This document shows, piece after piece, positions 1 through 64,000 of a stretch of 64,000 nucleotides of DNA. The DNA is from Crassaminicella profunda (GTDB lineage: Bacteria > Bacillota > Clostridia > Peptostreptococcales > Thermotaleaceae). The notes below the pieces were generated by a model. It saw only the letters and a program-made list of their open reading frames with translations, had not been told where the DNA came from and made no database searches. The translations under genes and the position numbers were made by a program. Location: NCBI RefSeq assembly GCF_019884785.1, contig NZ_CP082326.1, positions 372,001-436,000 of the forward strand. The letters are read 5' to 3'. Each line of letters opens with the position of its first letter. The first letter of the stretch is position 1.

Positions 1-246
1 TTCTTCTTGAGCAGTGATTACATCTTTCGTCATTACCCATTCTAAAGGACAAGTATCATAATGACCTGGTGAAATTAAAAATCTATAAAGATCTGCTTTT
101 ACCACCATTCCTGCTAATGCATTTTTTTCATCAACAACAGGAGCACCATTGATATTCTTTTCATTCATTATTTTTAGTGCATGAGCCACAGTATCTTTTA
201 TTTTAAAAGTAATAACAGGTTGATGCATAATGTTTTTTCCTTTCAT
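1..246 (-). CDS. CBS domain protein (N-terminal part, runs off the left edge)
   Basis: The first 82 residues are visible; the rest lies beyond the window. They read as a CBS module: a hydrophobic strand with VITF, the helix DTVAHALKIMNEKNINGAPVVDE, and a following strand AGMVVKADLYRFL, then the start of a second CBS motif (VMTKDVITAQEE). CBS pairs bind adenine nucleotides and usually report energy state. The start is fixed by a GAGGAGGGG ribosome site just upstream of the ATG. It is transcribed away from the Mrp operon, and the two share an intergenic region of 180 bases. Which partner domain, if any, follows cannot be told. Confidence 0.8.
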   Translation of the reverse strand, partial: MKGKNIMHQPVITFKIKDTVAHALKIMNEKNINGAPVVDEKNALAGMVVKADLYRFLISPGHYDTCPLEWVMTKDVITAQEE

Positions 247-347
247 TGTATCCCCTCCTCGAAAACTGATTATTCTATATATTCTATTTTATATCCATTT
301 TATTCTATTTTAAAATATTTTATTATTTTTTTACAAATAAAATCAAA

Positions 348-400
348 TTGGCATTTGACAATAACAAAAAATGGAGTATACTATAATTAGCAAATGCCAA
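348..400 (+). promoter_or_regulatory. Promoter with perfect 10-bp inverted repeat for the Mrp/NifX operon
   Basis: A -35 box TTGACA (355-360) and a -10 box TATACT (377-382, 16-bp spacer; an alternative TATAAT is at 382-387) precede the Mrp gene. An exact inverted repeat, TTGGCATTTG (348-357) and CAAATGCCAA (391-400), brackets the promoter. The left arm overlaps the -35 box, the typical position of a repressor site. The binding protein is unknown; the Fur-family and DUF134 proteins encoded at the end of the cluster are candidates. Confidence 0.75.
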
Positions 401-426
401 TAATGAATATATGGGAGTGAATGTAG

Positions 427-1215
427 ATGATACAAAAAGAGAAACCAATGGAAGGTACAAATATTAAAAAAATTATCGCTGTAATGAGTGGTAAAGGAGG
501 AGTAGGAAAGAGTTCAGTTACTTCTTTAATGGCTGTATCCCTTAAAAATAAAGGATATAAGGTAGGAATTATGGATGCAGATATAACAGGACCTAGTATT
601 CCTAAAGTATTCGGAGTAAATAATCAAAGAGCTTATTCAGATGGAAAAAGTATACAACCCGTTGAGACGGTTACAGGAATTAAAGTAATATCATTAAACT
701 TATTAGTAGATCAAGAGGATTCTCCTGTAGTTTGGAGAGGCCCATTGATTGCAGGAACAGTAAAGCAGTTTTATACAGATGTAGCATGGGGAGATTTAGA
801 TGTATTACTTATTGATATGCCTCCAGGAACAGGAGATGTACCCCTTACGATTATGCAATCATTCCCAGTGGATGGTATTGTAGTAGTTTCTTCTCCACAA
901 GATTTAGTAAAATTGATTGTAAAGAAATCTGTAAATATGGCAAAAATGATGGCAACACCTATTTATGGTATTGTTGAAAATATGAGTTATTTTGAATGTC
1001 CAGATTGCAATAAAAAGCATTTCATATTTGGAGAAAGTAAAGTAGAAGAAGCAGCAAAAGAAATGGATATAGATGTAATTGAAAAACTTCCAATTGATCC
1101 TGAGTTTGTATCTTTATGTGATGAAGGAAGAGTTGAAGTATTTGGAAAAATGCGTTTTGGATTCTGTGAAAGCTTTGCAAACAAAGTAGAAGAGAAAATA
1201 GGAGGGATTAAGTAA
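427..1215 (+). CDS. Mrp/NBP35-family ATP-binding Fe-S carrier protein
   Basis: A 262-residue P-loop ATPase of the Mrp/ApbC/NBP35 family, which carries and transfers Fe-S clusters in the cytoplasm. It has the deviant Walker A SGKGGVGKSS (residues 21-30), the DADITGPS switch region and the DMPPGTGD Walker B region. The CxxC pair at 191-194 (CPDC) is where a bridging cluster would sit in the dimer. The start follows a GGGAGTGA ribosome site. It leads an operon whose next gene overlaps its stop by one base. With the NifX-like and ferredoxin-ATPase neighbours it resembles the ORP-type clusters known from sulfate reducers and clostridia. The physiological target is not established. Confidence 0.9.
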   Translation: MIQKEKPMEGTNIKKIIAVMSGKGGVGKSSVTSLMAVSLKNKGYKVGIMDADITGPSIPKVFGVNNQRAYSDGKSIQPVETVTGIKVISLNLLVDQEDSPVVWRGPLIAGTVKQFYTDVAWGDLDVLLIDMPPGTGDVPLTIMQSFPVDGIVVVSSPQDLVKLIVKKSVNMAKMMATPIYGIVENMSYFECPDCNKKHFIFGESKVEEAAKEMDIDVIEKLPIDPEFVSLCDEGRVEVFGKMRFGFCESFANKVEEKIGGIK

Positions 1216-1580
1216 TGAAAATTTGTATTACAAGTATGGGAAATGAAAAGGATGCTATGATGGATTCAAGATTTGGAAGATGTCCATATTTTGCAATCTA
1301 TGATACTGAAACAAAAGAATACGAGTTTATGGAAAATAACGGAGTAACAGCACCAGGTGGAGCAGGAATCGCTGCAGGACAGCAAGTAGTTAGTAAAGGA
1401 GCAGAAGTAGTTATTACTGGGTTTATAGGACCTAATGCTAAGCGAGTAATAGAAGGTGGACAAATCAAAGTGTACAATGGAAAAGGTGGATCTATTGAAG
1501 CAGAAATAAAATTATATGAAGAAGGAAAGCTTACAATGATTGAAAATGCTGCACCTGCACATTCTGGAATGGGTAAATAG
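1215..1580 (+). CDS. NifX/NifB-domain protein (dinitrogenase Fe-Mo cofactor biosynthesis family)
   Basis: A 121-residue protein with the small NifX/NafY-like fold (MKICITSMGNEKDAMMDSRFG start, GRCPYFAIYD strand, then GGAGIAAGQQVVSKGAEVVITG). Members bind metal or cofactor clusters. Family members outside nif operons, such as the orange protein, hold unusual Mo/Cu or Fe-S clusters. No nitrogenase genes occur nearby, so a role in nitrogen fixation is unlikely. The ATG overlaps the preceding stop (TAATG), with GGAGGG upstream, so it is translationally coupled to the Mrp gene. The C-terminal tail is rich in Gly, Met and His, which could help bind metal (inference). Confidence 0.85.
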   Translation: MKICITSMGNEKDAMMDSRFGRCPYFAIYDTETKEYEFMENNGVTAPGGAGIAAGQQVVSKGAEVVITGFIGPNAKRVIEGGQIKVYNGKGGSIEAEIKLYEEGKLTMIENAAPAHSGMGK

Positions 1581-1597
1581 CGAAAGGATTGATAGAG

Positions 1598-2428
1598 ATG
1601 AAAATCGCAGTCTTAAGTGGCAAAGGGGGTACAGGAAAAACGACTGTATCTACAAATATTGCTACGGTTATGAATTGGAACTATGTAGATTGTGATGTAG
1701 AAGAACCAAATGGTTTTATATTTTTAAAACCTGAAGTAAAAAAAACAGAATATGTAAAAATACCTGTTCCGAAGATTGATGAAGAAAAGTGTATTCGCTG
1801 TAATAAATGTGCGGATGTATGTCAATTCAATGCGTTAGCTGGAACAAAGACCGGTATTATTTTCTTTGATAAACTATGTCATGGATGTGGTGCCTGTACC
1901 ATGGTTTGTCCAGTTGGAGCTATAACAGAAGAGGGAAGAAAGATTGGGAAAATAGATATAGGGAATACTGAATCTATAAAATGTATGAGAGGTCTTTTAG
2001 ATATAGGAGAACCTATGGCACCTCCTATTATTAAAAGGTTAAAAGCATTAGTAGATGAAGAAACGACTATTATCGATTGTTCTCCTGGAAGTTCTTGCTC
2101 TGTTGTAGCAGCCATTGAAGGAGTAGATGTAGCTATTTTAGTAACAGAAGCTACCCCCTTTGGTCTTCATGATTTAAAAATTGCAGTAGAGCTTGTAAGA
2201 CAAATGAATATTCCATTTGGAATTGTTCTTAATCGAGCTGATGAAGAGCATGACTTGATTACGAGATATTGTGAAGAGGAAAAGATTGCCCTTGTTGGAA
2301 AAATTCCTTATGCAAAAAAAGCTGCTGTTCTTTATTCAGAAGGAAAGTTACTTATAGAAGATGAAGAATACAATAAGATGTTTAAAGGAATTGGAGAGCG
2401 TATTTTGGGGGTGAAGGCATGCAGTTAG
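1598..2428 (+). CDS. MinD-superfamily ATPase with inserted ferredoxin domain (first copy)
   Basis: A 276-residue P-loop ATPase. It has a deviant Walker A SGKGGTGKTT (7-16) with a 2x[4Fe-4S] ferredoxin domain inserted after the first strand pair: cysteines 65, 68, 71, 75 and 94, 97, 100, 104. The second half returns to the MinD fold (IIDCSPGSSCS). Such proteins are thought to couple ATP hydrolysis to cluster or electron transfer. The start is placed at the ATG behind AAAGGA; an upstream TTG in frame at 1589 has no room for a ribosome site. It is followed by a second, related ATPase overlapping by 10 bases, and the two probably act as a heterodimer (inference). Confidence 0.88.
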   Translation: MKIAVLSGKGGTGKTTVSTNIATVMNWNYVDCDVEEPNGFIFLKPEVKKTEYVKIPVPKIDEEKCIRCNKCADVCQFNALAGTKTGIIFFDKLCHGCGACTMVCPVGAITEEGRKIGKIDIGNTESIKCMRGLLDIGEPMAPPIIKRLKALVDEETTIIDCSPGSSCSVVAAIEGVDVAILVTEATPFGLHDLKIAVELVRQMNIPFGIVLNRADEEHDLITRYCEEEKIALVGKIPYAKKAAVLYSEGKLLIEDEEYNKMFKGIGERILGVKACS

Positions 2429-3282
2429 TTATTATCAGTGGAAAAGGTGGAACAGGAAAGACAACAGTAGCTGCATCCTTTGCTTATCTTAGTGAAAATA
2501 GCATAAAGGTAGATTGTGATGTAGATGCATCGAATCTTCATATTATTCTTGGCGGAGACGATATAGAAAAAAAGCCATATATAGGTGCAAAGCTTGCCCA
2601 CATAGATTCTGATAAATGTATAAAATGTGGAGCCTGTGAGAAGGTTTGTAGATTTGGTGCCATTAAAGACTTTAGGATAGAGCCCTTAAAGTGTGAAGGT
2701 TGTGGTGCTTGTAAGGTAGTATGTCCTAGTGAAGCAATTCGTCTAGAGGATGAAATAACAGGAGATACTATTATTACACAAACAAAGAGAGGTCTTTTAT
2801 CAAGGGCTGAAATGGTTATTGGGGCAGAGGGGTCTGGAAAACTTGTGACACAAGTAAGAAAGACTGCTATGCAACATAAAAAAGAAGATGAATGGGTTAT
2901 GATGGATGGAACTCCAGGAATAGGATGTGCTGTGATGGCATCTATTACTGGGTGTGATGCAGCACTAATTGTTGTAGAGCCGACTCAATCAGGAATCAAT
3001 GATTTTGAAAGAGTTCATTCTTTGACGAAACAGTTTGGAATTAAAGCTTTTGTTTGTATTAACAAATATGATATTAATGAAACAATAGTTTTTGAAATAG
3101 AAAAACTTTGTCAAAGGGAAGGGATAGAAGTTTTAGGAAAAATTCCTTTTGACCCTTGTGTCAAAACGGCTGTAAATGATTTTAGACCTATTGTAAGTTA
3201 TGAAGAAAGTAAGGCAGGAAAAGAAATTATTAATATATGGAATGCATTTAAAAACAAATATAAGGAGGAAGATATCAAATGA
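2419..3282 (+). CDS. MinD-superfamily ATPase with inserted ferredoxin domain (second copy)
   Basis: A 287-residue paralogue of the preceding gene. It has Walker A SGKGGTGKTT (7-16), ferredoxin cysteines 67, 70, 73, 77 and 92, 95, 98, 102, and the MDGTPGIGC motif in the second half. The reading frame overlaps the upstream gene by 10 bases, and the downstream NifX-like gene overlaps its stop (ATGA), so the whole set is one tightly coupled operon. Paired ferredoxin-ATPases next to Mrp and NifX-like proteins are the hallmark of the ORP-type assembly; assembling an Fe-S or mixed-metal cofactor is the most likely job, but the target is unproven. Confidence 0.88.
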   Translation: MQLVIISGKGGTGKTTVAASFAYLSENSIKVDCDVDASNLHIILGGDDIEKKPYIGAKLAHIDSDKCIKCGACEKVCRFGAIKDFRIEPLKCEGCGACKVVCPSEAIRLEDEITGDTIITQTKRGLLSRAEMVIGAEGSGKLVTQVRKTAMQHKKEDEWVMMDGTPGIGCAVMASITGCDAALIVVEPTQSGINDFERVHSLTKQFGIKAFVCINKYDINETIVFEIEKLCQREGIEVLGKIPFDPCVKTAVNDFRPIVSYEESKAGKEIINIWNAFKNKYKEEDIK

Positions 3283-3608
3283 AAATTGCTATAGCTAAGG
3301 ATGGAAATATTGTATCACAACATTTTGGTCATTGTGAGGGATTTGAAGTTTTTGAAGTAAATAATGGAGCTATTGAAGGAAGAAGTTTTCTTCCAAATCC
3401 AGGTCATCGTCCAGGATTTTTACCAAAATTTATTGCAGAAAATGGAATTAAAGTAATCATTGCAGGAGGAATGGGCGCTACTGCTCAAGAACTATTTAAA
3501 GAAAATGGTGTTGATGTAGTTGTAGGAGCACAAGGTAATTTAGATAATGTAATCAATGATTATGTAGGTGGTAAATTAGAAACAGTTGGAAATGGATGTT
3601 CACATTAA
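3279..3608 (+). CDS. NifX/NifB-domain protein (second, short)
   Basis: A 109-residue NifX-fold protein. Near the N-terminus the sequence SQHFGHCEGFEVFEV carries His and Cys at the position used for cluster or metal binding in this family, followed by GIKVIIAGGMGATAQELF. It is only distantly similar to the NifX-like protein at the start of the operon, so the two are probably not redundant. It ends in NGCSH, adding a second Cys-His pair. It is the last gene before a strong terminator and overlaps the upstream ATPase by four bases (ATGA). Confidence 0.85.
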   Translation: MKIAIAKDGNIVSQHFGHCEGFEVFEVNNGAIEGRSFLPNPGHRPGFLPKFIAENGIKVIIAGGMGATAQELFKENGVDVVVGAQGNLDNVINDYVGGKLETVGNGCSH

Positions 3609-3623
3609 GACATTATAAAATTA

Positions 3624-3647
3624 GGCAGAATTTATTCTGCCTTTTTT
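3624..3647 (+). terminator. Rho-independent terminator of the Mrp/NifX operon
   Basis: A perfect 7-bp stem, GGCAGAA / TTCTGCC, with a TTTA loop, followed by six T residues, 15 bases after the last stop codon. Confidence 0.92.
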
Positions 3648-3764
3648 AGTATGTAACAAATTGTAAAAATTAAAAATTGTGTATGATTTGGGCGTATAGT
3701 GCATGAACTGAATTTTTTAGTATAGAAGTATTGTTTTTTAAAAATATAATACTGGGTGATATAG

Positions 3765-4202
3765 ATGAAAAGTAAAATGCAAATGATTGAAGAAATTTTA
3801 AAAGGGAAAAATATTAAGCTTACAAAACAGAGAAAAGCAATTGTGAAGGTTTTCTTAGAACATGATGAACATTTTAAGCCTGAGGAAGTATATGATTTAG
3901 TAAAGAATCAAGGAATCGGTCTGGCTACTGTATATAGAACCATAGAAATATTAAAAATAAATGATATAATAGAAGAAATCACTATTGGTAAAGATCGATA
4001 TTATGAATTGAAATTGTTTAGTGAAAAAAGGATGCACATTCATTTTACGTGTAAAAAATGTAATAAAATCTATGATTATGATAAAACAGAAATGATTTTA
4101 GATTTGATTCGACTACGGAATTTTACAGAAAAAGAATATCATGTAGATGTAGAAGATATGAAGATTGTTATGAAGGGAATTTGTCAAAATTGTAGGAGGT
4201 GA
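3765..4202 (+). CDS. Fur-family metal-dependent transcriptional regulator
   Basis: A 145-residue Fur-superfamily repressor. Residues 15-65 form the winged helix (TKQRKAIVKVFLE, GLATVYRTIEILK recognition helix). HIHFTCKKC (91-99) gives the metal-binding histidines and the first structural-zinc CxxC. The second CxxC is at 140-143 (CQNC). The sequence does not tell whether it senses iron (Fur), peroxide (PerR) or zinc (Zur). It sits between the metal/Fe-S operon and the DUF134 gene, 4 bases ahead of the latter, so those two are co-transcribed. Regulation of the upstream operon is a reasonable guess only. Confidence 0.9.
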   Translation: MKSKMQMIEEILKGKNIKLTKQRKAIVKVFLEHDEHFKPEEVYDLVKNQGIGLATVYRTIEILKINDIIEEITIGKDRYYELKLFSEKRMHIHFTCKKCNKIYDYDKTEMILDLIRLRNFTEKEYHVDVEDMKIVMKGICQNCRR

Positions 4203-4206
4203 AGTT

Positions 4207-4671
4207 TTGCCGAGGCCAACGAAACCGAGAAAGATTGCTTTTATGCCTGAAAATAGATATTTTATACCTGTTGGAAAGATGCGTTGTCATATTCAGGAGA
4301 TTCAGTTAAAGCTTGAAGAAGTGGAAGCTATGCGGCTAAAGGATATTGAAAAACTTTCACAAGAAGAATGTGCGGAAAAAATGCATGTTTCAAGACAAAC
4401 CTTTCAATTGATTATTGATGAAGCCAGGAGAAAGGTTGCCCAGGCTCTTACAGAAGGAAGAGCTATCAGTATTGAAGGTGGAAATTATACTTTGAATATT
4501 TGTAAATATGAATGTAAAAACTGTGGACATGAATTTAAAGAAGCTTATGAGAAGGAAATACATGTTTGTCCTAAATGTGATTCTAGTGAGGTTGTATGTG
4601 TTGATCAAGGAAGATTCTGTATGAAAGGTTGCAGAAAACCTTGGTGCAAAGGAAAAGAGATGAATAAATAA
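4207..4671 (+). CDS. DUF134-family DNA-binding protein with zinc ribbon
   Basis: A 154-residue DUF134 protein starting at TTG, chosen because AGGAGGT lies six bases upstream and the family begins MPRPxKPRKI. Residues 30-85 hold a sigma-70-region-4-like helix-turn-helix (LSQEECAEKMHVSRQTFQLIIDEARRK). The C-terminal half has a CxxC...CxxC zinc ribbon (CKNCGHEF ... CPKC) and a Cys-rich tail (FCMKGCRKPWCKGK). DUF134 proteins commonly sit beside NifX/Mrp/ferredoxin-ATPase clusters, as here, and are presumed regulators of them. The TTG start and the tight spacing behind fur suggest coupled translation. Confidence 0.88.
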   Translation: MPRPTKPRKIAFMPENRYFIPVGKMRCHIQEIQLKLEEVEAMRLKDIEKLSQEECAEKMHVSRQTFQLIIDEARRKVAQALTEGRAISIEGGNYTLNICKYECKNCGHEFKEAYEKEIHVCPKCDSSEVVCVDQGRFCMKGCRKPWCKGKEMNK

Positions 4672-4696
4672 AAGTCGAGATATTTTCTCGACTTTT
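4670..4696 (+). terminator. Terminator after fur-DUF134
   Basis: Perfect 11-bp stem AAAAGTCGAGA / TCTCGACTTTT with a five-base loop, starting inside the stop codon. A-run and T-run form the stem base. Confidence 0.88.
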
Positions 4697-4760
4697 ATTT
4701 GTTTATTGACAATAAAATAGCCTTATGGGATGATGAATAAAAGTAGAGAGGGTGAAAGGA

Positions 4761-5384
4761 ATGCCTAAGATTACAAAGATAGAGCAGCAAAAAAATGAGA
4801 ATAGGGTAAGTTTATATGTAGACGATGAATTTTTTATGGGAATAAATAAGGAAATTGTTTATACATTAATGTTAAAGATAGGGCAAGAGGTTGAAAAAGA
4901 AAGGCTTGAACATATTATCACAGAAGAAATGTATTTAAAAGCGAAAAGTAAAGCTTTAAAATTATTACATTTTTCTTCTCGAACAGAAAAAGAAATGAGA
5001 GAAAGACTCAAAAAAAATGAATACAGTGAGGAAACCATTGAAAGAGTGATAGCATTCTTAAAAGAATATAATTTTATTAATGATTCAGAACTCACAAAAC
5101 ATATGGTAAGAAATAAATCTATAGGAAAAAAGTATGGAAAAAAGAGAATCAAGCAGGATTTATATAGAAAAGGTATTGATATGAATCTCATAGAAAATAC
5201 TATAGAAGAAGAAATAGATGAAGAAAAAGAATATGAAAATGCATTGAGCTTAGCACAAAAAAAGATGAAAACCATAAAAGATACGGACCAAAGAAAAATA
5301 TATGAAAAGTTGGGAAGATATTTAGCTTATAGGGGATATGAATATGATTTGATTCGGAAAGTAATCAATCGTTGTTTAAAATAA
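4761..5384 (+). CDS. recX: RecX-family regulatory protein
   Basis: A 207-residue RecX-like protein. RecX binds the RecA filament and limits recombination. The three-helix repeats are visible: KALKLLHFSSRTEKEMRERL, VIAFLKEYNFINDSELTKHMV and KKYGKKRIKQDLYRKGI, plus a final KLGRYLAYRGYEYDLIRKVINR. The N-terminal ~55 residues (KITKIEQQKNENRVSLYVDDEFF) match the longer Firmicute form. The start is the ATG behind AGAGGG; an in-frame GTG nine bases upstream lacks a ribosome site. A TTGACA box lies at 4706-4711 but its -10 is poor. recA is not adjacent. Confidence 0.88.
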   Translation: MPKITKIEQQKNENRVSLYVDDEFFMGINKEIVYTLMLKIGQEVEKERLEHIITEEMYLKAKSKALKLLHFSSRTEKEMRERLKKNEYSEETIERVIAFLKEYNFINDSELTKHMVRNKSIGKKYGKKRIKQDLYRKGIDMNLIENTIEEEIDEEKEYENALSLAQKKMKTIKDTDQRKIYEKLGRYLAYRGYEYDLIRKVINRCLK

Positions 5385-5403
5385 AAATGCTTGGAGGAGA
5401 GGT

Positions 5404-6144
5404 ATGAATTATATACATAAGTATGCAGAGCCATTTTTTTATGAAGGAAATGATGAAGGATGTTTGTTAATTCATGGATTTACAGGAACACCTAGTCATA
5501 TGCGTTTGTTAGGAAATGCATTAAAAGGAGAAGGGTATACAGTAAAGGGGATTTTGTTAAAGGGCCATGGTACTTGTGTAGAAGATATGAAAAATTGTAA
5601 TTGGAAGGATTGGATGAAGGATGCAATGGAAGGATATGAAGAGCTTCGAAAAAAATGCAGCAAAGTATATGTTATGGGATTATCTATGGGTGGTGTATTA
5701 TCCTTGCTATTAGCAGAGAAGTATCCAGTAGAAAAAGTAATCTCTATTGCAGCCCCTGTTCGTATATATGATCGATTGGCAAAATTCTCTTTCATTGCAA
5801 AATATTTTATGCCTTATAAAAGGTGGAAATCATCCCCTGTACAACAAGAAGAAGAATCAACCTATAAAATTGCCTATGATGCTCTTCCAGTAGGGACTGT
5901 TCCAAGTCTTTTAAAATTAATGAAAAAAGCAGAGAAAAATTTATTAAAAATCACCTGCCCCACATTGATTATTCAATCCCATATGGACCAAACAGTAAAG
6001 CCAATAAGTGCTAAAATCATTCATGATAAAATTGCTTCAAAAGAAAAAGAAATTCTTTGGCTAGAGAGGTCAAAGCATGTTTGTACTTTAGGACCTGAAA
6101 GAGAATATATGCATAAGAAAATTATTACATTTTTAAAAAATTGA
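5404..6144 (+). CDS. Alpha/beta hydrolase, Est30-type carboxylesterase or monoacylglycerol lipase
   Basis: A 246-residue cytoplasmic alpha/beta hydrolase. LLIHGFTGTPSHM forms the oxyanion region, GLSMGG the nucleophile elbow (catalytic Ser), SHMDQTV carries the acid Asp and ERSKHVC the His. A short cap domain lies between. Length and motifs fit the Est30 carboxylesterase family, which hydrolyses short and medium acyl esters. It follows recX by 19 bases with a GGAGGAGAGG ribosome site, so it is probably in the same transcript. The natural substrate is unknown. Confidence 0.85.
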   Translation: MNYIHKYAEPFFYEGNDEGCLLIHGFTGTPSHMRLLGNALKGEGYTVKGILLKGHGTCVEDMKNCNWKDWMKDAMEGYEELRKKCSKVYVMGLSMGGVLSLLLAEKYPVEKVISIAAPVRIYDRLAKFSFIAKYFMPYKRWKSSPVQQEEESTYKIAYDALPVGTVPSLLKLMKKAEKNLLKITCPTLIIQSHMDQTVKPISAKIIHDKIASKEKEILWLERSKHVCTLGPEREYMHKKIITFLKN

Positions 6145-6287
6145 AGATTTTTCAAAATCGACAAAACCAATATTTTTCCACAAAAAAACGACATAAATAA
6201 AAAGGCTTTCGTGAATTTTTAGAGAATAATTTATACTTTAAGACAAAATAAAGAGTATAAGATTAGTATGAAAAAAGGGGGACTTTT

Positions 6288-9200
6288 ATGATAGATTTTG
6301 AAAAAAATAAAGATCAAATACCTGAGTTAGAAGAAGGAAAAAATATTTTAGGGAAATGGGCATCTTTTTTTATTCATCGATATAGGATTGTATATTTGAT
6401 TATTGCTGCTATATTCGTATGGGGAATAGGAGAATTTATTTCATTACCGAGAGAGCTTTCTCCTGAAATTGTTCTTCCTTATGGTCAAGTTCTAACTACT
6501 TATGTAGGGGCAGCACCTGAAGAGATAGAAAAATTGATTACGGATAAAATAGAAAAAAAGATGGATGAATTGGAAAATGTAAAAAAAATCACCTCTACCT
6601 CAGGATATGGATATTCTTCTGTATTTGTTGAGTTTGAGCATGGAACAGATATGGATGATGCGCAGCAGAAAATGAAAGATAAGATTTCATCCATACAATC
6701 AGAATTACCAAAGGATGCAGAAGATCCAGATGTTATAAGTTTAGAGACGAATAACTCACCTATTATGATTATTAATGTAAGTGGAGATTATGATTTTGTT
6801 ACCCTAAAGAACCTAACAGAAAAAATACAGGATGAAATAGAAAAAATGAAGGAGATTTCAGATGTACTTCTGATAGGAGGCCTTGAAAGGGAAATCAAAA
6901 TTATTGTAGACCCACAAAAGCTTTCTGCTTATAATATTTCCTTAGATGAAATTAAAAGGGCTATAGATGCATCGAATGTAAATTTTCCAGGAGGAAATGT
7001 TGAATTAGAGGATAAAAATTACAATATACGTACGGTAGGAGAGTTTAAAGATGTAAAAGAGATTGAAAATATAGCCATTACTTATATAGGAAGTAGCCCA
7101 CTACTTCTTAAAGATCTAGCACAAGTAGAAGATGGATACAAAGATGCAGAATCTTATTCAAGAATGTCCTATGGACTAAAAAGTGATCATCCTTCTGTTA
7201 AAAAAGCAGTTGCTTTATCTATAAAGAAAAAGGAAACAGCAGATATTATTAAGACAAGTGAAAAAATACATGATCTTATTCAAAATGGAAAGGGAAGTTT
7301 GTATCCTGAGGATTTACAAGTAGAAATAAGTGGAGATACGGCTGAATTTGTAGAAGATTCCCTAGGAACTGTTGTGAATAATGCAAAGGGAGGATTGCTC
7401 CTTGTAATCATTGTATTGTTCTTATTTATAGGTTTAGGAGAATCCTTAGTAGTATCCCTTGTGATTCCTTTATCTATACTGATTACTTTTGGATTTATGG
7501 GAATTGCAGGAATGACCTTTAATACTATGTCTTTATTTTCATTAGTTCTTGCAGTAGGAATGCTTGTAGATAACGGTATTGTTATTATGGAGAATATAGA
7601 TCGCCTTCGATTTAAAGGTTTACCGGCAAAACTTGCTGCAGAAGTGGGGACCAATCAGATTGCACCAGCTATTGCAGCATCAACCCTTACAACCCTTGCA
7701 GCATTTTTTCCAATACTCCTAACCCCTGGGATTATGGGTTCATTTATAAAAACCATTCCAAAGACGGTTATGTTTGCTCTTAGTGCCTCCTTTATAGTAG
7801 CCATTACCATTACACCAGCATTGTGTGGAATTGTACTAAAAAAACATAGAAGTGAAGAAAAAATAAAAAAGCATCCAGCAATGGAAAAAATATTAAAAAT
7901 TTCTTCTATCGTGCTAGTATTTGCTTTATCTATGTATGCTTTTAAAGAGGAAGGAACAAATGGATTTGGGATCCTTTCTATCCTATTAGCCATGATTTTT
8001 TCTATAGGTATGGGAATCAAACACTTTGGGAAGAAAAAAGAAAGCAAAGAGAGTTTGATTATAAAGACTTATGGAGCGTTTTTATACCATATTCTAGGAA
8101 GCAAATGGAAAAGACTAATGGTTATAGGGATTACTATTATTAGTTTGGTTTTAAGTATTTTATTGATTCCACTAGGGATCTTGAAGGTAGAAATGTTTTC
8201 TCAAGAAGATTATGAACGTTTATATATAAATATTGAAACACCAAAGGGAACAAATTTAGATACGACCTCAGCAATCGCCCAAGAGGTAGAACAAAGATTA
8301 TTCCAGTTTCCTGAGATTGAAACCTTTGTTTCAAATGTAGGGATTACAGGGGCAGATAGTTTTGATAATATGGGTGTTGGATCTGGTGGTACACCTAATA
8401 TGGCTAGAATTATTATTGATTTATCGGATAAGGAAGAAAGAGAACGATCCAGTATGACTTTAGCAAAAATTATGAGGAATAGGATAAAAGATATTCCAGG
8501 GGCAAAAATCACTGTAGAAGAATTAAAGGATGGACCTCCAACGGGTAGCCCTATATCTATTCGGATTGTAGGAGAAAACCTAGAAGAGCTAAAAAGAATT
8601 GCAGGTGATTTTGAAGAAATTCTTAAAAAAATTAATGGAACAATTGATGTGAAAAATAGCATAGAGGAAGGAGCACCTGAAATACAGGTTAAAGTCAATA
8701 AGGAAAGAGCTGTATATTTTGGACTCAATGATCAAATGATTGCTATGAGTGTTAGAAACGCTGTACATGGTGTGAAAGGGACTATTTTTAGAAGTAATCA
8801 AGATGAAATAGATGTGATGATTCGAACAAGTAAGGATCAATTAAATGCTATAGAAGATTTAGAAAAAATATATTTCTATTCAAAATTTAATCAGCCTATT
8901 CCATTTTCACAGGTAGCCAAATTAGTTGAAACAAAAAGTATATCTTCCATAGGTCATGAAGATTTAAAAAGACGTGTCAATGTTTCATCTAATTTAAAGG
9001 CAGGAATGATTCCTATGGAGGTAACCAAGGAATTCAAAGAAGCTATCAAAAAATATTCCTTACCAGAGGGTGTAAGGATTGAATATGGTGGAGAAGAAGA
9101 GAGTACAAAGGAATCTTTTACAGACATGTTTAAAAATATGATTATTGCTGCCATATTGGTATTTATTATATTGGCAGTACAGTTTAATTCACTGTCTCAG

Positions 9201-9635
9201 CCCTTTATTATATTATTTGCAGTGCCAATGGCACTTATTGGGGTTATGCCAGGACTTGTGATTACAGGAAATCATTTTGGATTTTTAGCATTTTTAGGGG
9301 TAGTTGCCCTTGTAGGGATTGCTGTAAATGATGCTATTGTATTAGTGGATTATATCAATTATCTAAGAAAAAATGGTTATGAATTAAAAGAAGCTGTAAA
9401 GGAAACAGGTATGACTAGATTTGTTCCAGTAATGGCAACAACCATTACTACTATTGGAGGAATTTTGCCAATGACTCTAAAGCAGTCCTTCTATGGGCAA
9501 ATGGGATATGCACTAATCTTTGGGCTTGGTATGGCTACCATACTTACATTGATCGTTGTCCCAGTATTATATTCGCTCCTTGAAGAGTATAAAAGTAAAC
9601 GAAAATTGAAGAAAACAATCCTGTGTAAGGAATAG
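6288..9635 (+). CDS. RND-family efflux transporter, inner membrane pump
   Basis: A 1115-residue AcrB/MMPL-type RND protein, proton-driven, with the usual two-fold repeat: one N-terminal helix (YLIIAAIFVWGIGEF), a large extracytoplasmic loop, six helices, then the same again. Signature charged helices are seen in both halves (VDNGIVIMENIDRLR and GIAVNDAIVLVDYINYLR). It is longer than a typical AcrB, mainly through the N-terminal extension and a loop around residues 510-600. It is followed 16 bases later by its adaptor. The gene order (pump before adaptor) is the reverse of most proteobacterial operons. With no outer membrane expected here, export may be only across the cytoplasmic membrane; the substrate is unknown. 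Confidence 0.92.
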   Translation: MIDFEKNKDQIPELEEGKNILGKWASFFIHRYRIVYLIIAAIFVWGIGEFISLPRELSPEIVLPYGQVLTTYVGAAPEEIEKLITDKIEKKMDELENVKKITSTSGYGYSSVFVEFEHGTDMDDAQQKMKDKISSIQSELPKDAEDPDVISLETNNSPIMIINVSGDYDFVTLKNLTEKIQDEIEKMKEISDVLLIGGLEREIKIIVDPQKLSAYNISLDEIKRAIDASNVNFPGGNVELEDKNYNIRTVGEFKDVKEIENIAITYIGSSPLLLKDLAQVEDGYKDAESYSRMSYGLKSDHPSVKKAVALSIKKKETADIIKTSEKIHDLIQNGKGSLYPEDLQVEISGDTAEFVEDSLGTVVNNAKGGLLLVIIVLFLFIGLGESLVVSLVIPLSILITFGFMGIAGMTFNTMSLFSLVLAVGMLVDNGIVIMENIDRLRFKGLPAKLAAEVGTNQIAPAIAASTLTTLAAFFPILLTPGIMGSFIKTIPKTVMFALSASFIVAITITPALCGIVLKKHRSEEKIKKHPAMEKILKISSIVLVFALSMYAFKEEGTNGFGILSILLAMIFSIGMGIKHFGKKKESKESLIIKTYGAFLYHILGSKWKRLMVIGITIISLVLSILLIPLGILKVEMFSQEDYERLYINIETPKGTNLDTTSAIAQEVEQRLFQFPEIETFVSNVGITGADSFDNMGVGSGGTPNMARIIIDLSDKEERERSSMTLAKIMRNRIKDIPGAKITVEELKDGPPTGSPISIRIVGENLEELKRIAGDFEEILKKINGTIDVKNSIEEGAPEIQVKVNKERAVYFGLNDQMIAMSVRNAVHGVKGTIFRSNQDEIDVMIRTSKDQLNAIEDLEKIYFYSKFNQPIPFSQVAKLVETKSISSIGHEDLKRRVNVSSNLKAGMIPMEVTKEFKEAIKKYSLPEGVRIEYGGEEESTKESFTDMFKNMIIAAILVFIILAVQFNSLSQPFIILFAVPMALIGVMPGLVITGNHFGFLAFLGVVALVGIAVNDAIVLVDYINYLRKNGYELKEAVKETGMTRFVPVMATTITTIGGILPMTLKQSFYGQMGYALIFGLGMATILTLIVVPVLYSLLEEYKSKRKLKKTILCKE

Positions 9636-9651
9636 AAAGGGAGTGAAATGA

Positions 9652-10740
9652 TTGAAAAAATTATGGATGATATTCTTTATAATATCTTTTAGTAGTATTC
9701 TCTTTATTGGATGTGGAAAGAATATAGAAGAAGTAAATACAGAAAAGGTAGAGAAGAATACAGAAGAAATTATTTATGTAAAAACAGAACAGGTAGGGGT
9801 AATGGATTTTTCAAGTGTATTGTCTTTACCAGGAACCTTAAAGCCAAAGGACGAAGCCATCGTTACAGGAAAAGTAAATGGGGTTGTAGAAAATATTTAT
9901 GCAGATTTGGGAAGTAATGTAAAAAAAGAAGGATTGCTTTGTAAAATAGATGATACAGTGTATGGCTTGCAGTATGAAAAAGAAAAAAAGGGACTTAATA
10001 GTGAAAAATTACAGTTTGAAAATCTTGAAAAAAATTATGAAAGAAATAAGGCCCTTTATGAAAATAAGGTCATATCTCAATCAGATTTTGAAAATATAGA
10101 AAAAGAATATGGTATGGCAAAGGAGCATTTAGAGATTACAAAAAAAAATGTAGCTTTAGCAAAGAAGAATCTGGAGGATACTCATATAAAAGCCCCTATA
10201 TCAGGGATTATTAGTGAAAAAAATATTTTAAAAGGGCAAAATATAGGTCCTGGAGATCAGCTTTTTAAGATTGTAAATGTAAATCAGATGTATGCTACTA
10301 TAGGTGTAGCCCCAAAAGATATTTTCTATGTGAAAAAAGGTCAAGAGGCTAGAATTAAACTAGATGTTTCCCAAAATATTTTTAAAGGTAAAGTTGCAAA
10401 TATTGGACCAGAACCAGATGGGCAAACAAAAACGTATCCAGTGAAAATTTTATTAGATAATCCTGAAAATAAGCTAAAATCAGGTATGTTTGCAGCTGTA
10501 GAAATTATAATAGACACACATACAAGTACATTAGCAGTGCCTAAAAAAGCAGTGATCAAAGAGAATGAGAAAAGTTATATTTTTATACAGAAAGATGAAA
10601 AAGCAGTTAAAAAAGAAGTAAAGATTGGTTTTGAAAAAGATGATTATTATGAAATAATAGAGGCAATAAATAAAGGTGAAAAAGTTATTGTTGTTGGAAA
10701 TGAAAAATTAGAAGATGGAAGTATTGTTAAGGTGAAATAA
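9652..10740 (+). CDS. RND efflux adaptor lipoprotein (membrane fusion protein)
   Basis: A 362-residue periplasmic-adaptor-type protein. A signal peptide ends in a lipobox (LFIGC), so it is predicted to be lipid-anchored outside the membrane. A split lipoyl/barrel-sandwich domain (VTGKVNGVVENIYADLGSNVKKEG and IKAPISGIISEKNI) flanks a coiled-coil hairpin (about residues 105-175), followed by beta-barrel and membrane-proximal domains. The TTG start sits behind AAAGGGAGTGA; an ATG four bases upstream is out of frame. It pairs with the pump upstream. No TolC-like outer channel is encoded nearby. Confidence 0.9.
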   Translation: MKKLWMIFFIISFSSILFIGCGKNIEEVNTEKVEKNTEEIIYVKTEQVGVMDFSSVLSLPGTLKPKDEAIVTGKVNGVVENIYADLGSNVKKEGLLCKIDDTVYGLQYEKEKKGLNSEKLQFENLEKNYERNKALYENKVISQSDFENIEKEYGMAKEHLEITKKNVALAKKNLEDTHIKAPISGIISEKNILKGQNIGPGDQLFKIVNVNQMYATIGVAPKDIFYVKKGQEARIKLDVSQNIFKGKVANIGPEPDGQTKTYPVKILLDNPENKLKSGMFAAVEIIIDTHTSTLAVPKKAVIKENEKSYIFIQKDEKAVKKEVKIGFEKDDYYEIIEAINKGEKVIVVGNEKLEDGSIVKVK

Positions 10741-10828
10741 GAAAAAAATAAGTTTTGAGTATTGTTTATATACAAATAGTATAGTTGTTATTTTAGTGTG
10801 TACAAAACTATAAATATATTAAATTTGT

Positions 10829-10860
10829 AGATCATTTTCTATAGAAATAGAAAATGATCT
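10829..10860 (+). terminator. Hairpin terminator after the RND operon
   Basis: A perfect 14-bp stem AGATCATTTTCTAT / ATAGAAAATGATCT with an AGAA loop, followed by ATTTATTT. The stem is AT-rich and the T-run is interrupted, so it may be leaky. It lies in the 360-base gap 10741-11100. Confidence 0.7.
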
Positions 10861-10932
10861 ATTTATTTGACCATAGACCATAGGGTAATGGGAATATTTT
10901 ATAAAAAAGGATAATATTTATTGAAGAAACTA

Positions 10933-11049
10933 TTCATATTCAGAGGAATAAGTAGTATAATATCTGTTAGATAATGAAAAACATGGGAAAAATGAGAAGT
11001 TGAAAAGTATTGTTAAATTGAAATAGGGACGGATGAAAGCCGTCCTCTA
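10933..11049 (+). promoter_or_regulatory. Probable promoter and 5' leader of the EamA transporter gene
   Basis: TTCATA (10933-10938) and TATAAT (10956-10961) are 17 bp apart. The leader that follows is about 130 bases long and contains a G+C-rich hairpin, GGACGG ATGAAAG CCGTCC (11027-11045), with flanking ATAG/CTAT extending it over a bulge. No U-run follows, so it is not an obvious terminator, and I do not recognise a riboswitch class. Confidence 0.5.
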
Positions 11050-11100
11050 TTTATGCAATGAATACGAAAAATCTCAGAGAAAGTCAGAGGATGAATAAAA

Positions 11101-11997
11101 ATGAAAAAGATATATGGTGTAATCTATTCAATGATCTCAGCTGCTTTATTTGGTTTACAACCTGTTTTAGCAAAAATAGCCTATAACAATGGTATGAATA
11201 CAACTACTTTATTGTTTTTAAGATTTTTTCTGGGAGCCATTATGATTTTTACATATATGAATGTGAAGCATATTGATTTTAAGATTAATAAAAAACAAGG
11301 AAATTATCTTATCTTTCTAGGGATTGTAGGATATGGATTAACCGCGTTTTTGCTTTTTCTAGCTTATCATTATATATCTGTAGGACTTGCTACTATATTA
11401 CATTTTGTTTATCCAATATTTGTAACTATCTTGGCATTTATATTATATAAAGAAAAGTTAAAGATGAATAAAATATTGGCATTGGTATTATCCGGATTTG
11501 GCATATATTTTTTAGTAGGAGATGGATACTTACATCTTAATATGAAAGGGGTAATCCTTGCTCTTATTTCAGGGATATCTTATGCTGTTTATATGGTGGG
11601 GCTTGCCAATAAATTATTCGAAGACTTAAATAATTATGTGATGACTTTTTACTTGAGCTTAGTAGCTGCAATTTTCCTTATTGTATTAGGTTTTGTGAAT
11701 AATAGTATTGTACTCCATATGAATAAAATTGGAATGAGTATTGCAATTAGTATTGCTTTTATTTCTAGTGTTATAGCCCCTATGTTACTCCTAGAAGGAA
11801 TTCGAATCATAGGTCCTTCTAACGCGGCTATATTGAGTACCTTTGAACCAATTGTCGGGACTATTTTAGGAATAATAGTACTGCATGAATGCTTTACAAT
11901 AAAGATTGCTATGGGAAGTGCTTTGATTTTAGTATCTGTTGTAATGGTGACCATGGCTAATAGAAATGAACAGAAAAAAGTTGAATGTGAAAAGTAA
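11101..11997 (+). CDS. EamA/DMT-superfamily transporter
   Basis: A 298-residue membrane protein with ten predicted helices in two EamA repeats (about residues 4-135 and 148-285). The repeats show the family's typical SAALFGLQPVLAKIAY start and the conserved FEPIVGTILGIIVLHE near the end of the second repeat. Members export amino acids, metabolites or drugs by proton exchange; the substrate cannot be inferred. It is monocistronic, with a promoter and hairpin leader upstream and a weak terminator directly after the stop. Confidence 0.9.
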   Translation: MKKIYGVIYSMISAALFGLQPVLAKIAYNNGMNTTTLLFLRFFLGAIMIFTYMNVKHIDFKINKKQGNYLIFLGIVGYGLTAFLLFLAYHYISVGLATILHFVYPIFVTILAFILYKEKLKMNKILALVLSGFGIYFLVGDGYLHLNMKGVILALISGISYAVYMVGLANKLFEDLNNYVMTFYLSLVAAIFLIVLGFVNNSIVLHMNKIGMSIAISIAFISSVIAPMLLLEGIRIIGPSNAAILSTFEPIVGTILGIIVLHECFTIKIAMGSALILVSVVMVTMANRNEQKKVECEK

Positions 11998-12025
11998 AGG
12001 AGAAAAAATCTTCTTTGCTTTTTTT
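11996..12025 (+). terminator. Probable terminator after the EamA gene
   Basis: An 8-bp stem AAAGGAGA / TCTTCTTT including one G-T pair, overlapping the stop codon, followed by GC and seven T residues. Confidence 0.6.
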
Positions 12026-12198
12026 ATTTCTGTTTAGAAGGTAAGTATAATATATGTGTGTATACGTTAGGTCCATGTAATATGTACAAAAATTATGATA
12101 AAAAAGGTGAAATATGAAAATTGTTACTTATTTGTAACCAGTGTTCCTGTATATTTTAGTATAATCATTTTAAAATTAAATGAAGAGGAGTTGTAACA

Positions 12199-12912
12199 AT
12201 GAAGAAAATATGGGTAGGGATATTTATAGTAATGATAATATGGGTAGGGGGAAGTCATAAAAATCAAATACAATCAATGAATGAAGAAAAAGAAAAAAAT
12301 ATTACGGACTATTTTATGGTATTAGAAATACCGTATGATCCTGTGTGTGATGGTTTATTGACTCAAGCTGAAAAAGAAGAACTTTTGGCTAAAAGGATAT
12401 TACAACCTAAAGATGAATTTTACTCAGCAGTAACCTTAGAAATCATAGAATTATCAGATGAAAAAATAGAAATTCGTGGAGAAGTCCAAATTGAGGGGGA
12501 GATTTGTTCCACTCATTTATATACAGTACAATTAGTTCATGAAAAAAATCATGTTCCTATGGTAGTAGAAGAAATATCTTTTGCACAACAAAATTGGTTA
12601 AGCTTGTATAGGTTTGAATTAGAAAAGAACGAATTAAAAATAATTGGATCTAGTATGCTTGGTGAAGATGTTGGACTAGGTATTTTACCAAAGATAACAG
12701 TGAATGATTTTTTAGAGAAGAAAGATCAAATGATTTCAACCTATGATGGTTGTCGTATTTTATATGGACTCAATGAAGATGGTACAATATGGGTAGAACC
12801 AGATACTTGGATGAATAAAGACTTTGAAAATAAGAAGATAAAGTATGATATTCACTTAAAATGGAATGGGAAAAAATTTAAAATGATAAAAAAAGAAAAT
12901 AAAGATTTATGA
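12199..12912 (+). CDS. Uncharacterised exported or membrane-anchored protein
   Basis: A 237-residue protein I do not recognise. It has an N-terminal hydrophobic segment (KKIWVGIFIVMIIWVGG, residues 2-18) that could be a signal peptide without a lipobox or an anchor. The rest is hydrophilic and rich in Glu and Lys, with alternating strands (FYSAVTLEIIELSDEKIEIRGEV ... YTVQLVH ... YDIHLKWNGKKFKMI) suggesting a small beta-rich extracytoplasmic domain. The ribosome site GAAGAGGAG is clear. A small inverted repeat GTTAC-N6-GTAAC lies about 65 bases upstream of the start. Confidence 0.6.
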   Translation: MKKIWVGIFIVMIIWVGGSHKNQIQSMNEEKEKNITDYFMVLEIPYDPVCDGLLTQAEKEELLAKRILQPKDEFYSAVTLEIIELSDEKIEIRGEVQIEGEICSTHLYTVQLVHEKNHVPMVVEEISFAQQNWLSLYRFELEKNELKIIGSSMLGEDVGLGILPKITVNDFLEKKDQMISTYDGCRILYGLNEDGTIWVEPDTWMNKDFENKKIKYDIHLKWNGKKFKMIKKENKDL

Positions 12913-13013
12913 TATGCCCTTGAATAAATAGTATGATGATAGATAAATTTATTAAAAGATAAAAAAAATTCCTTTCTAAGACGATAATAGGATATAGAGA
13001 TTATAAGGAGGAG

Positions 13014-13571
13014 TTGATAAATTTGGTTTCTAGGATAAATTTGGTTTCTAGGATAAGTTTGGGTCAAGCAGTGAATCAATACGCTATGAAAAGAAGGGGC
13101 TTGAAGGATGACGGAGAAGCGTCAGAAAATAATAGTGAAGTTAGAAAGTATATTCGAAAGGGAAAGTATATATATGAAGTAGATGGAAATGGAAAGGTTA
13201 TTCAGATTGTAGGGGAAATAAAAAAGAATCAATATGGAAAAGAGCGATTTGTTGCAGTTTTTGGAAAATTAAAATTTGATGATTTGGATAAGAAAGATAG
13301 AGGATGCATTAGGACTATAAAAAAAGAAACAAATACATGTAAGAAGTATATTAAGGAAATTCAAAAGAAATCTATGATGAAAACAGAGAATCAATTCATT
13401 AATAAAAAATTTAAAATTGAAAGAGAAAATATTATAGACGAATATGATAAGCATTTAATTTGTTTTGGGCAAGAGGGAGAGACAACCTTTAAAGATAATA
13501 TTGAACAAAATTTAAAATCTAGGAAAAGTGAAGATGATCCTATTAGTGAGGCAAATATAGACGGCAAATAG
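13014..13571 (+). CDS. Uncharacterised hydrophilic protein with a tandem N-terminal repeat
   Basis: A 185-residue, highly charged protein of unknown function with no signal peptide or membrane segment. The TTG start is chosen because AAGGAGG is one base away, which is close; a start at the ATG at 13086 is possible. The first 14 codons include an exact 18-base tandem repeat encoding INLVSR twice, then a diverged third unit (ISLGQA). The middle contains a short strand-turn-strand segment (KYIYEVDGNGKVIQIVGEI). The C-terminal half is Lys/Glu-rich and probably helical. A terminator overlaps the stop. Confidence 0.5.
   Translation: MINLVSRINLVSRISLGQAVNQYAMKRRGLKDDGEASENNSEVRKYIRKGKYIYEVDGNGKVIQIVGEIKKNQYGKERFVAVFGKLKFDDLDKKDRGCIRTIKKETNTCKKYIKEIQKKSMMKTENQFINKKFKIERENIIDEYDKHLICFGQEGETTFKDNIEQNLKSRKSEDDPISEANIDGK
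13017..13063 (+). repeat. 18-bp tandem repeat at the 5' end of a gene
   Basis: ATAAATTTGGTTTCTAGG occurs twice without a gap (13017-13034, 13035-13052), followed by a partial copy ATAAGTTTGGG. The unit is six codons long, so copy-number change would keep the reading frame. Confidence 0.9.
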
Positions 13572-13587
13572 CTGTCTTTTTATTTTT
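13560..13587 (+). terminator. Probable terminator overlapping a stop codon
   Basis: A 6-bp stem GACGGC / GCTGTC with one G-T pair and an AAATA loop, followed by TTTTTATTTTT. Confidence 0.6.
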
Positions 13588-13627
13588 AAAAGTATATTTT
13601 TTACATATATATTGTTCATTACAGAAA

Positions 13628-13692
13628 TGTAAGCTTCAATCAATAGATTGTAAGCTTAATCGATGTTTTATTTAAATAGATTTTTGTATAAT
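13628..13692 (+). promoter_or_regulatory. Promoter with two direct repeats 21 bp apart
   Basis: TGTAAGCTT occurs at 13628-13636 and 13649-13657, each followed by a similar AATCNAT-like tail. The 21-bp spacing is two helical turns. A TATAAT box is at 13687-13692, but no good -35 is found 17 bp upstream of it. This arrangement suits an activator binding as two protomers on one DNA face. The gene served is the 28-codon reading frame at 13729. Confidence 0.6.
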
Positions 13693-13728
13693 AAAATCAA
13701 CATAAAACATCAAAGGAGATGATGAAAA

Positions 13729-13815
13729 ATGATATTAAATACGATTGTAGCATCTATTTTAGTGATTCCATTTTTAGCAGGGATCTTAGCACCTTTCCTT
13801 TTAAATCAAAATTGA
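13729..13815 (+). CDS. Small hydrophobic peptide, 28 residues, single membrane segment
   Basis: The product, MILNTIVASILVIPFLAGI followed by LAPFLLNQN, is almost wholly hydrophobic and would form one transmembrane helix. An AAAGGAG ribosome site precedes the ATG by ten bases, and a TATAAT box with upstream direct repeats lies about 40 bases before. Size and composition resemble regulatory membrane peptides such as KdpF- or MgtS-like proteins, but no family is recognised. An overlapping frame starting at 13719 is hydrophilic and less convincing. It stands alone between two operons. Confidence 0.55.
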   Translation: MILNTIVASILVIPFLAGILAPFLLNQN

Positions 13816-13842
13816 GGATAGGAAAAAAATTAGATTTCTTAT

Positions 13843-13872
13843 AAAAAAATAAAAGACTCCTTACTAGGAGCC
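13843..13872 (-). terminator. Terminator of psuK-psuG
   Basis: On the minus strand, GGCTCCT AGTA AGGAGTC forms a 7-bp stem with one G-U pair, followed by TTTTATTTTTTT. Confidence 0.85.
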
Positions 13873-13894
13873 TTTGTACATAAAATATTTAGAT

Positions 13895-14818
13895 TTATTT
13901 TTTACTTAATTTAGAAAGCTCTACGGCTAATTTTGAACCTACCTTGGCATTGTTATATACAAGCTGAATATTTGATGCTAAGCTCTTTCCACCAGTAATA
14001 GCTTTTATTTTTGAAAGAAGAAAAGGTGTTGTTTCTTTTCCCTTAATATCTTTTTCTTTTGCTTCCTTAAGAGCATCTTCTATGGCAGTAGTGATCGTTT
14101 TATAATCCATTTCATATTCTTTAGGAATTGGATTTCCTATAACAACCCCACCTTTTAAGTTTAAATCCCATTTTGCTTTTAATGCTTTTGCTAGTTCTAA
14201 TTCAGAGTCAACTTTATAATCTACACCGAATCCACTTTTTCTAGTAAAGAATGCAGGGAATTCTTCCGTACCAAAACCAACAACAGGAACTCCATGAGTT
14301 TCTAGGTATTCTAAAGTTAGTCCTATATCAAGAATAGATTTTGCGCCTGCACATATAACGGCTACATTAGTGGTTGCAAGTTCCATTAGGTCTGCTGAAA
14401 TATCAAAGGTTTCTTGGGCTTCTCTATGAACGCCACCAATTCCACCAGTAACAAATATTTTTATCCCAGCAAGAGACGCAATAATCATAGTAGAAGCTAC
14501 TGTTGTAGCACCATTTAATCCTTTCGCAATGATAAAAGGAAGATCTCTTCTGCTTGTTTTTAGGATATCGTCTCCTTTTCCCATGTATTCTAATTCTTCA
14601 TCATTAAGACCCACTTTAAGTCTTCCATTTAAAATCCCTATTGTTGCAGGAATAGCACCATTTTCTCTTACGATTTCTTCAACAGCTCTAGCAGTTTTTA
14701 TATTTTCAGGATAGGGCATACCATGGGATATAATAGTTGACTCTAGTGCAACTACAGGTTTACCTTCCTCTAATGCAGACTTTACCTCTGGATGGATATC
14801 TAAATATTGTTTAAACAT
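13895..14818 (-). CDS. psuG: Pseudouridine-5'-phosphate glycosidase
   Basis: A 307-residue PsuG enzyme, which splits pseudouridine 5'-phosphate into uracil and ribose 5-phosphate. Recognisable family blocks are [18 protein letters not shown] at the N-terminus, [20 protein letters not shown], and [17 protein letters not shown]. Full length. Its start (ATG behind AAAGGAGATGAATTT) lies 19 bases inside the end of psuK, so translation of the two is coupled. Together they complete the route kinase then glycosidase for recycling pseudouridine from RNA turnover. Confidence 0.95.
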
Positions 14819-15906
14819 AAATTCATCTCCTTTGAAAGTTTTTGAATATTTTCTATGGACAGGGTTGGATTGATGGTTCTCTCATGGGAGAGGGCAATGA
14901 TTGAAGCAAGACTTGAAAATTTAGCCGATCTTTCTAAAGAAAAGTCATTCAAATGACTAAAGACCAATCCTGCCATAAATGCATCTCCAGCTCCTGTGGC
15001 ATTGATAGCTTTTATTTGAGGAGTAGATAAAAGAATAGAAGTGTTTTTATTTCTACAATATACTCCGTCTTTTCCAAGACTGATAAATATATTTTTAACT
15101 CCTGCATTTAAGAAATAATTAGAAGCTTTTTTTAAATCTTCTTTTGTATGAATTTTTATGCCTGAAAGGATTTCAGCTTCTAGTTTATTAGGTTTTATTG
15201 TATGAAAAGATCCTATAAAACCTTTTATCTTCTTCGCTTTTGTAGTAGATACAGGATCAATGAAAAAATCTACTTCCTTAAAATTAGTTACTAGATAATG
15301 AAGAACTTCTTCTGGAATATTTGTATCTACAACCACCAATTGGGCGTTTTTTATGATGTGGCTCTTTTCTCTAATAAAATCAATAGTGATTTTATCGAAA
15401 ATATCCATAGCTGAAATAGCTACCTTCATATCTCCATTCTCATCTAAAACAGAAAGATAGGTGGAAGAAGGTGTATTTTTCAAAGATAAAATATGTTCTG
15501 TATGGATTCCAGAAAGTTTACATTCCTCTAAAATCTTGTTTCCGTATAAATCATCTCCTACAGCAGATATTAATTTTGTATCTACACCTAAATGTACTAG
15601 ATTTTCTGCTATATTTCTTCCAACGCCTCCAAGAGACATTTTTACTTTTCCTGGATTAGAATCATGAAGGTTTAAGGGGGAATGGGTAAAGCCTTGAATA
15701 TCTACATTAGTTCCTCCTATTACAGCAACGTAAGATTCTTCTTTTACGATATAGCCTTTTCCAAGGATATATCCTTTTTTCATTAGATTTGTAATATGCA
15801 CTGCCACGGAGGAACGGGTAATCCCCAAATTTTCTGCTAATTGTTGTTGAGAGATGAAAGGATGTTTTTTAATTAAATCTAAAATTTCTTTTTCTCTCAA
15901 TGTCAT
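14800..15906 (-). CDS. psuK: Pseudouridine kinase with N-terminal winged helix
   Basis: A 368-residue PfkB-family sugar kinase with an N-terminal winged helix of about 60 residues ([36 protein letters not shown]). The kinase part shows [23 protein letters not shown] and the catalytic [13 protein letters not shown] anion hole. It phosphorylates pseudouridine for PsuG. The fused DNA-binding domain is common in Firmicute PsuK-like proteins and may make the enzyme its own repressor (inference). The ATG start follows GGTGAT; a TTG 12 bases upstream is also in frame. A TAAAC-N4-GTTTA site overlaps the start of transcription. Confidence 0.9.
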
Positions 15907-15933
15907 AGTTATCACCAACTTTTGATTAGTAAG

Positions 15934-15978
15934 TAAACTTATGTTTATATTATAACCTAAAAATATAAAAAATGTAAA
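15934..15978 (-). promoter_or_regulatory. psuK promoter with operator-like inverted repeat
   Basis: On the minus strand, TTTACA (15973-15978) and TATAAT (15949-15954) are separated by 18 bp. Directly downstream lies TAAAC-ATAA-GTTTA (15934-15947), placed to block transcription start. The winged helix of PsuK is the obvious candidate ligand. Confidence 0.7.
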
Positions 15979-16083
15979 GGAAATATTTACAATAAAAATG
16001 TTCTATGAAGGGTTATTAAAATATTTTTAAAGGATACAGATAGGAAAAACTAAAATTTTTCAAAAAAAGATAACGTGCTATGG

Positions 16084-16221
16084 CATTTTGTTTACAAAAT
16101 GAGATTTTTAAGTTACAAACGGAAAATTTGATTTTGATGCTCTAATCGAATTGTTTAATAATAAAAATATATTGAAAAACAATAAAAAAGTATTGAAAAA
16201 AGATAATGAACTATGTATAAT
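16084..16221 (+). promoter_or_regulatory. Exosortase operon promoter and upstream palindrome
   Basis: TTGAAA (16193-16198) and TATAAT (16216-16221) have a 17-bp spacer. About 95 bases before the -35 box lies an exact 8-bp inverted repeat, CATTTTGT-TT-ACAAAATG (16084-16101). The rest of the gap between psuK and the exosortase gene is AT-rich and shows nothing else I recognise. Confidence 0.7.
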
Positions 16222-16249
16222 GAAGATGTAAAATTATGGGGGTGACAAA

Positions 16250-16759
16250 GTGAACTTACTTGCGTATGGAATAGCCTTATTTATGGCAATATACATAAAA
16301 TTTATTTTCCGATATGGAAATTTTCAATACGTATTATATATCCTAAAACCTGTAACAAAAGTAGTGGAATTGTTTTTAGGTGTTTCTTTTCAATATTATG
16401 AAGGCATTGGATTTATCAATAATGATTTAAAAATGCATATTAGTAGAGGATGTTCAGGGGCGAATTTTTTCATCATGGTATTTTTAATGATTAGTTTTTC
16501 TTTCATTTCTAAGATACAGAATAAAAATAAATTACCAGCATTATTGATTTTTTTTACGGTTTCATATGTAATTACAATTATTGCAAATGCATCAAGGATT
16601 ATAGGGGCTTCTTTGATGATGCATATCATAACCTTCAATATAAAATATGAAAGATTGATCCATCAATCTATTGGGGTTATTTTTTATTTTATAATTTTAA
16701 TTATTACTTATTATCTGTTTTCAAAAATGATAGATAAAGGAGAGAAGACTCATGAATAA
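16250..16759 (+). CDS. xrtK: Exosortase K
   Basis: A 169-residue multi-pass membrane protease/transpeptidase of the exosortase/archaeosortase family. The catalytic triad is visible: Cys68 in RGCSGANFF, Arg116 in ANASRIIGA, and His138 in the next helix (LIHQSIGV). It is short compared with proteobacterial EpsH-type exosortases (about 280-500 residues), matching the compact XrtK class known to pair with a single MSEP-CTERM protein. GTG start behind GGGGGTGAC. The partner gene overlaps its end by 8 bases. The role is presumed to be recognition and processing of the partner's C-terminal sorting signal at the membrane. Confidence 0.85.
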   Translation: MNLLAYGIALFMAIYIKFIFRYGNFQYVLYILKPVTKVVELFLGVSFQYYEGIGFINNDLKMHISRGCSGANFFIMVFLMISFSFISKIQNKNKLPALLIFFTVSYVITIIANASRIIGASLMMHIITFNIKYERLIHQSIGVIFYFIILIITYYLFSKMIDKGEKTHE

Positions 16760-19529
16760 ACTTTATAAACCTTATCTGATATTTGTTACGCTAACCATTC
16801 CTCAAATTTTCATTTTTATTCTGTATTATAAAATATTTGGATTGATTCATTCAGAATTAAATGAAAGCAATATTGGTTACTGGAAATTTTTATCTCTTTA
16901 TCTAGGGGCAGCTTGTTTTATATTTACCTTATGGAATATAAATAACTGGATAAAGAAAAAGGAGATCCAACCTTTATGTGCTATTTTGATATTCAGTGTC
17001 TATACTATATTTTTAAGTGTTTATTCTTATAAGTATACAGAAATTATTCCTTCTAATATTCCAGCATATATGTTTTTAGGGATAAGACCTGGTATGACTG
17101 TCTTGACACTTATTATGCCAGGGCTCATTCATTCAATGCTAATGATGGTGCATTTTACTGTGGAAAAAATGAAAATAGGCAGTAATTCAAAGGATTTTTA
17201 TCGTATGATAGGTATTCCAGCATTAAGTTATTTGTCTATGTATATATTGTGGGGTGCAAATAATTCTATAAAAAAGATGATGCCTATATTATTTATTGTG
17301 AGTATAATAGGGTTTTTCTTCTTTTTCATAAGAATTATTTATAGAATTTTAAAGAGAAAATCTAATTTATGGCAGAAAAATTTAGCTTTTTTAAACCTTG
17401 TAGCCTCAGTGATAGGATTAGCTGTAAATCAAGGATTAGGAAATATATTTGGGGATTTTTCACACGTGGGGTTTTATTTATTTGCTGTTATTACAGGGGG
17501 ACTCATGTTAATTCCTGATAGGGATAATAAAAGAATGAGACTTGTTTTATGGGGATTGAAAAGTATTACCTTTGTTTTTACTTTTTACTTTTTTTTAGTT
17601 TTTCTTCCCCTATTACCATTTTCATTGATAGGAATGATTTTTTTAGGATTTGGCATATTAATGCTTACCCCATTGGTTTTAATGTTTTTACATGTACAAT
17701 CTTTATGGTCTGATTATCAGTATTTGAAAGGGGTATATCCTAGGAATGTTTTAATTACATTACTTTGTATCGGGATATTAACTATTCCTGTTTTTACCAT
17801 GGTGACGATAAAAAACGATAAAGAAAATTTAGATAAGGCGCTGACATTTACTTATGAAAGAAGTTATGAAGATGATCATGAAGCCAATATAGACCCAGCA
17901 GGTGTGAAAAGAGCTTTAAAAAATATAAAATATATAAAAGGAAATAAAAGAGAAAAGATGGATCTTTTCACTACAGACATTCCCTATTTTACTGCTCTTT
18001 ATCATGAATATGTACTAGATGGATTATCTATATCTAGTCGAAAAATAATGAAGTTAGAAAAAGTGTTTTTGGGAAAATCAGATATTCATTTAGGAAATAA
18101 AAGACAAGTAGAAAATAGTAATGAAAATGTATTTATTAAAGACATCTATACAAAAACAGTCTATGATAAAGAAGAAAAGGTGTTAAAAAGTTGGATTAAC
18201 TTAGAAATAGAAAATAAAGGGAGAGATCAAGAAGAATATGACACCCTGTTTAAGTTGCCAAAGGGAAGTTATATTAGTAATTATTATTTATATGTAGGAA
18301 CTGAAAAAAAATATGGTTTAATTGCAGATAAAAGAGCTGCTAATTGGATTTATGAAAATACAAAAAAAATAAGGAGAGATCCAGGGATTTTAACAGATAT
18401 AGGAAATAATCACATGGAATTCAAAATTTTTCCATTCAATAGGGGAGAAGTAAGAAAAACAGGGATAGAAATTATTCATAAAGGACCTATTACCTTTAAC
18501 ATAGATGGACATAATATTGATTTAAAAGATGATTATATAAATTCTTTAAAGAAAGAAGAAATTCTTATCAATCAAGAGATTGCCTATATTCCAAAGGAAG
18601 TGAAGAAAAAACTAGAAAAAACAACAAGGGAGCAAAAATATTATTTTGTACTAGATTATTCAGAAGGAAACGAAAATAAAATAAATGATTACATAAAAAG
18701 AGTGAAAGATTATATTAAGAAGCATCATATTGAAGAGGATGTAAAGGAAATTGTTGCTATAAATTTTGAAGAAAAAAGGATTCCTTATGATAAGCAGTGG
18801 GAAAAAGATTTAAAATACGTAGATGTAAAAGGTGGATTCTTTTTAGAATATACAGTAAAGAGGATAATTTATGAAAACTATATAAAGAATAGTAGTGAGC
18901 GTCCTGTGATTATAGTTGTTACAGATGATTTAGACAAAGCTGTAGATGGAGAGCATATGGATGATTTTTCCTTTGCGTGTCCAGAAGGGGTATATTATTA
19001 TCATTTAGATAGAAATAATAATGTAGAAGGTTACATAGATACAAACAGGAAAGAAAAAGTTATAAATGAAGTAGAGAAAATACCTGTTTTTATTTGGGAA
19101 AATGAAAAGGGTAAAACCTTTTATCTATCAGATACAAGAAACGATAGCATAGTTCTTTTAGATGCAGGTTTAGAGATGAATATGGAAATGATGAAAAATT
19201 TCAAATGGGAAAATGGATTAGTTCTTCAAGGTTTGTATATGAGCTATGTACTTCATCCAGAGAAATATTATGAAAAATCTTTATCTATTGTAAAAAATAG
19301 CATTATGTCTCAGGTCATGAGTCCTATGACTTCTTTTATTGTTCTTGAAAATGAAGCTCAAGAAAAAGTTATGTTAGAAAAACAAAAACAAATTTTAGCG
19401 AGGAAAAAACCAGTCCATATAGGAGATATGACGGAAATGGATGAACCTTCTTTATGGATGATGTTATTGATTATGATAGGTATTTTTCTCTTTAGAGAAA
19501 AGAAGAGAAAAATGAAAAAAATCAGGTGA
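16752..19529 (+). CDS. MSEP-CTERM protein, exosortase K partner
   Basis: A 925-residue protein. The N-terminal third holds about ten membrane helices. The middle (about residues 455-590) resembles a VIT domain (AANWIYENTKKIRRDPGILTD, FKIFPFNRGEVRKTGIEI). The next part is a soluble extracytoplasmic region with no motif I recognise. The last 30 residues form a sorting signal: MDEPSLW (896-902), a hydrophobic helix LLIMIGIFLF and a basic tail REKKRKMKK. This is the tripartite motif that exosortase K families recognise. The gene is always expected next to xrtK, as here. Function of the family is unknown. A strong hairpin follows the stop codon. Confidence 0.85.
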   Translation: MNKLYKPYLIFVTLTIPQIFIFILYYKIFGLIHSELNESNIGYWKFLSLYLGAACFIFTLWNINNWIKKKEIQPLCAILIFSVYTIFLSVYSYKYTEIIPSNIPAYMFLGIRPGMTVLTLIMPGLIHSMLMMVHFTVEKMKIGSNSKDFYRMIGIPALSYLSMYILWGANNSIKKMMPILFIVSIIGFFFFFIRIIYRILKRKSNLWQKNLAFLNLVASVIGLAVNQGLGNIFGDFSHVGFYLFAVITGGLMLIPDRDNKRMRLVLWGLKSITFVFTFYFFLVFLPLLPFSLIGMIFLGFGILMLTPLVLMFLHVQSLWSDYQYLKGVYPRNVLITLLCIGILTIPVFTMVTIKNDKENLDKALTFTYERSYEDDHEANIDPAGVKRALKNIKYIKGNKREKMDLFTTDIPYFTALYHEYVLDGLSISSRKIMKLEKVFLGKSDIHLGNKRQVENSNENVFIKDIYTKTVYDKEEKVLKSWINLEIENKGRDQEEYDTLFKLPKGSYISNYYLYVGTEKKYGLIADKRAANWIYENTKKIRRDPGILTDIGNNHMEFKIFPFNRGEVRKTGIEIIHKGPITFNIDGHNIDLKDDYINSLKKEEILINQEIAYIPKEVKKKLEKTTREQKYYFVLDYSEGNENKINDYIKRVKDYIKKHHIEEDVKEIVAINFEEKRIPYDKQWEKDLKYVDVKGGFFLEYTVKRIIYENYIKNSSERPVIIVVTDDLDKAVDGEHMDDFSFACPEGVYYYHLDRNNNVEGYIDTNRKEKVINEVEKIPVFIWENEKGKTFYLSDTRNDSIVLLDAGLEMNMEMMKNFKWENGLVLQGLYMSYVLHPEKYYEKSLSIVKNSIMSQVMSPMTSFIVLENEAQEKVMLEKQKQILARKKPVHIGDMTEMDEPSLWMMLLIMIGIFLFREKKRKMKKIR

Positions 19530-19549
19530 TGGATAATTCATCACCTGAT
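19521..19549 (-). terminator. Shared convergent terminator
   Basis: An 11-bp perfect stem ATCAGGTGATG / CATCACCTGAT overlapping the end of the MSEP-CTERM gene. The strong U-run (TTTTTTCATTTTTC) is on the minus strand; on the plus strand only ATTTT follows, so it serves mainly the small minus-strand gene. Confidence 0.8.
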
Positions 19550-19555
19550 AGGATT

Positions 19556-19762
19556 TTAAAAATGTGTAAAGCCTAAAAGATTAGTTATACTAAAACCTAA
19601 GAAAAAAACCCCAAGAAGTAAATAAACAATTGTTGCTCCACCATCGCCTATAAACCTTCTTAATCCTCTAGCTTTACGGCTTTCCCAATAAAAGGCTGGT
19701 TTGGTTAGTGTACAGATAATTGTAAATATACCTACTAATAAAATAATTATAGAAGTATTCAT
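19556..19762 (-). CDS. Small two-helix membrane protein, Imm17-like
   Basis: A 68-residue protein with two transmembrane segments (TSIIILLVGIFTIICTL and ATIVYLLLGVFFLGFSI) joined by a short basic loop: FYWESRKARGLRRFIGDGGA. This layout, and the sequence RKARxLxRxxGxxGAxIxYxLLG, recalls the immunity protein 17 family of polymorphic-toxin systems. No toxin gene is next to it. The start is the ATG behind GAAAGGAG; a longer frame upstream lacks a ribosome site. The family call is from memory of the pattern and is moderate. Confidence 0.55.
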   Translation of the reverse strand: MNTSIIILLVGIFTIICTLTKPAFYWESRKARGLRRFIGDGGATIVYLLLGVFFLGFSITNLLGFTHF

Positions 19763-19929
19763 AATGATTGCTCCTTTCAAAAAATAGTAATGCTTGGAAA
19801 TTGTAGCATGAAACGACAAAAAAAGCAATAGAGGGATAAAAGAAGAAACTAGATATTGTATTTTTCAGAATAAATATAAGAAAAAAGCACATAATACAAT
19901 ATAATCCTAATAAGAAAGGAACTGTTAAG

Positions 19930-20241
19930 TTGAATATTAATGAGCCTTTAATATGTCCTAATTGTAATAGTAAATATTTAAAAATGAAGCATGAAGCTAC
20001 TTATGTATACACATACAAAATAAATACATTAAATAACAAGAATTTTAGCAATCAATCAGAAAATCTGCCCTTTTTATTTGATAATAGAGAAGAAGTTAAC
20101 TCAAAAGAATATATAGAATGTGAAAAATGTGGTAAAAAATATCCTTGCTCTTTTGAACATGATCATCAAAAAATCAATCTTACCATAGTAAAAAAAGCTA
20201 TTAGATCTAATCATCAAGAACAACCTGAATTTTGGGGATAA
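19930..20241 (+). CDS. Small zinc-ribbon protein of unknown function
   Basis: A 103-residue protein with two CxxC knuckles, CPNC (near residue 9) and CEKC (near residue 66), which would hold one zinc. Between them is a Tyr/Asn-rich stretch. A His-rich tail follows the second knuckle (EHDHQKIN). TTG start, supported by AAAGGA nine bases upstream. No known domain. It faces the small acidic gene at the end of the met operon. Confidence 0.6.
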   Translation: MNINEPLICPNCNSKYLKMKHEATYVYTYKINTLNNKNFSNQSENLPFLFDNREEVNSKEYIECEKCGKKYPCSFEHDHQKINLTIVKKAIRSNHQEQPEFWG

Positions 20242-20243
20242 AA

Positions 20244-20282
20244 AATGAAGATAAGGAGGTCAATGACCACCTTGTCTTCATT
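20244..20282 (-). terminator. Terminator at the end of the met operon
   Basis: An 18-bp stem with one mismatch; outer arms are AATGAAGA and TCTTCATT. On the minus strand it is followed by a U-run (ATTTTTTATCC). The plus strand has no T-run. Confidence 0.8.
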
Positions 20283-20326
20283 CTGTATATCCCCTATCTT
20301 TATCTTGATAGGAAGGTCTTTTAAAT

Positions 20327-20524
20327 TTATTCTTTAGTATTTTCTATAGGTTTTTCATAAAATCTAGAAGAATCGATTACATCTATATCTCTTTGCATAT
20401 CAAGAGGCATTACATAAGCATTTTGTGTTTTTTCTATGATGGGATAGTCTTCTTTATTATAGGTGGAATCAATTTGATCTTGTGGTCTTTCTGAATCAGA
20501 ATGAATTCCTTTTTCATCTTTCAT
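20327..20524 (-). CDS. Small acidic protein of unknown function, trailing the met operon
   Basis: A 65-residue hydrophilic protein (rich in Asp, Glu, Lys; no Cys) without a recognised domain. It has a strong ribosome site (GAGGAGATGATACG before ATG). It starts 57 bases after the metQ stop, with no terminator between and a terminator behind it, so it should be transcribed with metNIQ under S-box control. Its sequence (ERPQDQIDSTYNKEDYP, MPLDMQRDIDVIDSSRFYEKP) looks natively unfolded. A role in methionine metabolism is suggested only by position. Confidence 0.6.
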   Translation of the reverse strand: MKDEKGIHSDSERPQDQIDSTYNKEDYPIIEKTQNAYVMPLDMQRDIDVIDSSRFYEKPIENTKE

Positions 20525-20581
20525 CGTATCATCTCCTCTGTATTAGTATTTCACAAAGGGGGGAAAGATATGATTTTTGTA

Positions 20582-21412
20582 TTAAAACGCAGGAACGATT
20601 GCACCATTGTACTTTTTTTCGATAAATTTTTTCACATCTTCAGATTGTAGTATTTTTATAAGTTTTTGAATTTTTTCACTATCTTTATCTTCAGGGCGAA
20701 CGGTCACGATATTTGCATAAGGGGACTCGCTTCCTTCTATTAATAAAGCATCCTCTTTAGGATTTAACCCACCTTCTAAAGCAAAGTTTGTATTGATGAC
20801 ACTTGCATCTACATCATCTAATGTTCGAGGAAGCTGTGCTGCATCAATTGGCTTAAAGACTAGATTTTTAGGATTTTTGTCAATATCTTTTTCGGTAGCT
20901 TCAAGTCCTGCATCTTCCTTTAATTTGATAATTCCTTTTGTATCTAGTAAAATAAGTGCACGTCCTCCGTTTGTTGGGTCATTTGGAATGGTGATAGTAG
21001 ATCCATTCTCTAATGCATCAAGAGATTTAATTTTTTTAGAATATAAACCAAGAGGTTCAACATGAACATTTACGGCACTTACAAGATCTAATCCTCTTTC
21101 TTTATTAAATGTTTCTAAGTAAGGTAAGTGTTGAAAGAAGTTGGCATCAATTTCTTTCTCTGCTAAAGCAAGGTTTGGTGTTACATAGTCCGTAAACTCT
21201 TTAATTTCTAATTGTATACCTTCTTTTTCAAGTTTTGGCTTGATGAACTCTAGTATTTCTGTATGAGGTACCGGTGTTGCACCAATTGTAAGGGTTACAG
21301 CTTCATTTTCTTTAGGTTCAGCAGTAGTAGGCTCTTCCTTTTTTGCACATCCTGTAAATAATAAGGATAAAGTTAATAAACATACAAATACTTTCAAAAT
21401 ATTTTTTTTCAT
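20582..21412 (-). CDS. metQ: Methionine ABC transporter substrate-binding lipoprotein
   Basis: A 276-residue NlpA/MetQ-family lipoprotein. The signal peptide ends in LLFTGC, giving a lipidated Cys. The mature part shows the family landmarks TIGATPVPHTEIL, NFFQHLPYLETFN, IPNDPTNGGRALILL and SPYANIVTVR. It captures methionine, either isomer or peptides in some members, and delivers it to MetI. Third gene of the S-box-controlled operon, 26 bases after metI. Confidence 0.95.
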   Translation of the reverse strand: MKKNILKVFVCLLTLSLLFTGCAKKEEPTTAEPKENEAVTLTIGATPVPHTEILEFIKPKLEKEGIQLEIKEFTDYVTPNLALAEKEIDANFFQHLPYLETFNKERGLDLVSAVNVHVEPLGLYSKKIKSLDALENGSTITIPNDPTNGGRALILLDTKGIIKLKEDAGLEATEKDIDKNPKNLVFKPIDAAQLPRTLDDVDASVINTNFALEGGLNPKEDALLIEGSESPYANIVTVRPEDKDSEKIQKLIKILQSEDVKKFIEKKYNGAIVPAF

Positions 21413-21438
21413 TTTTCATACCTCCAATTTATATTTTT

Positions 21439-22089
21439 TTATTTTTTATTAATGTTTTGTGAAAATCTATTGCCAGCAGTTTGAATGATTTGTACAAGGA
21501 TAATCAGTAAGATTACTGTCATAATCATTACATCTGTTTGGAAACGGTGATACCCATATCTTACAGCTAAATCTCCAAGTCCACCTCCTCCAACAACACC
21601 AGCCATAGCAGAATAGCCTAGAATATTGATAATAGTGATAGTAATACCAAGAATCAATGAAGGCATTGCCTCAGGAATTAGTACCTTAAAAATGATTTGG
21701 CTAGGGGTTGCTCCCATGGAAATAGAAGCTTCTACCACACCCCAATCTACTTCCCTTATACTTGTTTCTACAACTCTTGCAAAGAAAGGGGTTGCAGCTA
21801 TGACCAATGGAACAATTGCGGCAGTTGTTCCAATAGTTGTTCCAACAACAAGTCTTGTAAAAGGTATAATAAAGATCATCAAAATGATGAATGGTAGTGA
21901 TCTTGATATATTGATAATATATGAAAGAACGCCATTCAGCCATGGATTTGGAAGAATATGATTTTTATCTGTTACAACAAGAATCACTCCTAAGGGTAAT
22001 CCAAATAGAATTGTGAAAAATACAGAGACAAATACCATATATAAGGTTTCTAATAAAGATGGTGTAAGAAGTTCTATCCAATGATTCAT
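21439..22089 (-). CDS. metI: Methionine ABC transporter permease
   Basis: A 216-residue MetI permease with five membrane helices and the cytoplasmic EAA motif (EASISMGATPSQIIFKVLIPEAMPSL) that docks to MetN. The start is the ATG behind GGAGGTGTTAAAACA; the longer upstream frame lies inside metN. The start overlaps the metN stop by four bases (ATGA), so subunit synthesis is coupled. Confidence 0.95.
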   Translation of the reverse strand: MNHWIELLTPSLLETLYMVFVSVFFTILFGLPLGVILVVTDKNHILPNPWLNGVLSYIINISRSLPFIILMIFIIPFTRLVVGTTIGTTAAIVPLVIAATPFFARVVETSIREVDWGVVEASISMGATPSQIIFKVLIPEAMPSLILGITITIINILGYSAMAGVVGGGGLGDLAVRYGYHRFQTDVMIMTVILLIILVQIIQTAGNRFSQNINKK

Positions 22090-23078
22090 TGTTTTAACAC
22101 CTCCGCTTTTACATGATTTTCTTCTAGGAAAGATAAAATATCTAATAATTGATGACAATCTACATTCAATTGAATAGTAAGTTTTCCAATAGGCTTTTCT
22201 TGGATATATTCAATTTTCCCAGAAAGAATATTTACATCTACATCAAACTTCTTCGTAATCTTTGAAATAAGTGGTTCCCCTGCACTGTTCTCTGTAAAAG
22301 AGAGGTTTAATACTTTTCCTTTTAAATATTGCTTAGGTAAATATTGATCGTGATCTACAAAATGTTTTGTCACAGAGTTACCAGGCTTTGAAAAAATATC
22401 AATAGTAGAACCTTCCTCTACAATGTATCCACCTTCAAGGATGGCTACTCGGTTGCAAATTTCTTTAATCACTTCCATCTCGTGGGTGATGATAACAATG
22501 GTTAATCCAAACTCTTTGTTGATATTCTTAAGAAGATTTAAAATTTGTTTTGTGGTTTTTGGATCAAGTGCTGATGTTGCTTCGTCACAAAGGAGTACAT
22601 CAGGCTCATTTGCTAAAGACCTGGCAATACCCACTCTTTGTTTTTGACCGCCACTTAGCTGAGAGGGATAAACGTGAGCTTTATCAGATAACTCTACAAG
22701 CTCAAGTAAACTATTTACTTTTTCCTTAATAACCTTCTCAGGTGTTTTCATGAGTCTCAATGGAAATGCAATATTTTCAAAGACGGTTTTACTATGCAAT
22801 AGATTAAAGTTTTGAAAAATCATTCCCATTTTTTTTCTTGCATTTCTTAGTTCATTACTTTTTAAAGTTACTAAGTTTATGTTCTTTACAAAAATATCAC
22901 CGCTTGTAGGCTCTTCCAATCTATTGATGCAGCGAATAAGAGAGGATTTTCCTGCACCACTAAGACCAATAATGCCATAAATATCTCCTTGACCGATACT
23001 TAAGGAGATATCCTTAAGAGCCGTTACTTTGTTTCTTCCTTTTGTATAAACCTTTGATAAATTTTTAATTCTTATCAT
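22086..23078 (-). CDS. metN: Methionine ABC transporter ATP-binding protein
   Basis: A 330-residue ABC ATPase with Walker A GLSGAGKSS, signature LSGGQKQRVG, Walker B DVLLCDEATSALD and the switch His in IVIITHEME. The C-terminal ~75 residues form the NIL domain, which binds methionine and inhibits transport when the cell is replete. First gene of the operon, directly downstream of the S-box leader. Confidence 0.96.
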   Translation of the reverse strand: MIRIKNLSKVYTKGRNKVTALKDISLSIGQGDIYGIIGLSGAGKSSLIRCINRLEEPTSGDIFVKNINLVTLKSNELRNARKKMGMIFQNFNLLHSKTVFENIAFPLRLMKTPEKVIKEKVNSLLELVELSDKAHVYPSQLSGGQKQRVGIARSLANEPDVLLCDEATSALDPKTTKQILNLLKNINKEFGLTIVIITHEMEVIKEICNRVAILEGGYIVEEGSTIDIFSKPGNSVTKHFVDHDQYLPKQYLKGKVLNLSFTENSAGEPLISKITKKFDVDVNILSGKIEYIQEKPIGKLTIQLNVDCHQLLDILSFLEENHVKAEVLKQ

Positions 23079-23153
23079 TGCTTCACCCCTTTAAAACTGT
23101 ATAGTGCTAAAATGAATAGATAATAAAATAACCCCCGTGAATAAAAGAGGGTT

Positions 23154-23312
23154 TAAAAAAACCTCTTTCATTGAGAAAGAGGCATATAGAACAATGTCTT
23201 CTTTCTCTCATCTGCCGATACAAATGTATCGCAGGAATTGGCACCGCTGCATAAATATATGCCGGTTGCCGGGTTTCATAGGGCCAGTCCCTCCACCTCT
23301 CTGGATAAGAGA
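23154..23312 (-). promoter_or_regulatory. SAM-I riboswitch (S-box) of metNIQ
   Basis: Read on the minus strand, the aptamer (about 23312-23204) contains the P1 arms CTCTTATC and GATGAGAG, the GAGGTGGAGGGACTGGCCC block, ATGAAACCCGGCAACC, and GGTGCCAATTCC, all diagnostic of SAM-I. It is followed by a terminator CCTCTTTC ... GAAAGAGG with seven U residues (23182-23154). High S-adenosylmethionine should stop transcription before metN. Confidence 0.95.
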
Positions 23313-23347
23313 TATCCGTTTATTTAATTTTTCTTTGATTAATATTG

Positions 23348-23376
23348 AGTATAATCATTTTTTAGAATTGTGTCAA
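23348..23376 (-). promoter_or_regulatory. Promoter of the met operon
   Basis: Minus-strand TTGACA (23371-23376) and TATACT (23348-23353), 17-bp spacer, about 35 bases before the S-box aptamer. Confidence 0.88.
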
Positions 23377-23467
23377 TACTTTTTCGAAAAAAATTATATT
23401 TCAATAAAAAGGAGATAATAAATAAATATAGAATATTATTTAGATAAAGGGAAAAGGTGGTGACGTG

Positions 23468-23773
23468 ATGACTTACGAGTCAAAATTAAAAAATACGTTT
23501 ACGGACGAACTATTTGAAGCAATATTATTACTCCAAAATACAGAGGAATGTTATAGATTTTTTGAAGATATTTGCACTATAAAAGAAATTCAAGCACTAT
23601 CCCAGCGTCTTAAAGTAGCAAAGCTTTTAAGAGAAAAGAAAACTTACAACGAAATAGAAGAAATAACAGGAGCAAGTACAGCAACTATCAGTAGAATCAA
23701 TCGATGTCTTACCTATGGAGCGGATGGATACAATTTGATATTAGATCGATTAGATGAAAAATTAGAAAAATAA
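23468..23773 (+). CDS. TrpR/YerC-family helix-turn-helix protein
   Basis: A 101-residue YerC/YecD-type protein of the TrpR-repressor superfamily. It is all-helical with the DNA-binding segment KTYNEIEEITGASTATISRINRCLTYGADGY. The tryptophan-binding residues of true TrpR are not expected in this branch. The start is the ATG behind GGTGGTGA; a GTG immediately upstream overlaps that site. It diverges from the met operon, but a link to it is not shown. A bidirectional terminator follows. Confidence 0.85.
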   Translation: MTYESKLKNTFTDELFEAILLLQNTEECYRFFEDICTIKEIQALSQRLKVAKLLREKKTYNEIEEITGASTATISRINRCLTYGADGYNLILDRLDEKLEK

Positions 23774-23809
23774 AAAAGTGTAGCCTATTAGAATAGGTTA
23801 CACTTTTTT
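23772..23809. terminator. Bidirectional terminator
   Basis: An 18-bp stem AAAAAAGTGTAGCCTATT / AATAGGTTACACTTTTTT, with one G-T pair and a tiny loop. It has A-runs and T-runs on both sides, between convergent genes. Confidence 0.88.
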
Positions 23810-24149
23810 ACTCTTCTTGAAGCCTGATCCCACAGTTTGGACAACATTTAGGCGTTCCTCTTCCAAGATATCTATGACAGGAAGGACATTTCCAAAAGCT
23901 TTTTGAAAAAATTACATAGGATATAATAAAACCTGCGAAAAGTCTAGTTAAGACACCACCGGATATGCCCATATAACCTTCTTTGAATGGATTAAATGAT
24001 AATAATTCAGGGAAGAATATGCGAACCACTATGAATGCAAGGATTAAGATGATATAAGGAATACTGATTAGTAGTTGCCTTCGTTTAATTTTCTTAAAAG
24101 CAATGATTGCCTCTTCTACTTCTTGTGTATGATCATTAGGATTCATCAT
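23808..24149 (-). CDS. Small membrane protein with C-terminal zinc ribbon
   Basis: A 113-residue protein. A short cytoplasmic helix (EEAIIAFKKIKRRQ) leads to two membrane segments (IPYIILILAFIVVRIFF and GGVLTRLFAGFIISYVIF). A zinc ribbon ends it (CPSCHRYLGRGTPKCCPNCG). Such anchored ribbons are common in Firmicutes and uncharacterised. The ATG start sits five bases after GGAGG; a second ATG follows directly. Its stop lies inside the shared terminator. Confidence 0.65.
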   Translation of the reverse strand: MMNPNDHTQEVEEAIIAFKKIKRRQLLISIPYIILILAFIVVRIFFPELLSFNPFKEGYMGISGGVLTRLFAGFIISYVIFSKSFWKCPSCHRYLGRGTPKCCPNCGIRLQEE

Positions 24150-24197
24150 GTTCACCTCCAAAGAAATATTATACGTGAAAAAAATGATTCTAACAAG

Positions 24198-24250
24198 AAG
24201 GTACTTTTTAAAAACAGTACCTTGTATTAAACAGTAGCTTGCTATATAAT
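24198..24250 (+). promoter_or_regulatory. PadR operon promoter with long inverted repeat
   Basis: TTGTAT (24222-24227) and TATAAT (24245-24250), 17-bp spacer. An 8-bp inverted repeat, AAGGTACT (24198-24205) and AGTACCTT (24216-24223), ends inside the -35 box. This is the expected layout for autorepression by the PadR protein encoded just downstream. Confidence 0.75.
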
Positions 24251-24295
24251 GTTTTTAAAGATAAAAAATAATTCACCGAAAGGAAAGATATAAGG

Positions 24296-24619
24296 ATGAA
24301 TATTCAATTCAAAAAAGGAGTACTGGAATTATGTGTATTATCCATTTTAAGTACAAAAGATTGTTATGGCTATGAATTAGTACACAATATTTCTGAAAGT
24401 ATTACTATATCAGAAGGAACTATATATCCCTTATTAAGAAGGTTAACAAAAGAAGGACTCTTTACCACATACCTTAAAGAATCTCAAGAAGGACCACCAA
24501 GAAAATATTATCAATTAACAGAGGAAGGAAAGACAGCAAAAGAAGAATTAACCAAAGAATGGTTTGCTTTTGTAGAAGGGGTTAACAAAATTGTTGGAAG
24601 GGATGAGGAAAGTGAATAA
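24296..24619 (+). CDS. PadR-family transcriptional regulator
   Basis: A 107-residue PadR winged-helix protein: [23 protein letters not shown], then [18 protein letters not shown] (recognition helix and wing) and the [13 protein letters not shown] beta hairpin, with a short C-terminal dimerisation helix. Members repress adjacent genes and are released by small ligands or envelope stress. It forms an operon with the DUF1700 and DUF4097 genes; its 3' end overlaps the next start by eight bases. Confidence 0.92.
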
Positions 24620-25193
24620 AAGTGATTATTTAAAGAAATTAGAAGAATTACTAAAAAAACTTTCAAAAGAAGAAAGAGAAGAAATTTTAAAGGATTATGA
24701 GGAACATTTTACCTTTGCCTTAGCAGAAGGTAAAACAGAAGATGAAATCATTAAGGATTTAGGAAATCCCCATGAAATTGCAAAGCAATATATAGCAAAT
24801 AATGTAATCCATCAAGCAACAGAGAATCCATCATTTTCAAATATTCTAAAAGCTGTAGTTACAATTGTTGCACTTGGCTTTTTTAATATAGTATTTGTAC
24901 TAGGACCTTTTTTAGGTGTTGTTGGAGCTTTGATAGGTCTTTTTGGAGGGGCTATTGGTGTATTAGTTGGTGGAGTGTCAGTATTTGCTGGAGTTGTTTT
25001 AAAGCCATTACTTGGTTCATTAATCTCTATGCCCATAGTGATGACTTCAAATCCGGTAGCAACAAGTTTTTTAGGCATAGGTATAACGGCATTAGGGGTA
25101 CTTTTTCTTATAGGAAATTGTTATTTGGCAAAATGGTTATTTAAGCTTACACTAAAATATTTGAAGATGAATTTGAAAATCATAAAAAAATAA
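24612..25193 (+). CDS. DUF1700 (HAAS-domain) membrane protein
   Basis: A 193-residue protein. The N-terminal ~70 residues are the charged helical HAAS/DUF1700 domain ([46 protein letters not shown]). Several hydrophobic, Gly-rich membrane segments follow. GTG is chosen as the start because the family begins MNKxxYLKKLEE and GGAAGGG lies nine bases upstream; an ATG at 24603 is possible. The trio PadR-DUF1700-DUF4097 recurs in Firmicutes and is associated with cell-envelope homeostasis, though the mechanism is unknown. Confidence 0.88.
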
Positions 25194-25223
25194 TCAGTAC
25201 TAACCTTAGTAGGAGGGGTTAAG

Positions 25224-26105
25224 ATGAATAGAAAGATGAAAAAGTTTATTGTATGGACAGTTGCTATTATGATTGTGTCCTTTGGGATTTCGGCGGGATT
25301 ATTTATGCAAGCTGGAGAAAATATTTTACATATAACGAATTCTGTTAATCGAGAGTCTATTGAGAATGATGTGGATATTACTAAAAATCTGGAAATAGAA
25401 AATGTTGAGAAGATCTATATAGATATGATCAGTACGAATGTGAAGGTGATTCCAGAAGATAGGAAAGATATAAAGATTCATTTTTATGGAACAACGAATG
25501 AGAAGATAAGTCCATTAAACATAGAAAAAAAAGACAAAGCTATATTTGTAAAAGAAAAAAAGAAAAATGAAATGGTCATTAATATAGGAAAAGGAAGTTT
25601 ATCGGATACTCATTTAGATGTATACATTCCAAAGGATTATTCAAAAGATATAGATATAGAAGCAGTATCAGGAGATATTAATTTTGGAAAGCTTCAAATA
25701 GAAATAGCTAATATTTCAACTGTATCAGGTGATATTGAAGGGGACATAATAGATGGAAAAAATGCAACCTTTAAAACTATTTCAGGAGACATAGAAATAG
25801 AATCATCTAAAGGAAAATTATATGCAAAATCTGTATCTGGAGATATAGCTACAAAAGTTGAAAGTTTAAAGGATGATTTAGCTTTCAAATCTACATCTGG
25901 AAATGTTGAAATAAAGCTTCCTAAAACAGCGCTGTTTCGTTTACAAGCAAGTTCTACATCTGGAGAAATTAATTGTGAATTTCCTATAAAAATAGAGAAA
26001 AATAAAGGTAGAAACAATCTTTATGGGAATGTTGGAAATGATGAAGAAATAAAAAATACAATTAATATTAATACAGTTTCGGGTGATATTGATTTGGTGA
26101 AATGA
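25224..26105 (+). CDS. DUF4097-family beta-repeat surface protein
   Basis: A 293-residue protein with an N-terminal membrane anchor (FIVWTVAIMIVSFGISAGLF). The rest is a right-handed beta structure made of short repeats with the signature VSGDI/TSGN, seen at least seven times (EAVSGDINFG, STVSGDIEGD, TISGDIEIES, KSVSGDIATK, STSGNVEIKL, STSGEINCEF, NTVSGDIDLV). It lies outside the membrane. It ends the PadR operon, two bases before a terminator hairpin that also occurs 5.4 kb downstream. Confidence 0.88.
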   Translation: MNRKMKKFIVWTVAIMIVSFGISAGLFMQAGENILHITNSVNRESIENDVDITKNLEIENVEKIYIDMISTNVKVIPEDRKDIKIHFYGTTNEKISPLNIEKKDKAIFVKEKKKNEMVINIGKGSLSDTHLDVYIPKDYSKDIDIEAVSGDINFGKLQIEIANISTVSGDIEGDIIDGKNATFKTISGDIEIESSKGKLYAKSVSGDIATKVESLKDDLAFKSTSGNVEIKLPKTALFRLQASSTSGEINCEFPIKIEKNKGRNNLYGNVGNDEEIKNTININTVSGDIDLVK

Positions 26106-26106
26106 T

Positions 26107-26142
26107 TAAAAAGAGCAGTCCACATGGACTGCTCTAAATTAT
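26107..26142. repeat. Left 36-bp direct repeat with terminator hairpin
   Basis: Contains AGAGCAGTCCA-CA-TGGACTGCTCT, a perfect 11-bp stem, with five A residues before it. The whole 36 bases recur at 31559-31594 with a single difference (C26134 versus T). A further TTTTATCAA (26142-26150) matches 31602-31610 in the 3' end of the BASS gene after an 8-base gap. It also serves as terminator for the DUF4097 gene. Confidence 0.9.
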
Positions 26143-26337
26143 TTTATCAAAAATATTTTTAAATTTTTTCTTTAAGGCTGTCTTTTCATTTGTTAATTTA
26201 AAATTAACGACGGAAAACGACAAAAAGTTTCTGAAAAATTATTTAAAATAGAAAAGAGAAGTGATTTATATTTCTATACAGTATTAGAAAATAAATTTAA
26301 ATATTATTTTTTATGTATCTATGAAAGAGGGATGTAG

Positions 26338-29300
26338 ATGGATTATACTTTGATGAAACATTTAGAAAGTTTTCAAGATATAGATGTAGAATATCAAAAA
26401 TTATATGCTAATTGGGTGTTAGATCAGAAAAAAATTGGACAGGCATTAAATGGCGTTTCACATATTTATCCACATTATAGCAATCATGATGAAAGTCATT
26501 CATTGACTATTATTAGAAATATTGAGTTGTTATTGGGAGCGGATCGGATTAAGCAATTGAGTCCAACGGATACATGGTTGTTATTAATGTCCGCTTATTT
26601 GCACGATACAGGAATGATTATTGTGAGTAATGTGATGCAAGATAATTGGGAAAAAGATGATTTTCAAAATTTTTTAGAGGATATAAGTAATGCTAAATAT
26701 GATGGATATGATATAGAATATATTGAAGCAGCAAGGTATTTAAAGAATGTAGAAGATTTTAAGACGAAAATAGATTGGCCTATTAGAGTGAGAGAGTATG
26801 TCATTATATTAGCAGCAGAATATTTTAGAAGACAACATGCTAAAAAAAGTAAAATTGCTATTGAGGATTTAGAAGATATTTTTGGATTGAAAATAGGTGG
26901 CTTTAATTCAGTTCCTAAAAGATTTAAGGATTTAACAGGACAAATAGCATTTTTACATAATCAACCCTTTGAGGATGTACTAAAATTAGACCGGAAAGCT
27001 AATGGTGTTGGGAATGATAAAATACATCCACGATTTATTGCAACAATGATTCGACTTGGAGATTTATTAGATTTAGATGATGGCAGATTTTCTAATGTTT
27101 ATCAAAGGATGCTTTTAAAAATGCCTAAAAGATCAAAAATTCATAAAGCAAAGCATGCATCTATTACACATTTTTTGATTGAGCCAAAGATCATAGAGGT
27201 ATCTGCTAATTGTGATGCACCAGAAATTTATAGAGAAACAAAAGCATGGATTGATTGGCTAGAGGATGAAATCAAGAATTTAGCATTGCATTGGTCTGAA
27301 ATTGTACAAGATGACTTTTTAGGAGTAGCACCACGATTTGGCAAGAAAAAATTATATTTAGAAGGAAAAGATGATTATAAAGAACAAGCTAATTTGCGGT
27401 TTGAAATCAAACAAGAAAAAGCATTTGAAATATTAGAGGGTTCAGAAATTTATGAAGATAGCAATACTGTATTTATAAGAGAATTAATACAAAATGCAAT
27501 GGATGCTACAAAAATTCAAATATGGAAGGATGTAAAAAGTGGTATTTATGATTTTCTATTAAAAAAGATAGATAATAACAAGCATTCCTTTGGAAAAGAG
27601 CATATTGATTATAAAGAAAAGCTACAGTTTCCTATTGATCTTCCAAATGAAATTTGGAGAAATTATCCTATTATAATAAGTATTACAGAGGAAGAAAAGG
27701 ATGAATATGTATATACCACTTTTTTATTTAAAGACTATGGGTGTGGCATTTCTTCAGAAGACTTACAAAGAATGGTTTCCATTGGAGAGAGTTGGTCTTC
27801 TGATAAAAAGCTTGTTGATTTTATTGAAGGTATGCCTTGTTGGCTTAGACCAACAGGTGCTTTTGGATTAGGATTGATGTCATCCTTTTTGGTGACTAAT
27901 AAAATCATTATGAGAACAAAATATGATGATGAAAATTTAAAAGAGATTACTTTTGTTTCAAGAAAAGAAAATGGGTATGTAACAGTAAAAGATCTAGAGG
28001 AGGATGAAAATAGCTATAGAAGGAATGGAACAGAAGCTATCATAAAAATAAAAAAAGAAAAGTCTACTGAAGAGGATTTATTTGTGAAAGAAGATGTTGA
28101 TAAATTTGAAGAATATAGAAATTATATAGAAAGAATGCTTGGAAAGAAATATTCAGTTATAGAAGAAAATGAAAATAGCATTCAAATCAAAATAGATAGT
28201 ATGTGTATGGAATATGATCAAGATTTAAAGTGGGATAATGAGGATGATAAAATAAGATATGCATTTGTTCCAGAAAAAAATGGAGATATATCTATGCATA
28301 TTTTAGAGAAAATAAGAGGTTCATATTTACATATTAATATATCTCAAAATTCAGATACATATTATGAAAATTTAAATTATAATTTTAGAGGAATAAGAGT
28401 TTGCAGAGAACGTATCCGAAATATACCGATAGCTGTTGAATGGGATCTACTAAATAGTGAAACAAAAAAGATCCTTAATATTGCAAGAAGAAAAATTAAG
28501 CGACATGAATTAAAGAGATTAAATGATTTTTTAATGAAAGAAATATTGCCTAGATGCTTAAAAAAATTCATTAAGTCTATATCTAAACCTGAAAATAAAA
28601 ATCGATTTAAGGGTTGTTATGATTATATATTTTTTAAAATGAAATTGATATGCGAGATTCTTAAAATAGAGCATAAGAGTATTTTAGATGATTTGTGTAA
28701 TGATTTAGTTCTAAAGATTCCAATTTTAAATAAAAAAACAGGAAAAAATTTTAATATGACAGTAAAAGAGCTTTTTGATAAAAAATCATTTATATATATG
28801 AATGAAGATGATTACTATGAGTTAGGATATGAGTATGAAAAAACAGCAAATGATGTAGTCGAAGAAATTGAAAAATTAACAAATAGAAAAGATATAACTA
28901 ATGAGTTAATAATTGATTCCTTATATTTTGAAAAGGATTCAATAGATATTTCAAAATGGGTATTTGATAAATTTTATATTGAATATATATATTCTTTATA
29001 TGGACAAGAAATTTTTATCCTAAGAAAAATAGGAAAAGAAAATAACAGACCAGTAACCATAAAAGTTGATAGTGATACTTATAAAAAAAATATTCTAAAA
29101 TTGGGAGAAAAGTATGCGCAAGATACATTGTATCCCTTTGATAAGTATAAAGAGTTAATTATTAAAGAATTGCCAAAAGATATTGTGAGATGGTATTCTT
29201 TAAAAGAATACTATATTATCAATCCTTTTATAATAAAAGAAGATTATGCTATTAATGAAATAGATAAAGCCTTTAAAGAAATGGAAAGCAAAGAAATTGA

Positions 29301-29520
29301 TGAAACTGTCATTCTTCAAAAGAAAAATAATCTAATTGATAGACTTTGCAATGAATGTATTACCAATAAACTTGTGAAATGGGTACTGAATCATTCTGCA
29401 CTGCCAAAAGAAGAGATCACTTCTGAAGAAGTTATAAGAAAAAAATATAGAGAGTTAGTAGCAGAGTTCGTTGATTTAAAATGTGAGGAATTAATTGAAA
29501 AAAATCAAGAAAGTAAATAA
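26338..29520 (+). CDS. HD-phosphohydrolase / Hsp90-like (GHKL) ATPase fusion protein
   Basis: A 1060-residue protein. Residues about 40-330 form an HD-superfamily domain: HYSNHDESHS (His50, Asp51), AYLHDTGM (His89-Asp90), and a later RLGDLLDLDDGRF. Residues about 370-560 form an Hsp90-type ATP-binding fold: N box RELIQNAMDATK (Asn386), G1 DYGCGIS (Asp466), G2 GAFGLGLMSSF (Gly507 onward). The C-terminal 500 residues show no domain I recognise and no membrane segment. I recall that HD plus Hsp90-like architectures are suspected bacterial conflict proteins, with nucleotide or cyclic-nucleotide hydrolysis as a possible activity; this is inference. It lies alone in a segment flanked by direct repeats. 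Confidence 0.8.
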   Translation: MDYTLMKHLESFQDIDVEYQKLYANWVLDQKKIGQALNGVSHIYPHYSNHDESHSLTIIRNIELLLGADRIKQLSPTDTWLLLMSAYLHDTGMIIVSNVMQDNWEKDDFQNFLEDISNAKYDGYDIEYIEAARYLKNVEDFKTKIDWPIRVREYVIILAAEYFRRQHAKKSKIAIEDLEDIFGLKIGGFNSVPKRFKDLTGQIAFLHNQPFEDVLKLDRKANGVGNDKIHPRFIATMIRLGDLLDLDDGRFSNVYQRMLLKMPKRSKIHKAKHASITHFLIEPKIIEVSANCDAPEIYRETKAWIDWLEDEIKNLALHWSEIVQDDFLGVAPRFGKKKLYLEGKDDYKEQANLRFEIKQEKAFEILEGSEIYEDSNTVFIRELIQNAMDATKIQIWKDVKSGIYDFLLKKIDNNKHSFGKEHIDYKEKLQFPIDLPNEIWRNYPIIISITEEEKDEYVYTTFLFKDYGCGISSEDLQRMVSIGESWSSDKKLVDFIEGMPCWLRPTGAFGLGLMSSFLVTNKIIMRTKYDDENLKEITFVSRKENGYVTVKDLEEDENSYRRNGTEAIIKIKKEKSTEEDLFVKEDVDKFEEYRNYIERMLGKKYSVIEENENSIQIKIDSMCMEYDQDLKWDNEDDKIRYAFVPEKNGDISMHILEKIRGSYLHINISQNSDTYYENLNYNFRGIRVCRERIRNIPIAVEWDLLNSETKKILNIARRKIKRHELKRLNDFLMKEILPRCLKKFIKSISKPENKNRFKGCYDYIFFKMKLICEILKIEHKSILDDLCNDLVLKIPILNKKTGKNFNMTVKELFDKKSFIYMNEDDYYELGYEYEKTANDVVEEIEKLTNRKDITNELIIDSLYFEKDSIDISKWVFDKFYIEYIYSLYGQEIFILRKIGKENNRPVTIKVDSDTYKKNILKLGEKYAQDTLYPFDKYKELIIKELPKDIVRWYSLKEYYIINPFIIKEDYAINEIDKAFKEMESKEIDETVILQKKNNLIDRLCNECITNKLVKWVLNHSALPKEEITSEEVIRKKYRELVAEFVDLKCEELIEKNQESK

Positions 29521-29535
29521 AGACATCTAAAAATT

Positions 29536-29614
29536 AAAGTGTACCCCAAAAGTTAGATACAAAATTTAACTTTTGGAGGTGCACTTTTATATGAGGAAAT
29601 ATTATTCATTTTGA
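29536..29614 (+). mobile_element. Decayed end of an IS3-family element
   Basis: AAAGTGTACCCCAAAAGTTA (29536-29555) and the near-complementary arm 29567-29587 (TAACTTTTGGAGGTGCAC and TTT) form a 20-bp inverted repeat with one bulge. The sequence resembles the ends of IS150-type IS3 elements. Directly after it, ATGAGGAAATATTATTCA starts a seven-codon frame (MRKYYSF, then TGA) like the first residues of IS3 OrfA proteins. Nothing of the transposase remains. The 266-base gap between the HD/Hsp90 gene and satD holds nothing else recognisable. It might also act as a terminator. Confidence 0.55.
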
Positions 29615-29786
29615 TACTTAGATAATTATTGTACAGGCTTATTGCTCTTGAAAAATGAAATGTAGTTAAATACATCAATACAAGAAATTTATTCCAGTTA
29701 TGATTTGTTGAAAATTATAGACTATTAAAGTAAAATGAAACTAAAATACTAATATTCTTTTAATAAGATGAATTCAAGGAGGAATT

Positions 29787-30446
29787 ATGCAACCATTTTG
29801 TGTAATTACAGCAGATATTATTAAATCTAGAAAGTATTTAAATGCAAAAGAAGAAATTAATAATAAATTAGATCAATTAAATAAAAAACTAAAAAATGAA
29901 CTGTTTACTTCTTTTGTTCTATCAAGAGGAGATGAAATTCAAGCTGTTTTGAATAATATTGAATTTTTACCTGAAGTTATACGGAATGTAAGATATTATT
30001 GTAGACCCTTTCAATTAAGATTAGGAGTTGGAATTGGTTATATTGAAGCCATATTGGACAATCAAAATCATAATTCGTGGGACATGAATGGGCAGGCTTT
30101 TTATTTAGCAAGGGATGCTATGGATACCTTAAATAAATTACAAAGAAAGCATAGTACACCATATAAAAAACATTATCCAGCAACATATTTATGGTCAATG
30201 AACGAAGCCTTAAATTTATCTTTGAATTCTATATATATTTTAGTAGATAGCATCATTAGAAATTGGAATGATGAACAATGGGAAACAATCATGTTATATG
30301 AATCACTTGGAACTTATGAGTTAGTTTCAAGGCAATTGTCTATTTCTAAGTCTGCTGTTCAGCAAAGGTGTGATTTAGCAAATTGGAGGTCAATTGTTGC
30401 AGTGGAAAAGAATTTGAAAGGTTTACTTCAAAGATGTAATGATTAA
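29787..30446 (+). CDS. SatD-family protein
   Basis: A 219-residue protein matching the SatD family (named from the sat acid-tolerance operon of Streptococcus mutans). N-terminal blocks are FCVITADIIKSRKY, SFVLSRGDEIQAVL and LRLGVGIGYIEA, which recall a nucleotide-cyclase-like fold. The C-terminal ~60 residues form a helix-turn-helix (WETIMLYESLGTYELVSRQLSISKSAVQQRC). It is soluble. The biochemical role is unknown. A clear ribosome site (AAGGAGG) precedes the ATG. It is followed by a DUF3307 membrane protein gene, a pairing seen repeatedly with SatD. Confidence 0.8.
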   Translation: MQPFCVITADIIKSRKYLNAKEEINNKLDQLNKKLKNELFTSFVLSRGDEIQAVLNNIEFLPEVIRNVRYYCRPFQLRLGVGIGYIEAILDNQNHNSWDMNGQAFYLARDAMDTLNKLQRKHSTPYKKHYPATYLWSMNEALNLSLNSIYILVDSIIRNWNDEQWETIMLYESLGTYELVSRQLSISKSAVQQRCDLANWRSIVAVEKNLKGLLQRCND

Positions 30447-30483
30447 GTTGATTTTGAAGGAATAAAAAATAAGGGATTGAAGA

Positions 30484-30563
30484 AGTAAAGTCACTAACCT
30501 TTAAAGTGGAAGAGTAAAGCTTGAAAGCTTTAAAATTCACGAGTAAAGATCTAATTCTTTAAA
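30484..30563 (+). repeat. Three 29-bp tandem imperfect repeats with inverted cores
   Basis: AGTAAAG occurs at 30484, 30513 and 30542, and CTTTAAA at 30499, 30528 and 30557, each exactly 29 bp apart. Every unit thus holds TAAAG-N8-CTTTA, an interrupted palindrome; the middle unit extends to AAGCTT-GA-AAGCTT. They lie in the 154-base gap between the satD and DUF3307 genes, just upstream of the latter's ribosome site. Confidence 0.85.
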
Positions 30564-30600
30564 AAATATAAATAATAAGGAATAGGAGAAGCGTATTCAT

Positions 30601-31419
30601 ATGACGGTATTATTGATAGCAATATTTGCACATATCCTAGCAGATTTTGTTTTTCAAACAGATAAAATTATAAATGATAAAAGAAATATGGTGAAGGTAG
30701 CTTTTTTAAAACATGGTTTTTCTGTATTTATGATAGTATTTATAATGCTTTTATTAAGATACCAATTTAAAGTAGTGCTATTATATAGCATGATTATATC
30801 TGTATCGCATATAGGAATAGATTATTTGAATTACAGCATTCAAAACAAATATAATCAACTTCAAGAGTGGATGTTATTTTTAATCGACCAAGTGATTCAT
30901 GTATTCATTATTTTTAGTGGATGGACTTTCTTTAATTTTCCACAGCATGATTATATTACCAAGTTTTGCAGTTTTTTATTTAAACCCAAAACAATAATTG
31001 TCTTTAATCAAATTAGTAAAACTGTAGCTATGGAGAACATGCAAGAGGGAACTATTCTAAATAAAATATTAATATATGGAATTGTTTATTTATTTTTTGG
31101 AGTAGGTGGAGGCTATTTTATATCAAAGATTCTAAAGGATATAGAAAACGTAACTCAATCTGCAAATGATAATGAAGGATTAAAGAAAGCAGGCAAGATA
31201 ATAGGTATTCTCGAGAGATTATTAATCATAACATTAGTAATCAATAATGCTCTTTCTGCAATTGGATTTGTAATAGCTGCAAAGTCTATTGCAAGGTATG
31301 ATAAAATAACAACAAAAAAAGAATTTGCAGAATACTATTTAATTGGAACATTTTCTAGTGTATTGATTGGATTGATAGGTGGATATATGTTAATGGGAAT
31401 GAGTAGAATATTTACTTAG
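30601..31419 (+). CDS. DUF3307-family membrane protein
   Basis: A 272-residue membrane protein with about seven helices. The N-terminus has the DUF3307 signature IFAHILADFVFQTDKIINDKR with conserved His and Asp, and a second His/Asp block (SHIGIDYLNY) follows. The C-terminal half adds a pair of helices and an ISKILKDIENV cytoplasmic segment. The function is unknown. It follows satD and the 29-bp repeats in the same orientation. Confidence 0.78.
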   Translation: MTVLLIAIFAHILADFVFQTDKIINDKRNMVKVAFLKHGFSVFMIVFIMLLLRYQFKVVLLYSMIISVSHIGIDYLNYSIQNKYNQLQEWMLFLIDQVIHVFIIFSGWTFFNFPQHDYITKFCSFLFKPKTIIVFNQISKTVAMENMQEGTILNKILIYGIVYLFFGVGGGYFISKILKDIENVTQSANDNEGLKKAGKIIGILERLLIITLVINNALSAIGFVIAAKSIARYDKITTKKEFAEYYLIGTFSSVLIGLIGGYMLMGMSRIFT

Positions 31420-31558
31420 TTTGTAAATAGAATATTAAAAAGAATGTGGGAGAAAAAATAAGAACAAACTCAAATAGCTTAAGGATGATCTATGAAAGGG
31501 GGATATAGATATTTGTTTATTAAGTATAATATTTAACCAGAATAATTTTTATGAACTG

Positions 31559-31594
31559 TAAAAAGAGCAGTCCACATGGACTGCTTTAAATTAT
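31559..31594. repeat. Right 36-bp direct repeat with terminator hairpin
   Basis: Matches 26107-26142 at 35 of 36 bases. Here it forms the terminator of the minus-strand BASS gene (AGCAGTCCA-TG-TGGACTGCT then CTTTTT on that strand) and includes that gene's stop codon (31591-31593). The 5.4 kb between the copies hold the HD/Hsp90, satD and DUF3307 genes. Confidence 0.9.
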
Positions 31595-32538
31595 GCATTA
31601 CTTTTATCAAGTGAATTTGTTTTATTAGACCAAAATGTAGCTAGTAGAGGGCCTGAAATATTGTGCCAAACACTGAATATAGCAGCTGGGATTGCAGCTA
31701 CAGGATTAAAGTGAGTCATTGCTAAGGATACGGCTAGTCCTGAATTTTGCATACCTACCTCAATAGCTACAGCACGTCTTTTTGCTTCACCCATTTTTAG
31801 CTTTGATGCAATGAAATAACCTAGTAAATATCCTAGCATATTGTGAAGAATGACTACCATAAAAATAGTTAAAGCAGTAGAAAGAATTCTTTCTGCATTT
31901 ACACCAACAACGCCTCCAACGATCAATACAATAGATACTACCGAAATAAGAGGGAGAATCTTGATTCCTGTATTAACGGCATTACCAAAGAATTTTCTTG
32001 CAATAAGTCCTAAGATAATAGGAACTAATACTATTTTAACAATAGAGATAAATAGAGCAGTAGCAGAAATTGGAATCCATTTTCCTGCTAACCAAAGAGT
32101 TACCATTGGTGTTAAGAATGGTGCCAAAAGGGTAGAAACAGATGTCATGGAAACAGATAATGCTAAATCTCCCTTTGCTAAATAGGTCATAACATTTGAA
32201 GATGTTCCACCTGGACATGTTCCTACAAGGATTACTCCAACAGCTAAATCTGGTGGAAGATTAAAAATAACTGCAATACCGTATGCAATTAATGGCATTA
32301 ATGTATATTGAGCAATCACACCAAAAATTACTTCTTTTGGTCTAGAAAATACAAGTTTAAAATCTTCTCCTTTTAGGGTCATTCCCATTCCAAACATGAT
32401 AATTCCTAAAAGTAGTGCAATTTGTGGTAATACCCATTGAAAAGCTGTAGGGCTTATAAGCCCTATAGCAGCTGCTAAAACTACCCATACTGCAAAATAT
32501 TTTCCTGCAGTATTGCTGATTTTCTCTAAAAATGTCAT
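31591..32538 (-). CDS. BASS-family sodium-dependent transporter
   Basis: A 315-residue membrane protein with ten helices of the bile acid:sodium symporter family, bacterial PanS/YocS branch. Landmarks are MFGMGMTLKGEDF, VGTCPGGTSSNVMTYLAKGDLALSVSMT (first unwound helix) and EVGMQNSGLAVSLA (second). Bacterial members move pantoate, pyruvate-like or other organic anions with sodium. It lies 13 bases after ilvD, so it is under the same T-box. A branched-chain or 2-oxo acid is therefore a plausible substrate (inference). Confidence 0.9.
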   Translation of the reverse strand: MTFLEKISNTAGKYFAVWVVLAAAIGLISPTAFQWVLPQIALLLGIIMFGMGMTLKGEDFKLVFSRPKEVIFGVIAQYTLMPLIAYGIAVIFNLPPDLAVGVILVGTCPGGTSSNVMTYLAKGDLALSVSMTSVSTLLAPFLTPMVTLWLAGKWIPISATALFISIVKIVLVPIILGLIARKFFGNAVNTGIKILPLISVVSIVLIVGGVVGVNAERILSTALTIFMVVILHNMLGYLLGYFIASKLKMGEAKRRAVAIEVGMQNSGLAVSLAMTHFNPVAAIPAAIFSVWHNISGPLLATFWSNKTNSLDKSNA

Positions 32539-32551
32539 GGTTATCTCTCCT

Positions 32552-34210
32552 TTACTTTAATACAGCTCCTGTACTTGCAGAAGTTACTAATTTTGCATAT
32601 CTTGCTAAATATCCTTTTGTAACTTTAGGTTCAGGTTTTACAAAGTTTGCTTTACGTTTCTCAATCTCTTCATCACTTAATTTTACTTCTAACTTTTTAT
32701 TAGGAATATCAATACTAATGATATCTCCATTTTCAACAAGACCAACAAGTCCTCCCTCCATAGCCTCAGGAGAAACATGACCAATAGCAGCACCACGAGT
32801 AGCCCCAGAAAATCTACCATCCGTAAGAAGTGCTACGTCTTTATCAAGTCCCATACCAGCAATGGCAGAGGTTGGTGATAGCATCTCTCTCATACCAGGA
32901 CCACCCTTTGGACCTTCGTATCGGATAACTACTACATCACCCTTTATAATCTTTCCATCAAAAATGGCATTTACTGCTTCTTCTTCTGAGTTGTATACTT
33001 TTGCAGGGCCAACGTGTACTAACATTTCATCAGCTACAGCTGATTCTTTTACAACGGCCCCATCTACTGCTAAGTTTCCTCTTAGGATCGCAAGGCCGCC
33101 TTTATTTCTATAAGGGCTTTCAATAGGATGGATGATATCTGTATCCAATACCTTTCGGGTTTTTAAATTTTCACCAACATTATTTCCTGTAACAGTCATA
33201 GCTTCTAGGTTGATTAAATCTTTTTTTGTGAGTTCCTTCATAAGAGCAGGGATTCCTCCAGCACGGTGTAAGTCTTCCATATGATGCTTACCGCTAGGGC
33301 TAAGCTTTGTAAGATATGGAGTTACTTGACTGATTTCATCAAATAATTCAAGGGGTAATTCTATACCTGCTTCATGAGCGATTGCTGGTAGATGAAGTAC
33401 TGTGTTAGAAGAACCAGCCATAGCCATGTCTACAGTGATTGCGTTTTTAAAGGCATCAATTGTCAGAACATCTAATGGTTTTATATTATTTTTAATACAT
33501 TCCATAACCTTCATTCCTGCATATTTTGCAAGTTGAATTCTCTCACCTGAGTGAGCTGCAGCAGTACCGTTGTAAGGAAGTCCCATTCCTAGTACTTCTG
33601 TTAAGCAGTTCATACTATTTGCAGTGAAAAGTCCTGAGCAAGAACCACATCCTGGGCAGGATTTTCTTGCTAATTCTTCTAATTCTTCTGCAGTCATTTT
33701 ATTGTCCTTAAAAGATCCAACTCCTTCGATCACACTACTAAAATCTAATGCTTTACCATTATGCTCTCCTGCTCTCATAGGACCACCACTAACTACAACG
33801 GCTGGAATATTTAATCTTGCAGCAGCCATAAGCATTCCTGGAACGATTTTGTCGCAGTTTGGGATTAAAACTAATCCATCAAAAGCATGACCCATTGCCA
33901 TAGCTTCAATAGAATCTGCAATAAGCTCACGACTTGCTAATGGATATTTCATCCCATCATGTCCCATGGCAATCCCATCACAAATACCTATTGCAGGGAA
34001 TTCTACAGGAGTACCTCCTGCCATGGCAACACCCATTTTAGCAGCTTGTGCAATTCTATCTAAGTGCATATGACCTGCAATAATTTCATTTTGAGCATTG
34101 ACAATACCAATAAGGGGTCTGTCTATTTCTTCTTTTGTATATCCCATTCCATAAAATAAAGATCTTACAGGAGCTCCTTTTGCACCTTTTTTTATTTGAT
34201 CACTTTTCAT
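32552..34210 (-). CDS. ilvD: Dihydroxy-acid dehydratase
   Basis: A 552-residue IlvD, which converts dihydroxy-acids to the 2-oxo acids leading to isoleucine and valine. It is Fe-S dependent: cluster cysteines lie in [17 protein letters not shown] and the [11 protein letters not shown] region. The C-terminal [14 protein letters not shown] active-site block is intact. Full length. It is the only biosynthetic gene behind the T-box here; other ilv genes are not in the window. Confidence 0.97.
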
Positions 34211-34240
34211 AAAAAATCCTCCTTTGTATTGGTTAAATTA

Positions 34241-34540
34241 AAAAATCCCTCGTCTCTAAGATATAACATTATATCTTAGGGACGAGAGATTTTTCCCGTG
34301 TTACCACCCTAATTTACAATTCATTCACATGAATTATCTCTTCAGGTCAAATATTAACCCTAGCCATATAACGGTGGCACTTCTAACTGATGTAGAATCC
34401 CGGCCTTATCTACTCTAATGGTTTCGATTTGGCAGCTACGGAGTGATTATTATATACTGCTTTAACGCTGATTTTCAGCAAATATCAGCTCTCTGTAGTT
34501 AAAGGAATAGTATTTTTCTCTCCGTCATCACTTTTTTTGA
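34241..34540 (-). promoter_or_regulatory. T-box riboswitch of ilvD, isoleucine type
   Basis: On the minus strand the leader begins ATGACGGAGAG (stem I base, near 34530) and continues with CAGAGAGCTGATATTTGCTG (distal stem I). Opposite it, TAATAATCACTCCGTAGCTGCC places AUC as the likely specifier (plus-strand GAT at 34445-34447). The T-box AGGGTGGTAACACGGG is at 34310-34295. A long terminator stem with a U-run follows (34290-34243). Uncharged isoleucine tRNA should allow read-through into ilvD and the BASS gene. Confidence 0.93.
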
Positions 34541-34568
34541 TTTATTTTTCTGAAAATTAATTAAACCT

Positions 34569-34597
34569 ATTTTACTACTGATTGCTAAGTTCGTCAA
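34569..34597 (-). promoter_or_regulatory. Promoter of the ilvD T-box transcript
   Basis: Minus-strand TTGACG (34592-34597) and TAAAAT (34569-34574) with a 17-bp spacer, about 40 bases before the T-box leader. Confidence 0.75.
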
Positions 34598-34718
34598 CCT
34601 AAAATATTAAAATTTATTAAAAATAAAGGGTGATTTTAAATATAAATAGTCGAATTCTATTTGTTTTTTCTAGATATAATTAGGAAATAATAAACGAATA
34701 ATTAAAATGAAATACATA

Positions 34719-34746
34719 TTGAAAACCTTGATAAGTAGAGTAATAT
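34719..34746 (+). promoter_or_regulatory. Probable mgtE promoter
   Basis: TTGAAA (34719-34724) and TAATAT (34741-34746), 16-bp spacer, about 30 bases before the M-box. Confidence 0.55.
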
Positions 34747-34767
34747 AGCATATAATAATAAAGACAA

Positions 34768-34962
34768 GTTAACATTAATGTTAGGTGAGGCTCCTATTGA
34801 GATATACGCTGATGCCCGGAAATGTCGAGAGACGCCAACGGGTTAACAGGTATAATCGCGAAGGTTATATTTAATGCAGCTGACCATATGGTCAAAGCTC
34901 AATAGTGCTAAAGCTCAACATAGGAAAAGATATTTTTCTCTACTGTTGAGTAGAGTTTTTTT
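34768..34962 (+). promoter_or_regulatory. M-box (ykoK) magnesium riboswitch
   Basis: Hallmark segments are present in order: GTTAGGTGAGGCTCCTA, ATACGCTGATGCCCGG, GACGCCAACGGGTTAACAGG, TTTAATGCAGCTGACC and AGTGCTAAAGCTCAACATAG. A terminator CTCTACT-GTTG-AGTAGAG with seven T residues follows (34938-34962). The CTCAACA of the aptamer end can pair with TGTTGAG inside the terminator, giving the antiterminator. High magnesium should end transcription here. Confidence 0.95.
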
Positions 34963-34989
34963 GTTTTCATAAAATAACGAAAGGTTGGT

Positions 34990-35052
34990 GATGGTTGTGG
35001 ATGCTAGTCCCTTACCGAAGCGGAAAACTAGTGAAATGAATATTTTGAATAG
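34990..35052 (+). CDS. MgtL-like leader peptide, 20 residues
   Basis: The frame encodes MVVDASPLPKRKTSEMNYFE, preceded by AAAGG six bases before the ATG. It lies after the M-box terminator and before mgtE. Residues 4-12 (DASPLPKRK) align position by position with Salmonella MgtL (DPTPLPRRR, also residues 4-12), the leader whose proline and charged codons sense magnesium or translation stress ahead of mgtA. The stop codon overlaps the base of a hairpin (35051-35084). Its start region 34987-34999 can pair with 35055-35067, an exclusive alternative. Homology versus convergence is open. Confidence 0.6.
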
Positions 35053-35084
35053 AGCCATAACCATCATTTGGTGTTTATGGCTCT
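35051..35084 (+). promoter_or_regulatory. Leader hairpin with an alternative partner, upstream of mgtE
   Basis: AGAGCCATAA (35051-35060) pairs with TTATGGCTCT (35075-35084), ten perfect pairs, ending four bases before the mgtE ribosome site. The segment CCATAACCATCAT (35055-35067) is also complementary, with two G-U pairs, to GTGATGGTTGTGG (34987-34999), which covers the leader-peptide start codon. The two structures exclude each other. No U-run follows. Confidence 0.65.
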
Positions 35085-35102
35085 TCTAAAGGAGGGCTTT
35101 TG

Positions 35103-36440
35103 ATGAAAGATTATGTAATTGAACTAATGAACACCAAAAGATATGCTGATGCAAGACGGGAAATGTTAGAAATGAATCCTGTGGATATTGCTGAGCTATT
35201 AGAAGAAATGGATACAAATAATGCACTGATTCTTTTTAGAATGATGCCAAAGGATATTGCAGTAGATGTATTTTCAAATTTATCCAATGAAAATCAAATG
35301 TATATTATTAATGCAATTACAGATAAAGAAATAAGATACATCATGGACGAGCTGTTCTTTGATGATATGATTGATATGCTAGAGGAAATGCCTGCAATTA
35401 TTGTAAAGAAAATATTAAAAAATACAAAAGAAGATGAAAGAAAGCTCATTAATCAGTTCTTAAATTATCCTGCAGATTCTGCAGGAAGCTTGATGACTAT
35501 AGAGTATGTTGGACTTAAAAAAGAAATGACTGTGAAGCGGGCTATGGCATATATTAAAAAAATTGGAATTGATAAAGAAACTATTTATACTTGCTATGTG
35601 ATGAACGTGAACCGTAAATTAGAAGGAATCGTGTCCTTAAGAAAAATTGTTGTCAGTGATGATGATAAGACGATTGAAGAGATCATGGATACAGGGGTTA
35701 TTTATGTAAATACCTTTGATGATCAAGAAGAAATTGCCCATGTCTTTAAAAAATATGATTTTATTGCATTACCTGTTGTAGATAAGGAAGAAAGACTTCT
35801 TGGAATTATTACTATAGATGATATTGTGGATGTTATAGAAGAAGAAAATACAGAAGACTTTCATAAAATGGCAGCTATGGAGCCTTCTGAAGAAGAATAT
35901 CTTGAAACAAGTGTTTTTACATTGGCAAGAAAAAGAATTGTTTGGTTGATGGCCCTAATGATTTCAGCTATCCTTACAGGAAGCATTATTAGTAAATTTG
36001 AAGATGTACTTCAATCTGTTGTAGCCCTTGCAGCTTTTATGCCTATGCTTATGGGAACAGGTGGAAATGCAGGGGCCCAGTCAGCTACCCTTGTGATTAG
36101 GGGAATGGCGCTAGATGAGATTGATCTTAGTGATATTTTGCAAGTAGTTTGGAAAGAATTAAGAGTGAGCTGTGTTGTAGGTATTATTTTATCCTTTGTA
36201 AATTTTATCCGAATTTATTATTTTCAGCATGTAGATATTAGAATTGCTGCTACTGTATGTCTTACACTCATTGTTGTAGTGATATTAGCAAAGCTTGTTG
36301 GGGGAACATTACCTATTATTGCAAAAGCTTTAAAGCTGGATCCTGCTATTATGGCCAGTCCAATGATTTCAACAATTGTAGATGCTGTATCATTACTTAT
36401 TTATTTTACAATGGCAACGAAGTTTTTAGGAATTGCATAA
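35103..36440 (+). CDS. mgtE: MgtE-family magnesium transporter
   Basis: A 445-residue MgtE. Order of domains: N-terminal superhelical MgtE_N (about 1-130), a CBS pair (about 135-260; ACVMNVNRKLEGIVSLRKI-like and LPVVDKEERLLGIITIDDIVDVI), a linker helix, then five membrane helices with the pore signature MPMLMGTGGNAGAQSATLVIRGMA. Magnesium bound between the cytosolic domains closes the channel. The ATG is chosen with AAAGGAGG seven bases upstream; a TTG three bases earlier is in frame. It is controlled by the M-box and the second leader. Confidence 0.95.
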   Translation: MKDYVIELMNTKRYADARREMLEMNPVDIAELLEEMDTNNALILFRMMPKDIAVDVFSNLSNENQMYIINAITDKEIRYIMDELFFDDMIDMLEEMPAIIVKKILKNTKEDERKLINQFLNYPADSAGSLMTIEYVGLKKEMTVKRAMAYIKKIGIDKETIYTCYVMNVNRKLEGIVSLRKIVVSDDDKTIEEIMDTGVIYVNTFDDQEEIAHVFKKYDFIALPVVDKEERLLGIITIDDIVDVIEEENTEDFHKMAAMEPSEEEYLETSVFTLARKRIVWLMALMISAILTGSIISKFEDVLQSVVALAAFMPMLMGTGGNAGAQSATLVIRGMALDEIDLSDILQVVWKELRVSCVVGIILSFVNFIRIYYFQHVDIRIAATVCLTLIVVVILAKLVGGTLPIIAKALKLDPAIMASPMISTIVDAVSLLIYFTMATKFLGIA

Positions 36441-36527
36441 AATACAGGACTGTAGACCTATTATAACGAATGCTCTTTGTTTACGATACATTTAGTAAGA
36501 TAAGGGAATAATTTGGAGGTTAGGGTA

Positions 36528-37124
36528 ATGGCAAAGAACATTGTTCTAGATGAATATATTATGAAAAAAAATAAGATACCTGTATTAACAAAAGATGCAG
36601 AGTGGAAAGCTCTTTTTGAACCCTATATGACAAAATCTATGAAAAGAGTGGCAAAAGAATTAGAAAAAAAGGTAGCTGAAGAGCAAGATGCAATGAAGCA
36701 GATGAAAGTTCATAGGAAACTCAAGCAAAATTTGATGGGGAGGATTCTTCAATTATCTGATGAAGTAAATAATAGTAAGAATGAAGAAGCACTCATTAAA
36801 TTAGAAGATGCAAAAGAAAAATTACTCCAGGTGAATGATCGTTTAGATGAGTTTCAATTTAAGATAGAAACATTACCAAAGGAAATAGAAATGTTAAATA
36901 TGGAACTCCTTAAAGAGTCTATTGAAATTGCTTATAAGGATATAGAGGATGGTAATGAGAAACTAAAAACCCTTACAGAAGAGATTATAAAACTAAGAGA
37001 TCAATTGAAGAGTAGTTGGGATGAAAAATTAAACTTAGAAAGTAGAGTAGAAGTGCTATACGCTTATTTGCATAATACATTAGGTTATGAACAAACGAAT
37101 AAATTAGATAAAGAATTTCTTTAA
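36528..37124 (+). CDS. Uncharacterised coiled-coil protein
   Basis: A 198-residue cytoplasmic protein, nearly all heptad-like helix from about residue 30 to 175 and rich in Glu, Lys and Leu. The N-terminal KNIVLDEYIMKKNKIPVLTKDAEWKALF and C-terminal LYAYLHNTLGYEQTNKLDKEFL look more globular. No named family is recognised. The start follows GGAGGTTAGGGTA. No terminator separates it clearly from mgtE, but a good one follows it. Confidence 0.65.
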   Translation: MAKNIVLDEYIMKKNKIPVLTKDAEWKALFEPYMTKSMKRVAKELEKKVAEEQDAMKQMKVHRKLKQNLMGRILQLSDEVNNSKNEEALIKLEDAKEKLLQVNDRLDEFQFKIETLPKEIEMLNMELLKESIEIAYKDIEDGNEKLKTLTEEIIKLRDQLKSSWDEKLNLESRVEVLYAYLHNTLGYEQTNKLDKEFL

Positions 37125-37125
37125 G

Positions 37126-37172
37126 GCATGTAAAAATTACGTAAAAGTATGTAATTCTTACATGCTTTTTTT
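37126..37172 (+). terminator. Terminator after the coiled-coil gene
   Basis: 15-bp stem GCATGTAAAAATTAC / GTAATTCTTACATGC with one mismatch, then seven T residues. Confidence 0.9.
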
Positions 37173-37228
37173 GCTAATAAGACAATTTTTAGGTAAAATA
37201 TAACTATGGAAAATAGATTGGAGATAAA

Positions 37229-37600
37229 ATGATGAAAGGAATAGGAATAGATATTATAGAAATAGAAAGAGTATCTAATGCTATAGCTAGGAATGATAAA
37301 TTCCTACAGAGGATATTTACAACAAAAGAGATGGATTATTTTTCAATGATTAATTATCGCAGGAACACCATTGCTGGAAATTTTGCAGCAAAAGAGGCTG
37401 TTATGAAATCATTGGGAACGGGGCTTAGAAACTTTAAGTGGACAGATATAGAAATATATAGGGACGCGTTAGGAAAACCACATGTCTTTCTTTATAATAA
37501 TGCAAAAAAAATAGCAGAAGACCAAGGGATTAAAGAAATACTTATAAGTATTTCTCATAGCAGAGATTATGCTATAGCACAAGCTTTTGCAAATGAATAA
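37229..37600 (+). CDS. acpS: Holo-[acyl-carrier-protein] synthase
   Basis: A 123-residue (or 122; a second ATG follows directly) 4'-phosphopantetheinyl transferase of the AcpS type. It moves phosphopantetheine from CoA to acyl carrier protein. Signature segments are GIGIDIIEIERV with the metal-binding Asp, and FAAKEAVMKSLGTG. The C-terminal ISISHSRDYAIAQA is also typical. It leads a gene group with nnr, gerS and alr; acpS-nnr-alr-mazEF is a widespread Firmicute order. Confidence 0.95.
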   Translation: MMKGIGIDIIEIERVSNAIARNDKFLQRIFTTKEMDYFSMINYRRNTIAGNFAAKEAVMKSLGTGLRNFKWTDIEIYRDALGKPHVFLYNNAKKIAEDQGIKEILISISHSRDYAIAQAFANE

Positions 37601-37640
37601 AGAATGATTAAGGGAACAGCCATAAGGAGTGAATTTTTTT

Positions 37641-39194
37641 ATGAAAATTGTAAATAGTGAACAAATAAAACAATTAGATCATATGGCAATGGAGGAGTTT
37701 TTCATACCAGGTATAATATTGATGGAAAATGCAGGGGTAGCTGTTGCTCATGAAATTTTAAAATCTGTTAAGAAGAAAGAAAATAAAGAAGTTATTATTG
37801 TTTGTGGATTAGGAAATAATGGTGGAGATGGTTTTGTTGCAGCAAGGCATTTATTCAACAAAGGAATACCTGTAAAGGTATTTATTATAGGAAATCCATC
37901 GGATATAAGTGGAGATGCAAAAATAAACTATGATATTATTCATAAATTGGAAATAGATATTCAGATTTTAGTAGGTGTGAATAATTTAAAGAAGTTTTCA
38001 GAAATAATCAAAACTTGTAGTATTATAGTGGATGGTATTTTTGGGACAGGATTAAAAAGAGAAATTGATGGATTGATTGGGGAAATTATTCATACAATTA
38101 ATGAATCAGAAAAAGAAGTGATATCTATTGATATCCCATCAGGAATCAGTGCAAATAATGGAGCTGTTTATGGTACAGCAGTGAAGGCAGACAAAACTGT
38201 GGTCTTGGCACTTCCTAAAATTGGAAACCTCAATTATCCGGGAGCAGATTATGTAGGAGAGCTGATTTTAAAGGACATTGGGATTCCACAAAAAGCTATT
38301 GAAAAGATGCAGTTAAATACAAACTTTATTACAATGGATATGGTTAGAGAGATTATGCCTGTTAGAAACAGAGATACGCATAAGGGAAGTTATGGGAAAG
38401 CTTATATTGTAGCAGGGTCTACAGGTATGACTGGGGCTGCAATTCTTTCTTGTGAAGCGGCACTTAAAAGTGGTGTAGGAATCATTAAAATGCCCGTTCC
38501 ACAAAGTTTAAATACCATTATGGAAACAAGGCTTACAGAGGTGATTACAGTACCTTTACCTGAATTTAAAAAAGGTGTTGTAGGGATTCGTGATATTGAA
38601 AAAATCCTTAAAACAATGGAAGAAAGTAATGTGATGGCTATAGGACCGGGTAGTGGAAGAAGTAGAGAACTTGAAGAGCTTTTAAGAAATATTTTAGAAC
38701 ATACAAATAAGCCTATGATCTTAGATGCAGATGCATTGAATTCCTTGGCCAATAGAAAAGAATTTTTAAATTTAATCAAGTGTCCAACTATTATGACGCC
38801 TCATGTAGGAGAGATGGCAAGGTTGACAGACCTTGAGATTGATTATATAAACAACAATAGAATAGCGGTAGCAACAGAGTTTGCTAAAAAGTGGAATGTA
38901 GTAGTGGTATTAAAGGGAGCAAGAACAATTGTAGCAGGACCAAAGGAAGAAATATTTATCAATACAACGGGGAATCCAGGTATGGCTACAGCAGGAAGTG
39001 GAGATGTACTTACAGGGATTGTAACAGGACTTGTTGCACAAGGAATAGAGCCGTTAAAAGCAGCTGTTGCAGGTGTCTATATTCATGGAAAAGCAGGAGA
39101 TATAGCAGCAGAAAAGTTTGGTGAATATGGTTTAGTAGCATCTGATATTTTAAAAGAAATTCCTTTTGCCATAAAGGAAGTTGTAGGAAGATAA
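37641..39194 (+). CDS. nnr: Bifunctional NAD(P)H-hydrate epimerase / ADP-dependent dehydratase
   Basis: A 517-residue fusion that repairs hydrated NADH and NADPH. Residues about 1-215 are the YjeF_N epimerase (MENAGVAVA, CGLGNNGGDGFVAARHL). The rest is the YjeF_C/NnrD ribokinase-like dehydratase (HKGSYGKAYIVAGSTGMTGAA, DADALNSL, TPHVGEMARL, TGNPGMATAGSGDVLTGI). The ATG start is preceded by AAGGAG; an upstream in-frame GTG overlaps that site. Confidence 0.95.
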   Translation: MKIVNSEQIKQLDHMAMEEFFIPGIILMENAGVAVAHEILKSVKKKENKEVIIVCGLGNNGGDGFVAARHLFNKGIPVKVFIIGNPSDISGDAKINYDIIHKLEIDIQILVGVNNLKKFSEIIKTCSIIVDGIFGTGLKREIDGLIGEIIHTINESEKEVISIDIPSGISANNGAVYGTAVKADKTVVLALPKIGNLNYPGADYVGELILKDIGIPQKAIEKMQLNTNFITMDMVREIMPVRNRDTHKGSYGKAYIVAGSTGMTGAAILSCEAALKSGVGIIKMPVPQSLNTIMETRLTEVITVPLPEFKKGVVGIRDIEKILKTMEESNVMAIGPGSGRSRELEELLRNILEHTNKPMILDADALNSLANRKEFLNLIKCPTIMTPHVGEMARLTDLEIDYINNNRIAVATEFAKKWNVVVVLKGARTIVAGPKEEIFINTTGNPGMATAGSGDVLTGIVTGLVAQGIEPLKAAVAGVYIHGKAGDIAAEKFGEYGLVASDILKEIPFAIKEVVGR

Positions 39195-39220
39195 ATATAA
39201 ATGCATAAGAGAGATGAATT

Positions 39221-39259
39221 CCACGTAAAGATGAATATAGGAATTTTTACGTGGAGGGG
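39221..39259 (+). promoter_or_regulatory. Hairpin overlapping the gerS ribosome site
   Basis: CCACGTAAA (39221-39229) and TTTACGTGG (39246-39254) form a perfect 9-bp stem. The last two bases of the 3' arm are the first of the GGAGGGG ribosome site (39253-39259). Folding would limit ribosome access to gerS. It could instead be a terminator remnant, but no U-run follows. Confidence 0.5.
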
Positions 39260-39264
39260 TTATA

Positions 39265-39888
39265 ATGAGAAGTAGAAGGATAATATGGATTATTTTACTT
39301 ATTATGTTTATTGTAGGGTGTGAACCTAAAACAGAACAAGAACTATTTTATAAAGCCCAAAAGAAGTTAAATAAAATGGAAAGCTATAGCTGCCAAGTAG
39401 AAATAATTTCTACAGGGAATAAAAATCCAGAAAAACATACCATGAAGCAATGGTTTAAAAAGCCTAATAAATATAAATTAGAAGTAATAGGTCCCAAAGA
39501 TTCAAAGGGGAAAATGATTATAGGTAATGGAAATAAGGCTTGGATTTATCATCCAGGAATTGAGCAGACTTGGATGATGGAGGAATTTTTAAATTCTGAG
39601 GAGCAAAATATGTTTTTAGGATATTTTATAAGAAATTCTCTAAATTCAGAACAGGTGAAGGGGAGTATAGAAAAATTAGAAAAAAAGGAATATATTAAGA
39701 TCGATACAGATATTCCAGGGAATCATGTATATTATCATAAAGAACGATTATGGATAGATCTAGATGCGTTAGAACCTTATTTATTAGAGGTATTTGACAT
39801 AAAGGGTGAAAAAAGAATAGAGATAAAATACAGTGACTTTCAGTATAATCCAAAGCTTGGAGATGAGATGTTTTTAATGACTAAATGA
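39265..39888 (+). CDS. gerS: GerS-like germination lipoprotein (LolA fold)
   Basis: A 207-residue lipoprotein: a basic N-terminus, a hydrophobic signal segment and lipobox FIVGC, followed by a LolA/LolB-like half-barrel (ESYSCQVEIIS, MKQWFKKPNKYKLEVIG, MIIGNGNKAWIYHPG). In Clostridioides difficile, GerS is required for CwlD to make cortex muramic-lactam, and its gene lies directly before an alanine racemase gene, as here. That context supports the name. A function in spore cortex modification is therefore likely. Confidence 0.8.
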   Translation: MRSRRIIWIILLIMFIVGCEPKTEQELFYKAQKKLNKMESYSCQVEIISTGNKNPEKHTMKQWFKKPNKYKLEVIGPKDSKGKMIIGNGNKAWIYHPGIEQTWMMEEFLNSEEQNMFLGYFIRNSLNSEQVKGSIEKLEKKEYIKIDTDIPGNHVYYHKERLWIDLDALEPYLLEVFDIKGEKRIEIKYSDFQYNPKLGDEMFLMTK

Positions 39889-39942
39889 TTTTTTTACTTA
39901 GGTTACAAAGGATAACATACATAAAAAAATGGGGGGATAAAA

Positions 39943-41118
39943 ATGTTATCATTAGAAAAAACAAGACCTGTGTGGGCTGAAATTAATTTAGATCATCTTG
40001 CTCACAACATGAAAGAAATTAGAAAGGTCGTAAGAAAGGATACATTGGTAACTGCTGTAATTAAAGCCAATGGATATGGTCATGGAGCTGTAGAAATTGG
40101 AGAAACACTTCTTCAAAATGGAGCAGATCGATTTGCTGTTGCAACACTTTCAGAAGCATTAGAGCTAAGACGTGTATACAAAGATGTACCTATATTGATT
40201 TTAGGATATACACCAGAGAGTAATGCTGAAGAAATTATAAAAAATAAAATTATCCAGACCATCTATTCATTAGAACAAGCAAAGAAGTTTTCAGAAAAAG
40301 CACAAGAACTAAAGAAAGAAGTAATCTTTCATATTAAATTGGATACAGGTATGAGTAGAATAGGATTTCAACCTAATGAAGGATCAGTTTCTATCGTAAA
40401 AGAAATAGCTAATTTACCAAATGTAATGTTAGAAGGTATGTTTACGCATTTTGCAGTAGCAGATGCAGTAGATAAAACTTTTACGTATGGACAGTATGAA
40501 AAGTTTATACATTTTTCGAATAGGTTAAAAACAGAAGGAATAAATATTAAAGTAAAGCATGTATCTAATAGTGCAGGGATTATTGATTTACCTGAAATGA
40601 ATTTAGATATGGTTCGTGCTGGGGTGATTCTTTATGGATTGTATCCATCAGATGAAGTAAGAAAAGATGTGATTAAGCTAAAGCCAGCTCTTGCACTTAA
40701 GGCAAAAATTAGTCATGTAAAAGAGTTAGATCAAGAGATTGGCATTAGTTATGGATTAAAATATGTGACAGATAAAAAATCAAAGATTGCTACCATTCCT
40801 ATTGGATATGCAGACGGGTTTACAAGAATGTTATCAGGAAAAGCAGAAGCTTTGGTAGCTGGTAAGAAAGTACCTGTTGTAGGTAGAATTTGTATGGATC
40901 AATGTATGCTTGATGTAACAGATGTAGAAAATGTTCAGGTTGGAGATGAAGTGATTTTAATAGGAACAGATGGAAATAATACCATATTAGCAGATGACAT
41001 TGGAAATTTATTGGATACTATCAACTATGAAATTGTATGTATGGTTGGAAGACGTATTCCAAGAGTTTATATTAAAAATAATGAAGTGATAAAAATAAAA
41101 GATTATTTACAGGAGTAA
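39943..41118 (+). CDS. alr: Alanine racemase
   Basis: A 391-residue fold-type III PLP enzyme interconverting L- and D-alanine for peptidoglycan; in spores it also removes L-alanine germinant signals. The PLP lysine lies in AVIKANGYGHGA. The catalytic Tyr of the C-terminal domain is in ISYGLKYV, and GRICMDQCMLDVT is the usual second-domain block. It follows gerS by 54 bases and is likely co-transcribed with it. Confidence 0.96.
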   Translation: MLSLEKTRPVWAEINLDHLAHNMKEIRKVVRKDTLVTAVIKANGYGHGAVEIGETLLQNGADRFAVATLSEALELRRVYKDVPILILGYTPESNAEEIIKNKIIQTIYSLEQAKKFSEKAQELKKEVIFHIKLDTGMSRIGFQPNEGSVSIVKEIANLPNVMLEGMFTHFAVADAVDKTFTYGQYEKFIHFSNRLKTEGINIKVKHVSNSAGIIDLPEMNLDMVRAGVILYGLYPSDEVRKDVIKLKPALALKAKISHVKELDQEIGISYGLKYVTDKKSKIATIPIGYADGFTRMLSGKAEALVAGKKVPVVGRICMDQCMLDVTDVENVQVGDEVILIGTDGNNTILADDIGNLLDTINYEIVCMVGRRIPRVYIKNNEVIKIKDYLQE

Positions 41119-41156
41119 CGTAAATTTTGGAAATATCGTATAAAAAAGTAGTCATA

Positions 41157-41186
41157 TTGACACACTTATAATGAATAGTATATAAT
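41157..41186 (+). promoter_or_regulatory. Promoter of the mazEF-type operon
   Basis: TTGACA (41157-41162) and TATAAT (41181-41186), 18-bp spacer, about 85 bases before the antitoxin gene. Confidence 0.85.
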
Positions 41187-41272
41187 GTGGTATATCTTTT
41201 AATATATACTAATGTGGATACGAATGCCTTTATATAGATTTATTTATTTTTAAAATTTCAGGAGGTGCCCAT

Positions 41273-41548
41273 ATGGCTGAGTCTAAACGAATTATGATTA
41301 GTTTACCCAATACCCTTTTACAAGAAGTAGATGATATTGTAGCAATGGATAAAAAAAACAGAAGTGAATTTATTAGAGAAGCGATGAAATTATATATTCG
41401 AGAGAGGCGTAAGATTCAAATAAGAGAAAGTATGAAAAAGGGATATAGGGAAATGGGAGCTATGAATTTAGCTTTATCGGAAGTAGGATTAGATATGGAT
41501 GCGGATGCACTATATAACTATGAAGCCAAGCTTGCGGAGTGTGAGTAG
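41273..41548 (+). CDS. EndoAI-type antitoxin (ribbon-helix-helix)
   Basis: A 91-residue MazE-like antitoxin of the Firmicute EndoAI/NdoAI kind. The N-terminal ribbon-helix-helix ([38 protein letters not shown]) binds DNA and dimerises. The acidic C-terminus ([25 protein letters not shown]) would wrap the toxin. The ATG follows AGGAGGTGCCC. The toxin gene starts one base after its stop, so translation is coupled. Confidence 0.92.
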
Positions 41549-41549
41549 T

Positions 41550-41900
41550 GTGATTGTAAAAAGAGGAGATATTTTTTATGCAGATCTTAGTCCTGTTGTT
41601 GGTTCAGAACAAGGAGGAGTAAGACCCGTTCTTGTGGTTCAGAACAACATAGGAAACAAATATAGTCCTACGGTTATTGTGGCTGCAATTACTTCACAAA
41701 TCAATAAAGCAAAGCTTCCTACTCATATTGAAATTAGTGCCTCAGAATATGGATTAACAAAAGACTCGGTGGTATTATTAGAACAAGTTCGGACTATTGA
41801 TAAAAGAAGATTGAGAGAAAAAATAGGGCACTCTGATGATGAGATGATGGATAAGGTAAATGAAGCGTTATTAATTAGTTTCGGATTAATAGATTTTTAA
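41550..41900 (+). CDS. ndoA: MazF/EndoA endoribonuclease toxin
   Basis: A 116-residue MazF toxin, an mRNA interferase. Family blocks are [30 protein letters not shown], catalytic region [21 protein letters not shown], and [17 protein letters not shown]. The GTG start fits the homologues' start ([13 protein letters not shown]) and the GGAG ten bases upstream; a longer frame inside the antitoxin gene is not used. Its place after alr is the standard Bacillus and Clostridium arrangement. Confidence 0.94.
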
Positions 41901-41909
41901 AATATAGAA

Positions 41910-41945
41910 ATGAGTTATTACTTTTAAGTAATAGCTCATTTTTTA
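41910..41945 (+). terminator. Terminator after the mazEF-type pair
   Basis: 12-bp stem ATGAGTTATTAC / GTAATAGCTCAT with one G-T pair and six T residues. Confidence 0.9.
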
Positions 41946-42073
41946 TTTTCTAGAGGATTAAAAAAGTGAAGATTATAATTTTGTATAAAGTAGTATAGTC
42001 AGAAATATTTACTAGATACAATAATATTTACATATTATTGTAATATATTCGTAACCTTATTTTTATATTATAC

Positions 42074-42194
42074 TGATATAATGGAGTTAGATTCATGACA
42101 ATAAATAACAGCATTTGCGAAATATAGTACAAATTTTATCATGATGGAACAATTTCTTTAAATATTTCGTCCATAGGATAAGGAAGTCCATAGG
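42074..42194 (+). promoter_or_regulatory. Extended -10 promoter and leader of the glycosidase gene
   Basis: TGATATAAT (42074-42082) is an extended -10 box without a clear -35. The 140-base leader contains GTCCATAGG twice (42169-42177 and 42186-42194, 17 bp apart). Apart from this and the terminator above, the 327-base gap 41901-42227 holds nothing I recognise. Confidence 0.5.
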
Positions 42195-42227
42195 GGAAAG
42201 TTTCCATATAGAGAGGAGAAATAGAAG

Positions 42228-45053
42228 ATGCAGAAATGGAAAAAAATATTATTTTCTTTTGGTTTGGCGTGTTCCATTACCTTTGTGAATATACCAAACT
42301 TTGTTTATGCAGATTGGAATCATTCTGTTTATGAAGAAAAAAATGAAAATTACATAGGAAAAGGAATTAAGCATGAACAAATACGTAAGTTTACAGATAA
42401 TGGGTGGGTCAATATCAATGTAATTCGAGTAAATTTAGATGACAAAGATACAAATTTAGATTTGTTATTTCACCAAAATGGATTAAATAAAAAGGCGAGA
42501 TTATCAGAACTTGTAGGTCAAAGAGAAAATATGATAGGAGCTATTAATGGAGATTTTTTCAGTATGAAAACAGCTGCAACCATTGGACCAATGGTGAAAG
42601 ATGGAGAACTCCTTACCACTACATCCTATACGGAGCATATGGTTCCTACTTTTAATTTAACAAAGGAAAATAACCCTTTTATTCAAAATTGGGCAAATTC
42701 TAAAATTACACTCACAAATGAAAATACTGGGTTTGAATTATCAGTTCTTGCAGTAAATAAAGAATCTGATTATGAAAATACATGCATTCTTTATACGTCA
42801 AAATGGGGAGAAAAAACACCAGCCCTTAGTTCAAAACTTACAAGTGGTATAGAATTGATCATAGAAGATCATAAGATTAAGAACATGGTACAAGCTGGGA
42901 CGGGCAGTTATATACCTAATAATGGATATGTCTTATTTGCAGCAGGACAAAAGGCTGTAGAGATTGGACAAAACTTTGTTGTTGGAGATTCTATAGATTT
43001 TTCTGCTGAGACCAATCCTGATTTTTCCGATTTAGCATTAACCGTTGCTGGTGGGTCCATAATTGTGAAAGATGGGGACGTCATGTCTGATTATTATATG
43101 AATATAAAAGGAAAGCATCCAAGAACAGCTCTAGGAATATCAAGAGATGAAAGAGAGGTTTTCTTTGTTACCATAGATGGTAGAACCAAGTCTTTTACAG
43201 GAGTAAGACAAGATGAATTAGCACAAATTATGATTTCACTAGGGGCGTATAATGCCATTAACTTTGATGGTGGTGGTTCTACAGATATGGTACTAAGACC
43301 TTTAGGAGAAGAAAATAAAAAAGTAATTAATCATCCCTCAGGAGGTAGTGAAAGAAGGATTATGAATGGGATTGGAGCTATAAGTAATGCCCCTAAGGTT
43401 GATGAAATTGGAGGAATTATTCTAGAAGCTAAAGATGAAAATATGCTTATGAATACTTCAAAACAATTTACCCTAAAGGCATATGATAAAAATTACAATC
43501 CAATAGTGATAGATTCAAGCCAAGTAAAATGGATGGTTAGTGGTGTAAAGGGTGAATTTAATAATAATAGCTTCAAAGGAACAACATCAGGGGTTGGAGT
43601 TATTGCCGTAGAATATGAAGGTAAATATGCAAGCTTACCTATTCGTGTCATCGATAATCCCGTAAGTTTAAAGGTATTTCCATCAAAAATATATATAGAT
43701 AAAAATAAGAAAAAATTACTTAAAGTAAAAGTAATGGATAAGGATGGGTATGGTGCAACGGTGAATATGAATGAGTTGTATGTGGATATTCCATCTAATT
43801 TAGGAATGATAGACAGTGAAGGCTATTTTCAAAGCTCTAATGAATCGGGTTCAGGACTCATGAAAGTATCTTTTGGGGGTCTTAGTAGCTTTGTTCCAGT
43901 AGTGGTAGGATCAGAGGAAGAAATTGTAGATGATTTTGAAGACAATAATGGTTCTTTCTTATCTTATCCTGCAGAGGTAACTGGAGAATATGATTTAGCA
44001 GAGCATAGTAAGATGGGTAAGCTTTCAGGAAAGTTATCCTATGATTTTACGAGCACAGACGCAACTCGGGCTGCTTATTTAGTGTTTGATGATGGGGGAA
44101 TTAATTTTAATAAGGTACCTGAAAAAATTGGTATGTGGGTGTATGGCAATGAAAGTGGACATATGTTAAAGGCGAAAGTAGTAAATGGGGATGGAAATAG
44201 TACAAATATCACATTAGCACCGAGTATTGATTGGGAAGGATGGAAGTTTGTTGAAACTGCTATGCCGAAAACTATAAATAGTCCTTTTAAACTTGAAAGA
44301 ATATATGTTGTTGAGACCAATACCCTTTCCAAAGATATTGGCGAAATTTATATGGATGATTTAACTGCATTTTATCCAAATAAATTTACAGGGAGTATTC
44401 CAAAAGCAGAGGAGTTTGTAGATAGTAGAAATAAAAAGTCTGACCTAAGGGGAAATTCTTCCTTTAGATTGTTTGTAAGTGAATCTATCTCAATAAATCC
44501 ATTAGGCGAGAATGGGGTAGCAGAAAAAATTGCTAAATTTTCTAATGAGATGGCGGAAATGAATTTATTTACAAAATCCATAGATCCTATAATAAAGGAC
44601 AAGTTTAATCATTCGAGTATCATAGCAGGTGCGGGATATGGCTCTAGCACGCACAAAAATACTTTATTTATCAATTTAGATAATCGTAAGGGTGGTTTAC
44701 GAGAAACCAATTTTGAACAATGGGGTTGGTTCTTAAAACAAATGGAAAATGTAGAGAGTAAAAATGTATTTGTTACATTACCTAAGCCTTTGAATTTTAA
44801 AGATCCATTAGAAGAAAAACTATTTAAGGATACTCTTGAAAAATTAAAGACAGAAAAAAATGTAGATATTTGGGTGGTAACAGGAGAAAATGAACTATTC
44901 TCAGTATATCCAGAAGATGGCGTACACTATATGAATTTAAATAGGTATACTGTGGGTACGGATTTAGACCAATTTACGACTCCTAAAATGATACTATTTA
45001 CTGTAAATGATGATGAAGTAACTTATGAAATTCTTTCTTTAGATGAAAAATAA
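42228..45053 (+). CDS. Secreted phosphodiester glycosidase-family protein
   Basis: A 941-residue exported protein (signal peptide to about residue 28, IPNFVYA). Residues about 60-390 form the NAGPA/DUF2233 phosphodiester-glycosidase domain: INGDFFSMKTAATIGPMVKDGELL, AGGSIIVKDG, HPRTALGISRD and the catalytic YNAINFDGGGSTDMVL. Two Ig-like/Big-type domains follow (about 395-560), then a carbohydrate-binding-like jelly roll (about 565-725). The last ~200 residues sit where homologues have a metallophosphatase domain, but its metal-binding motifs are not visible. It probably trims sugar-phosphodiester bonds on wall or teichoic polymers. Confidence 0.85.
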   Translation: MQKWKKILFSFGLACSITFVNIPNFVYADWNHSVYEEKNENYIGKGIKHEQIRKFTDNGWVNINVIRVNLDDKDTNLDLLFHQNGLNKKARLSELVGQRENMIGAINGDFFSMKTAATIGPMVKDGELLTTTSYTEHMVPTFNLTKENNPFIQNWANSKITLTNENTGFELSVLAVNKESDYENTCILYTSKWGEKTPALSSKLTSGIELIIEDHKIKNMVQAGTGSYIPNNGYVLFAAGQKAVEIGQNFVVGDSIDFSAETNPDFSDLALTVAGGSIIVKDGDVMSDYYMNIKGKHPRTALGISRDEREVFFVTIDGRTKSFTGVRQDELAQIMISLGAYNAINFDGGGSTDMVLRPLGEENKKVINHPSGGSERRIMNGIGAISNAPKVDEIGGIILEAKDENMLMNTSKQFTLKAYDKNYNPIVIDSSQVKWMVSGVKGEFNNNSFKGTTSGVGVIAVEYEGKYASLPIRVIDNPVSLKVFPSKIYIDKNKKKLLKVKVMDKDGYGATVNMNELYVDIPSNLGMIDSEGYFQSSNESGSGLMKVSFGGLSSFVPVVVGSEEEIVDDFEDNNGSFLSYPAEVTGEYDLAEHSKMGKLSGKLSYDFTSTDATRAAYLVFDDGGINFNKVPEKIGMWVYGNESGHMLKAKVVNGDGNSTNITLAPSIDWEGWKFVETAMPKTINSPFKLERIYVVETNTLSKDIGEIYMDDLTAFYPNKFTGSIPKAEEFVDSRNKKSDLRGNSSFRLFVSESISINPLGENGVAEKIAKFSNEMAEMNLFTKSIDPIIKDKFNHSSIIAGAGYGSSTHKNTLFINLDNRKGGLRETNFEQWGWFLKQMENVESKNVFVTLPKPLNFKDPLEEKLFKDTLEKLKTEKNVDIWVVTGENELFSVYPEDGVHYMNLNRYTVGTDLDQFTTPKMILFTVNDDEVTYEILSLDEK

Positions 45054-45066
45054 ATAAAAAAGGGAA

Positions 45067-45101
45067 AATCACGCTTTAAGTATTTAAAAGCGTGGTTTTT
45101 T
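45067..45101 (+). terminator. Terminator after the glycosidase gene
   Basis: 11-bp stem AATCACGCTTT / AAAGCGTGGTT with one G-T pair, then TTTTTT. Confidence 0.88.
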
Positions 45102-45153
45102 ATATTTAAAGGAGCTCTGTGCAATATATAAAAGCATATGGTATTATATTCTA

Positions 45154-45168
45154 AGAATACAGTATTCT
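45154..45168 (+). promoter_or_regulatory. Palindromic site before the response-regulator gene
   Basis: AGAATAC-A-GTATTCT, perfect 7-bp arms, 25 bases before the start codon. It may be a binding site of the regulator itself or of another factor. Confidence 0.5.
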
Positions 45169-45192
45169 ATAGATTGAAAGGGGTTCATAAGT

Positions 45193-46305
45193 ATGCTTAA
45201 AGTAATTGCTATAGATGATGAATATATAGCACTTGAGCGATTGAAACGCGTTTTGAAAAAAATAGACTATATAAAGTTGATTGATACATTTAATGAACCA
45301 GAAAAGGCATTAGAATTTTTTGTAACCACTAAAGAAAGAATAGATATTGTTTTTTTAGACATAGAAATGCCTAGAATGAATGGATTAGAATTAGCAGAAA
45401 AAATTATTGGGGAGCATATAGGAACAGATATTATTTTTTTAACGGCATATGATCAATATGCATTAGAAGCTTTTAAGGTTCATGCAGTAAGCTATTTATT
45501 AAAACCTATTGATCTAGAAGAAATGAATAAACAATTGAATCACCTATATAGAAAAAAACAAATAGCAAAAGAAGATATACAAAATAAAAAGATATTTATT
45601 CAAGGCTTTGGCGGATTTTCGTGCAAATCAGAGGATGGAAAAACCATTAAGTGGAGGACGAAAAAAGCGGAGGAATTGGTTGCTTTATTAACGCATTATC
45701 AAGGTAAAAAAATTTCTAGAGAGATGATTTTAGATAGACTATGGCCTGAAAAAGATAGAAAAAGCGCATCGAGTAATTTGTATACAACATGCTATTATAT
45801 TAGGAAAAAATTAGAAAAAATTGGTGTGGAACATTTTTTAGTTCGAGATAAAGAGAACTATTATATAGATATTAAAGATAATCAAGTTGATTTTATTGAT
45901 TTTAGTAAAAAAATCATTTTACCTCATAAACAAACGATGGAATCATTGATTCAACTTGCAAATACATATAAAGGTCAGTATTTAAAGGATATGGCATATG
46001 AATGGGGAGAATCCAGAGCTATATGGTTTGAAAATGAATACACAAATTTGCAATTTGAAATAGCTAGAAGATATATAGAGGATGGAGATTTTGTTAAAGC
46101 AAGTAAAGTAATGAAAACCTTGATTGAGTATCATCCTTTATGTGAGAAAGCTTATAAGAAATTAATTGAAATACTAATAGGATTAAATGATCAAGAGCAA
46201 ATAAAAAAATATTATCAAGATTATGTAAATCTTTTAGAAAAAGAATTTGAAACAGTAGTATCAGAAGAGATGAAAGAAATTGTACATAATGCTTTAAGCA
46301 GTTAA
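45193..46305 (+). CDS. Response regulator with SARP-like output (REC, OmpR-type HTH, BTAD)
   Basis: A 370-residue regulator. Receiver domain residues 1-120 (AIDDE acidic pocket, phospho-acceptor Asp56 in VFLDIEMPRMNG, LTAYDQYALEAF, KPIDLEEM). Then a winged helix of the SARP type (about 135-235; AEELVALLTHYQGKKISREMILDRLWP). Then a BTAD tetratricopeptide-like domain (about 240-365). Receivers fused to SARP/BTAD are less common than LytTR outputs with LytS-like kinases. The cognate kinase gene follows 39 bases later. Confidence 0.9.
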   Translation: MLKVIAIDDEYIALERLKRVLKKIDYIKLIDTFNEPEKALEFFVTTKERIDIVFLDIEMPRMNGLELAEKIIGEHIGTDIIFLTAYDQYALEAFKVHAVSYLLKPIDLEEMNKQLNHLYRKKQIAKEDIQNKKIFIQGFGGFSCKSEDGKTIKWRTKKAEELVALLTHYQGKKISREMILDRLWPEKDRKSASSNLYTTCYYIRKKLEKIGVEHFLVRDKENYYIDIKDNQVDFIDFSKKIILPHKQTMESLIQLANTYKGQYLKDMAYEWGESRAIWFENEYTNLQFEIARRYIEDGDFVKASKVMKTLIEYHPLCEKAYKKLIEILIGLNDQEQIKKYYQDYVNLLEKEFETVVSEEMKEIVHNALSS

Positions 46306-46344
46306 GTTCAAAATAGGGTTTGACAATAAAGGAGGACTTTTTAT

Positions 46345-49300
46345 ATGCAAAGGAGTAAGAAATATATTTTTTTTATAGTATTGTTTCTTGTGTGTTTTTC
46401 TTTTACAGTAAAGGGCGAGGAAATAAATGTATATTTTGAACATATTAGCAGAGAGCAAGGACTTCCACAGGTATCAATAAATGTAATTGCTCAGGATGAA
46501 ATGGGATTTTTATGGTTTGGAACCCAAGGGGGATTAACACGATTTGACGGATATGAGTTTTATACCTTTAAAACGGAGGTAGATCATCCAAATTCATTGG
46601 CAGATAACTCTGTATGGGCCATATTATTTGATGATGAAGGTACTATGTGGGTTGGAACAAATGGAGGTTTGAGTAAATTTGATAGAAAAACAGAAAAGTT
46701 TACGAATTATAGATTTGATCCTAAGGATCAGACTACATTAAGTGATAATAATGTAAGAAGCCTTCGTTTGGATTCGCAGGGAACTTTATGGGTAGGAACT
46801 AGAAATGGGGGACTTAATAGCTGTAATCCAAGAAATAAAAAACTTGTATTTCAAAGATATAAGCATGAGAAAAATAATGAAAATAGTATTAGTAGTAATT
46901 ACATTCAAGATTTATATGAAGATGATCAGGGACGTCTCTTTATTGCCACTAATGGAGGAGGACTTGATCTTTTAGATTTAAAAAATAAAGAAAAGGGTTT
47001 TAATCACTTTCAATTTGATTCCCAAAATTCTAAAAGTATTTCTAGTAACAATGTTCTTTCCATCTTTAAATCAAGAAAAAAAGGTTTATTTATAGGTACT
47101 GATAAAGGATTAAATCGTTTAGATAATGAAGGTACTGGTTTTGAACATTTTAAATATGAATTAAGGAATGAAACGGTTTTGTTTGATAAATCTGTATCGT
47201 GCATAGCAGAAGATACAAAAGGAAACCTTTGGATTGGTTCTAATGGTGGGGGACTTACTAAAATGGATGCAAAGGATCATTTTCAAAATTTCACATCTAA
47301 AACAGATGGAAATAGCATAAGTGGAAGTGATGTAAGATCCCTTTATGTAGATAGACAAGGGCTATTATGGATTGGAACTTATGGCAGTGGTTTAAACAAG
47401 ATGGATTATGGAAATAGAGGTTTTTCTATTCTTAAGCATAAAAAGGATAATTCTAAAAGTTTAAGTAGTGATATTATACTGTCCATACTTGAAGATGGAG
47501 ATGGAGTACTTTGGGCTGGAACATGGAACGGAGGAGTAAACAGACTAAAGGATAGAAAAAATGTTGATTTAAAGCTTATCAATGACCCAGAAAGTGAGAT
47601 AAGTATAGGTGGAAATACGGTGTGGTCTATGGAAGAAGACAGAAGGGGAGACATTTGGATTGGCACCTGGAAAAATGGACTCAGTCGTATAAAAAATAAA
47701 GAACGTAGTAAAGATGATCCTGAAATTTTAAGATATAATCATGACGTAAATGATCCTAAAAGTCTTGGAAGTGATTCGATTATGTCTATTTGTGAGGATA
47801 GCCGAGGAATTTTGTGGATAGGTACATGGGGAGGAGGTCTTAATAGACTTGACCCAGATGATCTTAAAAAAGGAAATATAAACTTTAAAAAATATCTACA
47901 TGACCCTAAGAATGATAAAAGCCTTGGAGATAACTTCATAAAAACTATTATGGAAGATGATTCGGGGAATGTATGGATTGGAACATGGGGGGGAGGTATA
48001 AGTATGCTTTCTTCAGAAAATATAATAAGTGGCAAAAATAAATTTAAACGCTATCAAAGGTCATGGGCTGATTCAAATACATTAAGTCACAATGATGTAA
48101 CAGCAATCTATCAAGATGAAGAAGGTATTTTTTGGATATGTACATATGGCGGTGGATTAAATCGTTTTGATTACAAGACAGGTCAATTTAAATGCTATAC
48201 ACAAAAGGATGGTCTTTCAAATCCAGAGTTGTATGGAGTTGTTCAAGATGATAACGGTTTTTTATGGATTAGTACAAATAGGGGAATCAATAAATTTAAT
48301 CCTAAAAATGAAAGCTTTGAAGCCTATGATGCTAGAGATGGTTTGCAGGGAGACGAATTTAACCAAGGAGCTTTTTTAAAAGGGGATAATGGAGAATTAT
48401 ACTTTGGTGGAATTGGAGGACTTAGTATCATAAGCCCTAAGGAAATTGTAAAGAGTAAGTTTGTCCCTCCTGTTTATTTTACTGAACTTAGGGTGATGCA
48501 TAAGGTAATAAAGCCTACTCAATCTGAAATTCTTACAAAACCAATTTATGATACGGATGAGATTACTTTGAGTTATAAAGATGCGACCTTTGGTGTGAGA
48601 TTTGCAGCTCTTAATTACAGACAATCGGATAAAAATAATTATGCTTACATGCTTGAAGGATTCGACAAAAATTGGATATATACAGACTATCCCATACAAA
48701 GTGTCCAATATACTAATCTTGATCCAGGTACATATGTATTTCTCGTGAAAGCATCCAATGATGATGGTATATGGAATACACAAGGTTCAAGTTTAAAAAT
48801 TACGATACTTCCTCCTTGGTGGAAGCTATGGTGGGTTAGGGGAATGGGTATACTTTTATTTGGAGGAATTTTGTTTGGGGTACATTTTACAAGGATTCGC
48901 CTTTTGAAAAAACAACAGAAATACCTTGAAAGAGAAGTGGCATCAAGAACGGAGCAAATTACTATTCAGAAAAAGGAGATTATAAAGAAAAATGAAGAGC
49001 TTTCTGAGAAGAATATATTGTTAAAAAAACAAGCTGAGGAACTACATATACTTGCAGAACAATTGTTAGATCAAAACCAATTATTAGAAGTAGCGCAAAA
49101 AGCTAGTGAACTAGCTTTTTTACAAGCACAAATAAAGCCTCATTTTTTGTACAATGCACTCAATACCATTTCCTTTTTATGTACGGAAGAGCCTGAAAAA
49201 GCAAGTCAGTTAATAGACTATTTAAGTATATTTTTACGTAATAGTTTTAACATAGAGGAAGGAAATTCCTTCATATCTATATCTAAAGAAGTAAAGCTTG

Positions 49301-49707
49301 TAAAAGCTTATTTAGAAATAGAAAAGGCACGTTTTAAGGACAAAATAAATATAATTTATAAAATAGATGAAAATATAGATGGTTATATCCCTCATTTAAT
49401 TCTTCAGCCAATTGTTGAAAATGCTATCAAACATGGTATTTTACAAAAATATGGAGGGGGAAATGTATGGATCAAAATAGAAGATCAGCAAGATTGTGTT
49501 TATTTTGAAGTAAAAGATGATGGGGTAGGTATGTCAGAAGAAAAATATCAAAACCTTTTAAAGGGTACAGTATATAAAGAAGGGGTAGGAGTTAAAAATA
49601 TCAATAGAAGGTTGATTGAATTTTATGGAAAAGGGTTAGCCATTGAAAGTGCTGAAAATGTAGGGACAATAGTAAAATTTAGTATTTTAAAAAGGAAGAA
49701 AAGATAA
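46345..49707 (+). CDS. Beta-propeller sensor histidine kinase (LytS-type)
   Basis: A 1120-residue membrane kinase. After a signal segment come two seven-bladed propellers' worth of short repeats ending in LWIGTxxGGLNRLD (about residues 25-690). A Y_Y_Y domain follows (about 735-815), then one transmembrane helix (about 830-848), a coiled coil (850-925) and a His_kinase domain with the phospho-acceptor His933 in IKPHFLYNALNTISFL, and finally HATPase (IVENAIKHGI, DDGVGM). Such sensors, best known from Bacteroides polysaccharide systems, detect oligosaccharides outside the cell. Its neighbours suggest a surface glycan signal (inference). Confidence 0.92.
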   Translation: MQRSKKYIFFIVLFLVCFSFTVKGEEINVYFEHISREQGLPQVSINVIAQDEMGFLWFGTQGGLTRFDGYEFYTFKTEVDHPNSLADNSVWAILFDDEGTMWVGTNGGLSKFDRKTEKFTNYRFDPKDQTTLSDNNVRSLRLDSQGTLWVGTRNGGLNSCNPRNKKLVFQRYKHEKNNENSISSNYIQDLYEDDQGRLFIATNGGGLDLLDLKNKEKGFNHFQFDSQNSKSISSNNVLSIFKSRKKGLFIGTDKGLNRLDNEGTGFEHFKYELRNETVLFDKSVSCIAEDTKGNLWIGSNGGGLTKMDAKDHFQNFTSKTDGNSISGSDVRSLYVDRQGLLWIGTYGSGLNKMDYGNRGFSILKHKKDNSKSLSSDIILSILEDGDGVLWAGTWNGGVNRLKDRKNVDLKLINDPESEISIGGNTVWSMEEDRRGDIWIGTWKNGLSRIKNKERSKDDPEILRYNHDVNDPKSLGSDSIMSICEDSRGILWIGTWGGGLNRLDPDDLKKGNINFKKYLHDPKNDKSLGDNFIKTIMEDDSGNVWIGTWGGGISMLSSENIISGKNKFKRYQRSWADSNTLSHNDVTAIYQDEEGIFWICTYGGGLNRFDYKTGQFKCYTQKDGLSNPELYGVVQDDNGFLWISTNRGINKFNPKNESFEAYDARDGLQGDEFNQGAFLKGDNGELYFGGIGGLSIISPKEIVKSKFVPPVYFTELRVMHKVIKPTQSEILTKPIYDTDEITLSYKDATFGVRFAALNYRQSDKNNYAYMLEGFDKNWIYTDYPIQSVQYTNLDPGTYVFLVKASNDDGIWNTQGSSLKITILPPWWKLWWVRGMGILLFGGILFGVHFTRIRLLKKQQKYLEREVASRTEQITIQKKEIIKKNEELSEKNILLKKQAEELHILAEQLLDQNQLLEVAQKASELAFLQAQIKPHFLYNALNTISFLCTEEPEKASQLIDYLSIFLRNSFNIEEGNSFISISKEVKLVKAYLEIEKARFKDKINIIYKIDENIDGYIPHLILQPIVENAIKHGILQKYGGGNVWIKIEDQQDCVYFEVKDDGVGMSEEKYQNLLKGTVYKEGVGVKNINRRLIEFYGKGLAIESAENVGTIVKFSILKRKKR

Positions 49708-49749
49708 GTCATAGCTATCCCTTGCAAAAAATAAAAAATAGAGAAAAAT

Positions 49750-49781
49750 AAAAAATAAGGTAGAAAAGCACCTTATTTTTT
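49750..49781 (+). terminator. Terminator after the two-component system
   Basis: 12-bp stem AAAAAATAAGGT / ACCTTATTTTTT with an 8-base loop; the 3' arm ends in the U-run. Confidence 0.85.
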
Positions 49782-49991
49782 GTTTATATTTGGTTTAGAT
49801 AAATATGCTATAATATTACAATATATGCTAAAATATGTTGTATTCAAAAAAGTATTTTTTAGTATTAGGAGTAGTATTGGATAGAAAATTTGATAATCTA
49901 GTAGAACAGATATGTATTATAGTCTTTGTGGCAGAAGGAGATTGTTAACTGAAAAAAATTATAAAAAGATGAATTTCTGAAGGGAGAAAAA

Positions 49992-52900
49992 ATGAAAAAA
50001 TTATTAGCTATTATTTTAATTATTACTTTAATCTTACCGACAACATTTATAGGCTATGCAGAAGAAAGTGTGAATTATAATGAATTTAGTGATATACAAG
50101 GACATTGGGCAGAAGAGACCATTAAAAAGCATCACAAAATAGGTATGCTTAGTGGGTATCCAGATGGTACTTTTAAGCCGGACCAAGAAATGAAAAGATC
50201 TGAGTTAATTACTTTAGTGAACAAATATTTTGGACTCAAGGAAGAAGGTAAGCAAAACTTTGGAGATGTATTAGGAGAAGAATGGTATGCAGGAGAAACA
50301 GCAAAAGCAAAATATTATGGATATATAAAAGATTTAGAAGCCAGGCCCGAAGAATTAGCTACTCGAGAAGATGTAGTAAATATGATGAGTCTTATAGTAG
50401 ATGTAGAAGAGCAAAGAAAAACAAATGAAAAGAAAGATTTTAAAGACTTAAAGGAAATGGACGAAGAAACTGAAAAAAGCATAGAAAAATTTTCAGAAAT
50501 GGGATATATTAGTGGTTATAAAGATGGAACGTTCAAACCAAAAGGAATCATCAATAGAGCAGAAATTATGACTATAGTAGAAAATGTATTAGGCTATATT
50601 GTAACAAGTCAAGAAGATTTAGAGAATATGCCAGAGGATGTCAAAAAAATTACAGTGATCAATCCAAATATTACAATCGAAAATAAAGAAATAAATGGAG
50701 ATCTCTATATTTCTCCAGGGGCAAATGGAAAAGTAATTATTAAGAATACAAAAATCCATGGACAAATAGATGTATCAGGAGGAACTACTAAAAAGCCTAT
50801 ACAACTAGAAGCCGTGGAGGTAGAAAAGATAGTTATTACAAAAGTAAAAACAGAGCCAAAAATAGAAATCAAAGGGAAGAGTGAAATTGGAAAAATAAAA
50901 ACAAAAGCAAGCGCAACTATAGCTGTATCAGGAGGTAGTCAAATAAAAGAAATTGATACACAAGGAAAAACAACATTAGATTTAGATAAAGGAACAAAGG
51001 TAGAAAAATTAATTATTGAAAAAGAAACAAAAGTACATACAAAAAAGGGAAGTAAAATCATAAATTTGGAAGCAAAGGAACAAGTAGAAATTACAGGGGA
51101 TGGAAGGATTGACCGAGCAGAGATTAAAAGTAAAAATGTATCTATTGAAAAGAGACCCAGCTACATAAAAGTAAATAATGGAATAGATAATACTAAGATT
51201 GGAAATGACAAAATAGATGCTACAAATGATGATGAAGAAGGAAACTATCAGAGTAATGACCATCATAATCATGGTAATAGTAGCCATAAAGATAGAACAC
51301 CACCAAATTGGGAAACAGGATCGCCTTATGCAGAAATGAAGAGTAAGGAACTTAAGATAAAAATAAAAACAGAATTAGATGAAAAATCGACTGTATACTA
51401 TATTGTACAAGAAGAGAATAAAACCTTCACAGTAGAGGAATTGATTGCTAATGGGAATCATTATGATATAGAAAAGAATACAGTAATAGAAGAAGTATAT
51501 GATCAGGGATTGACAGATGAAAAAAATTATGAAGTACACTTAGTAGCTGTAGATGAACATAATAATAAACAGAAAAATGTAACAGTAATTTCGGTGAAAA
51601 AAATAGATGACAAAGCTCCCCAGTGGGCAACAGGTTTTCCTTATGCACAGATGAAAAGTAGTGAATTAAAAATAAATATATTTAGCAAATTGAATGAAAA
51701 ATCGACTGTGTACTATACTGTATATGAAGCTGTATATGATAAAAATTTTACAGTAGATGATTTGATCAGTATTGGCAATAGCTATGATGTAGAGAAAAAT
51801 ACAGTAGCAAAGGAAGTATATGATGGTGGAGTGACCTTAGGAAAAATCTACAATATATATGTAACAGCAGTAGATGAGAATGAAAATAAACAAGACAGTG
51901 TAAAAGAAATTAAAGTATCAGAAATTGACACTACCCCCCCTGTATTTACAGAAAAAGAAGGAGATGTAGTAGACAAACTGGGAACTATTAAATTTAGTGC
52001 ACAGACTAATGAGCCATCTACTATTCATTATATATTAGTGGAAGACGGGAGTGCTCTACCAACAGTAGCACAAGTAAAAGCAAAGATAGATTATAAGGGT
52101 GTTAGAGTATTAACAAGCGGTGAAGGAGACGGATTTACGAATCAAGCAATGACAGAAATTCCTTATGGGAAAAGCTATGAAATGTATCTTGTAGCAGAAG
52201 ATACTGCTGGAAATATTACTAGTGAAGTAGCAAAAATAAGTATAGAAAATCCTATTTTTACTAAGATCAAGGGAAATTGGATTCCTATTGCAAATAAAAC
52301 AGAATTAAAACAAATAGAAGTAAATGCAGATAGTATCTTTGGAGTGGGAACACCTTGGGAAGGTACATACACAGGGGGTATGGACAAAAAATATATGTTA
52401 GTAGCTAATATGGACTTGGCAGGAGATAACTTTGTACCGATTGGATATGATGAAGCAGAAGATACAAGCGTACCATTTACAGGAAAGTTTATGGGGAATG
52501 GTTATGAAATTACTCATTTAAACATTCAAAGAGATAAAGAATTACAAGGATTATTTAGTAAGCTAGGAAGTGGTGCATGGCTTTCGGATATTATGATCAA
52601 AGAGGTTACGATGAAAACAGGGTCAAAGTCAGGCGTATTAGCAGGAGAAGCAAATGGAGCAGAAATTTTAAAAAGTACAATTAGTAAGGTTACTTTTGAT
52701 TTATTTGAGAACAATCCAGGAGAGAAAAAAATAACAAAGTATATAGGAGGTTTTATAGGGAAAAGTACAAACACTTCTTTTAAAGAAGTAAAACTAAATG
52801 AGTTTAAGATGCTTGTAACAGGTGTGTGGAGATCAGGAGAGGCTTCTCATTTACAAAATATTGGAGGAATTACAGGACTACTTGATGGAGGAGATTTAGA

Positions 52901-54053
52901 ACAAATTGAAGTGAAAAATATTCATATAGAATCTGTATCTGATTATAGAAAAGGGAAATATTATCCTATCATTCGATCGGGAGGACTAGTAGGAGAAATT
53001 CAAAATTCACAAACAAAGACCTTGATTGTAGATCAATGCAATGTATCTGATTTGACGCTGATTATATGTGGTGGAACTGGATATGATGAGGCTGGTGGAT
53101 TGGTTGGTAAAATAGATACTACGAGTACTGAAATAGTAACAAATGGGGATATTATTGTCAAAAATAGTATGGCTTCAGGAGTTATTCAAGGAAAAGGGAA
53201 ATTTTTAGGAGCTGCTAGAATTGGAGGCTTTGTGGGTATTCTAAATGGGACAAATGCTCCTAGTGGTTATATTATCATTGAAAATTGTAGTGCAGATGTT
53301 GATGTAAATGAATTAGATATACAGAGTAGATCAGCGGATGTTATGTCACAAGGTGGCACAGGGGGCTTTGCTGCAATACTTACAAAAGCTAAGGTATGTA
53401 ATTCTTATGCTACAGGAACACTAGACAGTCCTTTTTTATCTGGTGCAGGTGGATTTTCATGTTATATTATGGAGGGAAGTGTTATTGAAAATTGCTATGC
53501 TACAGGGGATGTTTTAGGGTATAGGAGTTTAGGAGGCTTTGCAAGCGTTATAGAAAATAGTCAGATTGATCAATGCTACACTACAGGAAATATAGGAGAG
53601 AATGATAATCAAGGGGGAACGTTAATTTTTGCTGCAGGTGGATTTGCAAGTATGATTGATGGTAGCACTTTATCTAATAATTATTCCTTAGGGAAAGTCA
53701 AAGAAGCAAACGGAGGTACAGGGGCAGGTTTTTCATTTAGTATTCAGGATAGTACACTTACAAATATCTATACATGTTCTAAGGTTTTAGGAAATAATAA
53801 TATATTTGCATATATGACACAAAATGAAAATATGATTACTAATAGTTATTGGAATAAAAGTATAAATCCTACAGGAAAGGTTATTTTCAGGAATGGGAGT
53901 ACAGGAACTACTGAATTAGAAGGGAAAACGGATTTGGAATTAAAAGAAAAAGCAACATTTATAAATTGGGATATATCAGATAAAAGTGAAGGTGTAGAGA
54001 CTATTTGGTTCATTGAAGAAGGAAAGAGTTATCCATACTTAAGAAAAGAATAG
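49992..54053 (+). CDS. Large SLH-domain surface protein with GLUG repeats
   Basis: A 1353-residue exported protein. Signal peptide to about residue 23. S-layer homology domains at about 28-200 (FSDIQGHWAEETIKKHHKIGMLSGYPDGTFKPDQEMKRSEL and a matching third unit), which anchor to pyruvylated wall polymer. Residues 205-390 are a beta-solenoid-like stretch of short repeats. Two related domains of about 95 residues (GSPYAEMKSKELKI and GFPYAQMKSSELKI) and a third fibronectin-like one follow. The last ~550 residues contain GLUG-type repeats (GGLVGKI, GGFVGIL, GGFAAIL, GGFASVI). The role is probably adhesive or structural. Confidence 0.88.
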   Translation: MKKLLAIILIITLILPTTFIGYAEESVNYNEFSDIQGHWAEETIKKHHKIGMLSGYPDGTFKPDQEMKRSELITLVNKYFGLKEEGKQNFGDVLGEEWYAGETAKAKYYGYIKDLEARPEELATREDVVNMMSLIVDVEEQRKTNEKKDFKDLKEMDEETEKSIEKFSEMGYISGYKDGTFKPKGIINRAEIMTIVENVLGYIVTSQEDLENMPEDVKKITVINPNITIENKEINGDLYISPGANGKVIIKNTKIHGQIDVSGGTTKKPIQLEAVEVEKIVITKVKTEPKIEIKGKSEIGKIKTKASATIAVSGGSQIKEIDTQGKTTLDLDKGTKVEKLIIEKETKVHTKKGSKIINLEAKEQVEITGDGRIDRAEIKSKNVSIEKRPSYIKVNNGIDNTKIGNDKIDATNDDEEGNYQSNDHHNHGNSSHKDRTPPNWETGSPYAEMKSKELKIKIKTELDEKSTVYYIVQEENKTFTVEELIANGNHYDIEKNTVIEEVYDQGLTDEKNYEVHLVAVDEHNNKQKNVTVISVKKIDDKAPQWATGFPYAQMKSSELKINIFSKLNEKSTVYYTVYEAVYDKNFTVDDLISIGNSYDVEKNTVAKEVYDGGVTLGKIYNIYVTAVDENENKQDSVKEIKVSEIDTTPPVFTEKEGDVVDKLGTIKFSAQTNEPSTIHYILVEDGSALPTVAQVKAKIDYKGVRVLTSGEGDGFTNQAMTEIPYGKSYEMYLVAEDTAGNITSEVAKISIENPIFTKIKGNWIPIANKTELKQIEVNADSIFGVGTPWEGTYTGGMDKKYMLVANMDLAGDNFVPIGYDEAEDTSVPFTGKFMGNGYEITHLNIQRDKELQGLFSKLGSGAWLSDIMIKEVTMKTGSKSGVLAGEANGAEILKSTISKVTFDLFENNPGEKKITKYIGGFIGKSTNTSFKEVKLNEFKMLVTGVWRSGEASHLQNIGGITGLLDGGDLEQIEVKNIHIESVSDYRKGKYYPIIRSGGLVGEIQNSQTKTLIVDQCNVSDLTLIICGGTGYDEAGGLVGKIDTTSTEIVTNGDIIVKNSMASGVIQGKGKFLGAARIGGFVGILNGTNAPSGYIIIENCSADVDVNELDIQSRSADVMSQGGTGGFAAILTKAKVCNSYATGTLDSPFLSGAGGFSCYIMEGSVIENCYATGDVLGYRSLGGFASVIENSQIDQCYTTGNIGENDNQGGTLIFAAGGFASMIDGSTLSNNYSLGKVKEANGGTGAGFSFSIQDSTLTNIYTCSKVLGNNNIFAYMTQNENMITNSYWNKSINPTGKVIFRNGSTGTTELEGKTDLELKEKATFINWDISDKSEGVETIWFIEEGKSYPYLRKE

Positions 54054-54126
54054 AGAGATAGGTATCTAGCAGTTTACTAATTCGTTAGAAATCAAGATTC
54101 AAAACAAAATAATTTTTGTAGGGGAA

Positions 54127-54162
54127 ACACTAGACTATTTTATGGTCTAGTGTGTTTTTTTT
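54127..54162 (+). terminator. Terminator after the SLH gene
   Basis: 9-bp stem ACACTAGAC / GTCTAGTGT, then GTTTTTTTT. Confidence 0.92.
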
Positions 54163-54230
54163 GATCAATGAATAGCTATTTTTCTCTTTATCAAGGATAA
54201 AAAAATCTAGGTGGAGAAGGAGTCTTTTTA

Positions 54231-54239
54231 TGATATAAT
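54231..54239 (+). promoter_or_regulatory. Extended -10 promoter of the GH26-like gene
   Basis: TGATATAAT, with no good -35 box 17 bp upstream. Confidence 0.6.
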
Positions 54240-54297
54240 GGTGAAGAATTTGAAAAAATAAGAGTGTATGTCTTTAAAGGGAGGATTCGGTTCGTTT

Positions 54298-55872
54298 ATG
54301 AAAAAAATTGGTTTACTATTATGTGGAATAATTATTTGTTTTTCAAGTATTTTTGCTTATGGAGATACGATAGAGGCAAATAGTACAAAAAATGAAGAAA
54401 GCATGCAGTATATGGATTCAATTGAAGACAATTCAAGTGACATGAATATAATAGATAGTTTAGATACTACATATATAAACTATGCAGATGGATATAAGAT
54501 CAATTACCCTAAAAATATGTGGGTAGATACGACGATTTCCTTTGTAAAGACTGTTATAGGAGATGGAGAAAAAGAGATTGAAATATACTATGACGATTTT
54601 AGAGGGACCCACCACTATGCTAATGGGTATATAAACTATAGTAATGCATTTATGAAAAATGAAAAAGATCATTACAAAGAATATGAAACAAATATGTTAG
54701 TAAATGGAATGAAAACTCATTTATTAAAATGGAATAGAAAAAAGCTTTCTAAAGTAAAAAATGATAAAAATTATTATGTGAGCGCAGAAATAAAAAAGAA
54801 TAATGGTGAAGTTTACACCATTATCATAAAATCTGTAAGACCTTTTAATAGTTATGAAGAATATATGGATATTATTAGTAGCTTTCAATTAGTAGAAAAG
54901 CAAGGGAATCATCCGCTAAATATAAAGTATCAATCTACACAAAAGAATTTAAATGATGAAACAAGGGAATTTTATAAAAAGTATTTCTTAGAAAGCAATC
55001 AGTTAAAATGGGGAATATTTGAACCTACTGCACCACAAGAATTTTGGTATTTAAAGGGACTCGAGGAAAGAATTGATTATCAATTTGAATTCTTAGTAAA
55101 ATATCAATCTTTAGATAGCACTTTTCCTATGGAGGAAATGATCAATGCATATAATCATAATCGATTTGTAGAGTTAACCCTTCAAACCATGCACATGAAT
55201 GGAGATAATAAGAGCATTACCTATGATATATTAGATGGAAAATATGATTATTATTTTAAAGAATACGCAAGAAAAATGAAAGAATTTAAGCATCCTATTC
55301 TTTTTAGGCTAAATAATGAAATGAATGGAGATTGGTGTGTCTATTCAAGCTATTATAGCTCTAAGGATACAAATCTGTATAAGGAAGTATGGAGATATGT
55401 TTACGATTTGTTTGAAGAAAATGGGGTAGATAACGTACTTTGGGTATGGAATCCTCATGATATATCTTTTCCAGAATTTAAATGGAATCATTATTTGAAT
55501 TATTATCCGGGAAATAAATATGTAGATATTATAGGACTTACTGGATACAATACAGGAACTTATTATAGAGGAGAAAAATGGAGAGAATTCAATGAAATTT
55601 ATACATCCCTTTATAGGGAATACATGTCTATTTTTGAACAACCCTTTATGATTACAGAGTTTGGATCTAATTCAGTAGGTGGAGATAAGGTGAAATGGAT
55701 GAATGATATGTTTGATGGATTTGCTTCGAACCATTATGAAAACATTAAGGTAGCCATCTGGTGGAATGGAATCGATTGGGATAAAGACATGAACCCTGCT
55801 AGAATTTATAGGATGGATCGACGAGAGGAATATATCAATACATTTAGAGAAAGATTGAAGTTTTTTCAATAG
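54298..55872 (+). CDS. Secreted glycoside hydrolase, GH26-like
   Basis: A 524-residue exported enzyme. The signal peptide begins at the chosen ATG (KKIGLLLCGIIICFSSIFAYG); the frame is open 30 bases upstream to another ATG. The first ~200 residues are an uncharacterised domain. Residues about 225-520 form a beta/alpha barrel with two likely catalytic glutamates: acid/base in FRLNNEMNGDW and nucleophile in FMITEFGS. WVWNPHD and WWNGIDWD complete the GH26 pattern. GH26 enzymes cut beta-mannans and related glycans, and Firmicute relatives accompany exopolysaccharide genes. The spacing from GGGAGG to the ATG is long (13 bases). Confidence 0.85.
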   Translation: MKKIGLLLCGIIICFSSIFAYGDTIEANSTKNEESMQYMDSIEDNSSDMNIIDSLDTTYINYADGYKINYPKNMWVDTTISFVKTVIGDGEKEIEIYYDDFRGTHHYANGYINYSNAFMKNEKDHYKEYETNMLVNGMKTHLLKWNRKKLSKVKNDKNYYVSAEIKKNNGEVYTIIIKSVRPFNSYEEYMDIISSFQLVEKQGNHPLNIKYQSTQKNLNDETREFYKKYFLESNQLKWGIFEPTAPQEFWYLKGLEERIDYQFEFLVKYQSLDSTFPMEEMINAYNHNRFVELTLQTMHMNGDNKSITYDILDGKYDYYFKEYARKMKEFKHPILFRLNNEMNGDWCVYSSYYSSKDTNLYKEVWRYVYDLFEENGVDNVLWVWNPHDISFPEFKWNHYLNYYPGNKYVDIIGLTGYNTGTYYRGEKWREFNEIYTSLYREYMSIFEQPFMITEFGSNSVGGDKVKWMNDMFDGFASNHYENIKVAIWWNGIDWDKDMNPARIYRMDRREEYINTFRERLKFFQ

Positions 55873-56029
55873 AATCTTCAAGGCGTTCGAAGAATTCATC
55901 ATAAATTAATATTTTGATGGAGAAATCTATACTAGAAAATTTACCTTAAATGATTATATTTAATCTCATAAAAGAAATGGATTCTGCTATAATGAAAATA
56001 AAAAGGAAATATTGAGAAAGGGGTAGGTA

Positions 56030-56587
56030 ATGAAAGAAATTGTTTTAATTTTATTATTGCAAATGGTGTATGTACCATTATTTACCTTAAGAACTATTTT
56101 TATGGTTAAAAATATGAGCATCTATGCCTCAATCTTAGGTTTTTTAGATTGTTTAATTTATGTATTTGGATTGTCCCTAGTGTTTAGTGGAGATAAAAGT
56201 ACATTGGCAATGATTGTTTATGCAGGCGGATTTGGAATAGGCATTTCCGTGGGGGGATATATTGAAAAAAGATTGGCCATTGGATATACGAGTTTATCTG
56301 TAAATTTGATGTACAAAAATGATGAGATGATTAGAATACTAAGAGAAAATGGATTTGGGGTTACTGTATTTGAAGGAGAAGGAAGAGATAGTAAACGTTA
56401 TAGATTGGAAATTTTAACAAAGAGAAATAGAGAAAATGAATTGATGGATCTAATTGAATTTTATGAACCTAGAGCATTTATTATTTCTTATGAACCAAGA
56501 AAGTTTAAAGGTGGATTTTTAGTAAACCGAATGAAAAAAGCAAAGAAAAAGAAGAAGTGCATAAAGGAAAAAGAAATGAATAGATAA
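56030..56587 (+). CDS. DUF5698/DUF2179 membrane protein (UPF0316 family)
   Basis: A 185-residue protein with three N-terminal membrane helices (VLILLLQMVYVPLFTLRTIFMV and following) including the conserved LRTIFMVKN turn. A C-terminal DUF2179 domain follows (GFGVTVFEGEGRDSKRYRLEILTKRNRENEL). It ends in a Lys-rich tail. YebE-type members in bacilli are uncharacterised; DUF2179 may bind a small ligand. It is related in domain content to the YitT protein further along. Confidence 0.85.
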   Translation: MKEIVLILLLQMVYVPLFTLRTIFMVKNMSIYASILGFLDCLIYVFGLSLVFSGDKSTLAMIVYAGGFGIGISVGGYIEKRLAIGYTSLSVNLMYKNDEMIRILRENGFGVTVFEGEGRDSKRYRLEILTKRNRENELMDLIEFYEPRAFIISYEPRKFKGGFLVNRMKKAKKKKKCIKEKEMNR

Positions 56588-56674
56588 ATATGTTTACAAT
56601 AAAAAAACATTTTATGATAAAATAATAGAGTATGCGTATGTTTTTTAATATATAAGGTTAAGGGGGATTCTTGT

Positions 56675-57175
56675 ATGAAAAAGAGACGAAAGTCTGTACT
56701 TTTGCTAATGAGTACTTGTGTAGGTTTGTTGCTTTTTTCTTACGTTGCAATAGCTATGGGGACAGAGCCGGGGTCAGAGGAAGATCCAATTGTTACCAAA
56801 GGCTATGTAGAGCGTAGGCATCAACAGCTTAAATACTATATAGATGAAAAGATTAAAGAGTTAGCAGGAAATAGTAATACAAGCAGTACCCAAGGAACTG
56901 TACAAGGACCTGTTTTTGAAATAGTAGAAGTACAAAAAGGACAAAGAATCATTGGTGGAGCAAGTACAGAGATGATTATTCGTTCTGGACAAGTAGCTGC
57001 TATTGCCAGTGCATCTGGAGGGATTGCTGATTTAATTTCTGGGAAAGATTTGAAATCAGGAGAAATTGTACCACTTAATCATTTACTTTTATTACCAAGA
57101 GGTGATGGTAGAGGTGTAGCAGTTCTTATGGATAAGACTTATATATTGATTAAAGGAAGTTATGAGATTCAATAA
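56675..57175 (+). CDS. Uncharacterised exported protein
   Basis: A 166-residue protein with an N-terminal signal or anchor segment (SVLLLMSTCVGLLLFSYVAIAMG). A short predicted helix (TKGYVERRHQQLKYYIDEKIKELAG) and a Ser/Thr-rich linker follow. The C-terminal globular part (EIVEVQKGQRIIGGASTEMIIRSGQVAAIAS ... NHLLLLPRGDGRGVAVL) resembles a small beta barrel, with no named family I can recall. The helix could trimerise or bind the wall. It has its own terminator and precedes the MurJ fusion gene. Confidence 0.65.
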   Translation: MKKRRKSVLLLMSTCVGLLLFSYVAIAMGTEPGSEEDPIVTKGYVERRHQQLKYYIDEKIKELAGNSNTSSTQGTVQGPVFEIVEVQKGQRIIGGASTEMIIRSGQVAAIASASGGIADLISGKDLKSGEIVPLNHLLLLPRGDGRGVAVLMDKTYILIKGSYEIQ

Positions 57176-57197
57176 AAGCGCCTGTGCGCTTTTTTTA
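57174..57197 (+). terminator. Terminator before the MurJ fusion gene
   Basis: 7-bp stem AAAGCGC / GCGCTTT with a CTGT loop, then a T-run, directly at the stop codon. Confidence 0.88.
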
Positions 57198-57213
57198 AAT
57201 CATGGAGGTCAGA

Positions 57214-60200
57214 ATGAACAATTATAAAAAAACCATGAAGACAATTTTTGCAGTCATCAGTTTGACTTTTTTTGCTAAATTTCTAGGGTTTTTCAGAGAT
57301 GCTTTATTAGGAAGTAAATTAGGGGCAAATATGGAATCAGATGCATATATTATGGCTCTGAATAGCACTTCCATCGTATTTGTAAGTATAGGAGCTGCCA
57401 TTGTTACAGCCACTATCCCTATTGTTGTAAGGCTTTTTAATAAAAATACGAAAAAAGAAGCTTTTTCTTTTGTAAATAATTTGTTAAATAGTTTAATCTG
57501 TATTGCATTTTTTGTTACTCTTTTAGGAGAATTGTTTTCGAAACAAATCATGAAAGTTCTTGCAGGTGGATTTGATCCTTATAAGTTTGATTTGACTGTG
57601 GAATTAACCCGAATTATGTTTCCTATTTTGATATTTATATGTATTACTTATGTATTTGTGGCGTTATTACAATCTATGGAAATGTTTAAAGTTACATCCA
57701 TTATCAGTCTACCCGCTAATATTATTATGATTATTTTTTTGTGTTTTTTTTCTCGGAAATATGGGGTGAAAGGATTAGCTTTTGTTACGTTAATTGGATG
57801 GATGCTTCAATTCTTAGTGATGACCCCCTTCCTGTATAAGGAAGGTTACCGATATAGACTCAGGGTTAACTTTAAAGATCCATATATAAAAGAATTTTTT
57901 TCAATGATTTTATTTATTATGATTGTATCGGCTGTTAGTCAAATCAATATTTTATTAGATGAAAAGCAAGCATCTTTTTTAGGACATGGAAAAATATCTT
58001 TTTTATATTATGCGAATATATTGTATCAAGCAATTACAACCACTACGGTTTTAGGTATTAATACTGTCATGTTTCCAAAATTTGCGCAAAAGGCAGTTGA
58101 TTTAAGTGAAAAGCAGTATGCTAAGTTTATTACTGCTATTATGAAATTAATGATTTTTGTGTTATTGCCAATGACAGCGGGAATCATTATGTTAAGAGAG
58201 CCTATTATAGGATTTGTATTTGAAAGAGGTCAATTTAATCATGAGGCTACTATTATTACAGGTGCTGTATTTGCTTGTTATGCTTTAGGAATGCTTAGTT
58301 TTGGTATTCAGGATGTAGTGAATAAAGCCTTTTATGCGCGGAATGATAAAAAAATACCTGTGCAATATGCGCTACTCATCATTACTTTAAATATGGTATT
58401 TAATTTACTGTTAGGAGCAAAATTTGGTGTTTTAGGATTAGCCATAGGAACTGCAGTAGCATCTACCATAGGAAGTATTGGCTTGATTAGGGCATTTAAG
58501 ATAAAAATGGGATATTTAGAGAGTAAAAAATTATGGATTACTTTTTTAAAGGTAATCATTAGCTGCTGTGCAATGGCCATAGTAGTGATGCCAACCTTAA
58601 AGATATTAAATATGCATTTTTATCATAAGGGTTTGATAGGAAAGATGATCATCCTAATGGTTCCAAGTATTTTAGGTGGAACTGTTTATGCTCTTGTAAC
58701 TATGAAATTAAAATTAGAAGAAGCTTTTACCATATATGATCATTTTATTAAGCCAATAACAAAAAAAATCAAAGGAAATAGAAGGGGTAAGATGATAAAA
58801 AAAGGATGTGAAGGAATGAAGACAAATCGTATTTTATTAGGTATTTTGATCTTTGCCGTATTAATTTCTTCCATGACAGCCATGACAAGAATAAATATAG
58901 AATCTAATAATAAGACAGTGGATGTAGTATTAGATTATAAAGAATTCAAAAAAATGGCAGATCAATCCAATAAGGATTTAGCATGGTGGTTTAAAAATTT
59001 AAAAACATTAGGGGCAAGTAGCGTAGGGTTAAATGAAGAAAGCTTTGAGTCTATGATGGAGGAAAATAAACCTATAAAGGTTGAAATGATTGGAAACATC
59101 ATTAAAGATATGAATTGGGAAAATAAATATCCTAAGGAATTAGTAGACTATTTCAATAAAGAAAAGATTGATGAATACGATGTTTTAGCTAGTACTAATT
59201 CAAAGGAGTTATATACGTTCATAAAAAATGGACTAGAAAATCGATATGATGAAAATAAATTTAAAATCATAGAAGGAAAAGAAACTTATTTAATTTTATT
59301 AGATGGAACAGTAGAAGATGCATTATATACACAGATTGAAAAGATTTATGATGGAAAGAAAAAAGGATTTAAAGAGGTTTCAAATCTTTATTCTTCTAAA
59401 TTAATAAGATTAGGATTAGGACTAGATGAAGAAAAGGTGAATTTAATTAAAAGTAGTGGCCTTAATGTAGTTCCAAGACCGTCTAATTATAGTAGCTATA
59501 GCTCTAAAAGGTTGGTTGAAGGAACGATTGATAATTATGAAAAATTAAATATCCATCCTTCTTATATGATTTTTGGAGGAGGAGAGGTTTTAGGTTATCC
59601 AGATAATGTAAATCCTTTAGCAAGTTATATGAAAAAAAATAATATTAAGGTAGGCATGATTGAATCTAACGTGCAAAGAGAACATATCAAACAAAAGGGT
59701 TTATATGATTTAACAAGAAATTTAGAGTATAGTAGTGTAAGAATCTTTAGTGTATGGGAGTATATTCAAGAGAGATTTCAGTATTATAATTATCAAGGTG
59801 CAGAAGAAATAGAAAATACCTTAAATAGAGCGGTAACAGAAAGAAATATAAGGGTAATCTATTTTAAACCTTTTAAATATGATGGACATAGTTATGTAAC
59901 GGATTACAAAGAGTATGAAAAAATGTTTGATAGATTTAAGAGTAGGTTAAAAAGTCATGATATAAAGGTAGGACCTGCTAGTATTATGAAAGCTAATCAT
60001 GTAAGAAATCGTTATAAAATAATGATTTCTTGGGGAGTAGTAGCAGGCGGACTTTTATTACTAAACCATATTATAAAGTTAAAAGAGAAAATAAAGTATA
60101 TATTATTAGGAATTGGAATTATTGGTGTTACAGGTATATTTGTTGTAAAACCAGCTTTAGGAGAGATTCTTTTAGCTATGAGCGCAGCAATTATATTTCC

Positions 60201-60975
60201 ATCATTAAGTATGGCGTATTTCTGCAATAGGTGTAGCCTTTATTATCAAGAAAAAATCCATAAAGAATCTATAGTAAAAATCATAGGTTTGAGTATTAAA
60301 ACTTTAGTTATATGCTCTTTAATCTCTTTTATAGGATCATTGATGGTAGGAAGCATTCTTTCAGATATTGAGTATTTATTAGAAATGAGTATTTTTAGAG
60401 GCGTAAAGTTTAGTCAATTAATTCCTATTGTTATGTTTATGATTTTATATATGGGCTATTTTGGTTATAAAAGGGATAAAGGGATCAAAGAAGAAAAAAC
60501 TTTAAAATGGAAAGACTTAAGAAATTTATTATTCGATGATGTAAAGATTGTTTATGTAATCCTTGGGATGATTGTACTAGTTGTTGGATATATATATATG
60601 GCTAGAACAGGTCATGAAACAAATGTGCAACCATCTAATTTAGAAATGATTTTTAGAAATATTTTAGAAGAAAAATTTTATGCTAGACCAAGAACAAAAG
60701 AGTTCTTATTTGCTTTTCCAGCACTTATGATAGGTGTTTTTGCAGCAAAACATAGATTAAAATGGCTTGTTTTTGGATTTGGATTAGCTGCAGTAATTGG
60801 ACAAACTTCTATTGTAAATACTTTTTGTCATTTAAGAACGCCTATGCTTTTATCAATTGTAAGAACGGGATACTCCTTAACTTTTGGAATTGTACTTGGA
60901 ACTATTTGTGTTTGTGTATTATATAGTATTGTGATGTTCTTTAGTAAGATGAGGGGAGAAAAGCTGGATGGGTAA
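57214..60975 (+). CDS. MurJ flippase fused in frame to a DUF5693 membrane protein
   Basis: A 1253-residue frame that joins two proteins normally encoded side by side. Residues 1 to about 520 are a MurJ/MviN lipid II flippase with 14 helices (FFAKFLGFFRDALLGSKLGAN, FERGQFN). After a basic linker, about residue 535 onward is DUF5693: its own N-terminal helix (MKTNRILLGILIFAVLISSM), an extracytoplasmic domain with a barrel-like PRPSNYSSYSSKRL segment, then about eight helices. At the junction an ATG with AAGGGG four bases upstream (58792) and another ATG (58816) remain in frame, so a separate DUF5693 product may also be made. The start follows GGAGG. Confidence 0.85.
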   Translation: MNNYKKTMKTIFAVISLTFFAKFLGFFRDALLGSKLGANMESDAYIMALNSTSIVFVSIGAAIVTATIPIVVRLFNKNTKKEAFSFVNNLLNSLICIAFFVTLLGELFSKQIMKVLAGGFDPYKFDLTVELTRIMFPILIFICITYVFVALLQSMEMFKVTSIISLPANIIMIIFLCFFSRKYGVKGLAFVTLIGWMLQFLVMTPFLYKEGYRYRLRVNFKDPYIKEFFSMILFIMIVSAVSQINILLDEKQASFLGHGKISFLYYANILYQAITTTTVLGINTVMFPKFAQKAVDLSEKQYAKFITAIMKLMIFVLLPMTAGIIMLREPIIGFVFERGQFNHEATIITGAVFACYALGMLSFGIQDVVNKAFYARNDKKIPVQYALLIITLNMVFNLLLGAKFGVLGLAIGTAVASTIGSIGLIRAFKIKMGYLESKKLWITFLKVIISCCAMAIVVMPTLKILNMHFYHKGLIGKMIILMVPSILGGTVYALVTMKLKLEEAFTIYDHFIKPITKKIKGNRRGKMIKKGCEGMKTNRILLGILIFAVLISSMTAMTRINIESNNKTVDVVLDYKEFKKMADQSNKDLAWWFKNLKTLGASSVGLNEESFESMMEENKPIKVEMIGNIIKDMNWENKYPKELVDYFNKEKIDEYDVLASTNSKELYTFIKNGLENRYDENKFKIIEGKETYLILLDGTVEDALYTQIEKIYDGKKKGFKEVSNLYSSKLIRLGLGLDEEKVNLIKSSGLNVVPRPSNYSSYSSKRLVEGTIDNYEKLNIHPSYMIFGGGEVLGYPDNVNPLASYMKKNNIKVGMIESNVQREHIKQKGLYDLTRNLEYSSVRIFSVWEYIQERFQYYNYQGAEEIENTLNRAVTERNIRVIYFKPFKYDGHSYVTDYKEYEKMFDRFKSRLKSHDIKVGPASIMKANHVRNRYKIMISWGVVAGGLLLLNHIIKLKEKIKYILLGIGIIGVTGIFVVKPALGEILLAMSAAIIFPSLSMAYFCNRCSLYYQEKIHKESIVKIIGLSIKTLVICSLISFIGSLMVGSILSDIEYLLEMSIFRGVKFSQLIPIVMFMILYMGYFGYKRDKGIKEEKTLKWKDLRNLLFDDVKIVYVILGMIVLVVGYIYMARTGHETNVQPSNLEMIFRNILEEKFYARPRTKEFLFAFPALMIGVFAAKHRLKWLVFGFGLAAVIGQTSIVNTFCHLRTPMLLSIVRTGYSLTFGIVLGTICVCVLYSIVMFFSKMRGEKLDG

Positions 60976-62080
60976 GGTAGTTATTTCAGGTTATTATGGT
61001 TTTAATAATGTGGGAGATGAGTCAATCCTTACTTCCATTGTGAGCAGTTTTAAGGAGTCTATAAAAGATATAGAAATAACAGTATTATCAGCAAATCCCA
61101 AAAGTACGGAGAAAAAGCATAAAATACATGCTATTGACAGAAAAAATATAAAAGAGATTTATAAAGAAATAAGAAAATGTGACTTGTTTATTAGTGGAGG
61201 AGGAAGTTTACTACAAGATGTTACAAGTCGTAGAAGTATTACTTATTATTTAGTTATTATATTCATGGCCATTCTTTTAAGAAAAAAAGTATTGATCTAT
61301 GGACAAGGGATAGGACCTATTAATAGAAAATCCAATCAATGTATGGTTCGGTGGATTTTGAATAAAGCAGATGCGATTATTGTGAGAGATGAAGGGTCTA
61401 AAGAATTATTAGAGCATATTGGGATAAATAGACCACCTACCTATGTGACAACAGACCCAGTCATTGGTTTGAAAAAAGCTAGTCTTGAATTAGGAAGTAA
61501 AATATTGAAAAAAGAGGGTATCAACCAATTAAGGGAAAAACCCTTAATTGGATTTGCTATTAGAGGTTGGCGTGAGCAGGATGATTTTATAGATAAGATT
61601 TGTAGTACAGCAGACAAGTTAGTTGAAAATTTTCATATGGATGTAGCATTTATTCCTTTTCATTTTAAAGAAGATATGAAAATAATGAATGAAATAGAAA
61701 AAAGAATGAAGCATCAAGCAATCTTTATTAGAAATAGATATGAGATAGATGAAATGTTAGGACTAGTTGGAAACCTTGACCTCCTTGTAGGGGTAAGGCT
61801 ACATTCTTTAATATTTGCGGCTATTATGAATACGCCAATTATTGCTATTTCTTATGATCCTAAAATTGATAGTTTTATGAAATCTCTACAACTAGATTCT
61901 CTATGCAGTAAAGAAGACTTAAATGAGGTTGATTTGATTTTAGAGATAGAAAAGGTACAAAAGAATAATGAGAATTATAAACAAATGTTAGAAGAAAAAG
62001 TAAAGAACCTTCAAGAAAAATTAAAGGTCAATGAGAAAGTGGTAATGGAATTGTTAAATGAAGGAGGGTGTGATAAGTGA
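60968..62080 (+). CDS. csaB: Polysaccharide pyruvyl transferase
   Basis: A 370-residue CsaB-type enzyme that adds ketal pyruvate to the secondary cell-wall polymer, creating the ligand of SLH domains. GYYGFNNVGDESIL at the start, ISGGGSLLQDVTSRRSI, YGQGIGPI and VRLHSLIFAAIMNTPIIAISYDPK are the family blocks. It overlaps the fusion gene by eight bases and the next gene by four. The large SLH protein encoded 7 kb upstream is a logical client. Confidence 0.94.
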   Translation: MGKVVISGYYGFNNVGDESILTSIVSSFKESIKDIEITVLSANPKSTEKKHKIHAIDRKNIKEIYKEIRKCDLFISGGGSLLQDVTSRRSITYYLVIIFMAILLRKKVLIYGQGIGPINRKSNQCMVRWILNKADAIIVRDEGSKELLEHIGINRPPTYVTTDPVIGLKKASLELGSKILKKEGINQLREKPLIGFAIRGWREQDDFIDKICSTADKLVENFHMDVAFIPFHFKEDMKIMNEIEKRMKHQAIFIRNRYEIDEMLGLVGNLDLLVGVRLHSLIFAAIMNTPIIAISYDPKIDSFMKSLQLDSLCSKEDLNEVDLILEIEKVQKNNENYKQMLEEKVKNLQEKLKVNEKVVMELLNEGGCDK

Positions 62081-62802
62081 ATCATAAAGCAGATATTATG
62101 GGTGTATTTGTTGATCAAGGAACTTTAGAAGATGCTACTAATCGTTGTATAGAGTTTATGAATACAATGGGATGTAAAATGATTATTACACCCAATACGG
62201 AAATTATTATGAGCGCACAAAAGGATTCAAAACTAAGACAAATTATTAACCATGCTGATTTAGTAATCCCCGATGGTATTGGTATTATATATGCATCTAA
62301 AATTCAGAAAAAAGGTCTTACCGAAAGAGTGACAGGTGTGGATCTTATGCACAAAATTTTAGAGTATTGTAATGAAAATCAAAAAAGTATATATATTTTA
62401 GGCGGAAAGCCAGGGGTTGCAGAGAAGGCTTGTGAAAATATAAAAAATAAATTATCAGGAGTAGAAATAAAAGGATTTCGCGATGGATATTTTAAAGAGG
62501 AAGAAGAAGGCAAGATCATAGAAAATATCAATAGACTTAATGCTGATATACTATTTGTGGCATTAGGAGCACCTAAGCAAGAAATATGGATGGACAAATA
62601 TAGAGAAAAGCTAAAATCAAAGATTGTCATGGGTGTTGGTGGAAGTGTTGATGTTTGGGCAGGAACCGTAAAAAGAGCCCCTAAAATATATCAAAAGTTA
62701 GGTCTTGAATGGTTTTATAGGTTACTAAAGGAGCCTTGGAGATATAAAAGAATGATGGTACTTCCAAAGTTTATGATAAAGGTCATATTAAATAAACAGT
62801 AA
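62077..62802 (+). CDS. WecG/TagA-family glycosyltransferase
   Basis: A 241-residue GT26 enzyme that adds N-acetylmannosamine or a related sugar to an undecaprenyl-linked acceptor in wall-polymer synthesis. TPNTEIIMSAQKDSKLRQII, LVIPDGIGIIYAS, RVTGVDLMHKIL and FVALGAPKQEIWM are diagnostic. The last ~30 residues form the basic amphipathic membrane-binding tail (LGLEWFYRLLKEPWRYKRM). GTG start overlapping the csaB stop (GTGA) with AAGGAGGGTG upstream. Confidence 0.92.
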   Translation: MNHKADIMGVFVDQGTLEDATNRCIEFMNTMGCKMIITPNTEIIMSAQKDSKLRQIINHADLVIPDGIGIIYASKIQKKGLTERVTGVDLMHKILEYCNENQKSIYILGGKPGVAEKACENIKNKLSGVEIKGFRDGYFKEEEEGKIIENINRLNADILFVALGAPKQEIWMDKYREKLKSKIVMGVGGSVDVWAGTVKRAPKIYQKLGLEWFYRLLKEPWRYKRMMVLPKFMIKVILNKQ

Positions 62803-62865
62803 TAACTGCTTAAGGCGTGGAACTCTTAGCTGAGAGTGAAAAATGTATAAATTATAAAAAGAAAA

Positions 62866-62893
62866 TTGATTAAATATTTTACTATGATATAAT
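62866..62893 (+). promoter_or_regulatory. Promoter of the yitT-type gene
   Basis: TTGATT (62866-62871) and TATAAT (62888-62893), 16-bp spacer, with a TG extended -10. Confidence 0.7.
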
Positions 62894-62908
62894 AATTGGG
62901 GTGAAAAT

Positions 62909-63769
62909 ATGGCAGAGAGATTAAAATCTTCAATCTTCTTTGATTATTTGTTGATTACAATAGGAACCCTTATTATAGCTTTTGCAATAGTATTTTTCTT
63001 AGGACCCAATATGATTGCACCAGGGGGGGTAACAGGACTAGCTATTGTTATAAAAAAAGTAATAGGAATCCCCATTGATATAACCAACCTAGTAATCAAT
63101 ACCCCGTTGTTTATTATAGGGTTGATGGTTTTAGGTAAAAAATTTGGATTTAAGACTGCTTATGGAACGCTTATGTTATCCCTTTTTATAAGGGTAATCA
63201 TAACTGTTTTAGGGGATAATATGGTGGGCACAAATGACTTACTATTAGCCAGCCTATATGGTGGTGTAATGGTTGGTGTGGGTATAGGATTTGTATTTAA
63301 AGCTGGAGGAACCACAGGTGGGACAGATCTGGCTGGAGCAATTTTAAATAAATATATACCAAGCCTGAGTATACCTAAACTCATGATGTGCATTGATTTA
63401 ACCATTGTTATTAGTGCAGGTATTGTAAATGGAAAGCTAGAAACAGCTCTTTATTCTGTTATGGCTCTGTATATAATCGTAAAAATTGCAGATTTTATCA
63501 TTGAGGGATTAAATTATGCAAAAGCATTCTTTATTATTTCTAATGATTCAGAAAAAATAGGACAAGCTATAATGAAGGATCTTGATAGGGGTGCTACAAT
63601 TCTTCAAGGAAGAGGTATGTATACAGGAAAGGATAAAGATGTGATTCTTTGTATTGTGGATAGGTCACAAGTGACAAAGCTCAAAAACATCGTGAATGGG
63701 ATTGATCAAAATGCTTTTATGATGGTGACTACTATTCATGAAGTATTAGGAGAAGGTTTTAAAAAATAA
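62909..63769 (+). CDS. YitT-family membrane protein
   Basis: A 286-residue protein with about five to six membrane helices of the YitT/DUF161 fold (FFLGPNMIAPGGVTGLAIVIKK, FKAGGTTGGTDLAGAILNKY). A C-terminal DUF2179 domain follows (FFIISNDSEKIGQAIMKDLDRGATILQGRGMYTG). Members are widespread in Firmicutes and have no agreed function. The gene has its own promoter and follows the wall-polymer genes. The transketolase gene starts 23 bases after its stop, so they may be co-transcribed. Confidence 0.9.
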   Translation: MAERLKSSIFFDYLLITIGTLIIAFAIVFFLGPNMIAPGGVTGLAIVIKKVIGIPIDITNLVINTPLFIIGLMVLGKKFGFKTAYGTLMLSLFIRVIITVLGDNMVGTNDLLLASLYGGVMVGVGIGFVFKAGGTTGGTDLAGAILNKYIPSLSIPKLMMCIDLTIVISAGIVNGKLETALYSVMALYIIVKIADFIIEGLNYAKAFFIISNDSEKIGQAIMKDLDRGATILQGRGMYTGKDKDVILCIVDRSQVTKLKNIVNGIDQNAFMMVTTIHEVLGEGFKK

Positions 63770-63792
63770 TTATACATAAGGAGGGTTTCAGG

Positions 63793-64000
63793 TTGGCAAA
63801 AGTAGATTATGAAATGTTAAAGAAAAATGCCACAGAGATTCGAAAAGGAATTATTAAAGCAGTACATGCAGCTGGATCTGGTCATCCAGGAGGGTCATTA
63901 TCTGCTGCAGATATTTTAACTACATTATATTTTTATAAGATGAAAGTAGATCCTAAAAATCCTAAATGGGAAGAAAGAGATAGATTTGTACTATCAAAGG
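63793..64000 (+). CDS. Transketolase, N-terminal subunit (runs off the right edge)
   Basis: The first 69 residues match the split, two-subunit transketolase of Clostridia and archaea. MLKKNATEIRKGIIKAVHAAGSGHPGGSLSAADILTTLYF contains the thiamine-diphosphate-site motif GSGHPGGS, followed by DRFVLSK at the edge. TTG start supported by AAGGAGGG eight bases upstream. The remainder and the C-terminal subunit lie outside the window. Confidence 0.93.
   Translation, partial: MAKVDYEMLKKNATEIRKGIIKAVHAAGSGHPGGSLSAADILTTLYFYKMKVDPKNPKWEERDRFVLSK

Follow-up and report, generated by a model that had tools for sequence, protein, structure and literature searches.

A conserved proline-rich leader peptide and a four-segment RNA upstream of Mg2+ transporter genes in Bacillota: a probable Mg2+-responsive translational attenuator

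The window, that is, the whole 64,000-nucleotide stretch of DNA analysed here, carries an mgtE gene preceded on the same strand by a likely promoter, an M-box riboswitch, a putative intrinsic terminator, and a short leader frame. The start of this frame belongs to the first of four RNA segments that can pair with one another, the last of which contains the mgtE Shine-Dalgarno (SD) sequence. The features are as follows, in window positions.

34728-34756, + strand: likely promoter TTGATA-17-TATAAT, assigned by eye from the sequence
34770-34933, + strand: M-box (Mg2+) riboswitch aptamer RF00380, found with cmscan (126.6 bits, gathering threshold 44)
34938-34962, + strand: putative intrinsic terminator of the M-box, CTCTACT/AGTAGAG and T7, assigned by eye from the sequence
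34979-34990, + strand: ribosome site of the leader, GAAAGG and GGTG, from the sequence and alignment to relatives
34988-35000, + strand: segment 1 (leader start region), partner 35055-35067, from fold and covariation
34997-35089, + strand: leader peptide ORF MDASPLPKRKTSEMNILNRAITIIWCLWLF, GTG start, TAA stop at 35087-35089
35051-35067, + strand: segment 2, partner of segment 1 or, through 35051-35060, of segment 3, from fold and covariation
35075-35086, + strand: segment 3 (anti-SD), 35075-35084 pairing with segment 2 and 35079-35086 with segment 4
35091-35098, + strand: segment 4, the mgtE SD GGAGGG and its flank, from the predicted probability of being unpaired
35103-36440, + strand: mgtE, ATG at 35103, with the Pfam domains MgtE_N, CBS, and MgtE

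The M-box, which the original prediction had placed before mgtE, exceeds the gathering threshold of its family and is the sole RF00380 match at E≤0.001 in the 4.59-Mb genome. Judging from the sequence, a competing pairing of 34914-34920 with 34944-34950 would be its antiterminator. A T-box leader (34275-34537, − strand) upstream of an ilvD-like gene (32552-34210, named by eye) forms a unit that stands back to back with that of mgtE, and a SAM riboswitch is found at 23205-23311 (− strand).

The leader frame is longer than the 20 codons originally described: it runs to the TAA stop for 30 codons from GTG 34997, or for 32 from an alternative in-frame start, ATG 34991. It does encode the claimed D-A-S-P-L-P-K-R-K, but the residue-by-residue correspondence with Salmonella MgtL that had been drawn from it requires ATG 34991, which is probably not the start in use. 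The start that relatives share, an [AGT]TG-GA codon, corresponds to GTG 34997. At the position equivalent to 34991, an ATG is missing from three relatives (L028, L031, and L032), and one of them (L032) has an in-frame stop immediately upstream of the common start. Because the homologous start lies six bases later, we set the match in residue numbers aside.

To describe the conservation of the leader, we took the upstream regions of MgtE orthologues from relatives. In 69 of 99 such regions, an [ATG]TG-GA start is accompanied by an SD and by a proline within codons 3-10, and no leader candidate was found in the other 30 (e.g., L027, L030, L033, L035, and L036). A second scan dropped the proline and ORF filters and kept the start anchor together with a score of at least 22 for the pairing of segments 1 and 2. 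Applied to 208 pooled regions, it returned 125 loci, 107 of them nonredundant, a set that retains a few evidently spurious loci. In raw counts that ignore the kinship of the loci, the leader frame is open for at least 22 codons in 103 of the 107, against 19 and 6 for the other two frames. Proline occupies residue 5 in 93 loci and residue 7 in 65, giving the conserved motif M-[DE]-x-x-P-x-P, in which the acidic residue 2 is no evidence because the start anchor imposes it. The leader of the window begins MDASPLP, with one acidic residue within residues 2-9, as also in 50 of the 107 loci. When relatives were examined for an unconserved or interrupted frame, the outcome that the original prediction had named as speaking against it, the frame, its proline-rich start, and the two mutually exclusive helices described below proved to be kept in Clostridia and beyond.

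The codons themselves are informative. CCT, CCC, and CCG are all used for the leader prolines of the 107 loci, and since they differ at the third base, it is the peptide that has been kept and not the DNA alone. CCA is rare: in raw counts, again regardless of kinship, it makes up 4 of 175 proline codons at residues 2-9, compared with 261 of 893 (29%) in 86 mgtE genes, and 4 of 67 proline codons in the leaders of a more remote set. There may thus be selection on the speed of proline decoding in the leader. A search of the window's genome with a tRNA-Pro pattern gave no match, so the avoidance of CCA could not be linked to tRNA supply.

The fold of the region involves three helices. The helix of 13 base pairs between segments 1 and 2 had been predicted and is present, one base away from where it had been placed (34988-35000, not 34987-34999, with 35055-35067). 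The second pairing of the original prediction, 35051-35060 with 35075-35084, is borne out by sequence and fold. To these we add a third helix, 35079-35086 with 35091-35098, which buries the mgtE SD. When the downstream DNA was shuffled 200 times, the score of the window for the pairing of segments 1 and 2 (helix 1:2) was never reached. When the best-pairing start is taken at loci with several, this pairing stands above the shuffles at 1% in 42 of the 69 candidate loci, and 27 fail this ungapped test (L025, L034, L060-L062, L069, L071, L073, and L075, among others); as the loci are related, these and all other shuffle, Wilcoxon, and Fisher values overstate significance.

An alignment of 62 diverse loci was then scored for covariation. 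The 13 pairs of helix 1:2 are formed in 90.8% of cells. Double changes occupy 105 cells (39.7 in shuffled alignments), and the covariation score is 0.549 (0.324 shuffled, at most 0.258 in slid controls); pairs that show any double change number 7, which is not above the 6.8 of the shuffles. Helix 2:3, which uses in part the same bases, has 51 double-change cells (21.3 shuffled) and a score of 0.396 (0.264 shuffled), and its 7 pairs with any double change are likewise not above the 5.9 of the shuffles. Both helices are supported within one family set of 20 loci (A1); in another of 18 loci (A2), helix 1:2 is supported and helix 2:3 is weaker, with 3 double-change pairs against 3.3 shuffled. RNAalifold, unprompted, returned helix 1:2 together with helix 3:4 in both sets. 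Over the 62 loci, both of the mutually exclusive helices 1:2 and 2:3 covary. One locus (L140) has tandem hairpin-like repeats between leader segments 2 and 3, upstream of mgtE.

Access to the transporter SD is predicted to depend on the leader start. In the window, the probability that the bases of the mgtE SD (35091-35096) are unpaired is predicted at 0.00-0.04 in the free RNA and at 0.15-0.97 with the leader start masked in imitation of a bound ribosome. The cost of opening the SD was computed for 49 loci, namely the 69 candidates less 4 excluded beforehand and 16 in which the script found no mgtE start. Its mean, 4.73 kcal/mol for the free RNA, falls to 2.06 when the leader start is removed and to 2.85 when the 5' part is shuffled. 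Access improves by more than 1 kcal/mol in 34 loci and worsens by more than 1 in one, and in 22 of the 49 no more than 2 of 40 shuffles attain the free-RNA cost. Four close relatives (L010, L011, L013, and L024) show no clear gain in this thermodynamic model. Two further sets, which played no part in drawing the four-segment model, give similar figures in the same order: 6.03, 3.00, and 3.45 kcal/mol for 41 remote loci (29 gain, 4 lose), and 5.22, 2.75, and 3.53 for 26 loci of the class (17 gain, 2 lose), with 6 of these 67 shifting the wrong way by more than 1 kcal/mol. They are no unbiased sample, because they were found with covariance-type searches that score helix 1:2 (and, in the model called R1 below, also helix 3:4). 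A start and an SD were obtained for 41 of 43 remote and 26 of 29 class loci, after leaving out near-duplicates and L260, L273, L275, L299, L304, L306, L311, L314, L315, L322, L323, and L328. The models thus predict that occupation of the leader start by a ribosome exposes the transporter SD on average, though not in every relative. In one family (f11, e.g., L076, L082, L085, and L100), the leader starts some 165-290 nt upstream of mgtE, and helix 3:4 and the unmasking of the SD are not evident; this layout may serve an output other than SD masking.

The distribution of the element was studied with three models, R1 built from 20 loci, R2 from 62 loci, and R3 from 79 matches, in samples of 391 genomes of the class and 398 of the phylum. 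The models end at the start codon of the transporter gene, extending in some rows a few codons into it, and the identity of that gene is therefore not built into them. R1 has 52 matches in 50 genomes of the class sample; among the 51 examined, 45 precede mgtE (one, G028, assigned by coordinates) and 6 do not (E 3e-4 to 9e-3). Of these six, one precedes a corA-like gene (L240; weak, 81 aa, E 5e-6), two fall inside coding genes (L236 and L237), and three were checked for MgtE alone (L239, L241, and L242). R1 also matches 50 of 76 loci from titled records at E≤0.01, and the carriers by R1 score include Tissierella praeacuta, Acetivibrio mesophilus, Lutispora thermophila, Caloranaerobacter azorensis, and Clostridium tetanomorphum. 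In the phylum sample, R2 has 20 matches in 20 genomes, all of them before genes of Mg2+-transport type: 14 MgtE, 5 proteins with PRC, MgtE_N, and CBS domains followed by an Nramp-like ORF, and 1 CorA. A locus from a record titled Halanaerobiales (L198) also carries the leader (R2, 23.6 bits).

With R3, the phylum sample has 42 matches in 41 genomes. Mg2+ transporter genes follow 41 of them (21 MgtE, 12 CorA, 7 PRC/MgtE_N/CBS, and 1 decayed mgtE, L273), and one match (L299) has no transporter downstream. The class sample has 66 R3 matches in 62 of the 391 genomes, and the 65 examined all lie upstream of MgtE (57) or CorA (8), two of these by coordinates. Pfam was run on part of the genes (PRC/MgtE_N/CBS and Nramp of L247, CorA of L257, and pieces of L318, L274, L309, L277, and L315); the remaining identities come from BLAST, where ten CorA-like genes were recognised at E 5e-5 to 1e-9 only. 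The link of the model matches to Mg2+ transporters is nearly exclusive.

In the genome of the window, R2 finds no second site below E 0.45, and the next-best R1 site (E 0.012) lies inside a 337-aa ORF. We also considered the leader region as a repeat element and rejected this; its best other DNA match in the genome is a 22-base stretch, by eye inside a protein-coding gene. Among 48 remote leaders, 13 start with MDPDP or MDADP, and others with MDCDPD or MDDPDAD. At two loci before corA-like genes, ATA-GAC-CCG (L306) and ATC-GAT-CCG (L275) stand where the leader usually starts, and from the sequence ATA and ATC are possibly weak non-standard start codons. The decaying mgtE of L273 consists of pieces in two frames between the leader and a glycerate-kinase-like ORF. 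Some genomes have neighbouring mgtE genes, each with its own leader (L017/L049, L019/L050, and L122/L223); in the first two of these, the first mgtE copy is also behind an M-box.

The original prediction had placed a riboswitch and a translating-ribosome sensor in series. The order M-box, terminator, leader, mgtE does recur in relatives; that the leader would act as a ribosome sensor belongs to the mechanism proposed below. An M-box lies upstream of 26 leader loci. Counted over successive batches of 20 scanned loci, some of them without a leader, RF00380 was found upstream in 12, 3, 11, 0, and 0. Within the genus and family of the window, the leader is present without an M-box in L012 and L014-L017. 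In the first of these, from the same genus, the promoter, terminator hairpin, and leader are retained upstream of mgtE and the M-box aptamer is missing. Since the leader often occurs without an M-box, it is the wider element in these samples. No Rfam family matches the leader in the loci scanned.

In attenuators of the ermC type, helices 1:2 and 3:4 make the OFF state and helix 2:3 the ON state, and the SD becomes free when a ribosome occupies the leader. We think it likely that the leader and its four-segment RNA form a Mg2+-responsive translational attenuator built in this way. At high Mg2+, the M-box would halt transcription before the leader; when transcription proceeds past it, ribosomes would translate the leader. 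Fast reading, at high Mg2+, would let helix 1:2 re-form and segment 3 cover the mgtE SD in segment 4 (OFF), with ribosomes that finish the leader stopping right at that SD. At low Mg2+, ribosomes would pause at, or leave, the acidic and proline codons near the leader start while occupying segment 1, so that segments 2 and 3 would pair, the SD would be free, and Mg2+ import would be switched on (ON). We infer Mg2+ as the signal, the pausing or drop-off, and the direction of the switch. The one thing common to the three unrelated downstream transporter families is Mg2+, and we propose the low-Mg2+ pause or drop-off because of this, because of the leaders that begin MDPDP or MDADP, and because, according to the available portions of PMC11282234 (likewise PMC11552253), ribosomes dissociate at EPDP of E. 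coli MgtL at low Mg2+ and mgtA is raised. As the window peptide has a single acidic residue, the effect may depend more on the prolines in its group. A broader reading, towards which the balance tips slightly, is that the ribosome is the Mg2+ sensor in M-[DE]-x-x-P leaders across the Bacillota, with three unrelated transporter families under one four-segment attenuator and the M-box as a local addition in some lineages.

Other explanations account for part of these observations. A ribosome finishing the leader might simply block the mgtE SD or re-initiate there, with abortion of translation at low Mg2+ lifting the block and the helices being secondary. The leader frame is indeed open through segments 2 and 3; in 13 of the 49 loci its stop codon starts 1 nt ahead of the SD, and in a further 14 it starts 2-9 nt ahead. 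Yet both exclusive helices covary, and in family f11 and several other loci the leader stop is far from the SD or past it, and we regard this explanation as unlikely. Somewhat less probable still is a leader that responds to slow decoding of proline or to another general stress on elongation (proline, EF-P), the Mg2+ transporters being raised as a consequence and Mg2+ itself going unsensed. In its favour, prolines 5 and 7 are the most conserved part of the peptide, and the avoidance of CCA suggests that decoding speed matters; the linkage to unrelated families of Mg2+ transporters and the acidic residues that adjoin proline in many remote members argue against it.

Strong covarying helices near the SD could also be read as an RNA switch in which the balance of helices 1:2 and 2:3 answers Mg2+ directly and the frame is incidental. 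These helices are simple, with no evident aptamer core, and the frame and proline codons are conserved while their wobble bases vary. We set this reading aside on the conservation of frame and prolines, and consider it very improbable. A ribosome-sensing attenuator remains our preferred interpretation. If it is true, MgtE, CorA, and Nramp-linked genes are preceded by covarying devices of the same logic in Clostridia and elsewhere in the Bacillota, and ribosome-based sensing of Mg2+ by nascent peptides, known from enterobacteria, would be a general bacterial solution, placed in some cases in series with a riboswitch on one transcript. The dozens of natural variants would then bear on which residues and codons make a ribosome sensitive to Mg2+. 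In the open-access literature, to which the search was confined (preprints and subscription journals lay outside), we found no leader peptide described ahead of mgtE or corA in Bacillota.

Several described systems share part of this arrangement, and we compare them as far as the accessible parts of the sources go. The mgtE motif of Thioalkalivibrio is also an RNA element before mgtE, a riboswitch candidate reported exclusively in that genus; it is set apart by its description, in which, in the part available, no leader ORF is described (PMC11109978). The leaders MifM and CliM resemble ours in that their translation unmasks the SD of the downstream yidC2; their arrest is near the C-terminus and answers to membrane insertion, whereas here the conserved residues are N-terminal (PMC13183943, accessible part). 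In Mycobacterium tuberculosis, a conserved small ORF likewise follows an M-box; that M-box acts on the translation of the uORF, together with Rho-dependent termination, and the peptide is described as mycobacteria-specific (PMC12810186). In the window, by contrast, an intrinsic terminator precedes the leader, and the leader also occurs without an M-box.

The closest likenesses are with MgtL and with ermC. Like MgtL and CorL, which precede enterobacterial mgtA and corA, the leader is short, has N-terminal acidic residues and prolines, and stands before a Mg2+ transporter gene; two exclusive RNA folds are also common to both, and the transporter of MgtL and CorL is raised by poor elongation at low Mg2+ (PMC11282234 and PMC11552253, in the portions available). 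The likeness appears to be one of motif and logic. The MDPDP or MDADP of 13 of the 48 remote leaders resembles the destabilising EPDP of MgtL, and the window has MDASPLP, with one acidic residue. MgtL precedes mgtA, a P-type ATPase gene; the gene in the window is MgtE, and the others are MgtE, CorA, and PRC/MgtE_N/CBS proteins of Bacillota. The predicted target here is the transporter SD rather than Rho termination, and full translation of MgtL represses via Rho, whereas occupancy of our leader is predicted to activate. The leader also sometimes stands behind an M-box, unlike MgtL. With attenuators of the ermC type it shares a leader ORF that overlaps segment 1, exclusive helices 1:2 and 2:3 that both covary, and an SD predicted to be freed by an occupied leader start, in the window and on average, though not in the four close relatives named above nor evidently in family f11. 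It would differ from ermC in its signal, Mg2+ acting through the nascent peptide and not a drug, and it differs in its segment 1, which is the leader's own SD and start region. The device would thus join an MgtL-like signal to an ermC-like RNA, in new genes and a new phylum.
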